Origin: Paludibacteraceae bacterium
Lineage (GTDB): Bacteria > Bacteroidota > Bacteroidia > Bacteroidales > Paludibacteraceae
Length of the DNA: 64,000 nucleotides
Reading direction: 5' to 3'
Assembly: GCA_028694915.1 (NCBI GenBank)
Contig: JAQVJY010000002.1
Coordinates: forward strand, 128,401 to 192,400
The translations under genes were made by a program, and so were the position numbers. The notes under the pieces were generated by a model. It did not search any database, was not told the DNA's origin, and worked only from the letters and a program-made list of their open reading frames with translations. Below, piece after piece: positions 1-64,000 of this stretch (positions are counted from its first letter, which is position 1; every line of letters starts with the position of its first letter).

Positions 1-564
1 AGCATCGAACATAGTGAGCACAAAACCTTCGATACGTAATGTTGGATTCAGTTTGTTTTTCAATAATTTGATGGTATGCAACAACTTACCAATACCTTCC
101 AAAGCAAAATATTCACTTTGTACAGGAATAATCACAGAATTGGCAGCCGTTAAGGCATTCAAGGTTATCAAGCCCAAAGATGGCGAACAATCGATGAAAA
201 TAAAATCATAATCATCCTTCACTTCCGCCAAGGCGTTACGCATATGAATTTCACGGTCTTCGGCATCTACAATTTCTATTTCCACACCCACTAAATTGAT
301 ATCAGAAGAGATAAGATCGAGATTTTCGACCTCCGTTTTACAAATCGCTTCCCTCGTGGAAATAGTATTAATTAAACATTGATAAATGGTTTTTTCCTGC
401 TTTTCAATATCAACACCCAAACCTGTTGAGGCATTAGCCTGAGGGTCGGCATCTACCAAAAGGATTTTTTTACCAAAATAAGCCAACGAAGCTGCCAAAT
501 TGATACTTGTTGTTGTTTTACCAACGCCTCCTTTCTGATTCGCAATAGCAATAATTTTTCCCAT
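1..564 (-). CDS. parA: ParA/Soj chromosome-partitioning ATPase (3' end beyond window)
   Basis: The first 188 codons of a ParA-family P-loop ATPase are visible; the gene runs off the left edge. The product begins MGKIIAIANQKGGVGKTTT, with the deviant Walker A motif KGGVGKT at about residues 10-16, followed by LLVDADPQANAS (switch I/Walker A' region) and DFIFIDCSPSLG (Walker B). ParA ATPases act with ParB bound to parS to segregate chromosome origins. The ATG lies three bases after the stop of the upstream glycosyltransferase, so the two are probably co-transcribed. ParB is normally encoded next and would lie outside the window. Two parS-like palindromes at about 38.26-38.32 kb fit with a chromosomal, not plasmid, ParA. 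The family call is firm; the exact role is inferred. Confidence 0.93.
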   Translation of the reverse strand, partial: MGKIIAIANQKGGVGKTTTSINLAASLAYFGKKILLVDADPQANASTGLGVDIEKQEKTIYQCLINTISTREAICKTEVENLDLISSDINLVGVEIEIVDAEDREIHMRNALAEVKDDYDFIFIDCSPSLGLITLNALTAANSVIIPVQSEYFALEGIGKLLHTIKLLKNKLNPTLRIEGFVLTMFDA

Positions 565-567
565 AGA

Positions 568-1596
568 TTATTTTTTTTCGAGTATATAGGTTATTTTCTT
601 TATAATATTTTCCGATGCAATGGACTCTAAACACCGATAATCACCATAGTGACACTTTTTATCTTCATGCGCCGTACAAGGTCGACACGAAAAATTAACT
701 CCAACACAGGTATCAGCGCTTTGTTTCCATCCTAAAAAGCCAGCATAAGGATGGGTGGCTCCCCAAATTGACACCACTGGAGTAGCGGTAAGCGCAGCCA
801 AGTGCATATTACCAGAGTCCATGCTAATCATAACGTCTAATTGCTCCATCAAAGCAAGCTCTTCGCCTAACTTAAGCGAAGTGTGAACGGCATAAACATG
901 TTCAAAAATGGTTTGCCAATCACTTAAAAGTTCATTTTCTAGTTCACCAGCGCCAAACAAAAAAATCTTGGTATTGGGTTGGCTATCAAAATGGCGTATC
1001 ACGTTTTTTGTTTTACGCAGTGGCAATGTTTTACCACGAGCAATGGACAAAGGCGCAATACCAATCCACGTTCCTTGTTTTTCGCCATAAACATCGAGTA
1101 CTTTTTGTTGACAAACGGCTGAAGCTGGTGCTAATTTTTCGAACTTAGTGTCTGTAGTAAGACCAATTTTAGCAAAAACATCTGAATAGCGCTCAAATAT
1201 AGTTTTTAACGGCTTATATTTTTCTGCTCCACGATGTACCAGTTGATAGGTTTCTGCACGCTGTTTATCAACCGTATGTACACGTTTTCCATATAATTTG
1301 AACAAGCGTGTAATCAATCGAGTACGCCAAGAACCTTGTAAATCGAGTATAACATCGAATTGACGACTTTTGATTTCATTAAACAATTTGAGCGTACCCA
1401 AAAATCCTTGGTGTTCGCCTCGAATATCAGCCCCCACAAAATCCACCTGTTCAAATGAGTCAAACAAAGGAGACAAAAATGAACGGCTCAAAACCGTAAA
1501 ATGATGCTGAGCATAATTTCTATTAAGCGAGTCTAACAAAGGCACCACAGATGCTACATTACTGATACCCGAAAAACAGATAATTAAAACGTTCAT
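568..1596 (-). CDS. Glycosyltransferase family 9 (heptosyltransferase-like)
   Basis: 342-residue protein with the two-domain pattern of ADP-heptose:LPS heptosyltransferases (GT9). The N terminus MNVLIICFSGISNVASVVP resembles the GT9 start where the acceptor-binding glycine loop sits. A DVILDLQGSWRTRL segment lies near residue 80 and the C-terminal nucleotide-sugar site MDSGNMHLAALTATPVVSIW near 260. It should act at the cytoplasmic face of the inner membrane in lipopolysaccharide or glycolipid core assembly. The substrate cannot be read from sequence. It ends three bases before parA. A Cys-rich tail (CRPCTAHEDKKCHYGDYRC) is seen near the C terminus, as in many Bacteroidetes members. Confidence 0.87.
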   Translation of the reverse strand: MNVLIICFSGISNVASVVPLLDSLNRNYAQHHFTVLSRSFLSPLFDSFEQVDFVGADIRGEHQGFLGTLKLFNEIKSRQFDVILDLQGSWRTRLITRLFKLYGKRVHTVDKQRAETYQLVHRGAEKYKPLKTIFERYSDVFAKIGLTTDTKFEKLAPASAVCQQKVLDVYGEKQGTWIGIAPLSIARGKTLPLRKTKNVIRHFDSQPNTKIFLFGAGELENELLSDWQTIFEHVYAVHTSLKLGEELALMEQLDVMISMDSGNMHLAALTATPVVSIWGATHPYAGFLGWKQSADTCVGVNFSCRPCTAHEDKKCHYGDYRCLESIASENIIKKITYILEKK

Positions 1597-1674
1597 AATC
1601 AGACCTGAATTTAATCAAAATTTAGCGTTGATTTGCCCATTTTTTGAGCAAAAAGTTCTAGTACCTTGAATTTA

Positions 1675-1682
1675 CAAAAATA
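1675..1682 (-). promoter_or_regulatory. Putative -7 box for the GT9-parA unit
   Basis: On the minus strand this reads TATTTTTG, matching the Bacteroidetes -7 consensus TAnnTTTG, about 80 bases before the GT9 start. No good -33 TTTG is visible at the right spacing, so support is modest. Confidence 0.35.
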
Positions 1683-1686
1683 AGCA

Positions 1687-1724
1687 AAAAAAGCCAATTT
1701 GCGACTGGCTTAATTGGCTTTTTT
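1687..1724 (-). terminator. Rho-independent terminator, bidirectional
   Basis: Inverted repeat AAAAAGCCAATT / AATTGGCTTTTT with a 12-base loop and A/T tracts on both sides, just downstream (minus strand) of the GT28-like gene that ends at 1756. Confidence 0.75.
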
Positions 1725-1755
1725 ACTTTTTTAATCAAAAATGACTGAAATTTAG

Positions 1756-2775
1756 CTAAATCTCGTCTTGCGAAAGTGTAGTAAAACCCATAATTTTCAT
1801 ATGCTCAGCTAGATATTCCTGCTCGGTTTGGCCAGGCGTTGGGATGAGAATTGCCTTTTTATCGAGCGAAACCAAATCCATTAAGGTAGAATACCCCGAA
1901 CGACACATGACCGTAGGAGTTGAAGCAATTAAGCTTTGCAACGTAGGCGTATCAAGATGGGATAGCAACTTAACGTTAAGAATATTAACTTCTTCGGTTT
2001 GTTGCGAAGGCACACCACGTACTATGAGTGAGGGGAAAAGACTTTTTTGAAGATGTTTTATCAGTTTATTTTCCAAAATAGAGCGATGAGGCTCAGGACC
2101 TGAAATTAATGCAATCGTTTCGTAAGGCGAATGTTCGGACACTTCTAAAGTCGATGAAAATCGAGATAAAATACCGATAAATTGAGCCTTTTTTGGTAAT
2201 TTATACTTATGAGTTAACTCGCCAGTCAAATTCTCATGATTAGGAAAGTCTGGAATCCAACAGGTATTATATTGGTTGATAAACAAACGATGAACGAACC
2301 AAACTAGTTTTTCTAATTTATGCCATTTTATCGGCATTTTTACCACAAGTTGATGCGTCATATAAATAGAATGCACACGTTTGTTCCACAATCCAAACCT
2401 ATTATCGGAAATAACGGTATCTATTTGATATTGAGCACAAATTTTCTTTATAGCACGATGTTCTTGTCTGATTCCTTTTAGAAAATGTGGTAACTGGGCA
2501 AACATAGCACCCATTTGATTATCGTCTGTAGCGTATTTGACCTTGAAACCTGGGAATGAAATATGTTCTAAATGTGGAAATTCTTGTTTAAGAAATTCTA
2601 ACGGAAATCCATCGGCAGCCAACAAAACCGTTTTACCACGCGCCTCCAAAGCTTTAATAATAGGGACGCAGCGAGCAGCGTGACCTAAGCCCCAATCCAG
2701 AGGACACACTAATACTTTTTGACCAGGAACATGATCCATGGCTTGCTCAAAAAGTTTATCCATTTCTTGGTTCAT
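1756..2775 (-). CDS. GT28/MurG-like glycosyltransferase
   Basis: 339-residue GT-B fold glycosyltransferase resembling UDP-GlcNAc-dependent MurG/GT28 enzymes. The N terminus has the glycine-rich VCPLDWGLGHAARCVPII segment near residues 22-39. The C-terminal half has MCRSGYSTLMDL and PTPGQTEQEYLAEHM, the positions where MurG-like enzymes bind the nucleotide sugar and carry the PxxGQ motif. Expected to transfer a sugar to a lipid or cell-wall acceptor in the cytoplasm. It is 12 bases downstream of the radical SAM gene and probably co-transcribed. Two Met codons (residues 1 and 5) could serve as start. It is too divergent from true MurG to be called that; donor and acceptor unknown. Confidence 0.8.
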   Translation of the reverse strand: MNQEMDKLFEQAMDHVPGQKVLVCPLDWGLGHAARCVPIIKALEARGKTVLLAADGFPLEFLKQEFPHLEHISFPGFKVKYATDDNQMGAMFAQLPHFLKGIRQEHRAIKKICAQYQIDTVISDNRFGLWNKRVHSIYMTHQLVVKMPIKWHKLEKLVWFVHRLFINQYNTCWIPDFPNHENLTGELTHKYKLPKKAQFIGILSRFSSTLEVSEHSPYETIALISGPEPHRSILENKLIKHLQKSLFPSLIVRGVPSQQTEEVNILNVKLLSHLDTPTLQSLIASTPTVMCRSGYSTLMDLVSLDKKAILIPTPGQTEQEYLAEHMKIMGFTTLSQDEI

Positions 2776-2787
2776 TTGATTCTATCA

Positions 2788-3555
2788 TTAAAAGGTTACT
2801 TGCGTTTCAATGCCTAAAGCTTCTACACGTTGAGCAATAGCCGATAGGGTTTCGTTATCAGCCTTTTGTAAATTTTGGGCTGGCGTAGCACGATCCAACG
2901 AGTAAATCATAACCTGTTGAGGATGAATACGCTTGAGCGCTTCCAACCAAGCTACGATTTCTGGTTCCGAAGTATTATCAATATGTTGACCATTATAATC
3001 GCCTTTAAAAAAGAGTGTTTGAATAATCACCTTACCATTAAATGATTCCAATTGCGCAATAGTTTCATCAATTGAAAACGTAGGATTATTAGGCTGATTA
3101 ATAAGCTTTACTGTATCGGAAATGGCGGAATCAAGTTTAAGAATATTATTATCCACTTTCAATAACGCTTCACGTACTTTAGGCTTGTGAATACGTGTGG
3201 CATTAGAAAGCACACTAACTTTGGCTTTTGGAAAATAACAATCGCGCAGCCGAATAGTGTCATCAATAATGGTATTAAAATCGCGATGTAATGTTGGTTC
3301 TCCATTGCCAGCAAATGTAATAACATCAAGTGGTTCACCGTTAGCCAGTAAATTTCTCAATTTTTCTTCGAGTAAAGTAGCCACTTCACTTCTAGTTGGA
3401 ATTTGTGCGCCTTCGTGCGTAAAATTAAATCCACATTCGCAATAAATGCAATCAAAAGAGCAAATTTTAGCATTAACGGGCAATAAATTAACACCTAAAG
3501 AGGCGCCTAAACGGCGACTATGAATAGGACCAAAAATGGTTTCATTAAACAACAT
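2788..3555 (-). CDS. Radical SAM protein (COG0731-like)
   Basis: 255-residue radical SAM protein. The [4Fe-4S] cluster motif CSFDCIYC (CxxxCxxC) is near residues 32-39, preceded by FGPIHSRRLGASLGVNLLP, a signature of a small radical SAM family widespread in Bacteroidota and Firmicutes and distantly related to TYW1. The SAM-binding GNGEPTLH motif follows near residue 104. There is no SPASM or other C-terminal cluster. The reaction is not known for this family, so no function is assigned. The gene starts with ATG after a -7 box and is followed 12 bases later by the GT28-like gene. Confidence 0.85.
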   Translation of the reverse strand: MLFNETIFGPIHSRRLGASLGVNLLPVNAKICSFDCIYCECGFNFTHEGAQIPTRSEVATLLEEKLRNLLANGEPLDVITFAGNGEPTLHRDFNTIIDDTIRLRDCYFPKAKVSVLSNATRIHKPKVREALLKVDNNILKLDSAISDTVKLINQPNNPTFSIDETIAQLESFNGKVIIQTLFFKGDYNGQHIDNTSEPEIVAWLEALKRIHPQQVMIYSLDRATPAQNLQKADNETLSAIAQRVEALGIETQVTF

Positions 3556-3577
3556 AATTTCAAAATTTATGAGAGTA

Positions 3578-3585
3578 CAAACTTA
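3578..3585 (-). promoter_or_regulatory. Putative -7 box for radical SAM/GT28 unit
   Basis: Minus-strand TAAGTTTG matches TAnnTTTG about 23 bases before the radical SAM start; no -33 TTTG is visible at standard spacing. Confidence 0.35.
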
Positions 3586-3668
3586 CCTCTTTTTGTTCAA
3601 TTAGGGATTTAAAATTTGTGAATGTTATAAACAGGTTGCCATTTTTGAATGGTTGTGTATAAAAATGA

Positions 3669-3701
3669 AATATGCTAAGCCTTTGGAAAGCCTAGCATAT
3701 C
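3669..3701 (-). terminator. Hairpin terminator after the small membrane protein gene
   Basis: Inverted repeat ATATGCTAAGC / GCCTAGCATAT (one mismatch) with a 9-base loop, 22 bases beyond the stop codon at 3723, followed on the minus strand by a T-rich stretch. Confidence 0.55.
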
Positions 3702-3722
3702 ATGTTGTAAATAAATTAGTTA

Positions 3723-4121
3723 TTACTTAACGGTTCGCCGTTCAGAAATAATTAACAATGCTTCGTCGCGTAAATCACTGGGTAAAGCAATGTCGCGCAA
3801 TTGTAAACTACGAATCCAGCCAGCCACATCCTGTTCACGCAGTGTATAAAAAACGTGTTCCAACATATCAACGTCGGCTGGTGTGTAACTCTCTAGTTTC
3901 TTGCCTTTGAGTTTGTCGAGCTCTTCATCATCAAAATAGACGATTTCATCGGTTTTTGACAACAAACTATCACGTTCGCACACTTCATGAGCACCACAGC
4001 AATCGTCAGGAATTTCGATTGGAATTTCTTCTCCTGCTTGAGGTTTTGATTTAACAATGGCAACAGCCAACCACACCAATGAAGCTACGCCAATAACACT
4101 AATTATAATCCAAATTATCAT
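3723..4121 (-). CDS. Small single-pass membrane protein of unknown function
   Basis: 132-residue protein: one hydrophobic helix at the extreme N terminus (MIIWIIISVIGVASLVWLAV), then a soluble acidic part with a Cys-containing DDCCGAHEVCERDSLL segment and a C-terminal helical domain. I chose the ATG at 4121, four bases after the stop of the upstream acyltransferase; an in-frame ATG at 4148 would overlap that gene. The DCCGAHEVCE motif with three cysteines might bind a metal or form disulfides, but this is a guess. Its tight linkage to the GlsB-like genes suggests a role in the same membrane-lipid process. I recognise it only as a conserved Bacteroidetes hypothetical. Confidence 0.75.
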   Translation of the reverse strand: MIIWIIISVIGVASLVWLAVAIVKSKPQAGEEIPIEIPDDCCGAHEVCERDSLLSKTDEIVYFDDEELDKLKGKKLESYTPADVDMLEHVFYTLREQDVAGWIRSLQLRDIALPSDLRDEALLIISERRTVK

Positions 4122-4125
4122 AAAA

Positions 4126-5088
4126 TTATAGCGATTTAGGAATTTCACCTAAACGCGTTTGAATAAAAGTTTCAACATAACGAGCTCTTTTGGCTTCATA
4201 AATATCATCAATGGTTATCATCATGGCTGTATCAAATATACTTCCAAAGTCAGGATCTTGAGCCGTACCATAGGTTTGCATACTTGACGATAATTCGATG
4301 TAAGCATGAATAAGCGGCGGAATAGTTTCTTTACGTTCTTTCACATAACTATTCAACAAACGAAAATTATCTTTATAATCCGTTTCTGTAAAATACTTAT
4401 CAAATTCCAGTTTTAAAGGTTCTGGAATCTGTAAAGGAATTTTAGGATAAATTAGCTCCACGTGATGGCCAAAAAATCTATTCATAAAATACGTGATAGC
4501 ACAACGCGCCTCCTCATTCACATGAGGATAAATGGTGACCTTGCCCATCAAATATTTGATATCGCCAATCAGAGCAATCAAAGCGCCAATGCCGTCCCAT
4601 AAATTATCTAACGCAAAAAGGCTTTTAACTCCCATTTGCGACGATTGATATTTGGGTTGTACAAAAGCACGCGCCATCTCCATGGTATAAGGTAAATAAT
4701 CTTCGATAAATTGGGACGAAAAATCAAATAAATGTTCCATCGCAATGTGTGGTTGACCATTCGGTTTTATAATGGCATTTTTACCATGCAAAAAGCGATA
4801 ACCACCGATAATTTCGTCAGCTTCAGGATTCCAAACTATAAGTTGTTCGTAGGGAATATCCAGATAATCAAACTCATCGGTGTCGGTTTCTTCACCACTA
4901 CCGCCACCAGCTGTGCGAAATGCCAATTCGCGCAAACGTCCGATTTCGCGCATCGTATTAGGCGCATTATGAGCATTTACAACGTAAATTTCATTATTTG
5001 CCTTATTGGTTTTACGTAATAATCGTTCAATTGTTAACTCCTCTTTAATTAAGGAAGGAGCAACGGGGGCAATGATATCCTTCATCAT
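4126..5088 (-). CDS. GNAT-type N-acyltransferase, GlsB-like (second tandem copy)
   Basis: 320-residue protein closely similar to its neighbour at 5124-6092. Shared blocks: TNKANNEIYVVNAHN, TMREIGRLRELAFR, QLIVWNPEADEIIGGYRF, the QSSQMGVKSLFALDNLWDG segment and IPPLIHAYIELSSSM. This is the hemolysin/OlsB-like acyl-ACP-dependent N-acyltransferase family that includes Bacteroides GlsB, which N-acylates glycine in glycine-lipid synthesis. Two adjacent ATG codons (5088, 5085) are possible starts; the paralogue aligns with the second. The gap from the first copy is 35 bases and no promoter is seen, so the pair is likely co-transcribed. Whether this copy uses glycine, another amino acid, or a different acyl chain is unknown. 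Confidence 0.82.
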   Translation of the reverse strand: MMKDIIAPVAPSLIKEELTIERLLRKTNKANNEIYVVNAHNAPNTMREIGRLRELAFRTAGGGSGEETDTDEFDYLDIPYEQLIVWNPEADEIIGGYRFLHGKNAIIKPNGQPHIAMEHLFDFSSQFIEDYLPYTMEMARAFVQPKYQSSQMGVKSLFALDNLWDGIGALIALIGDIKYLMGKVTIYPHVNEEARCAITYFMNRFFGHHVELIYPKIPLQIPEPLKLEFDKYFTETDYKDNFRLLNSYVKERKETIPPLIHAYIELSSSMQTYGTAQDPDFGSIFDTAMMITIDDIYEAKRARYVETFIQTRLGEIPKSL

Positions 5089-5123
5089 GAGCTAATAATT
5101 AAATGAATATATGATTAATGAGT

Positions 5124-6092
5124 TTAAGAAATACCAAAACGTTGAAACTTAAAATCACTTTGTAATTCAGTAATATAGGTTTCAATGTGTCGATCGTGTT
5201 TTTCTTGATAAATATCGGCTACAGTCACTAAAATACCTGTCTCTTCCACGTCGCCAAATTCATCATTCACCGCTGTTCCAAATACCTTCATCGTACTCGA
5301 AAGGTTCATGTAAGCATTCACCAATGGAGGAATGTTTTGACCTAAAGATCGTACTTCTTGATTCAGAATCTTATAATTATCTTTAATATCGAACATGCTC
5401 AACAAGCTATCCAACTTTTGGATATCACTCTCCATTTTTAATGGATGAATAGGAGTTACCAAGTTTTCAGGGTCATTAAAATGTTTTTGTAAGAAATACA
5501 AAATGATATCGCGTCCCTGAGTTCCAAACGACGGATACATCGTTACTTTTCCAAAATAATATTTGATTTGAGGGTATTCAATGGAAAGGGCGCCGAGACC
5601 ATCCCACAAGTTATCAAGCGCAAAAAGACTTTTTGCTCCAGCTTGCGATGATTGATATTCGATACGCACAAACGACCGTCCAAGCTCTAAAGTGTAAGGT
5701 AAATACTCTTTGATAAACTGATCTGAAAAATGGAATAAATGAGCAGTAGCTAATATTGGTTGACCATTATCATCAATTTTCACATGCTCGCCTAAAATAA
5801 AACGATAGCCACCAATGATTTCGTCAGCATCTGGATTCCAAACGATTAATTGCTGACAAGGCTCATCCATTGTATCGAACGTATCAATATCAATTTCCAT
5901 ACCTGTGCCACCACCTGCATTACGAAAAGCTATTTCGCGCAAACGACCAATCTCACGCATGGTATGAGGTGAGTTGTGTGCATTTACAATATAAATTTCA
6001 TTATTGGCCTTGTTTGTTGAACGTAAAAATCGGTCAACAGTCAATTCTGATTTTATCAAATCCTTATCAACAGGAGCTATTATTTCTTTCAT
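5124..6092 (-). CDS. glsB: Glycine N-acyltransferase, GlsB-like (first tandem copy)
   Basis: 322-residue GNAT-fold N-acyltransferase. In Bacteroides, GlsB transfers a 3-hydroxy fatty acid to the amino group of glycine and GlsA then O-acylates the product to make glycine lipids and precursors of flavolipin-type lipids. The ATG at 6092 was chosen because from there the protein (MKEIIAPVDKDLIKSELTVD) aligns with the downstream paralogue; an upstream start at 6116 would add eight unaligned residues. Key shared segments include TMREIGRLREIAFRNAGGG and LIVWNPDADEIIGGYRF. A -7 box sits about 70 bases upstream. Which copy is the orthologue of characterised GlsB cannot be decided here. Confidence 0.82.
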   Translation of the reverse strand: MKEIIAPVDKDLIKSELTVDRFLRSTNKANNEIYIVNAHNSPHTMREIGRLREIAFRNAGGGTGMEIDIDTFDTMDEPCQQLIVWNPDADEIIGGYRFILGEHVKIDDNGQPILATAHLFHFSDQFIKEYLPYTLELGRSFVRIEYQSSQAGAKSLFALDNLWDGLGALSIEYPQIKYYFGKVTMYPSFGTQGRDIILYFLQKHFNDPENLVTPIHPLKMESDIQKLDSLLSMFDIKDNYKILNQEVRSLGQNIPPLVNAYMNLSSTMKVFGTAVNDEFGDVEETGILVTVADIYQEKHDRHIETYITELQSDFKFQRFGIS

Positions 6093-6164
6093 CTTAGTGC
6101 GGTAAAATTGCTTCAATAACTAATACTGTTTTTTATTATTAATTTTAATCTGAAAAAAGGAACG

Positions 6165-6172
6165 CAAAGATA
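6165..6172 (-). promoter_or_regulatory. Putative -7 box for the tandem glsB genes
   Basis: Minus-strand TATCTTTG, a clean match to TAnnTTTG, about 73 bases before the ATG at 6092. A clear -33 element is not seen. Confidence 0.45.
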
Positions 6173-6235
6173 CAGTTTGTTTTTTAAACTTCAATAAATG
6201 TATAGACCAATGGAAAACTTGTATCTGCAAATTAT

Positions 6236-7069
6236 TTATTTTGAATGAGTTTTCTCCCCTAATGCTATCACCATTTTACGTACATGATGTGCCCATTGCA
6301 AATCAGACTTACTAGAATCAAATGTTTGCCAAGGAATTGGTTCACCAATAGTCACGGTAAAATGTTTGTGTTTAGCTCTAAAAAGTTCATCCACCAAATA
6401 CATCATACCAATATTCACTTTAAGCCCCAAGAATTTACTCACATTTGATATAAAATAGAACCAATTGGAGTTACGTCCCGTACAATGAATAGGAATGACA
6501 TCGCGGTGCGATTTCTTGGCACGTGTAACAAACATTTTTTTCCAAGGCATTTCGGTAATTTTTCCATTAACTCTTTTAGCACACGTACCAGCAGGAAAAA
6601 TGGAAACTTGATTATCCGATTCAAATAATTCTTCCATCAATACGCCAAAATCACGTGTTTGTGGACCGCCCAACAAATTGACTGGAATAAACATGGAAGA
6701 TAGTGGTTTCATCCCAGCAACTAAGCTATTAGAAATAAAACGAATGTCGTTACCATAATGCTGACGTATAATTTCACCAACTATAAGAGAATCAGCACCT
6801 CCAAGTGGATGATTACCTACGAAAATATATTTACCATCTTTGGGTAAATTTTCTTCGCCAATAACGGTGTATGTAATATCTAAATAACTAAGTGCATATT
6901 TAAAAAATTCAGGCCCAGAAAGTCCATTTGACTTATCGATAGCTTCGTTCATTTCTGATTCATGAACAATCTTTTTTAAATAATTAATCAAGAAACGGGG
7001 CATTTTTTTACGTAATTTTGGCCCTAACATTTCTTCGATATTAACGTGATTTGGATTTGGTTTTTCCAT
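6236..7069 (-). CDS. glsA: Lysophospholipid-type O-acyltransferase, GlsA-like
   Basis: 277-residue PlsC-superfamily acyltransferase. The catalytic block FVGNHPLGGADS (His and Asp separated by five residues, where classic PlsC has four) lies near residue 84, and SIFPAGTCAKR, the glycerol-phosphate-binding-like block, near 155. GlsA-type enzymes O-acylate the N-acyl-glycine made by GlsB. The ATG at 7069 is five bases beyond the sufS stop; an upstream start at 7096 would overlap sufS by 22 bases. Position directly after the suf genes and before the glsB pair fits a glycine-lipid locus. The protein has no obvious transmembrane helix and probably binds the inner face of the membrane. Confidence 0.83.
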   Translation of the reverse strand: MEKPNPNHVNIEEMLGPKLRKKMPRFLINYLKKIVHESEMNEAIDKSNGLSGPEFFKYALSYLDITYTVIGEENLPKDGKYIFVGNHPLGGADSLIVGEIIRQHYGNDIRFISNSLVAGMKPLSSMFIPVNLLGGPQTRDFGVLMEELFESDNQVSIFPAGTCAKRVNGKITEMPWKKMFVTRAKKSHRDVIPIHCTGRNSNWFYFISNVSKFLGLKVNIGMMYLVDELFRAKHKHFTVTIGEPIPWQTFDSSKSDLQWAHHVRKMVIALGEKTHSK

Positions 7070-7074
7070 AATGG

Positions 7075-8298
7075 TTACTTCAAAATAGCGATACAACGCT
7101 TCAATTGTGCAATAAAATAATCTATTTCTTCTCGAGTATTATAAAAAGCAAATGAAATTCTAACGGTTCCAGGCACTTCAAGCAAATCGATAAGCGGTTG
7201 TGCACAATGATTTCCTGTACGCACGGCAACACCCGTTTTATCGAGCAATGTTCCCAAATCGAATGGATGGATACCAGCTATGACAAACGAAATAACACTA
7301 CATTTATGTGCCGCCGTACCAATGATACGCATTTCTGGAATTTCCAATAATTTAGAGGTAGCGTATTCGAGTAATTCGTTTTCGTAACTAGCTACACGTT
7401 CGATACCTATATTTGTTACATAGTCGAGTGCTCTAGCTAACGCCACAGAGCCCACATAGTCAGGTGTTCCAGCTTCAAATTTATAAGGAAGTTCGTTATA
7501 GGTCGTTTTTTCGTAAGTCACATTCTGAATCATTTCTCCGCCACCTTGATAAGGCGGTAATTCTTCCAATAATTCGCTTTTACCATAAAGCACACCTATG
7601 CCCGTTGGTCCATAAATTTTATGACCAGAAAAAACGTAAAAATCAGCGTCTAAATCGGCTACATTCACGCCACTATGAGCCACAGCTTGAGCACCATCAA
7701 TCAGCACACGAATTCCTTTTTTGTGAGCCATTTGTATAATCTCTTTCACAGGATTGATAGTTCCCAAAACATTGGAAATATGAGCCAAGGTGAGTAACTT
7801 TGTTTTAGCCGTTAGCAATTTATCTAACTCTTCAAGAATGAGTTCTCCTCGTTCATTAATAGGAGCAACGCGCAAGGTTAATCCAGCTCGTTGAGCCGCC
7901 ATTTGCCAAGGCACAATATTAGCATGATGCTCCATTTGAGTAAATACAATCTCGTCGCCAGCTTTACAAAAACGTTCGGTAAAAGCCGTTGCCACCAAGT
8001 TTATACTTTCCGTCGTTCCACGTGTAAATACTATTTCTTTAGAGCTGCGGGCTCCAAGAAAATCGGCCACAGTTTGGCGCGCATTTTCATGTGCCATAGT
8101 GGCTTTTTGACTCAAGTAATGTACACCACGATGAATGTTTGCATTCTGGGTAGTATAAACCTCCGTTATTTTGTTGAGGACGCAAAGCGGCTTTTGTGTG
8201 GTAGCTGCATTATCAAAATACACCAGCGGTTTCCCATACACCTTTTCAGATAGAATGGGAAAATCAGCACGAATGGCATCCAAATTAAATAATTCCAC
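7075..8298 (-). CDS. sufS: Cysteine desulfurase SufS
   Basis: Group II cysteine desulfurase, a PLP enzyme that removes sulfur from cysteine for Fe-S cluster assembly by SufBCD. Recognisable blocks: IRADFPILSEKVYGKPLVYF at the N terminus, DNAATTQKP, TRGTTESINLVA, the PLP-lysine block FSGHKIYGPTGIG, and the active-site cysteine region VAVRTGNHCAQPL, all as in E. coli SufS. No ATG fits near the N terminus: the longest frame begins with TTG at 8325 inside sufD; I prefer GTG at 8298, giving 407 residues, the usual length. The gene is 20 bases after sufD. Confidence 0.93.
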   Translation of the reverse strand: MELFNLDAIRADFPILSEKVYGKPLVYFDNAATTQKPLCVLNKITEVYTTQNANIHRGVHYLSQKATMAHENARQTVADFLGARSSKEIVFTRGTTESINLVATAFTERFCKAGDEIVFTQMEHHANIVPWQMAAQRAGLTLRVAPINERGELILEELDKLLTAKTKLLTLAHISNVLGTINPVKEIIQMAHKKGIRVLIDGAQAVAHSGVNVADLDADFYVFSGHKIYGPTGIGVLYGKSELLEELPPYQGGGEMIQNVTYEKTTYNELPYKFEAGTPDYVGSVALARALDYVTNIGIERVASYENELLEYATSKLLEIPEMRIIGTAAHKCSVISFVIAGIHPFDLGTLLDKTGVAVRTGNHCAQPLIDLLEVPGTVRISFAFYNTREEIDYFIAQLKRCIAILK

Positions 8299-8318
8299 GT
8301 TATGTAGTTTTAAGTTGA

Positions 8319-9659
8319 TTAACAAATAACACAGCCCTTACATTTCGATTCTTCACCGCGTAAACGTTTTTCAACCAGAAAATGTAAACGATCGCGCAAA
8401 GCATCAATTTCGACATGTTCCAAAACATCGGAAGTAAAAGCTAGCAAGAGAAGCATACGTGCTTCTTCATAACCAATACCACGCGTTTGCATGTAAAACA
8501 AAGCAGCTTCATCCAACTGTCCGGTAGTAGCTCCGTGACCACATTTCACATCATCGGCGTAAATTTCCAATTGTGGTTTTGCAAACATGCGAGCCTCTTT
8601 GGTTAAACAAATATTCCGATTGGTTTGATAAGCTTCTGTTTTTTGCGCCCCATTTTGTACCACAATACGTCCCGAAAAAGCGCCTTCGGCAGCTCCATTC
8701 AGAATATATTTAAAAAGTTCATTGCTATGACAGCGAGGAACATTATGCCTAATCACCGTGAAATTTTCAGTTTGTTGGCTACGATCGCTCACTAACATAC
8801 CGCCCAGCCAAGTTTCAGCACCTTGTCCATTCAAATCTATTTCAATTTGATTACGTGTGCGTCCATTGTTCAAACCTATGATGTTCGTAATGAGTCGTGA
8901 ATTAGCTTGTTGTTCTACAAGTATTTGTGATAAACTATTGGTCTTATGGTGTGTATTTTCTAACGCATAATAATCAAAATGCGCGTTTTCACCGACAAAT
9001 ATTTCAGTTAATCGATTAGCGAAAAAATTCACATCATCCATGGTGTGATCACAGACCAATAATTTGGCTTGCGCACCTGATTCTAACACAATCAAATTAC
9101 GGCCATTTGCCATCAAATCGACATCGGAACGCAATATATTAATCAACTGGATAGGCGTTTCAAGTACTACATTTTTAGGCACATAAAAGAAAAATCCATC
9201 TTGCGCAAATGCTTCGTTGAAAGCTGTAAAACCATCTTTTTTATTGGCCGTTTGTTTACCTAAATAATTGGCTATCAATTCTGGATAACGCTCTGAAGCT
9301 TCTATCATAGAACACATAACCACTCCATCAGGTAATGGTTTCGAGGTAGCACCAGAACCTGTATAAAATTGATCGTTCAGAATAAAGTAAAGATAGGCTT
9401 GAATACCTGGCACATCACACTTAAATACATTTGAAGGGTCAACAGGTATCGTTACACGATTGATATTCAAACCGTAATCAATACCCAAATGCTCCATCAA
9501 ATGACAATACAAATAGTCTTCCTCTTTAGTTGTAGGAAAACCAACAGCCGTAAATCGGTCAAAGGCTTCATCGCGTCGTGTATTAAGAGAGGCGGCCGAA
9601 TGCTTTTTTATCGATTCTACGGTTTGTTTGTATAAATCTATGTAGGGTTGTTCGTTCAT
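8319..9659 (-). CDS. sufD: Fe-S cluster assembly protein SufD
   Basis: 446-residue member of the SufB/SufD beta-helix family. The C-terminal half holds the family core: FSGRIVVQNGAQKTEAYQTN, then MFAKPQLEIYADDVKCGHGA and TGQLDEAALFYMQTRGI. SufD pairs with SufB and the ATPase SufC to form the scaffold on which clusters are assembled. The ATG overlaps the sufC stop by four bases, typical of translational coupling. The C terminus KCKGCVIC carries three cysteines. Family assignment to SufD rather than SufB follows from length, lower similarity to SufB and gene order. Confidence 0.92.
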   Translation of the reverse strand: MNEQPYIDLYKQTVESIKKHSAASLNTRRDEAFDRFTAVGFPTTKEEDYLYCHLMEHLGIDYGLNINRVTIPVDPSNVFKCDVPGIQAYLYFILNDQFYTGSGATSKPLPDGVVMCSMIEASERYPELIANYLGKQTANKKDGFTAFNEAFAQDGFFFYVPKNVVLETPIQLINILRSDVDLMANGRNLIVLESGAQAKLLVCDHTMDDVNFFANRLTEIFVGENAHFDYYALENTHHKTNSLSQILVEQQANSRLITNIIGLNNGRTRNQIEIDLNGQGAETWLGGMLVSDRSQQTENFTVIRHNVPRCHSNELFKYILNGAAEGAFSGRIVVQNGAQKTEAYQTNRNICLTKEARMFAKPQLEIYADDVKCGHGATTGQLDEAALFYMQTRGIGYEEARMLLLLAFTSDVLEHVEIDALRDRLHFLVEKRLRGEESKCKGCVIC

Positions 9660-10411
9660 TCTGCTTCAAATTCTTTTTTGATCCAATCATAGCCTTTTTC
9701 CTCAAGTTCTAAGGCTAATTCCTTCGAACCAGTTTTAACAATACGACCTTGGTACAATACATGTACAAAATCGGGCACCACGTAATCTAATAAACGTTGA
9801 TAGTGAGTAATCACAATCGATGCATTATCTTTGGTTTTGAGCAAATTAACGCCATTTGCTACAATACGCAAAGCATCGATATCTAAACCAGAATCCGTTT
9901 CATCCAAAATGGACAAACGTGGTTCCAACATCGCCATTTGGAAAATCTCATTCCGTTTCTTCTCGCCTCCGGAAAATCCTTCGTTCACAGAGCGATTTGC
10001 CAATTTATTATCCAATTCTACCATCTCTTTTTTAGCGCGCATCAATTTTAAGAACTCCGATGCCGAAATTGGTTCTAATCCTTTATATTTACGGTGTTCG
10101 TTTACCGCCGTGCGCATAAAATTAACCATGCTCACGCCAGGAATTTCAACCGGATATTGGAAACTCATAAAAACACCTTCGCGCGAACGATCTTCAGGAG
10201 GTAAAGCCAAGAGATCTTTACCATAAAAGGTCACAGAACCTTCGGTAACTGTAAATGCAGGATTACCAGATAAAACCGATGAAAGCGTAGATTTTCCAGC
10301 TCCATTCGGACCCATTATGGCATGTACTTCGCCAGGACGAACAACCAAGTCCAATCCTTTTAAAATTTCTTTACCTGCAACGGTAGCATGTAAATTTTTT
10401 ATTTCAAGCAT
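9656..10411 (-). CDS. sufC: Fe-S cluster assembly ATPase SufC
   Basis: 251-residue ABC-type ATPase. Walker A GPNGAGKST is near residue 35, the Q-loop in MSFQYPVEIPGV, the SufC-type signature FSGGEKKRNEI, and Walker B LSILDETDSGLDID, where the DETDSGLD form is diagnostic of SufC. It is a soluble ATPase that drives conformational change of the SufB-SufD scaffold. Four-base overlap with sufD. A 66-base gap to pnuC upstream still allows a common transcript with sufB. Confidence 0.95.
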   Translation of the reverse strand: MLEIKNLHATVAGKEILKGLDLVVRPGEVHAIMGPNGAGKSTLSSVLSGNPAFTVTEGSVTFYGKDLLALPPEDRSREGVFMSFQYPVEIPGVSMVNFMRTAVNEHRKYKGLEPISASEFLKLMRAKKEMVELDNKLANRSVNEGFSGGEKKRNEIFQMAMLEPRLSILDETDSGLDIDALRIVANGVNLLKTKDNASIVITHYQRLLDYVVPDFVHVLYQGRIVKTGSKELALELEEKGYDWIKKEFEAE

Positions 10412-10477
10412 ATTATTTTAGTTATAAATGATTCATTATAGCAACCGATACAAGTTGCAAATTATAAAGTCAGATGA

Positions 10478-11158
10478 TTAATGATTTTTCTTTTTTGCTC
10501 GGGCCAGAGCACGTTCTTCCTCTAGCTGCTTACGCCAGTTGAACCAAGCGTACACTGATATAATTACATATAAAACATATAATAAAGCGGTCAATTTCAT
10601 ACCCATCACTAGCCATAAAATACAGCTGGCGGAGTCGACCAAAATCCACAAAGCCCAATTTTCGATTTTTTTACGCGCCACCCAAGTTTGACCTATCACA
10701 TTTGATATCAACAAAATGGCGTCAACATAAGGATATGCAGGTGTTTGTACAAAATCTGGAAAACGATTCGATAGATACACCATAAACCAACCCCAAGCTA
10801 CACCGCCCAAAACAATAGTTAACATATAGGAAATAAGCGCTTTGGTAGTCAACGTACTAATACGTAATTTCTTTTCGGCGTTTTGCTCACTCTTTTTAGG
10901 AAATGTCCATTTTATAATGCCATAAATATTGATAGAGGCAAACACCAACTGTAACAACATCATCGAATAGAGATGTTGTTGATAAAATAAGGAGAAAAAC
11001 ACGGCACAATTGAGCAAGCCAATCCAAAAAGTTAACACATGACCTTTGCCCGCCAAATAAATAGACACAAAACCCGTGATAAAACCTATCAATTCCAAAT
11101 ACGATAGGTCATATCCCCACAATGTAGCTACAATATTATGTATGTCAAAAAAGTTCAT
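10478..11158 (-). CDS. pnuC: PnuC-family nicotinamide riboside transporter
   Basis: 226-residue integral membrane protein with about seven hydrophobic segments and the PnuC-family pattern: ELIGFITGFVSIYLAGKGHV at the N terminus, Trp-rich NCAVFFSLFYQQHLYSMMLLQ, and the conserved KKIENWALWILVDSASCIL near the C terminus. PnuC proteins import nicotinamide riboside for NAD synthesis by facilitated diffusion. The C terminus is highly charged (RALARAKKKNH). It sits between sufB and sufC, same strand, with 25- and 66-base gaps, an unusual insertion in an operon normally contiguous. Vitamin specificity cannot be proven; related PnuT/PnuX transport thiamine or riboflavin. Confidence 0.85.
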   Translation of the reverse strand: MNFFDIHNIVATLWGYDLSYLELIGFITGFVSIYLAGKGHVLTFWIGLLNCAVFFSLFYQQHLYSMMLLQLVFASINIYGIIKWTFPKKSEQNAEKKLRISTLTTKALISYMLTIVLGGVAWGWFMVYLSNRFPDFVQTPAYPYVDAILLISNVIGQTWVARKKIENWALWILVDSASCILWLVMGMKLTALLYVLYVIISVYAWFNWRKQLEEERALARAKKKNH

Positions 11159-11183
11159 TCGTTCTAATTATTACATATAAATC

Positions 11184-12629
11184 TTATCCAACAGAGCCTT
11201 CCAATGAAATTGAAAGCAATTTTTGCGCTTCCACCGCAAATTCCATAGGCAATTTGTTGAGTACCTCTTTGGCATATCCATTGACGATTAACGCTATCGC
11301 ATCTTCGGTGCTTATACCACGTTGGTTACAGTAAAATAGTTGATCCTCGCTAATTTTCGATGTAGTGGCTTCGTGTTCAATAATCGCTGTTTCATTTTTT
11401 ATATCCATGTAAGGAAACGTGTGAGCGCCACAACGATCGCTTAAAAGCAAACTATCGCATTGCGAAAAGTTACGTGCGCCTTGAGCAGCAGGCACCACTT
11501 TCACTAAACCTCTATAGGAGTTTTGACTTTGTCCTGCCGATATGCCTTTCGAAACAATGCGACTTTTGGTGTTACGACCTAGATGCACCATTTTAGATCC
11601 TGTATCCGCTTGTTGGTAATTATTGGTCACCGCCACCGAATAAAATTCGCCAATCGAGTTATTTCCTTTCAATATACAACTTGGATATTTCCAAGTAATG
11701 GCAGAACCTGTTTCCACCTGCGTCCACGAAATTTTAGAATTATCGCCTTTGCAGATCGCGCGTTTCGTTACAAAATTATAGATACCGCCCTTTCCTTGCT
11801 TATCGCCTGGATACCAATTTTGTACGGTAGAATATTTTACTTCGGCATTATTCATAACTACAATTTCCACAATAGCAGCATGCAATTGGTTTTCGTCGCG
11901 CATAGGAGCAGTACAACCTTCCAAATAAGAAACATACGAGTCGTCGTCCGCTACAATAAGCGTTCGTTCGAATTGCCCGGTATTAATGGCATTTATACGA
12001 AAATAGGTGGAAAGTTCCATCGGACAACGAACACCTTTAGGAATATACACGAATGAACCATCAGAAAAGACGGCACAATTGAGAGCCGCAAAGAAATTAT
12101 CGGCATAAGGAACCACAGAACCAAGGTATTGACGCACCAAATCAGGATGATCTTTAACCGCATCACTGATAGAACAAAAAATAATGCCTTTCTCAGCCAA
12201 ACTTTCGCGAAACGTAGTTTTCACCGAAACGCTGTCCATCACAGCATCCACAGCCATGCCCGACAAGGCTTTTTGTTCTTCTAACGGAATTCCTAATTTA
12301 TTGAATGTATTGATTAATTCAGGATCGACCTCATCGAGACTTTGAGGTGCATTTTTGCGGGGAGCTGCGTAATAGGCTATTTTTTGATAATCTATTTCAG
12401 GAATGGTTAAATGTGGCCAAACGGGCATTTTCATGTTGAGCCAATGACGATAGGCTTTTAAGCGATAGTCCAACAACCACTCTGGTTCACCCTTTTTAGC
12501 TGAAATAAGGCGTACCACATCCTCGTTCAATCCTATTGGAATTACCTCTGTTTCAATATCTGTGGTAAATCCGTATTTATAATCACTCGATGTAACCTCA
12601 TCGATGATGTTTTTGTGTGTATCTGACAT
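11184..12629 (-). CDS. sufB: Fe-S cluster assembly protein SufB
   Basis: 481-residue SufB. Strongly conserved blocks: [80 protein letters not shown] and the C-terminal [20 protein letters not shown]. SufB provides the main cluster ligands in the SufBCD scaffold. It is the first gene of the unit, preceded by a canonical Bacteroidetes promoter about 24 bases upstream, so the order is sufB-pnuC-sufC-sufD-sufS. No IscR-like operator could be recognised. Confidence 0.97.
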
Positions 12630-12652
12630 AATTTTTTATCGAAAATAATTTA

Positions 12653-12683
12653 CAAAGGTAAAAAAAATCATCGTTTAAACAAA
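12653..12683 (-). promoter_or_regulatory. Promoter of the suf operon
   Basis: On the minus strand: -33 TTTG (12683-12680), 19-base spacer, -7 TACCTTTG (12660-12653), matching TTTG-N19-21-TAnnTTTG. Transcription would start near 12647, about 18 bases before the sufB ATG. Confidence 0.75.
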
Positions 12684-12690
12684 ATTATGG

Positions 12691-12713
12691 CAAAAACGCT
12701 GGAGATGCCAGCC
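12691..12713 (-). terminator. Terminator of dnaG
   Basis: Short stem GCTGG/CCAGC followed on the minus strand by GTTTTTGCC, 22 bases past the dnaG stop and just before the suf promoter. Confidence 0.5.
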
Positions 12714-12734
12714 AAAGAGAAGAAGTATAAAAAC

Positions 12735-14768
12735 TCAGCTTAATTTTACAATAACACGCTCACCAAGTTCTTTGGCAAATTGAGCTTTCAAGGTATTGTA
12801 ATTAGCAATTGTTTTCATAACCGATTCGGTAGCTTTTATGTCGCGAGCTTCAGCAGCCTCTTTTAATTTGAGCATTTCGGTTTTTATAAGGTCTACCACT
12901 ATCGAGTTTTTATATTCATAAATAACACGTGGCACCGATTCCAAAAGCCAACGCCTATGTTCTTCCAATTTTTGGGCATCGCGTTTGGCTTTAGCTGTGA
13001 CTCTATATTGCTCATCAACCGATGTATGTTGCTCTTCGCGCGTAAAAATTTTACTTAATTGATATTTGTCCGTCATTAAATCAACCGCCAAACGACTAAT
13101 TTGTGGCTGTGTATGCTGCATAAAAAACGTAGAAGGTTTAAATCCTTCATCATGCAAATGTGTAGCAAACTCTGTTAACAACGCCATATTGATAGGATTT
13201 TTAAACTCTATATTATCACCCAATAATTGAGCTACAATATACTCACCCACAGACCAATCGCGCACAAATTCATGCGATTCTGGCTGGTATTCACGATACA
13301 AAAACTCCACTCCATGACGAATGGCGAAATACAGAATATCCAATTCTTGCTGATGGGTAGTTTGGTCTATGGGAATTTGTATATCATCTGCCGATGAGAC
13401 TGTTGATGAGGCATCGACGGACTCTCGTGTTCCGTTAGACGTTCGTTTTTGAAATTCTTCTCGTTTGTTTTGTTTTAATTTGTTTATTTCGTTATAAATA
13501 ATTTTCTCATCAACAGCAAGCAATGTCGAGCACTCTTTGACATATTCCGATTCTATTAACTTATTAGGAATTAAAGCTATACTGCGAACCACATCGCCAA
13601 TCAAAGTCGCTTTCTTGATAGGATCATTGCCTACATCTTGTAGTAATAAATTAATTTTAAACTTAATAAAATCGACCTGATTTTTGTCGATGAAATCGAT
13701 AAAATCAGACGCATTATGTGTACGAGCATAACTATCAGGATCTTCGCCATCAGGCAGCAACACCACTTTGATGTTCATACCTTCTTCGAGCAATAAATCG
13801 ATACCACGAATAGAGGCTTTGATACCGGCAGCATCGCCATCGTAGAGTACTGTAATATTGGGTGTAAAACGGTGAATTAAACGAATTTGACCTGGCGTAA
13901 GCGATGTACCCGAAGAAGCCACCACATTTTGAACGCCAGCTTGATGCATCGAAATAACGTCGGTATAACCTTCTACCAAGAAACAACGATCTTGTTTTAC
14001 GATGGCTTGCTTAGCAAAGAAAATTCCGTATAATTCATTGCTTTTGTGGTAAATTTCAGATTCAGGAGAATTGACATATTTTGCCGTTTTATCGTCCTTT
14101 TTTAATACACGGCCACCAAAAGCAACCACTTTACCGGACAGTGTATGAACGGGAAACATCACACGTCCTCGAAAACGGTCGTAATGCGAACCATCATCGC
14201 GTTTAGGCGAAAGCCCTGTTTTATCTAAAAATTCAGGTTTGAACCCTTTGGCTGTGGCTTCGCGATAAAAAGCATCCGATTCATCGAGCGAATAACCCAA
14301 TTGGAATTTCAAAATAGTTTCGTCAGAAAAACCACGTTCACGAAAATAATTCATACCGATAGCCTTGCCATCGCGATGATTATGAAGCATTTCGGCAAAA
14401 TATTTAGCAGCAAATTCATTGACCGCCAACATACTTTCACGATCGCTTTGTTGTAGTTTTTCCTTTTCCGAAAGTTCGCGATCAACCACTTCGATATGGT
14501 ATTTCTTAGCCAAATACTTCAACGCATCAACATAAGAAAGCTGTTCATGTTCCATTATGAAATGAACCGCATTACCACCTTTACCGCAACCAAAACATTT
14601 AAAAATGCCTTTGGCAGGAGACACGGTAAAAGATCCAGTCTTTTCATTATGAAATGGACATAGACCAAGATAATTGACACCTCGTTTTTTGAGCGTCACA
14701 AAATCAGATACCACATCAACAATTTGTGCGGTATCCATAATTTTTCCTATGGTCGTTTGGTCTATCAT
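12735..14768 (-). CDS. dnaG: DNA primase DnaG
   Basis: 677-residue primase that lays RNA primers at the replication fork. The N-terminal CHC2 zinc finger is visible as C37, H40, C58 and C61 (GLCPFHNEKTGSF ... KCFGCGKGG). The catalytic TOPRIM core follows: FGGRVL, FLVEGYTDVISMHQAG (acidic EGYTD) and VLYDGDAAGIKA near residue 310. The C-terminal part is the helicase-interacting region, with a low-complexity linker near residues 425-460. ATG at 14768; the divergent cyclo-ligase gene starts 89 bases away, so both promoters share a small region. Confidence 0.97.
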   Translation of the reverse strand: MIDQTTIGKIMDTAQIVDVVSDFVTLKKRGVNYLGLCPFHNEKTGSFTVSPAKGIFKCFGCGKGGNAVHFIMEHEQLSYVDALKYLAKKYHIEVVDRELSEKEKLQQSDRESMLAVNEFAAKYFAEMLHNHRDGKAIGMNYFRERGFSDETILKFQLGYSLDESDAFYREATAKGFKPEFLDKTGLSPKRDDGSHYDRFRGRVMFPVHTLSGKVVAFGGRVLKKDDKTAKYVNSPESEIYHKSNELYGIFFAKQAIVKQDRCFLVEGYTDVISMHQAGVQNVVASSGTSLTPGQIRLIHRFTPNITVLYDGDAAGIKASIRGIDLLLEEGMNIKVVLLPDGEDPDSYARTHNASDFIDFIDKNQVDFIKFKINLLLQDVGNDPIKKATLIGDVVRSIALIPNKLIESEYVKECSTLLAVDEKIIYNEINKLKQNKREEFQKRTSNGTRESVDASSTVSSADDIQIPIDQTTHQQELDILYFAIRHGVEFLYREYQPESHEFVRDWSVGEYIVAQLLGDNIEFKNPINMALLTEFATHLHDEGFKPSTFFMQHTQPQISRLAVDLMTDKYQLSKIFTREEQHTSVDEQYRVTAKAKRDAQKLEEHRRWLLESVPRVIYEYKNSIVVDLIKTEMLKLKEAAEARDIKATESVMKTIANYNTLKAQFAKELGERVIVKLS

Positions 14769-14805
14769 CTACAATGAATTTGTGGATACGAAAGTACTTG
14801 TTTTA

Positions 14806-14835
14806 TTTGATTTATGCAAAAAATGTCTATCTTTA
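14806..14835 (+). promoter_or_regulatory. Putative promoter of the cyclo-ligase gene
   Basis: TTTG (14806-14809), 18-base spacer, TATCTTTA (14828-14835): one mismatch from the -7 consensus, 21 bases before the ATG at 14857. Confidence 0.5.
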
Positions 14836-14856
14836 CCATATAATTTTATAAACACC

Positions 14857-15402
14857 ATGACGGAGATTTATCAACAAAAAAAGGCGTTGCGCGACCAAAT
14901 AAAAGGTTACAAAAAACACGTTTCGGTGGATGAATTACGCCGCAAATCAGAGCTTGTGATAGCCAATCTCAAGAAATATGATGCGTTTATAAACGCTAAA
15001 ACCGTAATGCTTTATTGGTCTTTGCCTGATGAAGTAGACACGCATACGTTGATTTCAGAACTACTAAAAACAAAAACTGTGATTCTTCCTACTGTGGTAA
15101 AAGATGATATTATCCCTGTCAAGCTAACACATACGAGCGAGTTACATGAAGGTGAATTTCACATATTAGAGCCAAAAAACAGAGAATTCATCGGTAAAAT
15201 TGATCTTATAGTGGTGCCCGGCGTAGCCTTTGACCGTTGCGGAAACCGACTTGGTCGAGGTCGTGGATTTTACGATCGCTTCTTACAACACCAAACAGCA
15301 GAAACGGTAGGCACTTGTTTCGATTTTCAACTCGTGGAACAAGTACCAACAGAGCCAAACGATATTCCGTTGAAAAAAATTATTTCAGAAAATAACTGGT
15401 GA
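14857..15402 (+). CDS. 5-formyltetrahydrofolate cyclo-ligase
   Basis: 181-residue enzyme (YgfA/MTHFS family) converting 5-formyl-THF to 5,10-methenyl-THF with ATP. Blocks seen: KKALRDQIK at the N terminus, MLYWSLPDEVDTHTLI, the folate/ATP pocket DLIVVPGVAFDRCGNRLGRG and GRGFYDRFL. The ATG at 14857 was chosen because it fits family length and lies just behind a promoter; longer in-frame starts would run into dnaG. A 101-base gap separates it from porQ, which has its own promoter. Confidence 0.93.
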   Translation: MTEIYQQKKALRDQIKGYKKHVSVDELRRKSELVIANLKKYDAFINAKTVMLYWSLPDEVDTHTLISELLKTKTVILPTVVKDDIIPVKLTHTSELHEGEFHILEPKNREFIGKIDLIVVPGVAFDRCGNRLGRGRGFYDRFLQHQTAETVGTCFDFQLVEQVPTEPNDIPLKKIISENNW

Positions 15403-15443
15403 AAATAAAACATTTCACATGAATTCTCGTTTAAAAAAGAGGT

Positions 15444-15475
15444 GTTGCTCCTTTTAAGAAAAAAATGTACCTTTG
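15444..15475 (+). promoter_or_regulatory. Promoter of porQ
   Basis: -7 TACCTTTG (15468-15475), a perfect match, with GTTG at 15444-15447 as a one-off -33 element and a 20-base spacer; 28 bases before the porQ ATG. Confidence 0.65.
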
Positions 15476-15503
15476 AACCTCATTTGCCAGCACAAAAAAT
15501 GAC

Positions 15504-16538
15504 ATGAAAAAACGTGTTTTACTTTTATTAATCACCACAGTTTGTACAACTTCACTATTTGCACAAGCTGGCAAAGACACGTATCAATTTTTAAACTTAC
15601 CTACATCGGCACGTACCGCAGCTTTGGGCGGAACCAATGTTTCACTATTTGATAACGACCTAAATCTCGCCTTTAATAATCCCGCGTTATTGACCGATAA
15701 AACGAACAATGTTTTTTCGCTCAACTATGTGAGCTATTTAGCCGATATCAATTTCGGTTCTGTGGCGTACGGTCGTTCCTTTGGCAAAAATAACCACATG
15801 ATGTTTGGTATGCACTACATCGATTACGGAACATTTTTAGGAACTGACGAAACCGACCAATTGACTGGAAACTTTACAGCTAAAGATTTTGCACTCAACA
15901 TTATGTATGCACGTACGTTACCTTTGGGTTTCACCGTGGGCGCCACATTCAAACCCATTTATTCTGTTTACGAACGTTATTCTAGTTTTGGTGTAGCCTT
16001 TGATTTGGGTGCTTCTTATCATAACGATAGCGTTGGGTTTTCGGCTGGCTTAAGCTTACGCAATGCAGGCTGGCAATTCACAGGTTATTACTCCATCGAT
16101 GGAGCACAACATCGCGAAACACTACCGCTCAATTTAGAATTGGGGATTTCTCAAAAACTTAAACACGCTCCTATTCGATTTTCGCTCACCTTGCACAACC
16201 TACAACAGTGGGATTTGAGTTATCAGAAATCCAGCTCTGTAACAACGAATGAAAATTCGTCAAGTGACGTAAAATGGAACGATATGCTGTTTCGTCATAC
16301 CATTTGGGCCGTGGAAATATTACCAAGTAAAAATATGTATTTAACAGTAAGTTATAATCATCGACGTCGAAAAGAGATGAATGTAACAGACTGGAAAACG
16401 GCTGCGGGTTTTGCCTTTGGAGCTGGTATACATGTCTACAAATTTAATGTTGGATTTTCGTTAGTTCCTTACCAAGTGGGGAATTTATCGTATCACGTAA
16501 CCTTAAGTACTGGACTTGCTGATTTTGGAATTAAGTAA
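15504..16538 (+). CDS. porQ: Type IX secretion system protein PorQ
   Basis: 344-residue secreted/outer-membrane beta-barrel-like protein. A signal peptide (MKKRVLLLLITTVCTTSLFA-Q) is followed by YQFLNLPTSARTAALGGTN, the hallmark N terminus of PorQ/PorV-like proteins, and LAFNNPALL. The rest alternates aromatic/glycine-rich beta strands. In Porphyromonas gingivalis PorQ is part of the T9SS attachment complex with PorU, PorV and PorZ, and the gene is next to cmk, as here. Its presence implies a type IX secretion system, consistent with a T9SS-type sorting signal on the LRR protein nearby. Confidence 0.88.
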   Translation: MKKRVLLLLITTVCTTSLFAQAGKDTYQFLNLPTSARTAALGGTNVSLFDNDLNLAFNNPALLTDKTNNVFSLNYVSYLADINFGSVAYGRSFGKNNHMMFGMHYIDYGTFLGTDETDQLTGNFTAKDFALNIMYARTLPLGFTVGATFKPIYSVYERYSSFGVAFDLGASYHNDSVGFSAGLSLRNAGWQFTGYYSIDGAQHRETLPLNLELGISQKLKHAPIRFSLTLHNLQQWDLSYQKSSSVTTNENSSSDVKWNDMLFRHTIWAVEILPSKNMYLTVSYNHRRRKEMNVTDWKTAAGFAFGAGIHVYKFNVGFSLVPYQVGNLSYHVTLSTGLADFGIK

Positions 16539-16571
16539 ACCTACGTATTGAATTATTTGAACTGAAAGGCT

Positions 16572-17258
16572 ATGAAAAAAATTATTGTCGCCATAGATGG
16601 ACTCTCCTCTTGTGGTAAAAGCACTATGGCAAAAGAATTGGCCAAAAATGTTGGATACGTGTATGTGGATACTGGTGCTATGTATCGTGCCGTATCGCTA
16701 TACTGCATTCGTCAAGGCTGGATGACAGCCGATTCAATCAATGAAACAGAATTAGAAAAGCATATAGGTTCTATCAACATAAGTTTTAAAACCACACCTG
16801 ATGGACGACAAGAAACGTACTTGAATGGTGAAAATGTTGAACGAGAAATTCGTACATTGGAAGTGGCCAATGGCGCAAGTCGTGTCAGTACCATTGGGTT
16901 TGTAAGACGTGAATTGGTACGCCAACAACAACGCATGGGTTTAGAAAAAGGTATTGTAATGGACGGGCGTGATATTGGCACTGTGGTATTCCCTGAAGCA
17001 GAACTCAAAGTATTTGTTACAGCATCGGCCGATGTAAGAGCACAACGCCGTTATGATGAATTGGTAACAAAAGGGCAAGCAGAAGATTTTGAGGCCGTAC
17101 TAGCTAATGTGAAAGAACGCGACGAACGCGATACAAATCGCGTAGAAAGTCCATTGAAGCAAGCTCACGATGCGCTCTTAATTGACAATTCAAAACTCAC
17201 CAAAGCCGAGCAGCGTGATCTGCTCCGAAAATGGTTCGACGAAAAAACAACAGTATAA
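16572..17258 (+). CDS. cmk: Cytidylate kinase
   Basis: 228-residue nucleoside monophosphate kinase phosphorylating CMP/dCMP. P-loop AIDGLSSCGKSTMAKELA near residues 7-24, the CMP-site block YVDTGAMYRAV, and MDGRDIGTVVFPEAELKVF near residue 137 are diagnostic. The lid region with RDERDTNRVESPLKQA follows near 178. It lies 33 bases after porQ, on the same strand, ending at a strong terminator, so the two are likely co-transcribed. The CMP kinase insert is present, giving usual length. Confidence 0.96.
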   Translation: MKKIIVAIDGLSSCGKSTMAKELAKNVGYVYVDTGAMYRAVSLYCIRQGWMTADSINETELEKHIGSINISFKTTPDGRQETYLNGENVEREIRTLEVANGASRVSTIGFVRRELVRQQQRMGLEKGIVMDGRDIGTVVFPEAELKVFVTASADVRAQRRYDELVTKGQAEDFEAVLANVKERDERDTNRVESPLKQAHDALLIDNSKLTKAEQRDLLRKWFDEKTTV

Positions 17259-17274
17259 CGTAATACACAATAAT

Positions 17275-17306
17275 AAAAAAAGAGAGGCTAATTACCTCTC
17301 TTTTTT
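17275..17306. terminator. Bidirectional terminator between cmk and the LRR gene
   Basis: AAAAAAAGAGAGG / CCTCTCTTTTTT with a 7-base loop between two convergent genes. Confidence 0.85.
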
Positions 17307-17322
17307 ATGTATAAATGGTTGC

Positions 17323-18246
17323 TTACCACACTACCACTTTTTCTTGTGCGGCACCAACTTTTACAAGGTAAACGCCTTGTGGCAAAGCTATGTGGCTTGT
17401 GCCTGCTGTGTGCATGTTTTCGTACACTTTGCCGCCTGTAAGCGTGTACACCGCCACGGGAGTTGATGCGTCTGATGTAAGCAATACACTACCTTTACCG
17501 CTATAGAGCGCTACACTAGGTTCTAAAACCGCATGAACCGCAGTGGGTGTAACAGCTTGAATAGTGCCGAAATTTTTCCATGTCGAAGCCCCCTGATAAG
17601 CACTTACACTGCCGGACGGAACTGATAAAGTAGCAGTAGCTATAGATGTAGATGTAGTACCTCCAAATGTTCCATTTACTTCTGGAGGAGTTACAGCAAG
17701 GCAGGTTACATCTATGAGCAGCGGACAGTCAACAAACACATAATTCATTTTAATCATTCCCGTACCTATCTTTACGGTTTGTAAGTTAGAACAGTCATTA
17801 AAAGTATACAAACCAATAAATTTCACACCATTGCCAAGCTCTACCGAAGTTAAAGCTGTGCACCCATAAAAAGCAAACGCTTCAATGGTATCGACAGAAT
17901 TTGGAATGAGCATGCTCGTAATTCCTGTATCCCTTAATGCATGTGATCCAATTTTTTTTACTGTTTCAGGCAGTGTTACTGAAGTTAGTGAAGGTTTATT
18001 CTTCAATCCATAATTAGCAAGTTCAGTAACAGTATAGGTAGTAGCACCATTCATAACTGTAGCCGGAATGTTAGCTGTTGTTCCAACAAAACTGACACTT
18101 TCGCCCACAGCTACTTCATTTGGATCTTCAGATAAAATTACATACTCAATACCGTCTACGGTAAACTTGTCGCCCACGGCAGCCTTGAGTATACCAGTTG
18201 CTAAAAAAGCAACTACTAAAAATGTAAACATGTGTTTCATAGTCAT
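17323..18246 (-). CDS. Secreted BspA-type leucine-rich-repeat protein with T9SS C-terminal signal
   Basis: 307-residue exported protein. A signal peptide (hydrophobic FTFLVVAFLATGILKA) is followed by about four BspA-like LRR units, e.g. SLTSVTLPETVKKIGSHALR and ALTSVELGNGVKFIGLYTF, of the kind found in surface proteins of Bacteroidetes. The C terminus AVYTLTGGKVYENMHTA ... LPQGVYLVKVG ... EKVVVW is a typical type A T9SS sorting domain, needed for export and anchoring through the system to which PorQ belongs. Start could be residue 1 or the Met at residue 3. Ligand and role are unknown; adhesion is the usual inference for this class. Confidence 0.85.
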   Translation of the reverse strand: MTMKHMFTFLVVAFLATGILKAAVGDKFTVDGIEYVILSEDPNEVAVGESVSFVGTTANIPATVMNGATTYTVTELANYGLKNKPSLTSVTLPETVKKIGSHALRDTGITSMLIPNSVDTIEAFAFYGCTALTSVELGNGVKFIGLYTFNDCSNLQTVKIGTGMIKMNYVFVDCPLLIDVTCLAVTPPEVNGTFGGTTSTSIATATLSVPSGSVSAYQGASTWKNFGTIQAVTPTAVHAVLEPSVALYSGKGSVLLTSDASTPVAVYTLTGGKVYENMHTAGTSHIALPQGVYLVKVGAAQEKVVVW

Positions 18247-18345
18247 AAAAGCTTTTTGTTAATAATTTGTTCTTTAATATAAAATGTAAATATAGGTATT
18301 TTTTTTCATATTCTGGTGACATTAAACAAAATAAATAGAGGTGGA

Positions 18346-18377
18346 TTTGCTCATTTTAGAGTAAATGACTATTTTTG
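18346..18377 (+). promoter_or_regulatory. Promoter of tRNA-Pro(GGG)
   Basis: Textbook Bacteroidetes promoter: TTTG (18346-18349), 20-base spacer, TATTTTTG (18370-18377), 16 bases before the tRNA. Confidence 0.8.
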
Positions 18378-18393
18378 CACACAGATTTAAGTA

Positions 18394-18472
18394 CGGGATG
18401 TAGCTCAGTCCGGTTTAGAGTACTCGTCTGGGGGGCGAGTGGTCGCTGGTTCGAATCCAGTCATCCCGACCA
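18394..18472 (+). tRNA. tRNA-Pro(GGG)
   Basis: Cloverleaf folds with acceptor CGGGATG/CATCCCG, anticodon loop CTGGGGG (anticodon GGG) on stem CTCGT/GCGAG, T loop TTCGAAT, and encoded CCA. It has its own promoter. Confidence 0.95.
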
Positions 18473-18523
18473 ACACACAAAGCGAAATCGATACTAGATT
18501 TCGTTTTTTATTTACAAACACTT

Positions 18524-19036
18524 ATGCGAAAATTAACAAATCCATGGGAAAGTCTCTCTGGTTATAACTGCTTTGGCTGTGCACCACACAATGGTGCAGG
18601 CGTAAAAATGGAGTTTTATGAAGACGGAGATGAAATAGTAAGTGTATGGCAACCAAAATCGCAATTTCAAGGTTGGCTGAATACGTTACATGGTGGCATT
18701 CAATCCGTTTTACTCGATGAAATTTGTGCTTGGGTTGTATTGTGCAAACTTCAAACTACGGGTGTTACCTCCAAAATGGAAACACGTTTCCGAAAAGCGG
18801 TATCCACTACCGATACTTATGTGGTATTACGAGCGTCAATAGAAGAACAGAAACGCAATATTATCACCATAAAAGGAACTCTTTACAATGAGCAAGGCGA
18901 GCTTTGTACCGAAGCCGTGTGTACTTATTTTACGTTCTCAAAGGAAAAAGCAGAAGAGATGAATTTTAAAACATGCGTAACTAAAGGCGAAGATAAAACG
19001 TTGGACGAGATTATTCAAACGTTAGACCGTTCATAA
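18524..19036 (+). CDS. PaaI-family hotdog thioesterase
   Basis: 170-residue hotdog-fold protein. The catalytic-region block NTLHGGIQSVLLDEICAW near residues 50-67 (HGG ... DE) matches PaaI/YbgC-like acyl-CoA thioesterases; a C-terminal strand QGELCTEAVCTYFTFS fits the fold's last beta-strands. An N-terminal Cys pair (NCFGCAPHN) is typical of a subgroup found widely in bacteria. It likely hydrolyses a small or medium acyl-CoA in the cytoplasm; substrate unknown. It sits exactly between two proline tRNA genes and may be carried on the same transcript as both. Confidence 0.85.
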   Translation: MRKLTNPWESLSGYNCFGCAPHNGAGVKMEFYEDGDEIVSVWQPKSQFQGWLNTLHGGIQSVLLDEICAWVVLCKLQTTGVTSKMETRFRKAVSTTDTYVVLRASIEEQKRNIITIKGTLYNEQGELCTEAVCTYFTFSKEKAEEMNFKTCVTKGEDKTLDEIIQTLDRS

Positions 19037-19054
19037 TTTAAACTAGTTCCAAAA

Positions 19055-19127
19055 CGGAGTTTAGCGCAGTTGGTAGCGCGCTACGTTCGGGACGTAGAGG
19101 TCGGGCGTTCGAATCGCCTAACTCCGA
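19055..19127 (+). tRNA. tRNA-Pro(CGG)
   Basis: Acceptor CGGAGTT/AACTCCG, anticodon stem CTACG/CGTAG with loop TTCGGGA (anticodon CGG), T loop TTCGAAT. The CCA end is not encoded (ACAA follows). No separate promoter is visible, so it is probably transcribed with the thioesterase gene 18 bases upstream. Confidence 0.94.
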
Positions 19128-19130
19128 CAA

Positions 19131-19168
19131 AAAAAAGGAGATAATCTATTGGTGATTACCTCCTTTTT
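19131..19168. terminator. Bidirectional terminator between tRNA-Pro and rprY
   Basis: AAAAAGGAGATAATC / GATTACCTCCTTTTT (one mismatch), short loop, T tract; lies between the tRNA and the convergent rprY. Confidence 0.85.
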
Positions 19169-19187
19169 GTATCAAATGCGAAAACTA

Positions 19188-19880
19188 TTAGTTCTCTGGT
19201 ACGATTAGTTTATAACCCTTACCATGAATATTGATGATTTCTACTTCCTTGTCATCTTTCAACAATTTACGTAACTTAGTGATATACACGTCCATACTAC
19301 GAGCGTTAAAGTAGTTATCTTCCACCCAAATAGTTTTCAGTGCATAATTACGTTCCAAAATGTTATTGACATTTTGAGCTAACATATTCAATAATTCTGA
19401 TTCTTTGGTGGTTAGTTTTGTGTGTCTATCACCAATTGAAAGCAATTGTTTTTGTGTATCAAACGTAAATTTACCTAACTTATATTCATTGCCATTTTTG
19501 TTCTTTTTACCGGTTAAACGGCGCAAAATAGCTTCGATACGGAACAATAATTCTTCCATACTGAATGGTTTTGTAATATAATCGTCAGCACCTATTTTGA
19601 AACCTTCTAGCACGTCTTCTTTCAACGATTTAGCAGTCAAAAATACGATAGGCACAACGCCATTGATTTTACGAATATCTTGTGCTAATGTGAAGCCATC
19701 TTTTTTAGGCATCATCACATCAAGAATACACAAGTCGTATTTACCATTTACAAACGATTTGTAGCCAGCTTCGCCATCAGGCAAAAGGTCAACGTCGAAG
19801 CCTTTAGCTTGAAGATACTCTCTGAGCAACATGCCCAAATTTTCATCATCTTCACATAATAAGATTTTTACCTTTTCCAT
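19188..19880 (-). CDS. rprY: OmpR-family response regulator RprY
   Basis: 230-residue response regulator. Receiver domain: acidic pocket D11/D12, phosphoacceptor D54 in CILDVMMPKKDGFTL, T82 and K104 (ITKPFS). C-terminal winged-helix DNA-binding domain with TKESELLNMLAQNVN and SMDVYITKLRKLLKDD. The receiver sequence is very like RprY of Bacteroides/Porphyromonas, which with RprX regulates stress and envelope functions. It is 10 bases downstream of the kinase gene and read from the same transcript. Orthology rests on similarity and pairing, so the name is likely but unproven. Confidence 0.9.
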   Translation of the reverse strand: MEKVKILLCEDDENLGMLLREYLQAKGFDVDLLPDGEAGYKSFVNGKYDLCILDVMMPKKDGFTLAQDIRKINGVVPIVFLTAKSLKEDVLEGFKIGADDYITKPFSMEELLFRIEAILRRLTGKKNKNGNEYKLGKFTFDTQKQLLSIGDRHTKLTTKESELLNMLAQNVNNILERNYALKTIWVEDNYFNARSMDVYITKLRKLLKDDKEVEIINIHGKGYKLIVPEN

Positions 19881-19890
19881 AATTAATAAT

Positions 19891-21381
19891 TTAAACAGTT
19901 AATATTTCAATAATAAATTTTGTTCCAATACCATATTCACTTTCTACCTTGATGGTGCCTTTATGTAACTTGATAATTTTTGATACATAAGCTAAACCCA
20001 AACCAAATCCCTTCACATTGTGCACATTACCAGTTGGTACGCGGTAAAATTGATCAAAGATTCGTTTCATATTTTCTCGTTTTATACCGATACCATTGTC
20101 CTCAATACTAATGAAAAGTTTGTCCTTGTCATTCCAAGTGGAAACGGTTAAAATCAATGTCTCTTTGCGATATTTGAGAGCGTTATCCATTAAATTGTAA
20201 ATAACGTTTGTAAAGTGCATCTCGTCCACCATCGCCGAAGCATTTTGAGCGTTTAGTTGGGAAATAATTTTACCATTGGTATTATTCACTTTCAACGAGA
20301 AATTGCCAATAACTGTTTCCAATAACTCGTGCATGTCCAATTCTTGAAAATTCATAGTTGCTCTACCACGTTCAAATACAGACATTTGAAGCACCTTATC
20401 TACCAAAAAACTCAATCGTTTTGTTTCATCAATAATCACATGCGAAATGTGAGCTAAAATTTTAGGATTCGTATTTACAGAGTTGTCACTCAACATTTGA
20501 GCAGCTAAAGAAACCGATGAAATCGGTGTTTTTAACTCGTGCGTCATATTATTGACAAAATCATTTTTGACACTCGTTAAACGCTTTTGACGCAAGAGGT
20601 ACAAAATAGTCAACATAAATGTAAAAAACATCAACATCGTCAGAATAATTGATGGTAGTAATAATTTCAAAGAATGTACAATGTATTCTGAACGCGTTGG
20701 GAAAAAGACGTTTAAAAAGTAAATTTTATCAGAATTTTCATTGGGAAAAAATTGTTGACGATAAAAATCTTTAGTAACGACCATTTTATCATCGTGACAT
20801 GAAAATATGATTTTCCCATTTTTATCCGTCACCACATAATGGAAAGGCAACTCTACCCCATTATTGTAAAATTCTTTGCTCAAAAGCTCATCAAGTAATA
20901 CAAAATCAACACGTTTTTCGATAGGCTTGGTAGAGGCATCATTCATCAATCTGGCAGTTACCTCATCAAATAACGCTTTAGAGCGTAAAAAACGTTCTCT
21001 ATATTGTTGGTTTTGTGATTCACTCGCTTTTGAAATAGAGGTGTTTTTACCACCCAACGATTTTATCTGAACCGACTCATCAGGCATAGTCAGTTGATCT
21101 ACGGTGTAGGAATGCTTAAATAATAGCTCGTCACTATTTAACAACTCTTTAGCCCGTTGGGCATCATCCGATTTGCCATTAATAAACGTTTCCAAATAGT
21201 CACGCACCTCCATTTCGTCAATGGTTTTGATGACTTGATACAAACTACGTTTAACATTATCATCAAAACGTGCACTAAAAATGGATGCCGACTGATTCAC
21301 ATAACGCACCTGCAAAAGCAGTAATCCTGCGAAGGAAAAGGCCATCAAAAGAATCAATATCCAAATATAACTTTTGCGCAT
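19891..21381 (-). CDS. rprX: Sensor histidine kinase RprX
   Basis: 496-residue membrane histidine kinase. TM1 near residues 6-24, a periplasmic sensor region of about 210 residues, TM2 near 240-262, then the dimerisation H-box FVNNMTHELKTPISSVSLAA with phosphoacceptor H281, N-box NLMDNALKYRK, and G-boxes (DNGIGIKREN, GFGLGLAYVSK). It autophosphorylates and passes phosphate to RprY. No HAMP domain is obvious between TM2 and the H-box. A -7 box lies just upstream. Confidence 0.9.
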   Translation of the reverse strand: MRKSYIWILILLMAFSFAGLLLLQVRYVNQSASIFSARFDDNVKRSLYQVIKTIDEMEVRDYLETFINGKSDDAQRAKELLNSDELLFKHSYTVDQLTMPDESVQIKSLGGKNTSISKASESQNQQYRERFLRSKALFDEVTARLMNDASTKPIEKRVDFVLLDELLSKEFYNNGVELPFHYVVTDKNGKIIFSCHDDKMVVTKDFYRQQFFPNENSDKIYFLNVFFPTRSEYIVHSLKLLLPSIILTMLMFFTFMLTILYLLRQKRLTSVKNDFVNNMTHELKTPISSVSLAAQMLSDNSVNTNPKILAHISHVIIDETKRLSFLVDKVLQMSVFERGRATMNFQELDMHELLETVIGNFSLKVNNTNGKIISQLNAQNASAMVDEMHFTNVIYNLMDNALKYRKETLILTVSTWNDKDKLFISIEDNGIGIKRENMKRIFDQFYRVPTGNVHNVKGFGLGLAYVSKIIKLHKGTIKVESEYGIGTKFIIEILTV

Positions 21382-21398
21382 AACGATAATTTTGGAAG

Positions 21399-21406
21399 CA
21401 AAGATA
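21399..21406 (-). promoter_or_regulatory. Putative -7 box of rprXY
   Basis: Minus-strand TATCTTTG, perfect TAnnTTTG match, 17 bases before the rprX ATG; would leave a very short leader. No clear -33. Confidence 0.4.
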
Positions 21407-21538
21407 ATATAATAATTATTACACTAATTCTAATTTTATAGAAATTTAACGTAAAAAATTGATTAATATTTTACTTTTTAACAAAAAAACGGCTTAATTT
21501 TAAGCATAAATTAATTAATTAACAAAATTGAGATGCAT

Positions 21539-22498
21539 TCAGAGGGATTTTTTAACAAAAAAAGAGCCTGAAAGCATAGGAAGACAATAATTGATACACC
21601 ACAACATAATACTAGCCAAAGCCATACCAGCATCATTGGTGGAAAAAGCAGAAAGAATAAAAATGGCGTACGATCCACGCACCATAGCTTCAGAGAAAGC
21701 AAACGATGGTGTATAGGTAACTAAAAGATAAATAGTAGGAATAGAAAAGAGTGCTTGCCAAGGTGTCAATGTTACATTCATAAATAACAACATGGCATAA
21801 AACTGCGATGAATACACAAAATAACGAAGCGCCGAAAAAGAAAAAATCAGCCACGCGTCACGAAACGACAAATGCGCAAGGCCTTCGCCTAAACGATTTA
21901 ACCACTGCCATTTAGATTTAGCTAAACGCCCACAAAACCACTGATAATGACTAAATAACAAGGCGCAACTTATTACAAATAACAAAACAAGTAACAAAGA
22001 AACAACCCAATTTATCGTTGAAACCGAAGAAAGCAAAGATGATACGTTACTTGAAATATATAAGAAAGTAGTGATAAGACCGAATAATGTAATAACCAGC
22101 ATCTGCACGGCACTGCCTACAAAACCCAATGCAACAGCAGGAATCATATTCTTTTTATTCAACATAAGCGCACGAGCCGGAAATTCGCCAATACGATTAG
22201 GCGTGAAAAAAGCGCCCGTTTGACCAACCAACACCGATCGAAAAGCTAAACCCAGCGAAATAGGTTGAAGTCCTGCTACCAATCTTTGCCACTTCAAAGC
22301 CTCAAAAAAGAGATTGAATGGCAGCAAAAGAAATACAAAAAAAAGAAACAGATAATCGTGAAAAGAAACAGAAGAAAAATGTTCTAACAAAGACCCATAA
22401 CCATCAAATGTAACAAGTTTATAACCCAAAAATAGATAGGCTAACAAAAAAATCAGCCATTTACTATATTTGAAAAGATAATCTTGTGCACTGGTCAT
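21539..22498 (-). CDS. Lysylphosphatidylglycerol-synthase-TM-like membrane protein (flippase-like, UPF0104)
   Basis: 319-residue protein with about eight hydrophobic helices. FFEALKWQRLVAGLQPISL near residue 64 and GQTGAFFTPNRIGEFPARA near 92 match the conserved W and PxRxGE motifs of the UPF0104/flippase-like family, whose members translocate or modify membrane lipids or glycans. Its ATG abuts the stop codon of the GtrA-like gene (TAA then ATG with no gap), so the two are translationally coupled and may act together in moving a lipid-linked sugar. Function is inferred from the family only. Confidence 0.78.
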   Translation of the reverse strand: MTSAQDYLFKYSKWLIFLLAYLFLGYKLVTFDGYGSLLEHFSSVSFHDYLFLFFVFLLLPFNLFFEALKWQRLVAGLQPISLGLAFRSVLVGQTGAFFTPNRIGEFPARALMLNKKNMIPAVALGFVGSAVQMLVITLFGLITTFLYISSNVSSLLSSVSTINWVVSLLLVLLFVISCALLFSHYQWFCGRLAKSKWQWLNRLGEGLAHLSFRDAWLIFSFSALRYFVYSSQFYAMLLFMNVTLTPWQALFSIPTIYLLVTYTPSFAFSEAMVRGSYAIFILSAFSTNDAGMALASIMLWCINYCLPMLSGSFFVKKSL

Positions 22499-22987
22499 TT
22501 ACTTTTTAAATGAAAAATGTTTTTGTGAAAAATAACTGAACACCGTAGCAATAATGGTTGTTAATATATTGGCAAGCTCAGCACGAATACCGAAGGACTC
22601 AACAAACAATTTCAAACACACATAATTGATGATAACGCAAGCGCCAACCACTAAAAAATACCGAAACAACTGAATACGCCCACGTAAAGCAGAACCCGAA
22701 AAACTGATATGCCGATTGAGCCAAAAGCCTGTCAATAAAGTGATGGGAAATTTAAAAATAAAGGCCGCAATGTGAGGGGTAAAAGCAATAAAGCCAAGAT
22801 CAACAATTTCTTGCTGGAACACATAATTGTAAAATACAAAATATAAAATCCAGTCGAACACCATATTGGCTCCACCAGAAAAGCCATAACGGAAGAAAGT
22901 AGGAGGAATAATTTTTCGAAAAGGTTTGTAAAAGAATGCTATAACATTCAAAATAGCCTTTTCTGCGACACGTTCTATATTAGTCAT
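22499..22987 (-). CDS. GtrA-family membrane protein
   Basis: 162-residue protein with four predicted transmembrane helices and the GtrA pattern: FFRYGFSGGANMVFDWILYF at the N terminus and a short C-terminal FSYFSQKHFSFKK, where the aromatic (W/Y)xFxxxxxF end is typical. GtrA-like proteins are small polytopic proteins thought to help translocate undecaprenyl-linked sugars. It is divergent from rsmA and directly abuts the flippase-like gene. Confidence 0.85.
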   Translation of the reverse strand: MTNIERVAEKAILNVIAFFYKPFRKIIPPTFFRYGFSGGANMVFDWILYFVFYNYVFQQEIVDLGFIAFTPHIAAFIFKFPITLLTGFWLNRHISFSGSALRGRIQLFRYFLVVGACVIINYVCLKLFVESFGIRAELANILTTIIATVFSYFSQKHFSFKK

Positions 22988-23032
22988 AAGCGTAACGAAT
23001 AAGACTCAAATACCGAGAAAAAAAGAAATAAG

Positions 23033-23064
23033 TTTGGTAGAGTAAAATGAAATAACTACTTTTG
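23033..23064 (+). promoter_or_regulatory. Promoter of rsmA
   Basis: TTTG (23033-23036), 20-base spacer, TACTTTTG (23057-23064): canonical. A start near 23071 gives a leader of about 84 bases, which supports the ATG at 23155 over earlier in-frame codons. Confidence 0.75.
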
Positions 23065-23154
23065 CAACACCTGAAAAAAGACCTTGACAAAGGTAATTAT
23101 TTTTTCGTTTATTCTAATGTAAATTCACAAAAATGCCTGACGACCCTTTACTAC

Positions 23155-23931
23155 ATGACATTAGTAAGAGCAAAAAAGCACTTGGGACAACACTTCCTCA
23201 AAGATTTGTCGATTGCCCAACGTATAGCCGACAGTTTGCCGGAGGGTTGTGTTTTACCCGTTCTTGAAATAGGGCCAGGCATGGGAGTATTAAGTCAATT
23301 CTTACTCCAAAATCACCAAATTACATTCAAAGCTGTAGAAATTGACCGTGAATCGGTTGATTATTTGCATGTGAAATTCCCTGAAATGGAAGTCATTCAA
23401 GGTGATTTCTTAAAAATGGACTTAGCTCCTTTATTTGATGGAAAACCATTTGCCATTATTGGCAATTTCCCTTATAATATTTCGAGTCAAATTTTTTTCC
23501 GCGTACTCGAAAATCGCGATCGCATTCCCTACGTGGTAGGTATGATTCAAAAAGAAGTGGCCGAACGCATTGCGGCGCCACACGGCAATAAAACATACGG
23601 CATAACCAGCGTTTTATTACAGGCCTTCTACTCTATCGATTATTTATTTACGGTACACGAACATGTATTTGACCCTCCGCCCAAGGTCAAATCGGCTGTT
23701 ATTAGCCTCACTCGCAATGCAACCAAGCAGCTCGAATGCGACGAAAAATTGTTTGTTCAAGTGGTGAAAACAGCCTTTAATCAACGACGAAAAACGCTCC
23801 GAAACTCTTTGAAACCTCTACTGCAAGGGGTAAGTTGTTCGGAGCCAATATTCGAAAAACGCCCAGAGCAATTAAGTGTTGCCGATTTTGTGGCGTTAAC
23901 CAACATGGTAGCGTTAAAATTGAATCATTAA
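23155..23931 (+). CDS. rsmA: 16S rRNA (adenine1518/1519-N6) dimethyltransferase
   Basis: 258-residue RsmA/KsgA, which dimethylates two adenosines of the 3' hairpin of 16S rRNA. Starts MTLVRAKKHLGQHFLKD, the family signature; SAM-binding VLEIGPGMGVLSQFLL, the catalytic NFPYNIS near residue 105, and the C-terminal VVKTAFNQRRKTLRNSL block are all present. An upstream in-frame codon at 23062 would place the start inside the -7 box, so 23155 is used. It is followed 70 bases later by corA on the same strand. Confidence 0.95.
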   Translation: MTLVRAKKHLGQHFLKDLSIAQRIADSLPEGCVLPVLEIGPGMGVLSQFLLQNHQITFKAVEIDRESVDYLHVKFPEMEVIQGDFLKMDLAPLFDGKPFAIIGNFPYNISSQIFFRVLENRDRIPYVVGMIQKEVAERIAAPHGNKTYGITSVLLQAFYSIDYLFTVHEHVFDPPPKVKSAVISLTRNATKQLECDEKLFVQVVKTAFNQRRKTLRNSLKPLLQGVSCSEPIFEKRPEQLSVADFVALTNMVALKLNH

Positions 23932-24001
23932 CCAGATTCGAATTTCACAAAGTGATCAACGAAGTTGACTTTCAGATATTCGAATCGTTAACTCAAAGCT
24001 T

Positions 24002-24949
24002 ATGTCAGAAATTCGTCTATTTTATCGGGAAAATAACCGACTAAAAATATCAAAAAATATTGATCTACTCAAAGAAATTCCACTCGAAAACTTTGTTTGG
24101 ATTGACCTAAATGACGTTCCAGAAGACGCTGAAACCGAACTCGAACAATTTCTTAAAATCTATATCCAAGAGGAAGAAGAGATGGAAGAAATTGAGATTA
24201 GTTCGCGCTATATGGAAACAGAGGACACCTTGGTCGCAAACTCACGCTTCTTACTCGACAACTTCGAAGAAGAACCTATTTCATTCATCGTTAAAAATCA
24301 CATTTTAGTATCCGTACGTAGTCAAGAATTACGTTCATTCAACGAAACGGTGAAAAAAATGTTTGCTAACCCACGAAATTACCCCAATGGATTCTACATT
24401 CTAGTGGCCTTATTGGAAACTCGAGTGGAATACGATGCTGATATGATTGAGGAATTAGCCAAAGAAATTACACAATTAAGTAATCGTTTGAAAACGGACG
24501 ACGATGTTTCTGATGACATCTTAATAGCAATCAAGGAATTACAAGAAAAAACGATGTTAATTCGTGAAAACATCATCGACAAACAACGTGTTTGCTCGAA
24601 CATGTTAAAAAGTGAATTATTTCCTAATGAAGCGAAAACTAAATTAGCTATCATTATCAAGGACATTAACTCATTATTCGAACATACGCGTTTCAGCTTC
24701 GATCGTTTAGAATATTTACAAGATACCTTTCTTGGTTTGGTTAATATTCAACAAAATAAAATTATCAAAATTTTCACCATTGTATCGGTAATTTTCCTGC
24801 CACCTACACTCATCGCTAGTATGTATGGCATGAACTTCGATGTGATGCCAGAATTGCACTGGAAATATGGCTATCTATGGGCATTAGCACTAATGGTTTT
24901 ATTTGTAGTAGGCATTTTGTGGTTCTTCAAGCGCCGAAAATGGTTATAA
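24002..24949 (+). CDS. corA: CorA-type magnesium/cobalt transporter
   Basis: 315-residue CorA-family channel. Large N-terminal cytoplasmic domain rich in acid residues and helices, followed by two C-terminal transmembrane helices; the diagnostic selectivity motif is seen as MYGMNFDVMPEL near residues 275-286, and the C terminus is basic (FFKRRKWL). Assembles as a pentamer in the inner membrane and imports Mg2+. It ends at a strong hairpin terminator shared with the convergent tRNA-Glu. Selectivity among Mg, Co and Zn cannot be told. Confidence 0.93.
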   Translation: MSEIRLFYRENNRLKISKNIDLLKEIPLENFVWIDLNDVPEDAETELEQFLKIYIQEEEEMEEIEISSRYMETEDTLVANSRFLLDNFEEEPISFIVKNHILVSVRSQELRSFNETVKKMFANPRNYPNGFYILVALLETRVEYDADMIEELAKEITQLSNRLKTDDDVSDDILIAIKELQEKTMLIRENIIDKQRVCSNMLKSELFPNEAKTKLAIIIKDINSLFEHTRFSFDRLEYLQDTFLGLVNIQQNKIIKIFTIVSVIFLPPTLIASMYGMNFDVMPELHWKYGYLWALALMVLFVVGILWFFKRRKWL

Positions 24950-24957
24950 TAAGTCAA

Positions 24958-24993
24958 TAAAAATGGCGAGTGTTTTTACACTCGCCATTTTTA
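24958..24993. terminator. Bidirectional terminator between corA and tRNA-Glu
   Basis: AAAAATGGCGAGTG / CACTCGCCATTTTT with a 6-base loop. Confidence 0.88.
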
Positions 24994-24996
24994 TTG

Positions 24997-25069
24997 TAGC
25001 GGATCCGGGAATCGAACCCGAGTTTCAGCCGTGAGAGGGCCGCGTCCTAGGCCACTAGACTAAACCGCC
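24997..25069 (-). tRNA. tRNA-Glu(CTC)
   Basis: Minus-strand cloverleaf: anticodon loop CTCTCAC (anticodon CTC) on stem CGGCC/GGCTG, D arm GTCT...AGGAC, T arm TCGGG-TTCGATT-CCCGG. The acceptor GGCGGTT/ATCCGCT has a G-U at 1:72 and a U-U at 6:67. No CCA encoded. Confidence 0.92.
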
Positions 25070-25083
25070 ATCACATGACACCG

Positions 25084-25115
25084 CAAAATTAGAAATTAAT
25101 TTTGTATAAGACAAT
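25084..25115 (-). promoter_or_regulatory. Promoter of tRNA-Glu
   Basis: Minus-strand -7 TAATTTTG (25091-25084) with ATTG at 25115-25112 in the -33 position, 20-base spacer; 15 bases before the tRNA. Confidence 0.6.
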
Positions 25116-25124
25116 AAAAAAATG

Positions 25125-25973
25125 TTATTCTTTTATACGATTCAATCGGTAAAAAAGTAAACAAACCAAAGTTAGGCTCAAAAATCCTAGCCACCAAGTA
25201 TTTTGTGTACCCAACGCATCCATATCAAAGGTTAAATAACCATTAAAGGTTAAAAAGAAAAGAAGTACAGCTAATGCATTATTTACAAAATGAGCTACAA
25301 TAGAAGCCCATATTGACCCCGAAAACAGAAAAAGGTAACCGAGAGCAGCACCAAGACAAAAGCGCGGTAAAAAGCCGTAAAACTGCAAATGAATAGCACT
25401 AAATATAAAAGCTGTAATCCACACAGCCAAGTGACGATTGAGTTTTTCGCCTAAAACAGTCTGCAAAATACCTCTAAAAAACAATTCTTCACCCAAAGCT
25501 GGGATTGCTGCCATAACTAACAAATTGAGGGCTAATGCGCTATAGGAAGATACACTTAGAAATTTTTCGGTGAGAAGCTCCGATTGATGCTCCATTTGCT
25601 GCATCCAAAGTTCCACTCCACTCATAAAGTGAGGCAACACAACCATATCATTTAATGACTTTAACCAATTTACTGCGGGCAAAGCAAGTGGCATCAATAA
25701 AATAACACCTAACCACATCAAGGATGAACGAATCGATGTAAATTTCAAATAAGAAACACCTTGACCCACAAAGTGTGCCAATAAAAAAGCGGGTAAAACA
25801 AAGGTAAAAACAGTCTGAACAAGTTGTAGCCATTTCATGACTACGATGTTATTAATATAATTTGCACACAGAAGAATAGCAACGGAGCTAAGAAATAACC
25901 CAGCGAAAGCAACCACAAAAATTAAAACTAATTTTGTAATTAAAGGCGATTTTATGTAACGAGCGGTAATCAT
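25125..25973 (-). CDS. CPBP-family intramembrane metalloprotease
   Basis: 282-residue polytopic membrane protein (about eight helices). The CPBP/Abi signature motifs are present: GEELFFRGILQTVLG (EExxxR) near residue 160, FSAIHLQFYGFLPRF (FxxxH) near 191, and the Asn/His block SIWASIVAHFVNNALA near 221. Such proteins are CAAX-processing-like intramembrane proteases; in bacteria most have unknown substrates, some give bacteriocin self-immunity. The start is ATG at 25973, close behind a -7 box embedded in a hairpin. Confidence 0.87.
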   Translation of the reverse strand: MITARYIKSPLITKLVLIFVVAFAGLFLSSVAILLCANYINNIVVMKWLQLVQTVFTFVLPAFLLAHFVGQGVSYLKFTSIRSSLMWLGVILLMPLALPAVNWLKSLNDMVVLPHFMSGVELWMQQMEHQSELLTEKFLSVSSYSALALNLLVMAAIPALGEELFFRGILQTVLGEKLNRHLAVWITAFIFSAIHLQFYGFLPRFCLGAALGYLFLFSGSIWASIVAHFVNNALAVLLFFLTFNGYLTFDMDALGTQNTWWLGFLSLTLVCLLFYRLNRIKE

Positions 25974-25982
25974 TTGGATATA

Positions 25983-26020
25983 AAAAAACTTCCACTACAA
26001 AGATAGTGGAAGTTTTTTTA
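25983..26020. terminator. Hairpin terminator between RRM gene and CPBP gene
   Basis: AAAAAACTTCCACTA / TAGTGGAAGTTTTTT with loop CAAAGA. It sits just after the RRM stop codon. The loop region also contains minus-strand TATCTTTG (26005-25998), a -7 match for the CPBP gene. Confidence 0.8.
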
Positions 26021-26037
26021 ATTTTGTAGGCTGTTTA

Positions 26038-26283
26038 TTAAGCGCGTGGACGGGCTTCTTTCACTACTAAAGCACGGCCTTCATATTCGGTACCGTTCAA
26101 TTTTTCAATCACTTGTTGAGCTGCAGCATCGTCAGGCATTTCCACAAAACTAAAACCTTTAGAACGGCCTGTTTCACGATCCATAATCACTTTAACGGAA
26201 GTAATTTCACCGTACTCTGCCAACAAACGTTGGAGATCATTTTCTCGAACTTTATAGTTCAAGTTTCCAATGTAAATGTTCAT
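26038..26283 (-). CDS. Single-RRM RNA-binding protein
   Basis: 81-residue protein that is one RNA-recognition motif: RNP2 as IYIGNL (residues 3-8) and RNP1 as KGFSFVEM (residues 43-50), each with the aromatic residues that stack on RNA. Such one-domain RRM proteins are abundant in Bacteroidetes and bind single-stranded RNA, acting as global post-transcriptional regulators. It lacks the long Gly-rich tail seen in some homologues. About 126 bases of AT-rich sequence separate it from psd; no promoter consensus was found there. Confidence 0.92.
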   Translation of the reverse strand: MNIYIGNLNYKVRENDLQRLLAEYGEITSVKVIMDRETGRSKGFSFVEMPDDAAAQQVIEKLNGTEYEGRALVVKEARPRA

Positions 26284-26409
26284 AAAAATTAAAAATTAAA
26301 AATGTACTTACGCTTCTGATAGTAATCTATAACTATCTCGAAAACATTCACAAAGAAACAATTAATTCTTGAAATAACAATACTTTTTAATAAAAAAAAA
26401 TAATTTTTA

Positions 26410-27102
26410 TTAATCAGGTAAACGGGCAATGATGGTTTCGTTACCACGAGTTTGCTCACCCATTTGCACAAAGATTTCGGTACCTTCAGGGAAAAAGAGA
26501 TCCACACGAGAGCCAAATTTTATAAAACCCATATGCTCATTAATACAACAAGCATGATTAGGTGCTGCGTATGTAACAATGCGACGAGCCAAAGCTCCAG
26601 CAATTTGACGGACCAAAATTTGATGTTTTGATTTACTTTCTATCACTACCGTAGAACGTTCGTTTTCATGGCTCGATTTAGGTAAATACGCCGCCATGTG
26701 CCTACCACTGTGATGTTTTACATATTTTACCACACCATCTATAGGATACCAATTGGCATGTACGCTAAATACAGACATAAAAATGGATACTTGGATACGG
26801 CGTTCACCTCCAAAATATTCATATTCTTCCGTTGGTTCAATTACTACCACACGTCCATCAGCAGGAGCTACCACCAAATTCGAATCTTCAATATAAGCTT
26901 CACGACTTGGATTTCGAAAGAAATAAAAGAAAAACGAAAACGCCAAAATAGACACTACCAAATTACAAATAAACACCAATTGATTAGGTGACTGAAAATA
27001 GAAAACGACGTTAATTACAACCAAAAGCAGCATTAATGAAAGTAAAATAGCATACCCTTCTTTATGCACTTTCAATCTACGTTTAAAATGTTTGTTTTTC
27101 AT
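26410..27102 (-). CDS. psd: Phosphatidylserine decarboxylase
   Basis: 230-residue short-form (PSD-A-like) proenzyme. Two N-terminal membrane helices (about residues 15-60), then VVAPADGRVV, MSVFSVHANWYPIDG with the catalytic His, and the self-cleavage site FIKFGSRVDLFFPEG, where Ser of GS becomes the pyruvoyl group. It decarboxylates phosphatidylserine to phosphatidylethanolamine at the membrane. Located 30 bases after cdsA, which makes the CDP-diacylglycerol for the preceding step, so the linkage is functional. Confidence 0.92.
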   Translation of the reverse strand: MKNKHFKRRLKVHKEGYAILLSLMLLLVVINVVFYFQSPNQLVFICNLVVSILAFSFFFYFFRNPSREAYIEDSNLVVAPADGRVVVIEPTEEYEYFGGERRIQVSIFMSVFSVHANWYPIDGVVKYVKHHSGRHMAAYLPKSSHENERSTVVIESKSKHQILVRQIAGALARRIVTYAAPNHACCINEHMGFIKFGSRVDLFFPEGTEIFVQMGEQTRGNETIIARLPD

Positions 27103-27132
27103 AAAAAATAGCCCTGTGCCAAAAGCACGATT

Positions 27133-27951
27133 TTAAAATAATTGTAAATAAAGAAATATAACTGGAACCGCTAATAACATACTATCAAAACGATCGAGTA
27201 AACCTCCATGTCCAGGAATAATACGACCAGAATCTTTAACTCCAACTGAACGTTTAATCAAACTTTCCATCAAATCACCAAATGTACCAAAGACAACTAC
27301 TAATAGTGAAAAAATAAGCCATTGCCACCACACTAAGTCAGTTTCAAATAACGAAAAAACATAACCAGCCACAACTGAAGCCACTGCGCCTCCAATAAAA
27401 CCTTCCCATGATTTTTTAGGCGATATGCGTTCAAATAAACGATGTTTACCCAATGTACTGCCTACTAAATAAGCAAACGTATCGTTAACCCAGATAATAA
27501 CAAAAACAGCTAATAATAAATTAGGATTCCAAGAATTGTTGAAGTACAAGACATTACTCAATAAAGCAAATGGTAAAGACACCATAGCTTGTCCTAAAAA
27601 GAAATAGGCCCAATTATGTAAAGGACGATGTCGGTGACGAAATAATTCTGAAAGAAGAACTAAAATGACGAACAAGCCATAAATAGGCATTAAATTAAAA
27701 GGAATAAATTCCATAAAATGGCGTGCAAAAAACACAAAAAATAGAATGCAATTGGCAACAATAGCTGGTCCAACCATTACATCAATACGACCAGGCGCAT
27801 TAATCATGTTGTAAAATTCACGCATCGCCAAGGATGAGATAATTAAAAAAACGGCTAGAAAAGTCCAAGGACTCACCAGAATAGAGCTAACAATAGTTGC
27901 CACAAAAATAGCCCCAGAAACTGCTCGTTGTATCAAATTTCTACTTAGCAT
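27133..27951 (-). CDS. cdsA: Phosphatidate cytidylyltransferase
   Basis: 272-residue integral membrane enzyme with about eight helices making CDP-diacylglycerol from phosphatidic acid and CTP. The C-terminal signature is complete: KDSGRIIPGHGGLLDRFDSML near residues 237-257, and GKHRLFERISPKKSWEGFIGG near 167. It lies two bases after the LUD-domain gene and 30 before psd, forming a phospholipid synthesis group behind ftsH. Confidence 0.95.
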   Translation of the reverse strand: MLSRNLIQRAVSGAIFVATIVSSILVSPWTFLAVFLIISSLAMREFYNMINAPGRIDVMVGPAIVANCILFFVFFARHFMEFIPFNLMPIYGLFVILVLLSELFRHRHRPLHNWAYFFLGQAMVSLPFALLSNVLYFNNSWNPNLLLAVFVIIWVNDTFAYLVGSTLGKHRLFERISPKKSWEGFIGGAVASVVAGYVFSLFETDLVWWQWLIFSLLVVVFGTFGDLMESLIKRSVGVKDSGRIIPGHGGLLDRFDSMLLAVPVIFLYLQLF

Positions 27952-27953
27952 AA

Positions 27954-28577
27954 TTATAGATTTTCGGCTATGAATACGTATAATTCGCGTGGCCCATGAG
28001 CACCCATGACCAACGTTTTTTCAATATCGGCAGTCCGACTTGGTCCCGAAATAAGAGATACCAAAGAAGGTAATGCACCTAGGTATTTTTCTTGCAAAGC
28101 CTGTAAGGCATCGGTCACGAAAGGAACCAATTGACTACGTTTTGCGATGACAATATGTACTGGTGGAAAGACATTTAATTGCCTACCGCCATAACTCGCT
28201 GACGAAATTAATACACTACCTGTGCGCGCCACTAAAAATTCACATTCGGTAATAGCTGCATCCATTTCAGCATAAGGTTCACAGTTCAAAGACACATTTG
28301 GCAATAGGTTTTGAATATCTGGCAAGCACGAATAAACAGCTGCAAAACCTTTCTCCACCAAAAATGAATTAAGACAGGGGTATAACTCGACATCCGTTTT
28401 AAAACTAAATGACTCACCACCTATTAACGCTAACTCTGCTTGAAAACAGCTATCTAAAGAACCTTCAATGGGTTTATAAATGCTGGCATCTTCATTTTCA
28501 AAAGTAGCATTGACAGCACTTTTATTTGAAAAGGCTGCGATTTTTTGTAAAATAATATGACGAGAATCAAGCTTCAT
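27954..28577 (-). CDS. LUD-domain protein (LutC/YkgG-like)
   Basis: 207-residue protein with the C-terminal LUD signature ISGPSRTADIEKTLVMGAHG near residue 178 and CEFLVARTGSVLISSAS near 130. LUD-domain proteins include LutC of lactate utilisation, but no LutA or LutB is in the window, so a lactate role should not be assumed. The ATG overlaps the ftsH stop by 11 bases and cdsA follows after two bases, so the gene is translationally embedded between ftsH and cdsA. The N-terminal third is weakly conserved. Confidence 0.82.
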   Translation of the reverse strand: MKLDSRHIILQKIAAFSNKSAVNATFENEDASIYKPIEGSLDSCFQAELALIGGESFSFKTDVELYPCLNSFLVEKGFAAVYSCLPDIQNLLPNVSLNCEPYAEMDAAITECEFLVARTGSVLISSASYGGRQLNVFPPVHIVIAKRSQLVPFVTDALQALQEKYLGALPSLVSLISGPSRTADIEKTLVMGAHGPRELYVFIAENL

Positions 28578-30564
28578 CAGCGGTATTTACATCCGTTTCT
28601 GTTGGTAAAGCTGGCTCTTGGGCAACTTGGCTAAGTAATAATTCATCAGCACGACTTTTCCAAGGTCGTTTGCCTAAAATAGCTTCAACATCTTCGGCAA
28701 ATAAGACTTCTTTTTCTAATAAAATTTGTGCCAATTTATTATGGCCCTCTTGATGTTCTTTTAATAGTTTTTTAGCACGTTCAAACTGCTCTGCTATAAT
28801 TTTTTTGGCTTCTTCATCGATAAGTTCTGCAGTTTTTTCACTGTAAGGCTTTGTAAACCCAAAGTCAGAATTACCAGACGAATCGTAATAACTCATATTG
28901 GCCAAGTTTTTACTCATACCAAAATAAGCAACCATGGCGTAAGCTTTTTTGGTTGAACGTTCCAAATCGCTAATAGCGCCAGTACCAAGCATATTCAAAA
29001 ATACTTCTTCGGCAGCTCTACCGCCAAGTAACGAACATAACTCGTCCAAAATATGATCACGTGAAGTTAATTGACGTTCTTCTGGTAAATACCAAGCCGC
29101 ACCTAAAGCCTCGCCACGTGGTACAATCGTCACTTTTACAAGTGGATTTGCGTGCTCCAACAACCAGCTAATAGTAGCGTGACCAGCTTCATGATAAGCA
29201 ATATTCTTTTTCTCTTCCTGAGTTAAGATCTTAGTTTTCTTTTCCAATCCTCCCACAATACGATCGACAGCATCTAAAAAATCTTGTTTATCAACCGATT
29301 TTTTATCGTGGCGAGCAGCAATTAATGCTGCTTCGTTACAAACATTGGCAATATCAGCACCTGAAAAACCTGGTGTTTGACGAGATAAGAACTCTATATC
29401 AACTGTACTATCGAGTTTTAATGGGCGTAAATGTACTTGGAAAATCTCTTTACGCTCGTGCACATCAGGTAAATCGACATGAATTTGGCGATCGAAACGA
29501 CCTGCACGCAACAAGGCTTTATCCAAAATATCAGCACGATTGGTAGCTGCTAGAATAATAACACCACTATTAGAACCAAAACCATCCATCTCTGTAAGTA
29601 ATTGATTCAATGTGTTTTCACGTTCATCGTTACCACCCATGTTATTATTTTTACCACGAGCACGCCCTACAGCGTCAATTTCGTCGATAAACACAATACA
29701 TGGTGCTTTCTCTTTGGCTTGACGGAACAAATCGCGTACACGACTAGCACCAACACCTACAAACATTTCCACAAAATCGGAACCCGACATCGAAAAGAAG
29801 GGCACATCTGCCTCGCCAGCAACGGCTTTCGCTAACAATGTTTTACCTGTTCCTGGAGGGCCTACAAGTAAAGCGCCTTTAGGAATTTTTCCTCCCAATT
29901 CGGTATATTTATCAGGTTTACGCAAAAAAGCCACAATCTCTTCTACTTCTTGTTTAGCACCAGCTAATCCTGCCACATCCTTGAACGTGGTTTTAGCTTT
30001 CGTGGCATCACCTTTATCGAAAAGTTGCGCTTTAGATTTACCAACATTAAAAACGCCTCCAGCACCACCGGCACCACCCGACATTTTACGATTCATAAAG
30101 ACGAAGAAAAGTACTAGCAACAAAATTGGCAAAATGGAATAGAGAAACATCTCCATGTAGTTTTTACCTTCCTTGTACGATACTTCACCCGTAAATACCT
30201 TTTCCTTTTGGAGTTCAGTAATCAATTTTGAAAATTCCTCCACAGAAGGAACCAACGCATTGATATTAGGTATTTTATCGCCTTCTTTATAAGTTTTACC
30301 TAGTAATTGTTCTGCACACTTTGGATCAATTTCTGCATCAACCTTGTTTTGTGTAATGGTTACGGTCATACTTTTTACACATCCACTACGTAATCCTTCC
30401 TCAAGTTTTGAGTAAGGCACTTCCTTAGAAGTTTGCCCTCCATCCCAAAAAAGAGACGCGGCAAAAAACACGGCAATAGCCAAATAAATCCAATAAAAAT
30501 TGAATTTAGGCTTAAATTGCTTAGGGTTGGGCAATTGCGGTTTACTATTTTTTTTCTGTTCCAT
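28567..30564 (-). CDS. ftsH: ATP-dependent zinc metalloprotease FtsH
   Basis: 665-residue membrane AAA+ protease that degrades membrane and some soluble proteins. Two TM helices (about residues 23-42 and 143-160) flank a periplasmic loop; a Gly-rich linker (GGAGGAGG) follows. Walker A GPPGTGKT, Walker [17 protein letters not shown], the SRH block and pore FVG motif ([15 protein letters not shown]) are present; the zinc protease site is HEAGH near residue 456, with the third ligand in the C-terminal domain. An acidic tail (DVNTADEA) ends the protein. Confidence 0.97.
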
Positions 30565-30665
30565 ATTTTATATTCTCAATAATTAAATCAAACTAAATTC
30601 ACATATAACTGTGACCAACCACCCAAAACCTAGCAAAGGAGACAGGTTATGTACAAATGGTCTAA

Positions 30666-30684
30666 TCGTGTAAATGTTACACGA
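30666..30684. repeat. Short perfect inverted repeat between rsfS and ftsH
   Basis: TCGTGTAA-ATG-TTACACGA, an 8-bp perfect dyad 18 bases after the rsfS stop. No T tract follows, so it could be an operator or an mRNA processing or attenuation hairpin rather than a terminator. Confidence 0.45.
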
Positions 30685-30702
30685 GTTTAAATCGAATTTT
30701 CG

Positions 30703-31062
30703 TTAAACAACGTCTTCGTATTCTTTAATATCAGCGTCTTCCCACAAATGTTCAATATCGTAAAATGCACGTGTCTCACGACGGAAAACATGCACTATGA
30801 CTGAACCATAATCCAACGCAATCCATTCACAATTTTCAAAACCATCGGTAGCAAAAGGTTTTTCACCGGCATTTTTACGCACATAATCTTTCACTTCCAT
30901 AGCAATGGAAGACACATGCACATTCGAATCACCTTCGCAAATAACAAAATACTGACAAGGAGCATCTAACTTGGTCATATCAACCGTAACAACACGTTTT
31001 GCCTTTCTCTCTTGCATACCAGCTACAATAGCTTCAAGTAACTTTTTATCTTCTTTTTTCAT
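30703..31062 (-). CDS. rsfS: Ribosomal silencing factor RsfS (Iojap)
   Basis: 119-residue RsfS. Conserved blocks: ITV-like VTVDMTKLDAPCQYFVICEG, SNVHVSSIAMEVKDYVRK and ENCEWIALDYGSVIVHVF near residues 73-90, which form the surface that binds ribosomal protein uL14 and blocks subunit joining in starvation. The gene precedes ftsH, a common Bacteroidetes arrangement, with a 138-base gap. A -7 box lies about 41 bases upstream. Confidence 0.95.
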   Translation of the reverse strand: MKKEDKKLLEAIVAGMQERKAKRVVTVDMTKLDAPCQYFVICEGDSNVHVSSIAMEVKDYVRKNAGEKPFATDGFENCEWIALDYGSVIVHVFRRETRAFYDIEHLWEDADIKEYEDVV

Positions 31063-31102
31063 TCAAAAATTTATTTCATTCTGTTCGTAAAATTCCACTT
31101 CA

Positions 31103-31110
31103 CAAATATA
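31103..31110 (-). promoter_or_regulatory. Putative -7 box of rsfS
   Basis: Minus-strand TATATTTG matches TAnnTTTG; no convincing -33 element. Confidence 0.4.
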
Positions 31111-31156
31111 CACATTCTATTCCAAATCCTAAAACCAGACTTTTTGGCAGTTTTAA

Positions 31157-31597
31157 CTACAAAAACAGGCCGTTGACATACATCCAAACCACATAACGCA
31201 AAAATTTTCCCAATAACATGGATACGGCTACAATCCAAAATCGGCACCGCATAAATCCTGCTGCTACGGCTATAATATCGCCAACACCTGGTAAAAACGA
31301 AAAGAACGCTAGCCAATCGCCATATTTGTGGAATTTTTGGTTGAATCGATCCACTTTTTCCTTCTTAATGCGTAGCCATTTTTCAATCCACTCTATTTTA
31401 CCTAGATGCCCTAACCAATAGCACGTCAACCCACCAAGCCAGTTGCCTAAAGTAGCCCAAAGCACACAAGTCCAAGCATCTAAGCCACCAAATACAAGTG
31501 CGGTAAAAACCACTTCGGAACTAAACGGAACAACTGTTGCCGCTAAAAAAGAAGCAATAAAAAGTCCAGCATAACCATATTCGGCGAACTCTAACAT
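31157..31597 (-). CDS. YqaA/DedA-like small membrane protein
   Basis: 146-residue membrane protein of the SNARE-associated/YqaA family: about four hydrophobic segments, a proline-containing AATVVPFSSEVVFTALVFGG near residues 19-38 and SFLPGVGDIIAVAAGFMR near 98-115, resembling the re-entrant proline motifs of DedA transporters. DedA relatives act as flippases for undecaprenyl phosphate or phospholipids; that role is inferred. Its ATG overlaps the stop of the upstream gene (TAATG). Confidence 0.83.
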   Translation of the reverse strand: MLEFAEYGYAGLFIASFLAATVVPFSSEVVFTALVFGGLDAWTCVLWATLGNWLGGLTCYWLGHLGKIEWIEKWLRIKKEKVDRFNQKFHKYGDWLAFFSFLPGVGDIIAVAAGFMRCRFWIVAVSMLLGKFLRYVVWMYVNGLFL

Positions 31598-32592
31598 TAA
31601 AATCCAAGTAGATTTAGTACACGATAAGCCAATCCTAAAACAATGAACACAACAAAGACGATATTGACAAATTTAGATTGATTGGTTGAGAAGAAAAAAC
31701 TCAGTAGGAGAATAAGAAATATAATAGGGACAACTAATAATACATCCAATTTATAAAAAAAGAACGCCACCCATATAACGCCCAAAACAAAAGCCAAATT
31801 GATAAAGAAAAAGTTTAAACGGACGTGTAATTTAAAGTTTAAACTAACAGAAAAATAGGAAACTAACGCCATTAAAAACAATACTAATAACACGCCTGCC
31901 AATAAAACATCAGTTCGTAATAGCGACAATGATGATAAATCAAACATATATAAATGGGCCTCGCCCAAAATGGCAGACAAAATTGGCAAATTATCAGATA
32001 AAAAGAACGCACTCCAAACTAAAAATAAAGGAACTAAGATACCTGATAACAAGGCAAAAAACGTGCGAATAGTGAATGTACTAAAAATAATCATGCCAAT
32101 GACAAATATAACTAGCAAATAGACATATTCTACATGAAAGAATCCCGCACTTATAATTAAAAATCCTATATTAAAAGCTGCAGATGCTTTTTCACCGTTG
32201 TAACTATACATAGACAACAACTGCGAAACTGCCAATAAAAACAACATCAATGCGATGGTCCGCGCATCAAAGAATTGAAGATCGGCAATAATAGACATCA
32301 CAAAAAGGGCTACAAACAAAGGAATCACACTACGTAAAGGAATCAGTTGCCAACGTTCACACCAGCGCATAAGTATTAAACCTATGGCTATTTGAAAGAA
32401 GAACTGAATAACGTGAGCCCAGCCTGCCGATAAAGTAAACCACGTAAAGGTTCCAAATAATTGAAACGGATAGCTATCTTGAGGATGAGCGATCCCCAAT
32501 ATAGCTGGCAAAAACCACAAAATAGCCGAAAAAATAATCGGTATTATGAGCCATTCTAAACTTGGTGTTACTAATTTTTTTAATATTTGCAT
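31597..32592 (-). CDS. Polytopic membrane protein of unknown function
   Basis: 331-residue protein that is hydrophobic almost throughout, with roughly ten helices. The ATG at 32592 (MQILKKLVTPSLEWL) is chosen because a longer frame would have to begin with TTG at 32655, upstream of a -7 box at 32632-32639. A short conserved-looking patch is FGTFTWFTLSAGWAHVIQF near residue 47. I do not recognise a named family; similar multi-pass proteins next to YqaA genes occur in Bacteroidetes and may be related to motility- or polysaccharide-associated membrane proteins. Overlaps yqaA-like gene by one base. Confidence 0.7.
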   Translation of the reverse strand: MQILKKLVTPSLEWLIIPIIFSAILWFLPAILGIAHPQDSYPFQLFGTFTWFTLSAGWAHVIQFFFQIAIGLILMRWCERWQLIPLRSVIPLFVALFVMSIIADLQFFDARTIALMLFLLAVSQLLSMYSYNGEKASAAFNIGFLIISAGFFHVEYVYLLVIFVIGMIIFSTFTIRTFFALLSGILVPLFLVWSAFFLSDNLPILSAILGEAHLYMFDLSSLSLLRTDVLLAGVLLVLFLMALVSYFSVSLNFKLHVRLNFFFINLAFVLGVIWVAFFFYKLDVLLVVPIIFLILLLSFFFSTNQSKFVNIVFVVFIVLGLAYRVLNLLGF

Positions 32593-32631
32593 GTTCAAAT
32601 TAATTTGAAGAATACAACTAACAAAAGTCCA

Positions 32632-32639
32632 CAAAGTTA
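32632..32639 (-). promoter_or_regulatory. Putative -7 box for the membrane-protein pair
   Basis: Minus-strand TAACTTTG matches TAnnTTTG 39 bases before ATG 32592; supports that start. -33 unclear. Confidence 0.45.
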
Positions 32640-32681
32640 GCAAAAAAAACAACAACTTTTACATCCCCATTGAAAGCATAA

Positions 32682-32716
32682 AAAAAGCGGCACTCTATAA
32701 CCGAGTACCGCTCTTT
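32682..32716 (-). terminator. Terminator of the M3 peptidase gene
   Basis: AGCGGCACTC / GAGTACCGCT (one mismatch) with T/A tracts, 19 bases after the stop at 32735. Confidence 0.75.
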
Positions 32717-32734
32717 ATACAACAAGATTTTAGT

Positions 32735-34825
32735 TTACAATCCACGTCCTTTAATCATCGCCTCAGGATTTGGTTCAGCGCCACGGAATTGTTTATATAA
32801 TTTCATTGGATCATCGCTACCGCCTTTTTCAAGAATATTTTTGCGGAAGGCTTTAGCTGTTTCTGGATCAAAAATTCCTTTTTCCTTAAACAAGTCAAAC
32901 GCATCTTTATCCAACACTTCTGCCCACAAATAGCTATAATAACCAGCACTATAACCACTGTTAAAAATATGATTAAAATAAGTAGTACGATAACGTGGAA
33001 TGATTTCCTCAATCAAACCAATTTTAGCCATTTGTTCTTTTTCAAAGGTATTCACATCAATGCCTTCGACACTAGTAAGATCGTGCCAGTTCATATCTAA
33101 TATAGAAGCTGCCACCAATTCGGTAGTCATAAAGCCTTGATTAAAGGTAGCGGTTTGTTGTATTTTAGCTACTAAATCAGCAGGAATAACTTCACCCGTT
33201 TTATAATGTTTGGCATACATAGCCAATACTTCTGGTTCAAACGCCCAATTTTCGAGCACTTGCGATGGTAATTCCACAAAATCGCGCGCGACATTGGTTC
33301 CGCTTACGCTCAAATAATTACACTTGGTCAACAAACCATGTAAGCCGTGACCAAATTCGTGGAACATCGTTTCCACTTCATCTAAAGTCAAAAGAGATGG
33401 AGTCGTAGCAGTTGGTTTAGTAAAATTACCAATGTTTACAACAATTGGACGAATTTCTTTACCATCTACCACATGAGACTCGCGGAAATTACTCATCCAG
33501 GCACCACCGCGTTTGCTAGTACGTGGATAATAATCGGTATAAAACAAACCAATAAGCGAACCATCAGCATCCGTGATTTTAAATGTTTCAACATCAGCAT
33601 GATAAGTTGGAACCGTGTCTAATTTCTCAAATTTCAACCCATATAATTTGCTAGCCACCGCAAATACGCCAGCGCGCACATTTTCCATTTGGAAATATGG
33701 TTTAATTTCATCTTCGTTCAAAGCATATTTTTCTTGACGGAGTTTTTCTGAATAAAAATCCCAGTCCCAAGCGGCTAATTTAAAGCCTCCTTTTTCACGA
33801 TCAATAATTTGTTGCATTTCTGCACGCTCTTTTTTGGCTTTAGCTACAGCAGGAACAAATATTTTTGCTAAGAATTCATTCACCGTTTTTGAATTTTTAG
33901 CCATCGTTTCATCCAAAATAAAATTAGCTGGTGTATCAAAACCCATCATGTTGGCTTTTTCGATACGCAACTTCATGATATCCAATACAATTTTTTTATT
34001 ATCGTTTGCATTATCATTATTGCCACGCATTGCATACGCCTTGAACATTTTTTCACGTAAATCGCGACGTTCACTGTACTGCATGAAAGGAACCCAACTT
34101 GGTTTTTGTAAACCAAACAACCACTTGCCTTCCATACCAGCTTCTTTTGCCGCTTCGGCAGCAGCCGTACGAACTGCTTCAGGCAAACCTGCCAAATCGG
34201 CTTCTTTGTCGATAATCAATTGAAATGCATTGGTTTCTGCTAACAAATTATTACCAAATTTTTGCTCGAGTGCTGATAATTGTTTATTAATTTCACGCAA
34301 ACGTGCTTGTTTTTGGGCATCTAAACCAATACCATTACGAATAAACCGACGATGCATTTTTTCCAACACCATTTTTTGTTCTATCGTTAAATCTAACTTA
34401 TCTTGTTGATTATAAATTACATCTACACGATTGAACAGTTTTACATTCATAAAGATGTTATCACTGTGTTCTGATATCATCGGAAGTACTTGCTCCATCA
34501 ATTTTTGCAAACTTTCGCTAGCATCAGATTCTGATAAATTAAATAATACCAAAGAAACTTTATTGAGCAATGCGCCCGATTTTTCGTATGCCGCTATGGT
34601 ATTTTCAAAAGTTGGTGCAGCGGTGTCATTAACAATAGCTTCAATTTCAGCTTCTTGTTCTTTAATACCCGCTTCTAAAGCTGGTAAATAATGTTTTTCT
34701 TCTATTTTATTAAATGGTGGTAAACCATAAGGCGTATCCCATTCCATAAGAAAAGGATTTGTTTCTTGCTTAGAACAGGCAATCATCATAATGGATGCAA
34801 TTAAAAATAAAAATAATTTTTTCAT
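32735..34825 (-). CDS. M3-family peptidyl-dipeptidase Dcp, lipoprotein
   Basis: 696-residue zinc metallopeptidase of family M3 (thimet oligopeptidase/Dcp). The active site is in TMFHEFGHGLHGLL near residue 475 (HExGH), with the third ligand Glu in FVELPSQVLENWAF about 28 residues on. Length and N-terminal DTPYGLPPFNKIEEKHYLPA match Dcp. The N terminus is a lipoprotein signal: FLIASIMMIACSK with lipobox MIAC, so the enzyme is anchored to a membrane facing the periplasm. It degrades short peptides. It begins 12 bases after ribF. Confidence 0.93.
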   Translation of the reverse strand: MKKLFLFLIASIMMIACSKQETNPFLMEWDTPYGLPPFNKIEEKHYLPALEAGIKEQEAEIEAIVNDTAAPTFENTIAAYEKSGALLNKVSLVLFNLSESDASESLQKLMEQVLPMISEHSDNIFMNVKLFNRVDVIYNQQDKLDLTIEQKMVLEKMHRRFIRNGIGLDAQKQARLREINKQLSALEQKFGNNLLAETNAFQLIIDKEADLAGLPEAVRTAAAEAAKEAGMEGKWLFGLQKPSWVPFMQYSERRDLREKMFKAYAMRGNNDNANDNKKIVLDIMKLRIEKANMMGFDTPANFILDETMAKNSKTVNEFLAKIFVPAVAKAKKERAEMQQIIDREKGGFKLAAWDWDFYSEKLRQEKYALNEDEIKPYFQMENVRAGVFAVASKLYGLKFEKLDTVPTYHADVETFKITDADGSLIGLFYTDYYPRTSKRGGAWMSNFRESHVVDGKEIRPIVVNIGNFTKPTATTPSLLTLDEVETMFHEFGHGLHGLLTKCNYLSVSGTNVARDFVELPSQVLENWAFEPEVLAMYAKHYKTGEVIPADLVAKIQQTATFNQGFMTTELVAASILDMNWHDLTSVEGIDVNTFEKEQMAKIGLIEEIIPRYRTTYFNHIFNSGYSAGYYSYLWAEVLDKDAFDLFKEKGIFDPETAKAFRKNILEKGGSDDPMKLYKQFRGAEPNPEAMIKGRGL

Positions 34826-34837
34826 GACTCTACATAT

Positions 34838-35740
34838 TTAGTTATTAATTAAAGACTTATCAAGTTCGAGTTGCGCTTTCAACTCGTTGATAGATTCAAA
34901 TTTACGTTCGTCGCGCAACCGTTTACGGAATCGAATAATCAGTGTCGCTCCATATATATCTTTTTCAAAATCAATTATATGGACTTCTATAGTTTGCTTT
35001 TGACCAGACAATGTTGGTCGTGTACCAATATTTAACATACCTTGAAATAGAACATGGTCAAACATAACATCCACCGCATAAACGCCTCCTTTAGGAATTA
35101 ATTTGGAAACATCCAATTGCAAATTGGCGGTAGGGAATCCAATTTGACGTCCTATTTGATTACCCGACACCACAACTCCTTGCATGGTATAAGGTGAACC
35201 AAGTAATTCGTTGGCTTTCATAATATCTCCTTCCAGCAAGAACGTACGAATTTTAGAAGAACTAACTGTTAGATTTTCAGCAATAAAAGGTTGACAAGCA
35301 ATAACCTCAACTCCTATTTTTTCTCCTAACTGCACATAATCGTCAAACGTTCCCAACCGATCACTTCCAAAATGATGATCATAACCAACCACTAATTTTT
35401 GCACCCGATATGTATCATGCAATAATTTCAAAAAATCATATGAAGTGATTGCGGCCATATTTTCATCAAAATTGAGCATCAAACAATTTTGTAAACCCAA
35501 TTCAGAAAAAATGGCTAACTTTTCGGACGAAGTGGTCAATAGTTTAATATCTGAATTGGGGGACAAAATACGTTGAGGAGAATCGACAAACGAAACTACC
35601 AAAGATTCCAATCCAAATTGTGTTGAATACATATTCAACTGGTTCAACAAAAAACGATGCCCTAAATGAACGCCATCGAAAAAACCGATAGTCGCCACCG
35701 TATTTTGATTTGGCCTGTTTATGTTGGAAAGAATGTTCAC
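34838..35740 (-). CDS. ribF: Bifunctional riboflavin kinase/FAD synthetase
   Basis: 300-residue RibF making FMN then FAD. N-terminal nucleotidyltransferase domain begins with VATIGFFDGVHLGHR (GFFDGVHLGH is the adenylyltransferase signature) and includes LVVGYDHHFGSDRLG. The C-terminal kinase domain has GNQIGRQIGFPTANLQLD near residue 195 and GVYAVDV. The only suitable start is GTG at 35740. A -7 box is 20 bases upstream. Usual family length. Confidence 0.95.
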   Translation of the reverse strand: MNILSNINRPNQNTVATIGFFDGVHLGHRFLLNQLNMYSTQFGLESLVVSFVDSPQRILSPNSDIKLLTTSSEKLAIFSELGLQNCLMLNFDENMAAITSYDFLKLLHDTYRVQKLVVGYDHHFGSDRLGTFDDYVQLGEKIGVEVIACQPFIAENLTVSSSKIRTFLLEGDIMKANELLGSPYTMQGVVVSGNQIGRQIGFPTANLQLDVSKLIPKGGVYAVDVMFDHVLFQGMLNIGTRPTLSGQKQTIEVHIIDFEKDIYGATLIIRFRKRLRDERKFESINELKAQLELDKSLINN

Positions 35741-35759
35741 CTTAAAAAAAATTGAGTGA

Positions 35760-35791
35760 CAAAGTTAAACAAAAAAGAAGAAAAAGAGAAA
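35760..35791 (-). promoter_or_regulatory. Promoter of ribF-M3 peptidase unit
   Basis: Minus-strand -7 TAACTTTG (35767-35760) and TTTC (35791-35788) in the -33 position, 20-base spacer. Confidence 0.55.
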
Positions 35792-35832
35792 CTTTCAAAA
35801 AACGGAGAAAATAGTGCCCAAATAATTAAAAA

Positions 35833-35862
35833 TTAATGCCCCAATGGCGGGCATAAAAAAAT
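35833..35862 (-). terminator. Terminator of uvrC
   Basis: AATGCCC / GGGCAT hairpin (loop CAATGGC) with an A/T tract, 11 bases beyond the uvrC stop. Confidence 0.6.
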
Positions 35863-35872
35863 TACGCAATTC

Positions 35873-37687
35873 TCAAGCGGTTATTTCGGGATGAAAATAA
35901 TTGTAAATTATTGATGCTTTGTGAGTTCCTACAATTTTTTCTAAATCAATTTTTTCAGCATTCTGGATACGTTTTATACTTTTGAAGTGTTGAAGTAGCT
36001 CAATTTTGGTTTTTTCGCCAATTCCGCGAATGGTATCTAGTTCAGAAGCAATTTGATTTTTACTTCGCTTGTCGCGATGAAACGAAATGGCAAATCGATG
36101 AACTTCGTCTTGAATAGATGCCAAAAATTTAAATAAAAAATCAGTCGGTTTTAAACCTATGGCTGCTGGTGGAAAGCCATACAACAATTCACTAGTACGA
36201 TGGCGATTGTCTTTGGCTAAACCTGCAATAGGAATTTTTAGTTGAAGCTCATCTTCTACCACTTGACGCACAACTTCCATCTGACCTTTACCTCCATCGG
36301 TTATAATTAAGTCGGGTAGAGTAGTGCCTTCATTAATCATTCGTTGATACCGTCGACGAACAACTTCTTGCATCGAGGCATAATCATCGGGGCCATCGAC
36401 AGTTTTTATCGTGTATTTGCGATAATCTTTTTTAGACGGACGCGCTTTTTTGAATACCACACAAGCCGCCACAGCATCGTCACCAGAAATATTAGAGTTA
36501 TCAAAACATTCGATGGTTTGGGGTAAATTGGGTAAATGCAATACCGTTTGAATTTCCTTCATTAAACGAATAGCCCGTTGATCAGGATTTAACTTTTCGG
36601 CTTGCTTCAACTTATCCAATTTGTACTGCCGCACATTTTGCATCGAAAGATCTAGTAACTTTTTCTTATCGCCACGTTGAGGCACTATAATTTCTAGTTT
36701 TTCATCGATGAAATCGGGTTCAAATGGGACAACTAATGTATGAGATGTACTGCTTAATCGTTCACGCAATTCTAAAATAGCAAAGGCCAAAAGTTCTGTC
36801 TTTTGTTCCTCTATTTTTTTCTGATATTCTATTGTAAAACCCTGAACTACAGAACCTTTTGAGATTCTAAGAATGTTTATATAAGCGGAACTATCGTCCT
36901 CATCGTAAGCAAATACATCCAAATTATCATCGCTGGTGGTCGTAATAACCGTTTTTGATTGATATTTAACGATGGAATCGTACTTTTCCTTAAGTTTTTG
37001 AGCTTCTTCAAAACGTTGTTTTTCAGCCAATTCACGCATTTGAGCCAACAAATAATTAGTTATTTCGTGGCTATTTCCTTTTGCTATTTCCTTGATTTCA
37101 TCGATCATTTTTCGATATTCTAACTGCGATTGTAAACCTTCGCAAACGCCGGTACAATTATGAATGTGGTATTGTAAGCAAACTTTGAATTTGTTAGCTT
37201 TAATGGTTTCTTCAGTTAATGGTAAGCGGCAGGTACGAATAGGGTAGAGTTCGCGCACTAAATCTAACAACGTGTCTAAGGTCCATACAGAACTATACGG
37301 TCCAAAAAAATCGGCACCTTTTATCACTGTACGCGTTTTGAATACACGAGGAAAAGGTTCTTTGGTAATACAAAGCCACGGATAAGTTTTACCGTCTTTA
37401 AGTAAAATATTATAACGTGGCTGATATTTTTTTATTAAATTATTTTCAAGCAACAACGCTTCATTCTCCGAATTGACGACGATATATTTCAAGTCAACAA
37501 TATGTTTAACTAAAATATTAGTTTTAGGAGAATCGTGTACTTTGTTGAAATACGAAGAAACGCGGCGTTTCAGATTTTTGGCCTTGCCCACATAAATAAT
37601 AACACCATCGGCGTTAAAAAATTGATACACCCCAGGAGAGTCGGGAAGTAGTGCTATTTGTTCTTTTATGTGATCACGCGTACGCAT
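35873..37687 (-). CDS. uvrC: Excinuclease ABC subunit C
   Basis: 604-residue UvrC, which makes the dual incisions in nucleotide excision repair. N-terminal GIY-YIG nuclease: PDSPGVYQFFNADGVIIYVG with KAKNLKRRVSSYF; a UVR (UvrB-binding) helix pair near residue 205-240 (AQMRELAEKQRFEEAQKLKE); the RNase H-like second nuclease around ECFDNSNISGDDAVA; and a C-terminal helix-hairpin-helix (LDTIRGIGEKTKIELLQHF). The ATG at 37687 is used; the frame extends two codons to a TTG. uvrB is also in this window. Confidence 0.97.
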   Translation of the reverse strand: MRTRDHIKEQIALLPDSPGVYQFFNADGVIIYVGKAKNLKRRVSSYFNKVHDSPKTNILVKHIVDLKYIVVNSENEALLLENNLIKKYQPRYNILLKDGKTYPWLCITKEPFPRVFKTRTVIKGADFFGPYSSVWTLDTLLDLVRELYPIRTCRLPLTEETIKANKFKVCLQYHIHNCTGVCEGLQSQLEYRKMIDEIKEIAKGNSHEITNYLLAQMRELAEKQRFEEAQKLKEKYDSIVKYQSKTVITTTSDDNLDVFAYDEDDSSAYINILRISKGSVVQGFTIEYQKKIEEQKTELLAFAILELRERLSSTSHTLVVPFEPDFIDEKLEIIVPQRGDKKKLLDLSMQNVRQYKLDKLKQAEKLNPDQRAIRLMKEIQTVLHLPNLPQTIECFDNSNISGDDAVAACVVFKKARPSKKDYRKYTIKTVDGPDDYASMQEVVRRRYQRMINEGTTLPDLIITDGGKGQMEVVRQVVEDELQLKIPIAGLAKDNRHRTSELLYGFPPAAIGLKPTDFLFKFLASIQDEVHRFAISFHRDKRSKNQIASELDTIRGIGEKTKIELLQHFKSIKRIQNAEKIDLEKIVGTHKASIIYNYFHPEITA

Positions 37688-37713
37688 GGACAATTTAAAT
37701 TTAGCCCACCTGA

Positions 37714-38238
37714 CTAATAATGAATCAATGAATCGACCATGATATCTTTGTCAAACTGTTCACGACCTTTTAAGAAATCAAGTTCTACCAAGAAATTGAC
37801 ATAGATTTTTTTAACTCCAAATTTGCGAATTAACTCGCAAGCAGCCTTCATCGTTCCACCTGTAGCCAATAAATCGTCGTGAACCAACACCACATCATCG
37901 GAAGTTAAAGCATCTTTATGAAGTTCAATAACGTCAACTCCATATTCCTTTGCGTAACTTACTTCAATGGTTTCAGCTGGTAATTTTCCCTTTTTACGTA
38001 CGGGTACAAAACCAACACCCAATTTATTTCCCAAAACTGGCGCCATAATAAATCCGCGCGATTCTATACCAATTACTTTGGTGATGCCTTTATCTTTATA
38101 AAGACGATACATCTCATCTTCAAAATACTTCATACAGCCCGGATTTTTAAAGGCTGTGGTTAAATCTTTAAACACAATTCCCGGAATTGGAAAATCAATC
38201 ACATCGCGAATGTTGCTTTTTACTTCTTCTATTGTCAT
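37714..38238 (-). CDS. apt: Adenine phosphoribosyltransferase
   Basis: 174-residue type I phosphoribosyltransferase salvaging adenine to AMP. Signature: FPIPGIVFKDLTTAFKNPG, VIGIESRGFIMAPVLG and the PRPP-binding VVLVHDDLLATGGTMKAACE near residues 116-135. The gene begins 15 bases beyond one parS-like palindrome and probably shares the mnmG transcript. uvrC follows after 26 bases. Confidence 0.95.
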   Translation of the reverse strand: MTIEEVKSNIRDVIDFPIPGIVFKDLTTAFKNPGCMKYFEDEMYRLYKDKGITKVIGIESRGFIMAPVLGNKLGVGFVPVRKKGKLPAETIEVSYAKEYGVDVIELHKDALTSDDVVLVHDDLLATGGTMKAACELIRKFGVKKIYVNFLVELDFLKGREQFDKDIMVDSLIHY

Positions 38239-38252
38239 AATAAATATATTTA

Positions 38253-38268
38253 TGTTCCACGTGGAACT
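38253..38268. other. parS-like site 1
   Basis: Contains the 14-bp perfect palindrome GTTCCACGTGGAAC (38254-38267), a close variant of the chromosomal ParB-binding site consensus TGTTTCACGTGAAACA. It lies between apt and mnmG, 15 bases from the apt start. A second copy is centred 44 bases away. Confidence 0.8.
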
Positions 38269-38291
38269 TTTATCAATTTACTCTTCAACTA

Positions 38292-38317
38292 TTATTTGTT
38301 CCACGTGGAACAAATAA
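38292..38317. other. parS-like site 2, extended palindrome
   Basis: TGTTCCACGTGGAACA core within a 26-bp perfect palindrome spanning these coordinates, beginning three bases after the mnmG stop codon. It could also form an RNA hairpin at the mnmG 3' end, but there is no T tract. Confidence 0.83.
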
Positions 38318-38320
38318 ACT

Positions 38321-40198
38321 TTAACGACCCAATAAAACCAATAAAACATTAACATCATTAGGAGAAATACCTGGAATTCGACTAGCTTGTCCAATGGTTT
38401 TTGGTTTTATTTTAATCAATTTTTGACGAGCTTCTGTTGAAAGCGATAAGAGGTTTTCATAATCAAATTTGTCTGCGATTACAATATGCTCTAGTCGTTG
38501 CAACTTGTCAGCAATTAATTTTTCTCTCTCTATATAGCCCGAATACTTAATCAAAATTTCAGAAGCTTCTAAAATTTCTTCTCTTCTAAGTTCTTCGATT
38601 TGGGAAATTTTTTCTTTGAACTCTGGTAAATTATTTTCTAAAATAGAAATATTTAATTGAGGACGAAGAATTAAATCGTACAATTTTGTTGACTGTTTGA
38701 GCGATGCTGTTTCTAATGTTTCCAATAAAGGATTAATTTCTGCTGCCTTTACAGAATATTCTTTGGTAAACAAAAGCAAAGATTGTATAGCATCTTGTTT
38801 CGTTTTTAATAAGTCCAATCGGTGGCGATTAGCCAATCCTGCAAGATACGATTTTTCAGTTAACCGTGCATCAGCATCGTCTTGACGTAATAAAATACGA
38901 TATTCTGCACGCGAAGTAAACATACGGTATGGTTCGTCAACTCCCTTGGTTACTAAGTCATCAATCAACACACCAATGTAAGCTTCGTCTCTGCTTAATA
39001 TAAATTTTTGACCACCATGACAATTGATATGTGCATTCATTCCGGCAATCAAACCTTGTCCGGCTGCTTCTTCATAACCTGTGGTACCATTAATCTGTCC
39101 AGCAAAAAATAGATTTTTTACTAACTTTGTTTCTAACGTATGCGTTAATTGAGTAGGATCAAAAAAATCGTACTCAATAGCGTAACCTGGACGATAGGCT
39201 TTTACATTTTCTAAACCAGGAATGGTTTTCAACGCTTCGAACTGAACATCAATTGGAAGTGATGATGAAAAACCATTCAAATAATATTCTTGTGTATAAG
39301 CGCCTTCTGGCTCTAAAAATAGTTGATGTTGATCTTTATCCGCAAATGTTACTATTTTAGTTTCGATACTAGGACAGTAACGAGGTCCGATACTATGTAT
39401 TTGACCATTGTATAATGGTGAATATGGTAAACCGCCTCTTAATATTTCGTGTGTTGAAGAATTGGTATAAGTAATCCAACAGCTGCGTTGTGGTAAAGGA
39501 CGAGGCTTATAATCTAGAAACGAAAATTTATGAAAATCATCTTCGCCCACTTGTTCTGCCATTTTCGAGAAATCAATAGAATTTCCATTCAATCGTACAG
39601 GTGTTCCTGTTTTCATACGATCTGTAGAAAATCCCATTTCTTTTAATTGTTCCGTTACACCAAATGAAGATGGTTCTGCAATGCGACCACCTACTAATTG
39701 TGTTTTACCAATATGCATCAATCCATTTAAAAATGTACCAGTGGTAAGAACAACCGAAGTAGCCGTAAAATCAACATTCATACTTGTTTTACAACCTGTA
39801 ACAGCTCCGTTTGAAAAATGAAGTTGTGTTACTGTATCTTGCCAAATATCGAGATTGGGAGTAGCATCTAGTATTTCACGCCATTTAATAATAAATTGCA
39901 TTCTGTCAGATTGTGAACGAGGACTCCACATGGCAGGACCTTTTGATTTATTGAGCATACGGAATTGTATAGCAGTGGCATCGGTCACAATACCCATGAA
40001 ACCTCCAAGAGCATCAATTTCCCGAACAATTTGTCCTTTAGCTATTCCTCCTATGGCAGGATTACAACTCATCTGGCCAATTTTGTTCATATCCATCGTT
40101 ATTAACAATGTTTTTGAACCCATGTTAGCAGCAGCACAAGCCGCTTCACAGCCTGCATGTCCTGCACCTATCACAATTACGTCGTAATTAAATATCAT
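38321..40198 (-). CDS. mnmG: tRNA uridine-5-carboxymethylaminomethyl modification enzyme MnmG
   Basis: 625-residue FAD enzyme (GidA) that with MnmE modifies wobble uridine 34 of several tRNAs. N-terminal FAD site [20 protein letters not shown]; family blocks [30 protein letters not shown], the second dinucleotide region [20 protein letters not shown] near residue 368, and [18 protein letters not shown] near 430; C-terminal MnmE-binding helical domain. mnmG often lies near the replication origin; here a parS pair lies immediately after it. Confidence 0.97.
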
Positions 40199-40571
40199 CA
40201 GATTTTAAATAAAAAAGAAAGAGCAAAATTACTATTTTTTTATGGGAAAAACAATTGGTTAAAAACTGTTGAAAAGTTGTTATCTAATTTTGAAAAGATC
40301 TGATAAAAAAGACTTGCATTATTCAAATAGAAAAATCTATAATGGAATTTTAAAATAAACAATGAACATTCGAGTTTTTTTAATTTTTAGTTATCAACTA
40401 GTTATTAATACCTATAGTTTATATATAACTGATTGAATTTTAAATAACTAAAAATGTTATGAGCCTTTTCAACAGACTATTATTATCTTTATATTTTATA
40501 TTTTAAATAGTAAAAAGAATATAATCTATATTTAGTGTTGAATAAATAATTGTAAACTTAAAATAACGCCT
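40199..40571. other. AT-rich intergenic region, no gene
   Basis: 373 bases of very AT-rich sequence between the mnmG start and the end of the SPASM radical SAM gene. Apart from the mnmG promoter I see no ORF, RNA fold or clear DnaA-box cluster; imperfect motifs such as GTTATCAAC occur. Confidence 0.6.
40224..40255 (-). promoter_or_regulatory. Putative promoter of mnmG
   Basis: Minus-strand -7 TAATTTTG (40231-40224), ATTG at 40255-40252 in the -33 position, 20-base spacer; about 26 bases before the ATG. Confidence 0.55.
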
Positions 40572-41555
40572 TTATTCCGAACAATTTTGACACATATCTA
40601 TACTTTTACGATTCGATAAAATTCTTTTTCTGAATGATAATGCTTTATCGTTATTCCAAAGCTCTTTTACACTATATTTATTAAGATTGCCATAACTAAA
40701 ATTGGCGTTTTTATCGAAACAACAAGGTAATAATTCACCGTCGGTAGTAATTACAGCACTTTGCCACATACGTAAGCAACGATTATGTAATTTCTTTTTT
40801 AATTCCCAATTTCCATTTATAGTTTTGTAACGACTATATTTTTTGATAGTTGGAATGAGTTCTGTTTTTTTGGTATAATTATAAATTTGGGCAGTTTTAA
40901 TCGTTATTTTTTGAACTTTCATTTTTTGAGCTATTTTTTTGAAAGTTTCTATTTCATGTTCATTATGGCGAAAAACAATCATTTGCAATTCTATTGCTGG
41001 AAAACAACTTTTTTGAGTCTTTTTTTCGGCATTAATAAATTCGATAGCTTGGAGTGTTTTATTCAAATTTCCACCTATTCGATAAGTTTCATAAGTTTCT
41101 TGTGTTACGCCGTCTAAAGAAATAATAATTTTTTTCAATCCTGATTTTACTATTTTTGATGCAACAGTTTGATTTATATTTTGCGCATTGGTTGAAGTGG
41201 CCGTATATATATTTTTAGTGTTAGCATAGGCAATCATATCGAAAATAGTAGGCGACAGAAATGGTTCACCTTGAAAATAGAGTAGTAAATAGAGTAAAGT
41301 AGGTCCAACTTCATCGATAACTCTTTTATATAAATCAAAATCCATTAATTTATTTGCGCGAACTATACTATCTGATCCTAATGCACATTCGGGGCAACGT
41401 AATTGGCAAATAGCTGCAGGTTCAATAGAAAGCGAAACAGGCATTCCACCTACTTTTCCAGATTTAGAAACGTTTGAAATAGCGTAAGTTACCCTATTTT
41501 TTAGTAAATTTAGAACTTTATTTAGAGTTACTTTATGTAAAAAATGTGTTTTCAT
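40572..41555 (-). CDS. Radical SAM/SPASM protein of unknown substrate
   Basis: 327-residue radical SAM protein. The [4Fe-4S] motif CQLRCPEC (CxxxCxxC) is near residues 52-59; a C-terminal SPASM region has CLRMW, GELLPCCFDKN and CQNC, able to bind an auxiliary cluster. Such proteins modify peptides, or act on cofactors or sugars. No peptide substrate gene or transporter is nearby, so no function is given. The gene is isolated, flanked by AT-rich gaps, and itself rich in Lys/Asn/Ile codons with A/T, more so than its neighbours, so horizontal acquisition is possible. A -7 box lies just upstream. Confidence 0.85.
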   Translation of the reverse strand: MKTHFLHKVTLNKVLNLLKNRVTYAISNVSKSGKVGGMPVSLSIEPAAICQLRCPECALGSDSIVRANKLMDFDLYKRVIDEVGPTLLYLLLYFQGEPFLSPTIFDMIAYANTKNIYTATSTNAQNINQTVASKIVKSGLKKIIISLDGVTQETYETYRIGGNLNKTLQAIEFINAEKKTQKSCFPAIELQMIVFRHNEHEIETFKKIAQKMKVQKITIKTAQIYNYTKKTELIPTIKKYSRYKTINGNWELKKKLHNRCLRMWQSAVITTDGELLPCCFDKNANFSYGNLNKYSVKELWNNDKALSFRKRILSNRKSIDMCQNCSE

Positions 41556-41578
41556 CTTTTATTTGGGCTTATTTTATG

Positions 41579-41586
41579 CAAAAATA
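41579..41586 (-). promoter_or_regulatory. Putative -7 box of the SPASM gene
   Basis: Minus-strand TATTTTTG, 24 bases before the ATG; -33 not evident. Confidence 0.4.
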
Positions 41587-41707
41587 CATTTTATTATTTA
41601 ATATATTATAACAATTAAGTTTTTAGTTATCAACAAATTAAAATAATAAAATTAACATTAAGTAATTTTTTTTCTTTAAATAGAACCTTATTTATATAAA
41701 GAATTAC

Positions 41708-41715
41708 TATCTTTG
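41708..41715 (+). promoter_or_regulatory. Putative -7 box of the TPR lipoprotein gene
   Basis: TATCTTTG, perfect TAnnTTTG match, about 52 bases before the ATG at 41768. Confidence 0.5.
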
Positions 41716-41767
41716 CATGCTGTGAACTGAATGATTTTCTTTAACTTAATAATAAAATTTTATTTGT

Positions 41768-43471
41768 ATGAAAAAACAATCTCTTATCCTGACTCTAGCG
41801 GTAGCAGTATTGGTGTTATTCGCATGTAAACCACCTAAAGAATTTTTGAACGATTTGAAGGTGTCTGTAAATCCATTGGAATCTCACGCTGGAAAAATTG
41901 AGGTTACCATTGATGGAACGTTCCCTGTGAAATATTTCACACGTAATATGGTTTTAACTGTAACTCCAGTTTTAAGATCAAAAACGTCTGATGCTACATT
42001 CAAAGCAGAACCAGTTTCTTATCAAGGTGAAAAAGTAAAAGGTAACGATTCTTCTATTTCTTACAAAATGGGTGGTAACTATACTCAAAAAGCAGTATTT
42101 ACTTACGATCCTGCTATGGAAAGCTCTGAACTTTGGTTAGAAGTTGAAGCAAAAATCAAAGATAAAGTGTATACTATTCCTGCTGTAAAAGTAGCTGATG
42201 GTGTTAACATTACTCCACTTTTAGTAGCTTTACAACCAGGTGAAGTGGCTGCTAAAATTGAAAAAGATCAATTCCAACGTGTTATTGAAGAACGTCAAGA
42301 AGCTGAAATTAAATTTTTGATTCAAAAATCTGAAATTCGTAAATCAGAAGTTCAATCAGAAACTGTTGTTGCTTTAACTAAACGTATCGAAGAAGCTAGC
42401 AAAGCTGCTAATATTGAAATGAAAGGTTTGGAAGTTGCTTCTTACGCATCACCTGATGGTGGTATCGAATTGAATGAAAAATTGGCTGACAAACGTGATA
42501 AAGAATCTGTGAAATTTGTCAACAAAGAGTTGAAAAAATTGAAAGCTACAGTAACTATTGATTCTAAATTTACAGCTGAAGACTGGGATGGTTTCCAAAA
42601 ATTAATGGAAGGTTCTAACATCCAAGACAAAGAAGTTATTTTACGCGTGTTGTCAATGTATTCTGACCCAGAACAACGTGAAAAAGAAATCAAAAACTTA
42701 TCTGCAGCTTACAAATCAATTGCTGATGAAATTTTACCACAATTGCGTCGTTCTAAAATGACTTTATTGATTGATGTTATTGGTCGTTCGGATGCTGAAA
42801 TTGATTCTTTGGCAAAAGTTAATGCTGATACGCTTTCTGTTGAAGAGTTGCTTTATGCTGGAACATTGGCTACTGATTTAGCTAAAAAAGAGGCTGTTTA
42901 TACAAAAGCTACTGAAGTTTATCCTTCAGAATATCGTGGCTTTAACAACTTAGGCGTAGTTAAATACGAACAAGGTGATGTAGCTGCTGCTGGTCGTTGT
43001 TTTGCAAAAGCTTTAGAATTGGCTCCTAAAAATGCTGCTGTCAACTTTAACTCAGGTTTAGTTGCTTTGGCAAACGGTGACGATGCAAAAGCTGAAGAAT
43101 TTTTTGGTAATGCTGGTGGTGTAGGCGATGCTTTGAACTATGTAAATGGTGCTATCGCTATCAAAAAAGCTGATTACAAAAAAGCAGTAACTTTATTTGG
43201 TAACGCTAAAATGAACAATGCAGCCTTGGCTAAAATCTTAACTAAAGATTATGCTGGTGCACGTTCAATCCTTGATGGCGTAGAAAAACCAACTGCTACT
43301 ACTAATTATTTGTTAGCTATTGTTGGTGCTCGTACTAACGATCGCGAATTGGCTAAAGTAAATTTACAAAAAGCCGTTGCTGCTGATGCTAAATTGAAAG
43401 CAAAAGCTGTGAAAGATGTAGAATTTATGGAATTTATGAAAGATGAAGCTTTTGCTGCTATCGTAAAATAA
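41768..43471 (+). CDS. TPR lipoprotein with OmpA-like motif
   Basis: 567-residue lipoprotein: signal peptide and lipobox in LAVAVLVLFACKPPKE (acylated Cys 20). A beta-rich N-terminal region is followed by a helical part with ASYASPDGGIELNEKLADKR near residue 225, resembling the OmpA-family motif (ASPEG..N..LSxxRA) that binds peptidoglycan. The C-terminal part has tetratricopeptide repeats, e.g. YRGFNNLGVVKYEQGDVAAA and AVNFNSGLVALANGDDAKAE. Strong codon bias to T-ending, frequently used codons and a good promoter suggest high expression. Probably an outer-membrane lipoprotein supporting the envelope. Name and role not known to me. Confidence 0.85.
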   Translation: MKKQSLILTLAVAVLVLFACKPPKEFLNDLKVSVNPLESHAGKIEVTIDGTFPVKYFTRNMVLTVTPVLRSKTSDATFKAEPVSYQGEKVKGNDSSISYKMGGNYTQKAVFTYDPAMESSELWLEVEAKIKDKVYTIPAVKVADGVNITPLLVALQPGEVAAKIEKDQFQRVIEERQEAEIKFLIQKSEIRKSEVQSETVVALTKRIEEASKAANIEMKGLEVASYASPDGGIELNEKLADKRDKESVKFVNKELKKLKATVTIDSKFTAEDWDGFQKLMEGSNIQDKEVILRVLSMYSDPEQREKEIKNLSAAYKSIADEILPQLRRSKMTLLIDVIGRSDAEIDSLAKVNADTLSVEELLYAGTLATDLAKKEAVYTKATEVYPSEYRGFNNLGVVKYEQGDVAAAGRCFAKALELAPKNAAVNFNSGLVALANGDDAKAEEFFGNAGGVGDALNYVNGAIAIKKADYKKAVTLFGNAKMNNAALAKILTKDYAGARSILDGVEKPTATTNYLLAIVGARTNDRELAKVNLQKAVAADAKLKAKAVKDVEFMEFMKDEAFAAIVK

Positions 43472-43491
43472 GTTCGTATTACAATACAAAT

Positions 43492-43526
43492 CAAAAACGG
43501 CTGCTCCAAAAGAGTGGCCGTTTTTA
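43492..43526 (+). terminator. Terminator of the TPR lipoprotein gene
   Basis: AAAACGGCTGCTC / GAGTGGCCGTTTTT hairpin with T tract, 20 bases after the stop. Confidence 0.85.
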
Positions 43527-43562
43527 TATTTATAGAATAATTGATTAATAGAATCAAAGAAT

Positions 43563-43808
43563 ATGGTAAAACAAAACAATATGCTGCAAGCACTTAAGGT
43601 GGCGCGTAAACAGAGCAGGGAAGAAGAAATTGCGCAATTCGGACATCCGATAAATCATCGGAACGTATTTAAAAACAAGAAGAAGTATGATCGGAAACGG
43701 GATAAGGCGAACGAAGGCAGTTCGCCTTATTTGTTTTTACAATGGTCGATAAATAGGGAAATTTACAGGGCTAATTTAGTTTTGTTTCCAACTAAACTTA
43801 CCAAGTAA
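43563..43808 (+). CDS. Small basic protein, probably real
   Basis: 81 codons. The first part (LKVARKQSREEEIAQFGHPI ... KKKYDRKRD) is strongly basic with an REEEIAQFGHPI core that resembles short conserved Bacteroidetes hypotheticals of about 50 residues; the last 25 codons are less protein-like and the end overlaps the convergent GT2 gene by 33 bases. The Met at residue 7 is an alternative start. Function unknown; a basic surface suggests nucleic-acid or ribosome binding, as a guess. Confidence 0.5.
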   Translation: MVKQNNMLQALKVARKQSREEEIAQFGHPINHRNVFKNKKKYDRKRDKANEGSSPYLFLQWSINREIYRANLVLFPTKLTK

Positions 43809-44867
43809 TCCTGCTATGGCAGAAAAACCGATATAAACGGGGTATATGACACTTAAACTAAGTGTGTGAAGAATGAGTGGCTTTTGGTTTAAAAAGGGTA
43901 AAAAACGGCTTAAAAATACCGTGTCGACTATCCATTTGGCAGCGAAGGTTATTGCTAATGTATAGAAAAGTGATTTTTGCCAAAATCCACCCATAAAAAG
44001 GATTAAAAATGACATGGCAACCATAAAAACTACAATAGCGACCACAATTGTTTGCCAATCGGTATATGATTTGGTTTTAGAAGTCCAGCGCTTGCGTTGA
44101 TTTAGGAATCCGTTGAGTGTGGTTTGAGGATTGGTTTCAACTACCGTTTCGTTATTTTTTATAAAGGCAATGTGTCCGCCACTCTTTTTTACGGCCATCA
44201 TTAGGAACATATCGTCGCCAGATAACTCTTCATCGTGTAATTCGTGGTTGTATTTTTCCCAAATTGCTTTTGTAAAAGCGATATTTGCGCCGTTTGACAT
44301 GACTGGCGAGCCCACTCCACAGGCACCAGCGGCGGAGGCTATGAGTGAGGCAAATTCCAAAGCTTGTAGTTTTTGAAAGCCAGTGTTATTGTAATTCATT
44401 TTGACTCCGCCCAGCAATAAATCTGGGTTATGTTGAGCAAAGTAGTTCGCTAAAATTTCTAGATGATTTGGTGTTAATACGCAATCGGCATCGGTACAGG
44501 CTATAATGGAACCATTGGTGTATAAAATAGCTTCGCGCAGCGCATTTTTTTTACCGTGTTTTGTTGTGTGAATGATTTTTGCGTGTGGATTTTTTGCACA
44601 AAAGTTTGTCAAAATTTCTGCTGTTTCATCTGTGGAATGGTCGTTAGCAAAAATCACTTCAAATTTGCGAGCGGTTTGCTGTTCAATACTTTGTAAAAGA
44701 TAGGGTAGGTTTTGAGCTTCGTTTTTACAACAGACAACTAATGAAACCAATGGATTTTCAATCGATTTATTCGGTTTAAATGTGGGCGTTTTTAACCAGC
44801 CAATGGTAAATAAAATTACCATTAGAATGTAGATTCCAGTGATGGTATAAGCGATAATTGCGATCAT
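43776..44867 (-). CDS. GT2-family glycosyltransferase, membrane-bound
   Basis: 363-residue processive-type GT2 enzyme. One N-terminal TM helix, then SLVVCCKNEAQNLPYLLQSI, the DxD-type ACTDADCVL near residue 126, acceptor block ELSGDDMFLMMAVKKSG near 220 and the QRKRWTSK (QxxRW) motif near 257 typical of processive GT2 enzymes; three C-terminal TM helices. Builds or extends a polysaccharide or glycolipid at the inner membrane. It is 16 bases after comF on the same strand. Substrate unknown. Confidence 0.87.
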   Translation of the reverse strand: MIAIIAYTITGIYILMVILFTIGWLKTPTFKPNKSIENPLVSLVVCCKNEAQNLPYLLQSIEQQTARKFEVIFANDHSTDETAEILTNFCAKNPHAKIIHTTKHGKKNALREAILYTNGSIIACTDADCVLTPNHLEILANYFAQHNPDLLLGGVKMNYNNTGFQKLQALEFASLIASAAGACGVGSPVMSNGANIAFTKAIWEKYNHELHDEELSGDDMFLMMAVKKSGGHIAFIKNNETVVETNPQTTLNGFLNQRKRWTSKTKSYTDWQTIVVAIVVFMVAMSFLILFMGGFWQKSLFYTLAITFAAKWIVDTVFLSRFLPFLNQKPLILHTLSLSVIYPVYIGFSAIAGLLGKFSWKQN

Positions 44868-44883
44868 AATCGATTGGTAAAAA

Positions 44884-45582
44884 TTAAGCCACAGCCAGTG
44901 TAAAGACTGAAATTTTCGCTGTTGGGCATTTATCTAAGATTGCTTCGGCACAAGCTATCAGTGTAGCGCCAGTGGTAAGTACATCATCGACGATTAAAAC
45001 GCGCTTATTTTCAAATAGTTCTAAGTTGTGAATATCAAAAATGCCTTTGGTATTTTCCCAACGTTCGTACACCGATTTTTTGGTTTGTGTTGGGTTTTCA
45101 ATCGCCCGAAATAAGTTGGTGGTTTCTACGGGAACGTTCATCACTTCTGATAAACCATGAGCTATCCATTCTGCTTGATTGTAACCACGTTTCGCCATTT
45201 TTTTAGGATGTAATGGCACTGGAACTATAAAATCAAATTGTTGAAAGTCGGGTGAATCGAGCAGTTCTGAGCCAGCATATTTACCCATGGTAAAGCCTAT
45301 TTCTTTCCCATCCTTGTATTTGAGTTTATGTAGTATTTTTTGAAAATCGGAACCTTTTTCGAAGTAATAAAACGAGGTGGCACACTCAATGGTTACTTTG
45401 CCCCAAAATCGTTTTTCTATTTTATTTTCGCGTTCAAGATGTAAATTGGTTCTGGGCAAATGGTACAAACATTTTAGGCAGATAACTTCTTCGCCAATGG
45501 TTAAATTTTCGCCACATGCACAACACATATTGGGATAAAATAATCCGATAAAGTGATGAAAAAGTTCTTTTGCTTTCACCAT
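44884..45582 (-). CDS. ComF-family phosphoribosyltransferase-like protein
   Basis: 232-residue ComF family protein. N-terminal zinc-finger-like cysteines (MCCACGENL ... EEVICLKC), a middle FDFIVPVPLHPKKMAKRGYN and the PRPP-binding VLIVDDVLTTGATLIACAEA near residue 193. In competent bacteria ComF aids handling of incoming single-stranded DNA; many non-competent species carry it, so the role here is open. Eight bases after dgkA, in a run with GT2. Confidence 0.9.
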   Translation of the reverse strand: MVKAKELFHHFIGLFYPNMCCACGENLTIGEEVICLKCLYHLPRTNLHLERENKIEKRFWGKVTIECATSFYYFEKGSDFQKILHKLKYKDGKEIGFTMGKYAGSELLDSPDFQQFDFIVPVPLHPKKMAKRGYNQAEWIAHGLSEVMNVPVETTNLFRAIENPTQTKKSVYERWENTKGIFDIHNLELFENKRVLIVDDVLTTGATLIACAEAILDKCPTAKISVFTLAVA

Positions 45583-45590
45583 TATTTCAC

Positions 45591-45947
45591 TTAAAATAGC
45601 ATTATAATTTTAGGCACAAAAATAAGTAAACCAATACAAACAGCACTCATGGCGCACCAAAGTACAGCGCCGGCAGCCATGTCTTTTACTAAACCAATAT
45701 CTTTGTTGGGTTTTAAATCGATGACATCCGCTAGTTTTTCGATGGCCGTATTGATTAATTCAGCCGCAATCACTAAAGCGATGCAGAGTACAATGGCGAT
45801 CCATTCGCCCATGGAAATATGTAGTACAAAGCCTGCAATAATAACGCACACAGAAATCAAGGCATGAATTTTCAAATTCAATTCACTTCGAAAAGCCTGT
45901 CCAATGCCATGAAAAGCATAGCGAAATGCGGAACGTAATTTATCCAT
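45591..45947 (-). CDS. Diacylglycerol/undecaprenol kinase
   Basis: 118-residue DgkA-family small membrane kinase with three TM helices. The signature AAELINTAIEKLADVIDLKP near residue 62 and VKDMAAGAVL (KDxAAGAV) near 88 are complete. These enzymes phosphorylate diacylglycerol or undecaprenol, recycling lipid carriers for envelope synthesis. It follows the secreted hypothetical gene by 19 bases. Confidence 0.93.
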   Translation of the reverse strand: MDKLRSAFRYAFHGIGQAFRSELNLKIHALISVCVIIAGFVLHISMGEWIAIVLCIALVIAAELINTAIEKLADVIDLKPNKDIGLVKDMAAGAVLWCAMSAVCIGLLIFVPKIIMLF

Positions 45948-45966
45948 AAATAGCGGTTTTCAGTAT

Positions 45967-47460
45967 TTATTGTGCATAGTGTCGATATGGTAGTAACTCT
46001 TCTAATTCTTTTTTGATCTCGTCTGTTTTATTCATTAACAACAGATTGAAATCCCAATCAACTAATTTTTCTTTTTTGGCTTTTCCAAGGAGGGCTTTGT
46101 CGTTAATATTATCGTTGATGTTTTTTAATTTTTTGGGTTTACTTTGTTCGTCACCACTGTATGTTTCGATGTATTTGCCTGTCACACTAAGTGATACGGT
46201 ACCTGGTTTTTCGATGGTTGCTACTACTCGGGTGCTATCTTCACGCAGGTCGATTATTTTAAATGCATAATTCAGTGTGATGGTAGATGTTGTCCAATTG
46301 GTTTCTACTACGCCTTTGTATGCTACAAAATTGGCAGCGTTTACAATAGATTCTTTTCCTTTTTCGTATTCGCGAGCACTGATACTTTTTTCAATCAATT
46401 TGCCATTTTTTGCGGTGCGTTCTACGTATTGAATGATGTCTTTATCTTTTTTCCCGTCTTCATGTTTGCACGTATATTTACCAAATGTTTTAGCATCGTA
46501 GACTAGTATTAGTGCACATTTTTTGTCGACTAATTGTTTTTTAGTGAGTCCTTCGTAACCACTAAACGTAACATATTCAGGGAATTCTTTCTCTAATTTT
46601 TTGATAGTTTTGGGATTCAGAGTTATAGATGTATCGCCATGTTCTTCCATCACGGCAATGGTCAGTGCGCCGCGTTTACGAGCCAATTCTGCTTTTAGTT
46701 TCGCATCTTTATAATTGCCAACAAGTTCGTAAGCCGTGATCGCTTTGTATTGATCTTTGTAGTTGCGATCTTTGAACAATTTTTCGGTATCTTTGTAAAA
46801 TTCTTCCTGTAATTTTTCATGTTCGGTGGCTATTTGTGCCATAGTTTCCGGATTTTCGGCATTATGTTGCGCTATATCATTCAAAATGGTGAGGGCTGTT
46901 GCTTTATCGCTTGTTTTCCACGATTTGGCCAATTCCAATGCGCGAGGAAGTAAAATTTCTTTTTTGAGTTGATTAATTGCAGAGTCGTTTTTGCTAGCAA
47001 ATGCTGAAGCTTTGTCGAGTAGACCAAATGCGGTTAATTGTTTATCCAGATTTTTAGATTTTTCGAGTTCTTGTTTCCCTTTTGCGAAATACAAATCACA
47101 TGTTTTTTGTTTCGCGGCGATCCACGGTGTTTCAAAATCTAAATTGTCGACTTTGAAAGATAGAACGCCCATTTGAGCCAATTTTTCCATCGTGTTTTGT
47201 AGAGCTACCCAATCGCCACCTTGAACGGCGACTTGTTCTTGTGCGGTTTCTTTTTTGGCTGCCGCAGATTGCAACTTGTTAATTTCGCTGAGAGCTTTTT
47301 TATAATCACTTTTCAGGTCGTTCACATGGCTTTTTGTAGCATCTTTACTTACTATTTCGGCGCTTTTAATGGCTTTTTTTACGGCTGTTTGTCCCCAAGT
47401 TGGCGTAGTTCCTACTACCATCAAGCTTAGTACGAGTGCTAGTGTTACTAATTTTTTCAT
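45967..47460 (-). CDS. Secreted protein of unknown function
   Basis: 497-residue protein with a clear signal peptide (KKLVTLALVLSLMVVGTTPTWG-Q). The first 250 residues are helical and rich in Lys/Glu/Ala, with a coiled-coil-like stretch (residues 25-75) and repeated short helices resembling TPR-like units; the C-terminal half is beta-rich (KIIDLREDSTRVVATIEK, GTVSLSVTGKYIETYSG). There is no lipobox and no obvious T9SS signal at the C terminus (ELEELLPYRHYAQ). The gene is between recG and dgkA, 28 bases from recG, with no own promoter seen. I do not recognise the family. Confidence 0.8.
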   Translation of the reverse strand: MKKLVTLALVLSLMVVGTTPTWGQTAVKKAIKSAEIVSKDATKSHVNDLKSDYKKALSEINKLQSAAAKKETAQEQVAVQGGDWVALQNTMEKLAQMGVLSFKVDNLDFETPWIAAKQKTCDLYFAKGKQELEKSKNLDKQLTAFGLLDKASAFASKNDSAINQLKKEILLPRALELAKSWKTSDKATALTILNDIAQHNAENPETMAQIATEHEKLQEEFYKDTEKLFKDRNYKDQYKAITAYELVGNYKDAKLKAELARKRGALTIAVMEEHGDTSITLNPKTIKKLEKEFPEYVTFSGYEGLTKKQLVDKKCALILVYDAKTFGKYTCKHEDGKKDKDIIQYVERTAKNGKLIEKSISAREYEKGKESIVNAANFVAYKGVVETNWTTSTITLNYAFKIIDLREDSTRVVATIEKPGTVSLSVTGKYIETYSGDEQSKPKKLKNINDNINDKALLGKAKKEKLVDWDFNLLLMNKTDEIKKELEELLPYRHYAQ

Positions 47461-47488
47461 GTTATTTATAGTATTTAATGATTTAAAA

Positions 47489-49582
47489 TTAACTAATTAC
47501 GCCCCAATTAATCACATTTCTTTGGAGTTTGATTAGTTGCAAATTTAAGATTTTATTTTCAACTAACTCCAAATTAGGATCAATTTCCAATAAATCTTTG
47601 GCCACAGTGCGTGCCACTTGCAGAATTTGTCCGTCGTGAGCCAAGTTCGCGATTTTTAAATCAAATGGTAATCCACTTTGTTGCGTTCCATCCATATCGC
47701 CTGGCCCACGCAGATTTAAATCGGCTTCGGCAATCACAAAACCATCTGTGGAATCCACCATAATTTGTAAACGTTTACGCGTTTCGTTGGCTAATTCGTA
47801 GCGCGACATCAAAATGCAATAACTTTGATCGGCGCCTCGTCCCACGCGACCTCTTAATTGGTGGAGTTGTGATAAGCCAAATCGTTCGGCATTTTCGATA
47901 ATCATCACCGAAGCATTTGGCACATTTACACCGACTTCGATAACCGTTGTGGCCATCATTATTTGTGTTTCGCCTTTCACAAAACGATTCATAGCCGCCT
48001 CTTTATCAGCTGGTTTCATGCGACCATGTACCATGCTGATTTTGTAATTCGGGAACGTTTCTTGCATCTGTTCGTAACCACTTTCGAGGTCTTTTAAATC
48101 CAATTTTTCCGATTCCTGAATCAGGGGATAAACGATGTAAATTTGTCGACCTAACTCAATTTGTTTTTTGATAAACTTATTGAGTTCAGCTCGTTTATTA
48201 TCGAAATAGTGATAAGTGGCAATTGGCTTACGGCCAGGTGGTAATTCATCAATCACCGAAATATCTAAATCACCATAAATAGTCATGGCTAGCGTACGAG
48301 GTATGGGTGTGGCAGTCATCACCAACATGTGTGGTGGTTGTATATTTTTTGACCACAATTTAGCGCGTTGTGCCACGCCAAAGCGATGTTGTTCATCAAT
48401 AACAACTAACCCCAAATTTTTAAATTCTACGGTATCTTCAATAAGTGCGTGTGTTCCAATGAGAATATGGAGTGTGCCGTTTTGTAACTCTTCGGCAATT
48501 TGTGCGCGCTCTTTTTTCTTGGTTGAGCCCGTGAGTAATTTTACATTTACGCCAATTTTATCAATGATTTTGTGTATCGACTGGAAATGTTGCGTGGATA
48601 ATATTTCTGTTGGAGCCATAATACATGCTTGAAAGCCATTATCTACGGCAATTAGAGCAGTCATTAATGCGATCATAGTTTTTCCACTGCCAACATCGCC
48701 CTGCAGCAAGCGGTTCATCTGTTTTCCTGAGGCTAAATCGGCGCGAATCTCTTTCATCACGCGTTTTTGCGCGCCAGTGAGTTCAAATGGCAAACATTCT
48801 TCATAAAAACGATTAAAAATAGCACCGATAGAGCCAAAAATGTATCCTTTGTATTTTTGTTCGCGTAATTTCGTTTGCCGTATAATACTCAGTTGAATGA
48901 AAAACAGTTCTTCGAATTTTAGTCGACGTTGCGCTTTACTTAAAAGGTCAGCATTTTTTGGGAAATGAATGTTATTGATAGCCTCCTCACGCGACATTAA
49001 GGCAAATTTCTGAATCATCGATGTAGGTAGAGTTTCCGAAATATGAAGCGTAGAGTCGTTTAAAGCGGTAAAAACCATTTTTCGAATGGCGGAGGAATTT
49101 AGAAAATTCGTTTTCATTTTCTCCGTGGTGTTATAATGCGCTTGTAAACCAATGTTTTTCTGTTCATTTTCATTGGTTAATGCTTCCATCTCGGGATGCG
49201 CAATATTCAGCTTTGTACCATATCGAGCCGGCTTGCCGAAGGCGATATATTCCTGATTTAATCGGTATTTACTTTCTACGAACTTGATTCCTTTGAACCA
49301 AACAAGTTCAATAAATCCCGTTGAATCTGTAAAAGTGGCTACCAACCGTTGGCTGCGACCTTCTCCACGTTTCTCGAAACTAATTATTCTGCCTTTTAAT
49401 TGGATATAAGGCATATTTTCGTTCACTTCACGTATGGTGTAGAAACGACTGCGATCGATGTATTTGTAGGGATAATAAGTGAGTAAATCTTCTACCGTTC
49501 GCATTCCAAGTTCTGCCAAAAGCGTGGCGGCACGTTTTGGTCCAATGCCTGGAATGTAGTTTATGTCGGTATTCAGATTCAT
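47489..49582 (-). CDS. recG: ATP-dependent DNA helicase RecG
   Basis: 697-residue superfamily 2 helicase that remodels stalled forks and Holliday junctions. N-terminal wedge domain with YIPGIGPKRAATLLAELG; Walker A LLQGDVGSGKTMIAL, motif II VVIDEQHRFGVAQRAKL (DEQH), TATPIPRTLAM, and motif VI QLRGRVGRGADQSYC near residue 565; C-terminal LNLRGPGDMDGTQQSGLP. The ATG is three bases after the ispD stop, so the genes are coupled. Confidence 0.97.
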   Translation of the reverse strand: MNLNTDINYIPGIGPKRAATLLAELGMRTVEDLLTYYPYKYIDRSRFYTIREVNENMPYIQLKGRIISFEKRGEGRSQRLVATFTDSTGFIELVWFKGIKFVESKYRLNQEYIAFGKPARYGTKLNIAHPEMEALTNENEQKNIGLQAHYNTTEKMKTNFLNSSAIRKMVFTALNDSTLHISETLPTSMIQKFALMSREEAINNIHFPKNADLLSKAQRRLKFEELFFIQLSIIRQTKLREQKYKGYIFGSIGAIFNRFYEECLPFELTGAQKRVMKEIRADLASGKQMNRLLQGDVGSGKTMIALMTALIAVDNGFQACIMAPTEILSTQHFQSIHKIIDKIGVNVKLLTGSTKKKERAQIAEELQNGTLHILIGTHALIEDTVEFKNLGLVVIDEQHRFGVAQRAKLWSKNIQPPHMLVMTATPIPRTLAMTIYGDLDISVIDELPPGRKPIATYHYFDNKRAELNKFIKKQIELGRQIYIVYPLIQESEKLDLKDLESGYEQMQETFPNYKISMVHGRMKPADKEAAMNRFVKGETQIMMATTVIEVGVNVPNASVMIIENAERFGLSQLHQLRGRVGRGADQSYCILMSRYELANETRKRLQIMVDSTDGFVIAEADLNLRGPGDMDGTQQSGLPFDLKIANLAHDGQILQVARTVAKDLLEIDPNLELVENKILNLQLIKLQRNVINWGVIS

Positions 49583-49585
49583 GAG

Positions 49586-50260
49586 CTACTCTTTGAGTTG
49601 TTGTAAAAGCGCTTCGCCAATGAGCAAATCGAATGGTGTGGTGAGTTTTACGTTTTCCACATTACCTTCTACCAAATGAATTTTTTCGCCATATGCTTCC
49701 ACAACACTTGCATCGTCGGTAAATGTTGGTGAAAAAGGTTGCTCAAAAGCTTTCGTAATAATTTGACTTTGAAATACTTGAGGTGTTTGTATAGCACGTA
49801 ATTTTGTGCGATCAACAATTTGGTTTTCATGCTCTTTGATTTCACGAATGCTATCGACAAGCGGCATGGCGGGAATGGCATTGCCTTGTAATTCGGCCTG
49901 TTCAAAACAACGTTCCAACGTGCTATGACTTACAAATGGACGAACGCCGTCATGAATTGCTATCAAAGCATTTGGTTTGGCAAACGCTAAACCATTTTTT
50001 ACAGAATAAAATCGTTCCTGGCCTCCAGCAACTATGTGATGTGGAATATCAAATTGATGTTCTACACATACATTTTGCCAATAGGCAATTAAATGTTCTG
50101 GCAGAACTAATATGATTTCTATGTGTGGATCAAACTTGTAAAATGTTTCGAGTGTGTGCATTACAATTGGTTTACCACATAATGGTAAAAATTGTTTTGG
50201 CACCTCATTGTTCATGCGTGTACCACGACCACCGGCTACTATTATGGCTTGACGAGTCAT
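49586..50260 (-). CDS. ispD: 2-C-methyl-D-erythritol 4-phosphate cytidylyltransferase
   Basis: 224-residue IspD of the MEP isoprenoid pathway. N-terminal IIVAGGRGTRMNNEVPKQFL with the CTP-binding glycines and Lys, VAGGQERFYSVKNGL near residue 80, AIHDGVRPFVSHSTL near 100, and C-terminal TDDASVVEAYGEKIHLVEG near 187. It gives precursors to the polyprenyl synthase encoded just upstream (26 bases), so the pair covers consecutive stages of isoprenoid synthesis. Confidence 0.96.
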   Translation of the reverse strand: MTRQAIIVAGGRGTRMNNEVPKQFLPLCGKPIVMHTLETFYKFDPHIEIILVLPEHLIAYWQNVCVEHQFDIPHHIVAGGQERFYSVKNGLAFAKPNALIAIHDGVRPFVSHSTLERCFEQAELQGNAIPAMPLVDSIREIKEHENQIVDRTKLRAIQTPQVFQSQIITKAFEQPFSPTFTDDASVVEAYGEKIHLVEGNVENVKLTTPFDLLIGEALLQQLKE

Positions 50261-50286
50261 GCTTATCGTGTTGAGTTTAAAACTTG

Positions 50287-51258
50287 TTATGATTCGCGCA
50301 CAAGAACATAATCAAGCGTGGCAAGCAGCGCTTTTTTTACATCATCATCTGCAAAATTATTGAGGCAATTGCAGGCTTTTATGCGAAATTCTTCCATCTG
50401 TTTTTCGGCGTACTCAATCCCTTGATATCGACTTACAAGTTCATGTAAGAACATTATATTTGTATCGATGAAATCGCCACTTTTTATGATTTCTGAAACG
50501 GTTTGACGTTCATTTTCAGATGCTTTTGTTAAAGCATGAATCAATGGCAATGTTATTTTACCTTCGCGTACATCGTTAAACGTTGGTTTACCAATATTTG
50601 CTTTTGGTGTGTAGTCAAAAATATCATCTTTTATTTGGAAGCAAATCCCCAAATTTTCGCCAAAGGCACGAAGCGCTTTTTTTTGTTCATCGGTACCATC
50701 TGTTGAAATGGCTCCGCCCTGCATACACAATGCAAAAAGAATGGCTGTTTTTTTACGAATGATTGTGTAATAATTGGTTTCGTCGGCTTCTTTGTAGGCA
50801 TTTTGTAGTTGCAGCAGTTCGCCCATAGTGATTTCTTTGCCGAGTTCTACCAAACAGTTTGTTAATTCCAGATTTTGGGCACGTGCCATAAAATCCATCG
50901 AGGTGGTGAGCAGATAATCGCCAACCAATACGGCTGTTTTATTGTTGAATAAGGCATTGACAGAAGGTTGTCGGCGCCGTTCAAACGTATTATCTACAAC
51001 ATCGTCGTGAATAAGGCTAGCAGTATGCAGCATTTCGAAGGCTGCTGCTACGTAATGGCTGTTTTGATTTATCTTGCCACATAATTTGGCCGCTAATAGC
51101 ACTAAAATAGGGCGAATTTGTTTTCCTTTTCGTTGTTGTAAGTGGTTGAGTACAGAGCCCAGCAAATTATCTGATACGTTAAAAGCTGTCGCAAAGAGAG
51201 CTTCGAACTGTTTCAATTCTTTCGATATTGGGGCTTTTATGAGTTCCACTTGATTCAT
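50287..51258 (-). CDS. Trans-polyprenyl diphosphate synthase
   Basis: 323-residue E-type prenyl synthase (IspB-like) producing the long prenyl chain for quinones. First Asp-rich motif LIHDDVVDN near residue 83 (DDxxD), GDYLLTTSMD, and second Asp-rich motif FQIKDDIFDYT near 210. The start is ATG at 51258; the frame extends to a TTG at 51288, but that codon lies in the -7 box, so it cannot be the start. Chain length (hepta- to octaprenyl) cannot be told. Confidence 0.92.
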   Translation of the reverse strand: MNQVELIKAPISKELKQFEALFATAFNVSDNLLGSVLNHLQQRKGKQIRPILVLLAAKLCGKINQNSHYVAAAFEMLHTASLIHDDVVDNTFERRRQPSVNALFNNKTAVLVGDYLLTTSMDFMARAQNLELTNCLVELGKEITMGELLQLQNAYKEADETNYYTIIRKKTAILFALCMQGGAISTDGTDEQKKALRAFGENLGICFQIKDDIFDYTPKANIGKPTFNDVREGKITLPLIHALTKASENERQTVSEIIKSGDFIDTNIMFLHELVSRYQGIEYAEKQMEEFRIKACNCLNNFADDDVKKALLATLDYVLVRES

Positions 51259-51285
51259 CTTTGGATAGGCGTAAATTAGGACTTG

Positions 51286-51293
51286 CAAATGTA
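51286..51293 (-). promoter_or_regulatory. Putative -7 box of the prenyl synthase-ispD-recG unit
   Basis: Minus-strand TACATTTG matches TAnnTTTG, 28 bases before the ATG at 51258; decides the start codon. Confidence 0.5.
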
Positions 51294-51372
51294 GGAAAAA
51301 TAATTAAAATTAGATAGGATTTTCAGGTTTTATATTTCTGATGATTTTTCCATATAGGCTTGTTATAAGCGT

Positions 51373-53388
51373 TTATGATTTTTTTATATCGTTCAGTCTT
51401 TGTTCTAATTTTATGAGTTCATCGCGATATTGCGCAGCTTCTATAAATTCTAATTTTTTAGCCGCTTCGATCATTTGTTTACGTGTGCGTTCTATCGCTT
51501 TTTCAAGTGCTTTTGGTGTCATGTATTGTACCACTGGATCTGCTGCAATATTGAGTTGCTCTGGTTCAACGTAGAAATTAGTTTTAGGTTGTTGTGAACC
51601 TAAAGCCGATGTGGTACGTCGTGTAATCGATTGTGGTGTAATATGATTATCTTCGTTGTATTTTAATTGTTTTTGTCGGCGTCTACTGGTTTCATCTATA
51701 GTTAGTTGCATGCTTTTAGTTATTTTGTCAGCATACATAATTACTTTCCCATTTAGATTACGAGCTGCACGCCCAGCTGTTTGAGTTAACGAGCGGTGAT
51801 TGCGTAAAAAGCCTTCTTTGTCGGCATCAAGTATAGCTACTAGTGAAACTTGTGGTAAATCTAATCCTTCGCGTAAAAGGTTTACGCCAATTAGTACGTC
51901 AAACAATCCATTGCGTAAATCTTCAAGAATTTGAACACGTTCGAGCGTTTCTACATCGGAGTGAATGTAGCGACAGCGTAATCCCATTTTGTCAAAGTAT
52001 TTGTCAAGCTCTTCAGCCATGCGTTTAGTGAGCGTGGTCACCAATACCCGTTCGTCTTTTTCGGCTCGAACGGTAATTTCTTCCATCAAGTCATCGATTT
52101 GATTGAGGCTTGGACGTACTTCTATAATCGGATCTAAAAGTCCTGTTGGACGAATAACCTGTTCTATGATAACTCCTTCTGATTTTGCCAATTCGTAATC
52201 GGCTGGCGTGGCACTTACAAAAATGGCATTGTGTACCAATGTTTCGAATTCTTCAAATTTGAGAGGGCGGTTGTCCATGGCGGCTGGCAATCGAAAGCCG
52301 TAATCTACTAAGTTTCTTTTGCGCGAGGCATCGCCTCCGTACATTGCTCGAATTTGAGGAATGGTGACGTGACTTTCGTCCACAATGAGTATAAAATCTT
52401 TTGGGAAATAATCGAGCAAGCAAAATGGTCGGCTACCTTCGGGGCGACCATCGAAATAGCGCGAATAGTTTTCTATTCCTGAACAATAACCTACTTCGCG
52501 TATCATCTCTAAGTCGTAATTAACGCGTTCGTACAAGCGTTTTGCCTCGTATGGTTTTCCTATTTCTTGCAGATAATCAACCTGTTTTCCTAAGTCTAAA
52601 GCTATTTGATCAAGCGCAGAATGAATGCGTTCTTGTGTGGTAACAAAAATATTTGCTGGATAGACGTTGTAACTCTCAAACGTGTTAATAACATGGCCGG
52701 TGATTGGGTCAATTGATTCGATACTATCAATTTCGTCTCCCCAAAATATGACACGTAAAATGAAATCGGTGTATGCTAAAAAGATATCAACGGTATCGCC
52801 TTTCACGCGGAAGTTTCCACGATTTAACTCTAACTCATTACGCGTATAGAGGGCTTCTACCAATTGACGCAAGAAAACACTATGAACTAAGTTTGCGCCT
52901 TTTTGAACTGTAATGCATGTTTCTGCAAAATCGTCGGGATTACCAATTCCATAGAGACAGGATACGGATGAAATGACGATAACATCTTTTCGTCCTGATA
53001 GTAGCGAAGAGGTTGTTGATAAACGCAATTTCTCTATCTCCGCATTGATTGCTAAGTCTTTTTCGATATAGGTATCGGAAACTGGGAGGTAAGCTTCTGG
53101 TTGATAATAATCGTAATATGATACAAAATATTCAACTGCATTTTCAGGAAAAAATGCTTTAAACTCACTGTAAAGCTGTGCTGCTAAGGTTTTATTGTGA
53201 CTTAAAATGAGTGTTGGTCTATTTAAATTTGCAATAACATTGGCCATGGTAAAAGTTTTACCAGAACCAGTCACTCCCAAAAGTGTTTGAAAGGGCACGC
53301 CATTTGTAACTCCTTCTGTGAGGTGTCGAATAGCTTCCGGTTGGTCTCCCGTAGGGCAAAATTCAGATGTTATTTTAAATTCAGCCAT
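51373..53388 (-). CDS. uvrB: Excinuclease ABC subunit B
   Basis: 671-residue UvrB, the damage-verifying helicase of nucleotide excision repair. Walker A LLGVTGSGKTFTMANVI near residue 38, the beta-hairpin region YFVSYYDYYQPEAYLPVSD near 92, ILIVDESHVTIPQIRAMYGG, motif V/VI LLREGLDLPQVSLVAILDAD and QTAGRAARNLNGKVI, and a C-terminal UVR motif (EKAIERTRKQMIEAAKKLEF) that binds UvrC. ATG at 53388, with a strong -7 box about 58 bases upstream. Confidence 0.98.
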   Translation of the reverse strand: MAEFKITSEFCPTGDQPEAIRHLTEGVTNGVPFQTLLGVTGSGKTFTMANVIANLNRPTLILSHNKTLAAQLYSEFKAFFPENAVEYFVSYYDYYQPEAYLPVSDTYIEKDLAINAEIEKLRLSTTSSLLSGRKDVIVISSVSCLYGIGNPDDFAETCITVQKGANLVHSVFLRQLVEALYTRNELELNRGNFRVKGDTVDIFLAYTDFILRVIFWGDEIDSIESIDPITGHVINTFESYNVYPANIFVTTQERIHSALDQIALDLGKQVDYLQEIGKPYEAKRLYERVNYDLEMIREVGYCSGIENYSRYFDGRPEGSRPFCLLDYFPKDFILIVDESHVTIPQIRAMYGGDASRKRNLVDYGFRLPAAMDNRPLKFEEFETLVHNAIFVSATPADYELAKSEGVIIEQVIRPTGLLDPIIEVRPSLNQIDDLMEEITVRAEKDERVLVTTLTKRMAEELDKYFDKMGLRCRYIHSDVETLERVQILEDLRNGLFDVLIGVNLLREGLDLPQVSLVAILDADKEGFLRNHRSLTQTAGRAARNLNGKVIMYADKITKSMQLTIDETSRRRQKQLKYNEDNHITPQSITRRTTSALGSQQPKTNFYVEPEQLNIAADPVVQYMTPKALEKAIERTRKQMIEAAKKLEFIEAAQYRDELIKLEQRLNDIKKS

Positions 53389-53445
53389 ATAAAATTTAAG
53401 CTAAATAATGGTAAAAAAAAGCATTTTTTTTGTTGGATACTCTTG

Positions 53446-53453
53446 CAAAGGTA
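53446..53453 (-). promoter_or_regulatory. Putative -7 box of uvrB
   Basis: Minus-strand TACCTTTG, identical to the suf operon -7 box; no good -33 at standard spacing. Confidence 0.5.
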
Positions 53454-53613
53454 CTATTTTTTCAGGGAAAATGTGTTTATTTTTGTTATTATCTAGCTCA
53501 TAAGTTGTTAATAAGTTGTTTAAAATCCTGCATTTCATCGTTAGAGTTTGATTATTTCATAGTGTTAATAGCAAAATTTCGAGTATTTTACACATTATTA
53601 AAAAAAATCTTAT

Positions 53614-53621
53614 TAAATTTG
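53614..53621 (+). promoter_or_regulatory. Putative -7 box of the giant repeat gene
   Basis: TAAATTTG matches TAnnTTTG 70 bases before the ATG; -33 element weak (TTTA with a 23-base spacer). Confidence 0.4.
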
Positions 53622-53690
53622 CTCCCTAATAGTTGATAACTTCCCACAGTTATAGCTTGATTTATGTAAAACATCCAAAATCTCAATACT

Positions 53691-56600
53691 ATGAATCGCC
53701 TACAATCTAGTTTCATTATTTTAGTAATCGTTTTTCTGGGCTTTGTTCAGTCTGGTACCGCCCAAACGCTTACTGCTAATCCTGCAACGCCAGTTTGTTC
53801 TGGAACTCCGGTAACGCTTACAGCGACAGGAGGCGCTAGTTATATTTGGAGTACAGGAGAGATAGGTTCCGCTATTGTGGTTACACCTGCTGTTTCCACT
53901 CATTACGAGGTGATTGTTAAGGATGCTTCGGAAGTGGCCATTGATACGTTAACTTTGGATGTGACGGTTTTACCACTCCCGACAATAAGTATTGATAGTG
54001 ATCCATCTGTGTGCGCTGGACAACCTATAACTTTGACTGCTATTGGAACAGGCACTTTTTTATGGAAGAATGGCTCAAATGGTAATTCTATTACGGTAAC
54101 TCCAGCCACTGATACTGAATATTGGGTTGAGATAACTGATGCTAATGGATGTAAAAATAGAGCGTATAAGACTATTCAAGTAAATGCATTACCAACTGTA
54201 TCAATATCTGGTCCTACAGAAGTTTGTATTGGTGGAACCGTTTCATTGGTAGCTAACGGTGGAGTTGGTTTTCTTTGGGATGACCCTCTTGCTACAGCAT
54301 CAAAAACTTTGATAGTTGCTCCACTAGTTACCACAACTTATCATTGTGAAATAGTTGATGCCAATGGTTGTATGAGTATTGCTAGCCATACAGTAAATGT
54401 TACGCCTGCTTTAACGCCCACTATTTCTGGTATCAATCAAATTTGTGTCGGCGGAAATACTATCTTGACGGCTTATCCTGCTGGCGCTAGTTATGAATGG
54501 AATAATAATGCAACGACTCGTAGCATTACAGTTTCTCCAGGCGTCACTACAGATTATACTGTTATTGTTACAAAAGATGGTTGTACAGCGTCAGCTACTC
54601 AAACTATTACGGTCAATCAAAAGCCTACTCCTCAAATCGCAGGACAGAATACCATTTGTCGTGGCGAAATGACTACTTTAACGGCTTCGGCCGTGGAGCC
54701 TGGTTCATATTCTTATTTGTGGAATACTGGCGCTACTACTGCAGATATTCAAGTTGCTCCTTTGACAACAACTTCTTATTCAGTAACTGTTACTAATCAA
54801 ACTACAGGTTGTTCCAATAGCACAACTCAAATTGTTACAGTTGATGCATCGGCAAATCCTACAATTATTGGTCCTGCAACGGTTTGTAGTGGTTCTTCTA
54901 TAACTTTGACCGCTTCAGCAGGGGCTTTTCACTTGTGGGATGATGATTTAGCTAGCGAAAGCCAGTCTATCAGTGTAAGTCCTACCAGTGATAGAATTTA
55001 TACTGTTTGGGTTACAAATGCTGCTGGTTGTACCTATTCTGCAACCCACTCTGTAACTGTTACGGATGCCCCAGGTACTATTATTTCAGGTATTCATACC
55101 ATTTGCAAAGGTGGTTCCACAACCTTAACTGCACCTGCTGGTGATTCATACAGTTGGAGCAATGGTTCTACGCAGCCATCAATCACAGTGACGCCAGCTT
55201 CTACAACTGATTATTATGTAGATGTTACAAAAGGCTCTTGTGTGGTACGAGCTACACAACAGGTAACAGTAAATGAACCAATTCCTGCAACAATTACTGG
55301 CTTAAATAGCATTTGTGGGAATGCTTCAACTGGTATTACTTTGACTGCATCGGCAGGAACTGATTATTTGTGGAGTACTGGTGAAACTACGCCATCTATA
55401 AGTGTTTCGCCTGCGTCGTCTACCGTTTATTCGGTTACTGTTACTGATAACAATGGCTGTACGTCTAATGCATCGCACTTGGTGTCAGTTACACCATTAC
55501 CTAATTTAACAATTACTGGTGCGACGACTGTGTGCGAGGGTAATCCTATTGAGTTGACAGTTTCGGGAGCTCCTGCTGGAAGTACTTATCTTTGGAGTGA
55601 TGCAACCAATGCTGTGTCGATGACAACTACTGCCACAACTACTCAAACGTATACGGTTGATGTTACTACCAATGGTTGCACACAGACTTTGAGTCAAAAC
55701 GTAACTGTTGTTCCATTACCAACAGGAGTTATTACTGGCATCTTTACTATTTGTCAAGGTTCAACCACTACGCTGACAGCACCTGCTGGTGGTGTAAGTT
55801 ATTATTGGGAAACCACAGGGGAAACGACTCGCAGTATTACTACCGATCCTTTATTTGGGAATCAAACTTATAAGGTAAAAATTGTTTATGCTGGTGGTTG
55901 TGAACAAAATTTAACCCAAGATGTTACGGTAGTCAATCCTCCTACTGGTACAATTACAGGCACAACTGATATTTGTTTGGATGAAGAGGTTAATTTAACT
56001 GTTACAGCACCAGATGCTGTAGATTATACATGGAGTAATGGTGTTGTTGGTTCTAGTATTATGTCGGATGTTCCCACTACGGCTGGCGTTAAAACCTATT
56101 GGGTAGATATTACTAACGCTACAGGTTGTACTAGTAGAATAATACAAAATGTAAATGTGGTAGCAAAACCTTCTGCTACAGTTGTTGGACCTACTTCATT
56201 CTGTTTAGGTGAGACCCTTACACTAACGGCTAATGGTGGAACTTCTTGGTTCTGGCATCATGATGGTAGTACAACTCAGACGGCTTCGGTTACACCAACA
56301 GCCACAACCACTTATACTGTTTCGGTATTTAATGCTCAAGGTTGTGAAACTATATTGAATCATCAAGTAACATTAGTGCCTCCTCCAACTCCTCTTATTA
56401 CAGGGGATTTATCAATCTGTTTAGGTCAAAGTACTACTTTATTGGCAACTGGTGGTACGGTAGTTCAATGGAGCACAGGTGCAACGAGTCAAAGTATTAC
56501 CTTAACTCCTGCTGGCACTGGCACTCTGAATCTTTGGGTGGAAGTTGAAAATGCTAACGGTTGTAAACAAACCGCTAATGCTAGTTTAGTTGTTGCAGCT

Positions 56601-59600
56601 ATGCCTACGGCTGCTATATCTGCAAGTGATGATGTTATCTGCAATGGTGATGCAGTCACTTTAACTGCTACTCCAGGTGCAGCTGCTTATACATGGAGTA
56701 ATGGTGTTACTAACACCAATGAAATTATAGTAACTCCAACGGCTTCTCAAAATTATTGGGTTGATGTTACCAATAACGAAGGTTGTACCGTTCGTGCTAA
56801 CAAATTAATAACAGTCAATGAACCTGCTTTGGTTTCTATTTCGGGTGCAACTACAGCTTGCGTAGGTGCTTCTACCACATTAACGGCTGTTGGCGGTGTT
56901 GCTTGGTCTTGGTCGCATGGATTAGGATCTAGTAATTCGGTTGTAGTAAATCCTTCTACTACGACAACCTATACTTGCGCTATTACAGATGCAAATGGAT
57001 GTATTTCTACGGCAACGCATACGCTTAATGTAACTCCTGTTACAGCACCTTCTATTACTGGTAACTTATTGATATGTAAGGGTGGTAATACTACGTTGAC
57101 ATCAAGTACAGCCGATAGTTATTTATGGATGCCAGGTAACATTACTACAGCGTCCTTAAATATAATTGGATTGAATGCTTCTACGGATTATACTTTGACT
57201 GTAACAATAGGTGGTTGCACAGCATCCAAAACTGTTCGTGTTGATGTTGTTGATCCTCCAACAGATGCCGTCATTAATGGCTCTGACGAAGTTTGTGAAG
57301 GTAGTAGTGTTGTTTTAACTGCTGGCGGTACGGCTACGAATTATTTGTGGAGTACTGGTGAAACCACTCAAAGTATTACTGTAACTCCAACTCTCGCAAG
57401 TCATAGTTATTCTTTAACTGTCACGAATGGTGTGGCAGGATGTTCTCAAACTGTTACAAAAGATATTACTGTAAAAACAAAACCTGCGGTTAGTATTTCG
57501 GGTAATTCTTCAGTTTGTTTGGGTGAAAGCCTTACGCTTACTGCAAATGGTACAGGAACTTTTGTTTGGGATGATGGCACGGTTGGAAATACATTAACGG
57601 TAACTCCTCCCGTAACTCGTAACTACACTGTGACAATTACTAATAATGGTTGTACGAATACCGCTACCAAGACAATTACCGTAAATCCATTGCCAATAGC
57701 ATCTGTTAGTGGTGTTACAGACATTTGTATTGGTGGAACAACCACTCTGACCGCCACTGGTGGTGATAGTTATTTTTGGACAGAGCTTGGAACAAGTGGT
57801 GCCGTTGTTAGTGTTAGCCCACTCGTAAATACAACTTATCATGTTGTGGTTACCAACACAACTACTGGTTGCCAAAATACTGCTGCTGTAACCGTCAATG
57901 TTCATGCTTTACCAACGCCTAATATAACAGGTACAACTACTATTTGTGCTGGTCAATCAACTACGTTGACAGCAACAGGTGGTACAAGTTATTTATGGAA
58001 TGATGGTGTGACTACTGCTGTTCGCATTGTGAATCCATTGGTAACAACTACATATACTGTGGCAGTAACTAACGCCGCAGGTTGTACCGCATCTACAAGT
58101 AAACAAGTAATTGTAAATGCACTTCCAACGCCTTCAATTACAGGTCCAACAGTTGCTTGTAAAAACTCTTCAGTGACACTTACTGCAGCAGGTGGAGATT
58201 CTTATGTGTGGAGTACAGGTGAAACAACACAATCGATTACACCTATTATATATAGCACGACCACTTATACTGTTACGGTTAAAAATGCTAATAATTGTGA
58301 AGCAACTACGACTCATACGGTAACTATGAACCCAGCACCGACTGCGACTATAGCTGGTGATTTAGATATTTGCGTAGGTCAAACGACTACTTTGACAGCG
58401 TCTGGTGGTGCATCTTATAAATGGTTGCATGGTCCAACAACTGCGTCTATAACTGTAAGCCCTGCAGCAACTACTACTTACGAGGTGGAAGTAACCGATG
58501 CTAACGGTTGTAAAGCGACAGCTACAAGTACTGTGGTGGTTAATCCACTTCCTACCGCAGGCATTACAGGTGATTCGGAAGTTTGCGAGGGTTCATCGGT
58601 ACAATTGACCGCCACTGGTGGTGTATCCTATTTATGGACTCCTGGCAATATGACTTCTCAAACTGTAGATGTATCTCCAACAGTAAATACAGTTTACTCA
58701 GTCGTTGTTACTGGTAATGGAGGTTGTACTGCTACAGCCAATCATGCCGTAACAGTTAAACAAATTGTCGGACTAGGTATTAGTGGTGCCACAACTAGTT
58801 GTGCGGGAGAACCAGTTTCTTTGACTGCATCAGGTGGAGATTCTTACGTGTGGGACGGTGGATTTGGAGCTACAGCTACTATTACCGTCTCTCCAAATGT
58901 GACAACAACTTATTATGTGACAATCACTAAAAATGGTTGTTCTAAAAAATTAGGACATACTATTACAGTTACTCCAAAACCAACTATTACAATAACTGGT
59001 AAACAGGACGTTTGTGTGGGCGAAGCGACGGCTTTAGTTGCCTCTGGAGCACAAAGTTATATTTGGAGCAATGGTGTGAATACACAAACCAACACCGTAA
59101 CCTTAATGGCCGTTGGTTCTCAAACTTATACTGTTACAGGTACCGACGCTAGTGGTTGTACCAATTCAGTGTCTGTTACCGTTACCGCTCATGCTGCACC
59201 TACGGCAACTATTTCTGGTTCAACTCAAACATGTGCTGGCACCGGAGTTACTTTAACAGCTGGCGGTACAGGTACAAGCTACTTGTGGAGTACAGGTGAG
59301 ACGGCGTCTTCTATTTTTGTTAATCCTGCAGCAACTACAAATTATACTTTAGTAACTTATAATGCTCAAGGTTGCCCAAGTGGACAAGCTGTGCATACAT
59401 TAACTGTAAACCCTGTTCCAACAGCTTCCATTACAGGTCCAACAATTGCTTGCAAAAATGCTTCAGTAACATTGACCGCAGCCGGTGGTACAAGTTATTT
59501 ATGGAGCACAGGTGAAACTACGCAATCCATTACGCCAACTATTACTAATAATATTACTTATACGGTAACTGTAACAGATAATAAAGGTTGTACTGCTACT

Positions 59601-62600
59601 ACTAATCATGCTGTAATGGTTATTCCTGAAAGTGTAATTAATATTTCGGGCGATTTAGATATTTGTGTTGGTGAGACTACCACGTTAACAGCATCAGGTG
59701 TTCCTAGCGGAACCTATCTCTGGAGCAATGGACAAGGAGGTGCTTCTATAACTGTTTCACCAGCTTCCGAAACAACTTATACTGTTACGGCTACTGATGG
59801 TAATGGCTGTCAGTCAACAGGATTTGTTACAGTGAAAGTCAATGCATTGCCAACGGCAAGTATCATTGGGAATACTGACATTTGTCCTGGTGAAACCACT
59901 ACTTTAACAGCTAGTGCAGGTCAATCATGGTTATGGACTCCCGGTAATTATACAACGCAGTCAATTAATGTTACGCCAGCAGTAACCACTACTTATAGTG
60001 TTATTATAACCAATGCTAGTGGATGTACAGCAACTACAACACATACTGTATCGTTAAAATCGGTTGTCGCAGGAACTATTAGTGGCCCTACGACAAGTTG
60101 TGCTGGAGAAACTATGACTTTAACAGCATCAGGTGGTTCTGTACTTTGGGATAATGGTGCAACAACGGCATCCATTAACGTGTCGCCAACAGCAACTACT
60201 ACTTATTATGCAACTATTACTGGTGCTAATGGCTGTTCTATAACTAAAGATCATACTATTACTATTACTCCTAAACCAACCATTAATATTGTAGGTAATA
60301 CAGATATTTGTTTAGGTCAAAGTACCACATTAACCGCTAGTGGCGCTTCTTCTTATACATGGGATAATGGTTCGATAGGTCAATCAATTGTGGTCTCGCC
60401 AACGTTAACTCAAACGTATGTTGTGACAGGTACTGATGCCAACGGTTGTACAAATACGAAGTCTATTACTGTTACAGTGAATCCAATTCCTGTAGCATCT
60501 ATCGCTGGCGATAATGCTATCTGCGAAGGTGAATTTACAGTGTTAACGGCTTCTGGTGGATCGAGCTATACATGGAGCACGGGTGCTACAGGTGCCACTC
60601 TTATGGTGAATCCAACCACCACTACAACTTACTCTGTTATTGCTAAAAGTGTTTCCGGTTGTGAAAGTGCAGCTGCTAATGTAACAGTTACTGTAACTCC
60701 TAAGCCAGTGGCAACTATTACTGGTGTAACCGAGGTTTGTAAAGGTGAGGTAGTGACTTTAACGGCTAATGGAGGAACTTCATATGTTTGGAGTACTGGC
60801 GAAACTACACAAAGTATTTCCCCTGTAATTAATGCTACAACATTATTTACTGTTACGGTGAAAAATGCTGCTGGTTGTGAAACTACAGCCACTCATTCGG
60901 TAACAGCAAATCCATTGCCTGTAGCAAGTATTTCAGGCGATTTAGATATTTGTGTTGGCGAAAGTACAACATTAACAGCCGTTGGCGGTGGTGCTGGCGG
61001 TTCTTATAATTGGGATCATGGTGCAGCTACTGCTAGCGTAACTGTTACTCCTACAACTGATACAGAATACATTGTTACAGTAACAGATGCTAACGGTTGT
61101 AAAGCTGAAGCACGAGCTACAGTACGTGTTTATGCAAAACCTAATCCAACTATTTCGGGTGATGTTAGTATTTGTTTAGGCGAATCGGCAACTCTTACAG
61201 CCAACACTGGTACGGCTTGGTTCTGGACTCCTGGTGGAGCTACTACTCAGTCTATAAACGTAACGCCTTCAGCAACTACTACTTACGCTGTTGAAGTAAC
61301 AGGCTTGGGTGGTTGTAAAGCTACGGCCAATCATACCGTGACTATTAAGGATCCTGTGGTGGGTACCGTGAGCGGTCCAACTACAAGTTGTGCAGGAGAA
61401 GTTGTGACTTTAATTGCCAATGGTGGACAAACATATAGATGGGATGATAATGTGATGGACGGTGCTACATTGGTAGTAACACCAAATGCAACAACAACTT
61501 ATTATGTAAATATTACAGGTAGCAATGGTTGTGTTACACGTATCGGACACACTATTACGGTAAATCCAAAACCAACAATTGGGGTATCTGGTAATTTAAA
61601 TATTTGCAAAGGTGCAAGCACTACTTTAACAGCGAGTGGCGGCGTTAGTTACTTATGGAATACAGGTGTTAATACAGCAAGTATTACCGTGAATCCATTA
61701 GTGAATACACCTTATACTGTTACCGTAACTGACTCAAAAGGCTGTACCAATACTAAAACTGTAGACGTCACAGTAACTGATATTCCTGTCGCTAATATTA
61801 CTGGCACAAATGCAGTTTGCGAAGGTTCATCTACCACATTGACTGCTTCTGGTGGAGCTGGTTATTTGTGGAGTACAGGTGCTACAACGTCTAGTGTTAC
61901 GGTTAGTCCTTTGACTACTACTACATATACGGTAGTAGCTACTACAGGTTCATGTGTAAGCGATCCGTTTCCATATACTGTTACTGTAACTCCAAAACCA
62001 ATCATTGGATTAACAGGTGATTCAGAAATTTGTGAAGGTGAAACAGCGGTAGTTACGGCTACGGGTGGTGATACATATGTTTGGAGTACAGGTCAAACCG
62101 GTGCAAGTATAACAACAGCTCCATTAAATTCTACCACTGTATTAACTGTTACTGCTACTAAAGGCGGATGTACTAATACAGCTCAACAAACAATTGTTGT
62201 CAATAAAAAACCTGTCATAACTATTTATGGTGATTTAGATTTATGTGCTGGTGAGCAAACCACTTTGACAGCTACTGCTGGTCAATCTTACTTATGGAGC
62301 AATGGTGCCACAACTCAAAGTATTACCTTGACCCCATTGGCTGATACAAATGTGTCTGTACAAGTAACGGATAATAAAGGTTGTGTTGGTCAGGCTTCGG
62401 TTAATGTGCTTGTTCATGCTTTACCAACCGCTGGTATTGTTACTAACACTGGTTTATCTTCTGTTTGTCGTGGTAAATCCATTACGTTGACCGCTAGTGG
62501 TGGAACTTCGTATGTTTGGGAAACTGGCGAGCGTACAGCGAGTATTACGGTGTCCCCATTAACTGAAACTACTTATCGTGTTCAAGCGTTTGGCGATGGC

Positions 62601-64000
62601 GGTTGTAGTACAACGGCTCAAATCACAATTCAAGTACTCGATTTACCAACAGCTTCTGTTACAGGTCCACTGGTTGGATGTGCAGGTGATAATATTACAT
62701 TAACTGCTTCTGCAGGTACTAATTGGTTGTGGAGTACAGGTGCCACAACTCAAACCATAACGATTGTAGCTCCTCCTGTAGGTAGAACAGAATATACTGT
62801 GGACATATTTAATGCTGCAGGATGTTCTAGCACAGCTATGCATGCGGTAGTCATAAGTGCTTTGCCTAATGCTGCCATCAATGGCGATTTGGATATTTGT
62901 GTGGGTGAAAGTACTATATTAACAGCTTCTGGTGGTGATACTTATTTGTGGGATGATGGTTCTACGGGTGCTACTCGTACGGTAACACCAGCTTCAACAC
63001 AATCATATAGTGTAACGGCGACTAAGAATGGCTGTTCTAAAACTGTTTCGGTTACTGTAAATGTGAATGCTCTTCCAACGCCTTCTATTAGTGGTACAGC
63101 TGACATTTGTAATGGTCAATCATCACTTTTAACAGCAAATGGCGGAGGTTCTTATTATCGTTGGAGTACAGGCCAAGCTGGTCCTGCAATGACTAGTATT
63201 TTAGTAAGTCCAAATACAACAACCGTTTATGAAGTGGAAGTTACCAATGCAAGCGGTTGTAAAAATACGGCTCAATTTGAAGTACGCGTTACGCAAGTTG
63301 CCGCGCCAACTATTTCAGCTCCTAAATTAACTATTTGTGCTGGCGAAAGTGTTACTTTAACTTCTAGTGCAGCTCCATTCTATCAATGGAGTAGCAATGC
63401 GGGTGCCTCATTAAACAGTCAATCTGTGACAGTATCGCCAACAACAACGACTACATACACAGTAACCACTACTAATAACTTAGGTTGTATTAGTTCAGCT
63501 TCTATTACTATCAATGTAATAGCATTGCCAATACCAACTATTACAGGTAACAATAAAGTATGTCTTGGCAGCAGTACAACGTTGACTGCTAATGGTGGTG
63601 TAAGTTATCGTTGGAATACTGGTGCAACCACTCAAAGTATTAATGTATCACCTACAGATAATACAACTTATAGTGTAGTGGCCACAAATGCTCAAGGTTG
63701 CGAAAATACAATTCCTGTTACATTTACAGTACAGGTTAATCCTACGCCAACAGTATCAATCCTTGGTGTAGCACGTATTTGTCGTGGAACAAGCACAGTA
63801 TTACAAGCTACTGGTGGTGTTGGTTTCTTATGGGCAGATGGTAGAACAACGCAAAGTATAACTGTAAGTCCAAGTACTACGACTACGTATTCTTGTACTA
63901 TCACGGATAATAATGGTTGTTCGGCACAAGCCATGTGGACTGTTACAGTTGATGATATTCCGGTTCCATCTATTGTTGGAGCAACTACTATTTGTGCTGG
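53691..64000 (+). CDS. Giant secreted Ig/PKD-like repeat protein (3' end beyond window)
   Basis: At least 3436 codons, still open at the window end. ATG at 53691 starts a signal peptide (SSFIILVIVFLGFVQSGTAQ), followed at once by tandem domains of 70-76 residues. Each domain runs: ICxGxxTTLTAxGGxSYxW, then STGxTTxSITVxPxxTTTY, then VTDxxGC and a closing strand with a Pro-rich linker and ISG. This is the PKD/Ig-like repeat type seen in Bacteroidetes adhesins and gliding-motility proteins such as SprB. Two cysteines per unit probably form a disulfide; unit 1 lacks the second. Export by the T9SS is likely given PorQ, but the C terminus that would show the sorting signal is not in the window. No catalytic domain is seen. 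Confidence 0.9.
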   Translation, partial: MNRLQSSFIILVIVFLGFVQSGTAQTLTANPATPVCSGTPVTLTATGGASYIWSTGEIGSAIVVTPAVSTHYEVIVKDASEVAIDTLTLDVTVLPLPTISIDSDPSVCAGQPITLTAIGTGTFLWKNGSNGNSITVTPATDTEYWVEITDANGCKNRAYKTIQVNALPTVSISGPTEVCIGGTVSLVANGGVGFLWDDPLATASKTLIVAPLVTTTYHCEIVDANGCMSIASHTVNVTPALTPTISGINQICVGGNTILTAYPAGASYEWNNNATTRSITVSPGVTTDYTVIVTKDGCTASATQTITVNQKPTPQIAGQNTICRGEMTTLTASAVEPGSYSYLWNTGATTADIQVAPLTTTSYSVTVTNQTTGCSNSTTQIVTVDASANPTIIGPATVCSGSSITLTASAGAFHLWDDDLASESQSISVSPTSDRIYTVWVTNAAGCTYSATHSVTVTDAPGTIISGIHTICKGGSTTLTAPAGDSYSWSNGSTQPSITVTPASTTDYYVDVTKGSCVVRATQQVTVNEPIPATITGLNSICGNASTGITLTASAGTDYLWSTGETTPSISVSPASSTVYSVTVTDNNGCTSNASHLVSVTPLPNLTITGATTVCEGNPIELTVSGAPAGSTYLWSDATNAVSMTTTATTTQTYTVDVTTNGCTQTLSQNVTVVPLPTGVITGIFTICQGSTTTLTAPAGGVSYYWETTGETTRSITTDPLFGNQTYKVKIVYAGGCEQNLTQDVTVVNPPTGTITGTTDICLDEEVNLTVTAPDAVDYTWSNGVVGSSIMSDVPTTAGVKTYWVDITNATGCTSRIIQNVNVVAKPSATVVGPTSFCLGETLTLTANGGTSWFWHHDGSTTQTASVTPTATTTYTVSVFNAQGCETILNHQVTLVPPPTPLITGDLSICLGQSTTLLATGGTVVQWSTGATSQSITLTPAGTGTLNLWVEVENANGCKQTANASLVVAAMPTAAISASDDVICNGDAVTLTATPGAAAYTWSNGVTNTNEIIVTPTASQNYWVDVTNNEGCTVRANKLITVNEPALVSISGATTACVGASTTLTAVGGVAWSWSHGLGSSNSVVVNPSTTTTYTCAITDANGCISTATHTLNVTPVTAPSITGNLLICKGGNTTLTSSTADSYLWMPGNITTASLNIIGLNASTDYTLTVTIGGCTASKTVRVDVVDPPTDAVINGSDEVCEGSSVVLTAGGTATNYLWSTGETTQSITVTPTLASHSYSLTVTNGVAGCSQTVTKDITVKTKPAVSISGNSSVCLGESLTLTANGTGTFVWDDGTVGNTLTVTPPVTRNYTVTITNNGCTNTATKTITVNPLPIASVSGVTDICIGGTTTLTATGGDSYFWTELGTSGAVVSVSPLVNTTYHVVVTNTTTGCQNTAAVTVNVHALPTPNITGTTTICAGQSTTLTATGGTSYLWNDGVTTAVRIVNPLVTTTYTVAVTNAAGCTASTSKQVIVNALPTPSITGPTVACKNSSVTLTAAGGDSYVWSTGETTQSITPIIYSTTTYTVTVKNANNCEATTTHTVTMNPAPTATIAGDLDICVGQTTTLTASGGASYKWLHGPTTASITVSPAATTTYEVEVTDANGCKATATSTVVVNPLPTAGITGDSEVCEGSSVQLTATGGVSYLWTPGNMTSQTVDVSPTVNTVYSVVVTGNGGCTATANHAVTVKQIVGLGISGATTSCAGEPVSLTASGGDSYVWDGGFGATATITVSPNVTTTYYVTITKNGCSKKLGHTITVTPKPTITITGKQDVCVGEATALVASGAQSYIWSNGVNTQTNTVTLMAVGSQTYTVTGTDASGCTNSVSVTVTAHAAPTATISGSTQTCAGTGVTLTAGGTGTSYLWSTGETASSIFVNPAATTNYTLVTYNAQGCPSGQAVHTLTVNPVPTASITGPTIACKNASVTLTAAGGTSYLWSTGETTQSITPTITNNITYTVTVTDNKGCTATTNHAVMVIPESVINISGDLDICVGETTTLTASGVPSGTYLWSNGQGGASITVSPASETTYTVTATDGNGCQSTGFVTVKVNALPTASIIGNTDICPGETTTLTASAGQSWLWTPGNYTTQSINVTPAVTTTYSVIITNASGCTATTTHTVSLKSVVAGTISGPTTSCAGETMTLTASGGSVLWDNGATTASINVSPTATTTYYATITGANGCSITKDHTITITPKPTINIVGNTDICLGQSTTLTASGASSYTWDNGSIGQSIVVSPTLTQTYVVTGTDANGCTNTKSITVTVNPIPVASIAGDNAICEGEFTVLTASGGSSYTWSTGATGATLMVNPTTTTTYSVIAKSVSGCESAAANVTVTVTPKPVATITGVTEVCKGEVVTLTANGGTSYVWSTGETTQSISPVINATTLFTVTVKNAAGCETTATHSVTANPLPVASISGDLDICVGESTTLTAVGGGAGGSYNWDHGAATASVTVTPTTDTEYIVTVTDANGCKAEARATVRVYAKPNPTISGDVSICLGESATLTANTGTAWFWTPGGATTQSINVTPSATTTYAVEVTGLGGCKATANHTVTIKDPVVGTVSGPTTSCAGEVVTLIANGGQTYRWDDNVMDGATLVVTPNATTTYYVNITGSNGCVTRIGHTITVNPKPTIGVSGNLNICKGASTTLTASGGVSYLWNTGVNTASITVNPLVNTPYTVTVTDSKGCTNTKTVDVTVTDIPVANITGTNAVCEGSSTTLTASGGAGYLWSTGATTSSVTVSPLTTTTYTVVATTGSCVSDPFPYTVTVTPKPIIGLTGDSEICEGETAVVTATGGDTYVWSTGQTGASITTAPLNSTTVLTVTATKGGCTNTAQQTIVVNKKPVITIYGDLDLCAGEQTTLTATAGQSYLWSNGATTQSITLTPLADTNVSVQVTDNKGCVGQASVNVLVHALPTAGIVTNTGLSSVCRGKSITLTASGGTSYVWETGERTASITVSPLTETTYRVQAFGDGGCSTTAQITIQVLDLPTASVTGPLVGCAGDNITLTASAGTNWLWSTGATTQTITIVAPPVGRTEYTVDIFNAAGCSSTAMHAVVISALPNAAINGDLDICVGESTILTASGGDTYLWDDGSTGATRTVTPASTQSYSVTATKNGCSKTVSVTVNVNALPTPSISGTADICNGQSSLLTANGGGSYYRWSTGQAGPAMTSILVSPNTTTVYEVEVTNASGCKNTAQFEVRVTQVAAPTISAPKLTICAGESVTLTSSAAPFYQWSSNAGASLNSQSVTVSPTTTTTYTVTTTNNLGCISSASITINVIALPIPTITGNNKVCLGSSTTLTANGGVSYRWNTGATTQSINVSPTDNTTYSVVATNAQGCENTIPVTFTVQVNPTPTVSILGVARICRGTSTVLQATGGVGFLWADGRTTQSITVSPSTTTTYSCTITDNNGCSAQAMWTVTVDDIPVPSIVGATTICA
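53796..64000 (+). repeat. Tandem coding repeat array, 47 complete units plus start of a 48th
   Basis: Counting from the first conserved Cys codon of each unit, units begin at 53796, 54012, 54225, 54444, 54657, 54885 and so on to 63780 and 63993. All 47 spacings (210-228 bp, mean about 217) are multiples of three. Units diverge in DNA sequence, so this is an old protein repeat rather than a recent satellite. Every third unit shares features, giving a roughly 640-670 bp higher-order period. Confidence 0.88.
58158..62030 (+). repeat. Six-unit higher-order repeat, three copies
   Basis: Units 21-26, 27-32 and 33-38 correspond one to one. The blocks begin at 58158, 59451 and 60738, and the next begins at 62031 (periods 1293, 1287, 1293 bp). 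Signatures recurring in register: ACKN/VCKG with TTQSI(T/S)P, DLDICVG, WTPG, TTSCAGE with HTIT...PKPTI, GTD-type GCTN, and the sixth unit ending in a VNPxP or VTPKP linker. Confidence 0.8.

Follow-up and report, generated by a model that had tools for sequence, protein, structure and literature searches.

In current work on the T9SS, cargo with a type-A C-terminal domain (CTD) is assigned to the general shuttle PorV, and private barrels are kept for type-B cargo. In F. johnsoniae, PorV serves the type-A cargo, which has no private carrier, and SprB on which a type-A CTD has been put is either released or immobile (PMC12618676). In the same species SprF, which serves the giant gliding adhesin SprB as its carrier, and PorG each form a disulfide with Cys343 of GldK through a periplasmic Cys-X-Cys motif, which joins them to the moving track (PMC12635249). 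Among type-B cargo, a static one has the gene for the OmpA-type protein PorE in its operon and the mobile ones are without it (PMC12618676). A cargo-plus-carrier arrangement is known for the T9SS; what is both testable and unusual in the locus described here is the anchor.

The window, a stretch of 64,000 nucleotides from a member of the Paludibacteraceae, corresponds to G000:C38:128401-192400, where G000 denotes the host genome (2.09 Mb in 62 contigs, 99% complete). The nearest named loci belong to MAGs of this family. An open reading frame with an ATG start occupies positions 53691..63998 of the window (3,436 aa) with no stop before the window end, and continues past it as far as C38:201194, where its only stop codon ends a complete protein of 6,367 aa (L003:1-19104; L003 and the window segment are identical where they overlap). 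The features of the locus, by window position or by contig coordinate, are as follows.

53691..64000, plus strand: opening 3,436 codons of the gene for the giant putative T9SS adhesin, which continues beyond the window end
53691..53765, plus strand: putative signal peptide of about 25 residues (MNRLQSSFIILVIVFLGFVQSGTAQ), read from the translation by eye
53760..63998, plus strand: Ig_7 repeat array; of the 79 units detected in the whole protein, 47 lie complete in the window
C38:201194, plus strand: end of the giant gene
C38:201000-201185, plus strand: T9SS type-A sorting domain of the giant protein
C38:201231-202097: gene for the partner, a predicted outer-membrane barrel of 288 aa with the tail DCNCIRQ
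C38:202115-202723: gene for a thioredoxin-like neighbour, of uncertain membership in the module

The earlier note on this DNA had described one intact plus-strand frame running from a signal peptide off the window end, had read it as a giant repeat surface protein, and had raised the concern that the frame might soon stop without a sorting domain. No early stop occurs; the frame reaches a type-A domain, and the reading as a giant repeat surface protein exported in the Bacteroidota style is supported. Since there is one open frame and since orthologues from other assemblies are likewise intact (4,834 aa with 62 units in G042 and 2,700 aa with 33 units in G017), a frameshift or assembly artefact can be ruled out. 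Elsewhere in the window, a 497-aa open reading frame without a Pfam match (45967-47460, minus strand) lies in an otherwise ordinary row of genes (RecG, IspD, polyprenyl synthase, UvrB).

A repeat HMM built from the giant protein itself finds 79 units (78 at i-E<1e-3), mostly spaced 65-80 aa apart, of which exactly 47 end inside the window, the number that had been counted earlier from the letters. The first unit spans residues 24-93, directly behind the signal peptide, in agreement with the earlier observation that no N-terminal domain stands ahead of the array. As to the nature of the units, which had been called Ig/PKD-like, the Ig-like part of that description stands and the PKD part falls: Pfam Ig_7 (PF19081) matches the first 3,436 aa at 1e-114 and the last 3,034 aa at 7e-112, whereas PKD models give weak matches that all lie below their cut-offs, ruling out PKD as the repeat family. 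At the threshold used, Ig_7 was found in no other gene of the host genome. Identity between units of the protein has a median of about 40% and a maximum near 71% (BLAST matches longer than 55 aa). In the sister genome G001, the C-terminal 255 aa of the cargo are 93% identical to those of the host, and the available fragment matches the host array unit by unit with the order kept, full-length units agreeing at 88-100%. Set against G042, the host array agrees in position at its first two units only, and the number of units varies from 79 in the host to 62 in G042 and 33 in G017. To the extent that the G001 fragment allows a judgement, the array is therefore stable inside the genus, whereas from one genus to another it has been rebuilt.

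Among solved sequences the nearest is GhpA of Aureispira (5,898 aa), like the present protein a giant Bacteroidota protein with homologous Ig-like repeats; it matches the two halves at E values of 5e-86 and 2e-70, and GhpA fragments also appear in a fold search with the model of the C-terminal part. These matches raise the idea that the protein self-assembles into long hooks of the GhpA kind that catch other cells. However, the likeness to GhpA is confined to the repeats, the last 587 aa having no GhpA match, and common Ig-like repeats are no proof of common assembly. We consider such a grappling hook highly improbable.

The earlier note had proposed looking at the end of the protein for a T9SS type-A, type-B or gliding-associated C-terminal domain, and it is the type-A domain that is found there. 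TIGR04183 scores 23.3 bits against a cut-off of 23 by hmmscan, and 31.5 bits in the genome search; a profile of the C-terminus matches the solved type-A CTDs 5hfs, 7pq4, 5ag9 and 5ag8, RgpB CTD structures included. The type-B model TIGR04131 gave no match in the giant protein at E<=0.1 in an NCBIfam scan, and the type-B reading was dropped for that reason. The protein has what is expected of a type-A substrate, namely a CTD above cut-off, a signal peptide (recognised by eye) and T9SS genes in the same genome, which holds some 35 other type-A matches above cut-off. A further frame of type-A cargo lies in the window itself (match at 17335-17478, minus strand, 24.2 bits, in a 311-aa frame).

What matters most at the locus is the gene that follows. 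Its start lies 36 nt behind the stop of the giant gene, 8.8 kb past the window end, and its product of 288 aa has a signal peptide; the giant gene is, as gene order across genomes indicates, one half of a two-gene module. Two independent searches of 101 genomes were made, one with the cargo C-terminus and one with the partner protein as query, and 79 cargo places and 63 partner places from the resulting lists were compared. For 48 of the 63 partner places, a homologous cargo C-terminus ends 40-657 nt upstream on the same strand; the other 15 have no adjoining cargo match. The chance expectation of such pairing is well below one by a rough estimate in which each genome of 2.5 Mb has 1-2 cargo places, the space allowed is 1.5 kb and both strands count. 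Pairing extends to Myroides, Plebeiobacterium and other Bacteroidota, and across the phylum nearly every barrel found directly follows an open reading frame with a type-A-like CTD (phylum search: at least 16 of 396, with six candidates scored per genome). The Myroides examples come from named isolates and not from MAGs, with cargo of 1,862 and 2,025 aa and a barrel gene 1-2 nt past the stop (L130:4219-10633 and L131:3793-10696).

Within the host genome there are two more pairs. The second consists of a T9SS cargo of 1,874 aa and, behind it, a barrel protein of 661 aa whose C-terminal part is long (L125, from G000:C59, 6514-12138 and 4511-6496, minus strand); the third is divergent, an 860-aa cargo frame and a 377-aa barrel frame standing nearly end to start (G000:C22:281562-282056 and 282266-282952, plus strand). 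When the surroundings of 20 other type-A T9SS cargo genes of this genome were searched with the barrel HMM, no partner turned up. We found no type-A cargo with a private barrel in the open-licence literature, which is weak evidence, most subscription papers lying outside it.

These pairings bear on the ordinary account of a type-A protein, by which PorV shuttles it and PorU cleaves the CTD, after which the rest is either attached to A-LPS or released. On that account the barrel would be expressed together with the cargo as a helper in assembly, secretion or envelope stability and would not be an anchor. The HMM and RgpB structure matches of the CTD speak for this ordinary route, as do the many other type-A matches of the genome. 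A general helper, however, would not be expected to go with a particular subset of cargo throughout the phylum as this barrel does, and fusions to OmpA within the barrel family point to anchoring; we therefore regard the account as unlikely. The role of PorV with type-A cargo and a private barrel may also be reconciled, PorV exporting the giant protein and the barrel then capturing it. The region before the CTD is conserved and is predicted with high confidence to form separate beta domains, and it is the likeliest candidate for the contact with the barrel.

An AlphaFold2 model of the partner has eight main strands and a mean pLDDT of 74, with residues 279-288 forming a tail past the last strand (282-288 at low confidence). 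Since a signal peptide precedes the first strand and the number of strands is even, both ends of the barrel should be periplasmic, and we infer from the model that the tail faces the periplasm. OmpA, Ail and OmpW-type barrels are among the best Foldseek matches, at low TM-scores, and some relatives of the barrel match the generic family OMP_b-brl_2. The partner is neither of the two barrels with which it might be confused. For PorP/SprF (TIGR03519) it has no HMM match and an hhalign probability of 0.9% to the PorP of the host, which itself scores 185.6 bits; for PorG (NF052316) it has no match and an hhalign probability of 8.4%, and the true PorG of the genome is encoded at C38:91919-92473.

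As with SprB and SprF, a giant T9SS adhesin, here a putative one, has the gene of a barrel partner directly downstream, the place of a PorP/SprF-type carrier, and the partner ends in a Cys-X-Cys predicted to be periplasmic; SprB, however, has a type-B CTD and SprF is of the PorP family, whereas the present cargo carries a type-A CTD and its predicted 8-stranded barrel is unrelated to PorP by profile. PorG shares with the partner a small 8-stranded outer-membrane barrel and a cysteine-bearing C-tail, in F. johnsoniae the site of its bond to GldK Cys343 (PMC12635249), but it is a core part of the T9SS without paired cargo. The system of type-B cargo, PorP-like carrier and PorE likewise combines cargo, barrel and a periplasmic peptidoglycan anchor; in the family described here, by contrast, the cargo belongs to type A, and any OmpA domain forms one protein with the barrel.

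We collected 68 members of the barrel family, two of which ran off their stretch. Thirty have OmpA or another long C-terminal part, 31 have short tails and five end in Cys-X-Cys. Four of these five form one clade with 100/100 support, and the 30 OmpA or long-tailed and the 31 short-tailed members lie elsewhere in the tree. The four, the only close members with this tail, are 45-90% identical to the first member and are partners of giant repeat proteins; in all of them CNCIR stands at the C-terminus, with no more than one residue after it, and this invariant tail holds the only cysteines of the mature barrel. The fifth, an unpaired barrel on a separate branch (L105:1303-2154, G307), ends in CHCTRD; because it contains further cysteines and is not preceded by a cargo gene, it was accepted only as weak further support for the tail. 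In sequence terms, the family offers two tail options, OmpA or Cys-X-Cys, the same as those of static and mobile type-B cargo.

The proposed receiving end of such a tail is present in the host. Its genome has a PorP-K-L-M-N operon and a PorG with tail cysteines, and its PorK, which aligns with the solved PorK, contains Cys290 and Cys343. GldB scores 228.7 bits against a cut-off of 190, and a GldJ-like protein scores 281 bits, below its cut-off of 458 bits, such proteins being found family-wide. The PorK cysteine is invariant in all PorK and GldK, so its presence is not diagnostic, and with GldJ-like proteins family-wide neither sets the host genome apart; GldB and GldJ together were not accepted as proof of gliding. 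What the partner barrel does share with SprF and PorG is a Cys-X-Cys in a C-tail whose periplasmic side follows from the model, and by analogy the paired cysteines suggest a possible link between the barrel and the machinery of secretion or gliding that moves in the cell.

In both genomes of the genus, about 17 nt behind the barrel gene, lies a gene for a secreted protein that is thioredoxin-like and contains WCGPC. None was found behind the orthologous barrels of G017 (1 kb examined) or of G042 (whose contig extends only some 190 nt beyond the barrel, with a terminator-like repeat in that stretch), and the protein was not accepted as a part of the module for this reason. That it acts on the disulfide of the tail is a guess. 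Downstream of it in the host is a gene for a LuxR-type regulator (L004:1109-1750), in place of which G001 has a tRNA-like sequence (L126:4737-5340).

The same tail can be accommodated without movement. The barrel may fix the adhesin for attachment or aggregation, with the two cysteines bonded to each other within the barrel protein, binding a metal, or linked to some other protein of the periplasm. The OmpA or short tails of most family members suit a static anchor, and so does a thioredoxin-like neighbour that could reduce or shuffle the tail disulfide; the host, moreover, belongs to the Bacteroidales, and its GldJ-like protein, which scores under the cut-off and is shared by much of the family, does not establish a gliding track. 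On the other side, the spacing of the cysteines and their place in a periplasmic C-tail are those of SprF and PorG, both bonded to GldK (PMC12635249), and they are an addition to a type of barrel whose bare relatives stop at the last strand. We regard a purely static anchor as a serious alternative, though a less probable one than a linked tail.

The reading that we prefer, to which we give a probability of roughly 0.5, is that the protein is an adhesin held at the surface by a barrel of its own, the Cys-X-Cys tail of which would link it to the PorK/GldK ring or track. Sec would export the 6,367-aa adhesin with its approximately 80 Ig_7 domains, and the T9SS would move it across the outer membrane by way of the type-A CTD. 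The 8-stranded partner would hold it at the surface, probably by binding a conserved region that lies ahead of the sorting domain or within it. The periplasmic tail, by analogy with SprF and PorG, would form a disulfide with the conserved cysteine of PorK/GldK, which is Cys343 in the host, and in this way connect the adhesin with the PorKN ring or a GldJ/K/N track; related barrels bearing OmpA would tie their cargo to peptidoglycan instead. What the sequences show directly is the structure of the intact gene, its repeat family and type-A signal, the pairing across the phylum, the tail types and how they are distributed, and the presence of the T9SS core and of a GldJ-like protein. Adhesion, the binding of cargo by barrel and its anchoring, the bond of the tail to PorK and any movement we infer by analogy with SprF, PorG and PorP.

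More broadly and more tentatively, with odds somewhat against it as a whole, we propose a further class of T9SS cargo and carrier, consisting of type-A giant adhesins with private 8-stranded barrels not of the PorP family, in which one Paludibacteraceae clade would have gained an SprF-like Cys-X-Cys tail and with it a covalent tie to the PorKN ring or the GldJ/K/N track. The Bacteroidales would then have a giant adhesin that moves. If type-A cargo is paired with its own barrel throughout the phylum, Bacteroidota would have a means of attaching proteins to their surface that has so far gone unrecognised. The tail types of the barrel (OmpA, none or Cys-X-Cys) suggest that one barrel may be wired either to peptidoglycan or to a moving track, and they make the question of moving adhesins in the Bacteroidales directly testable.
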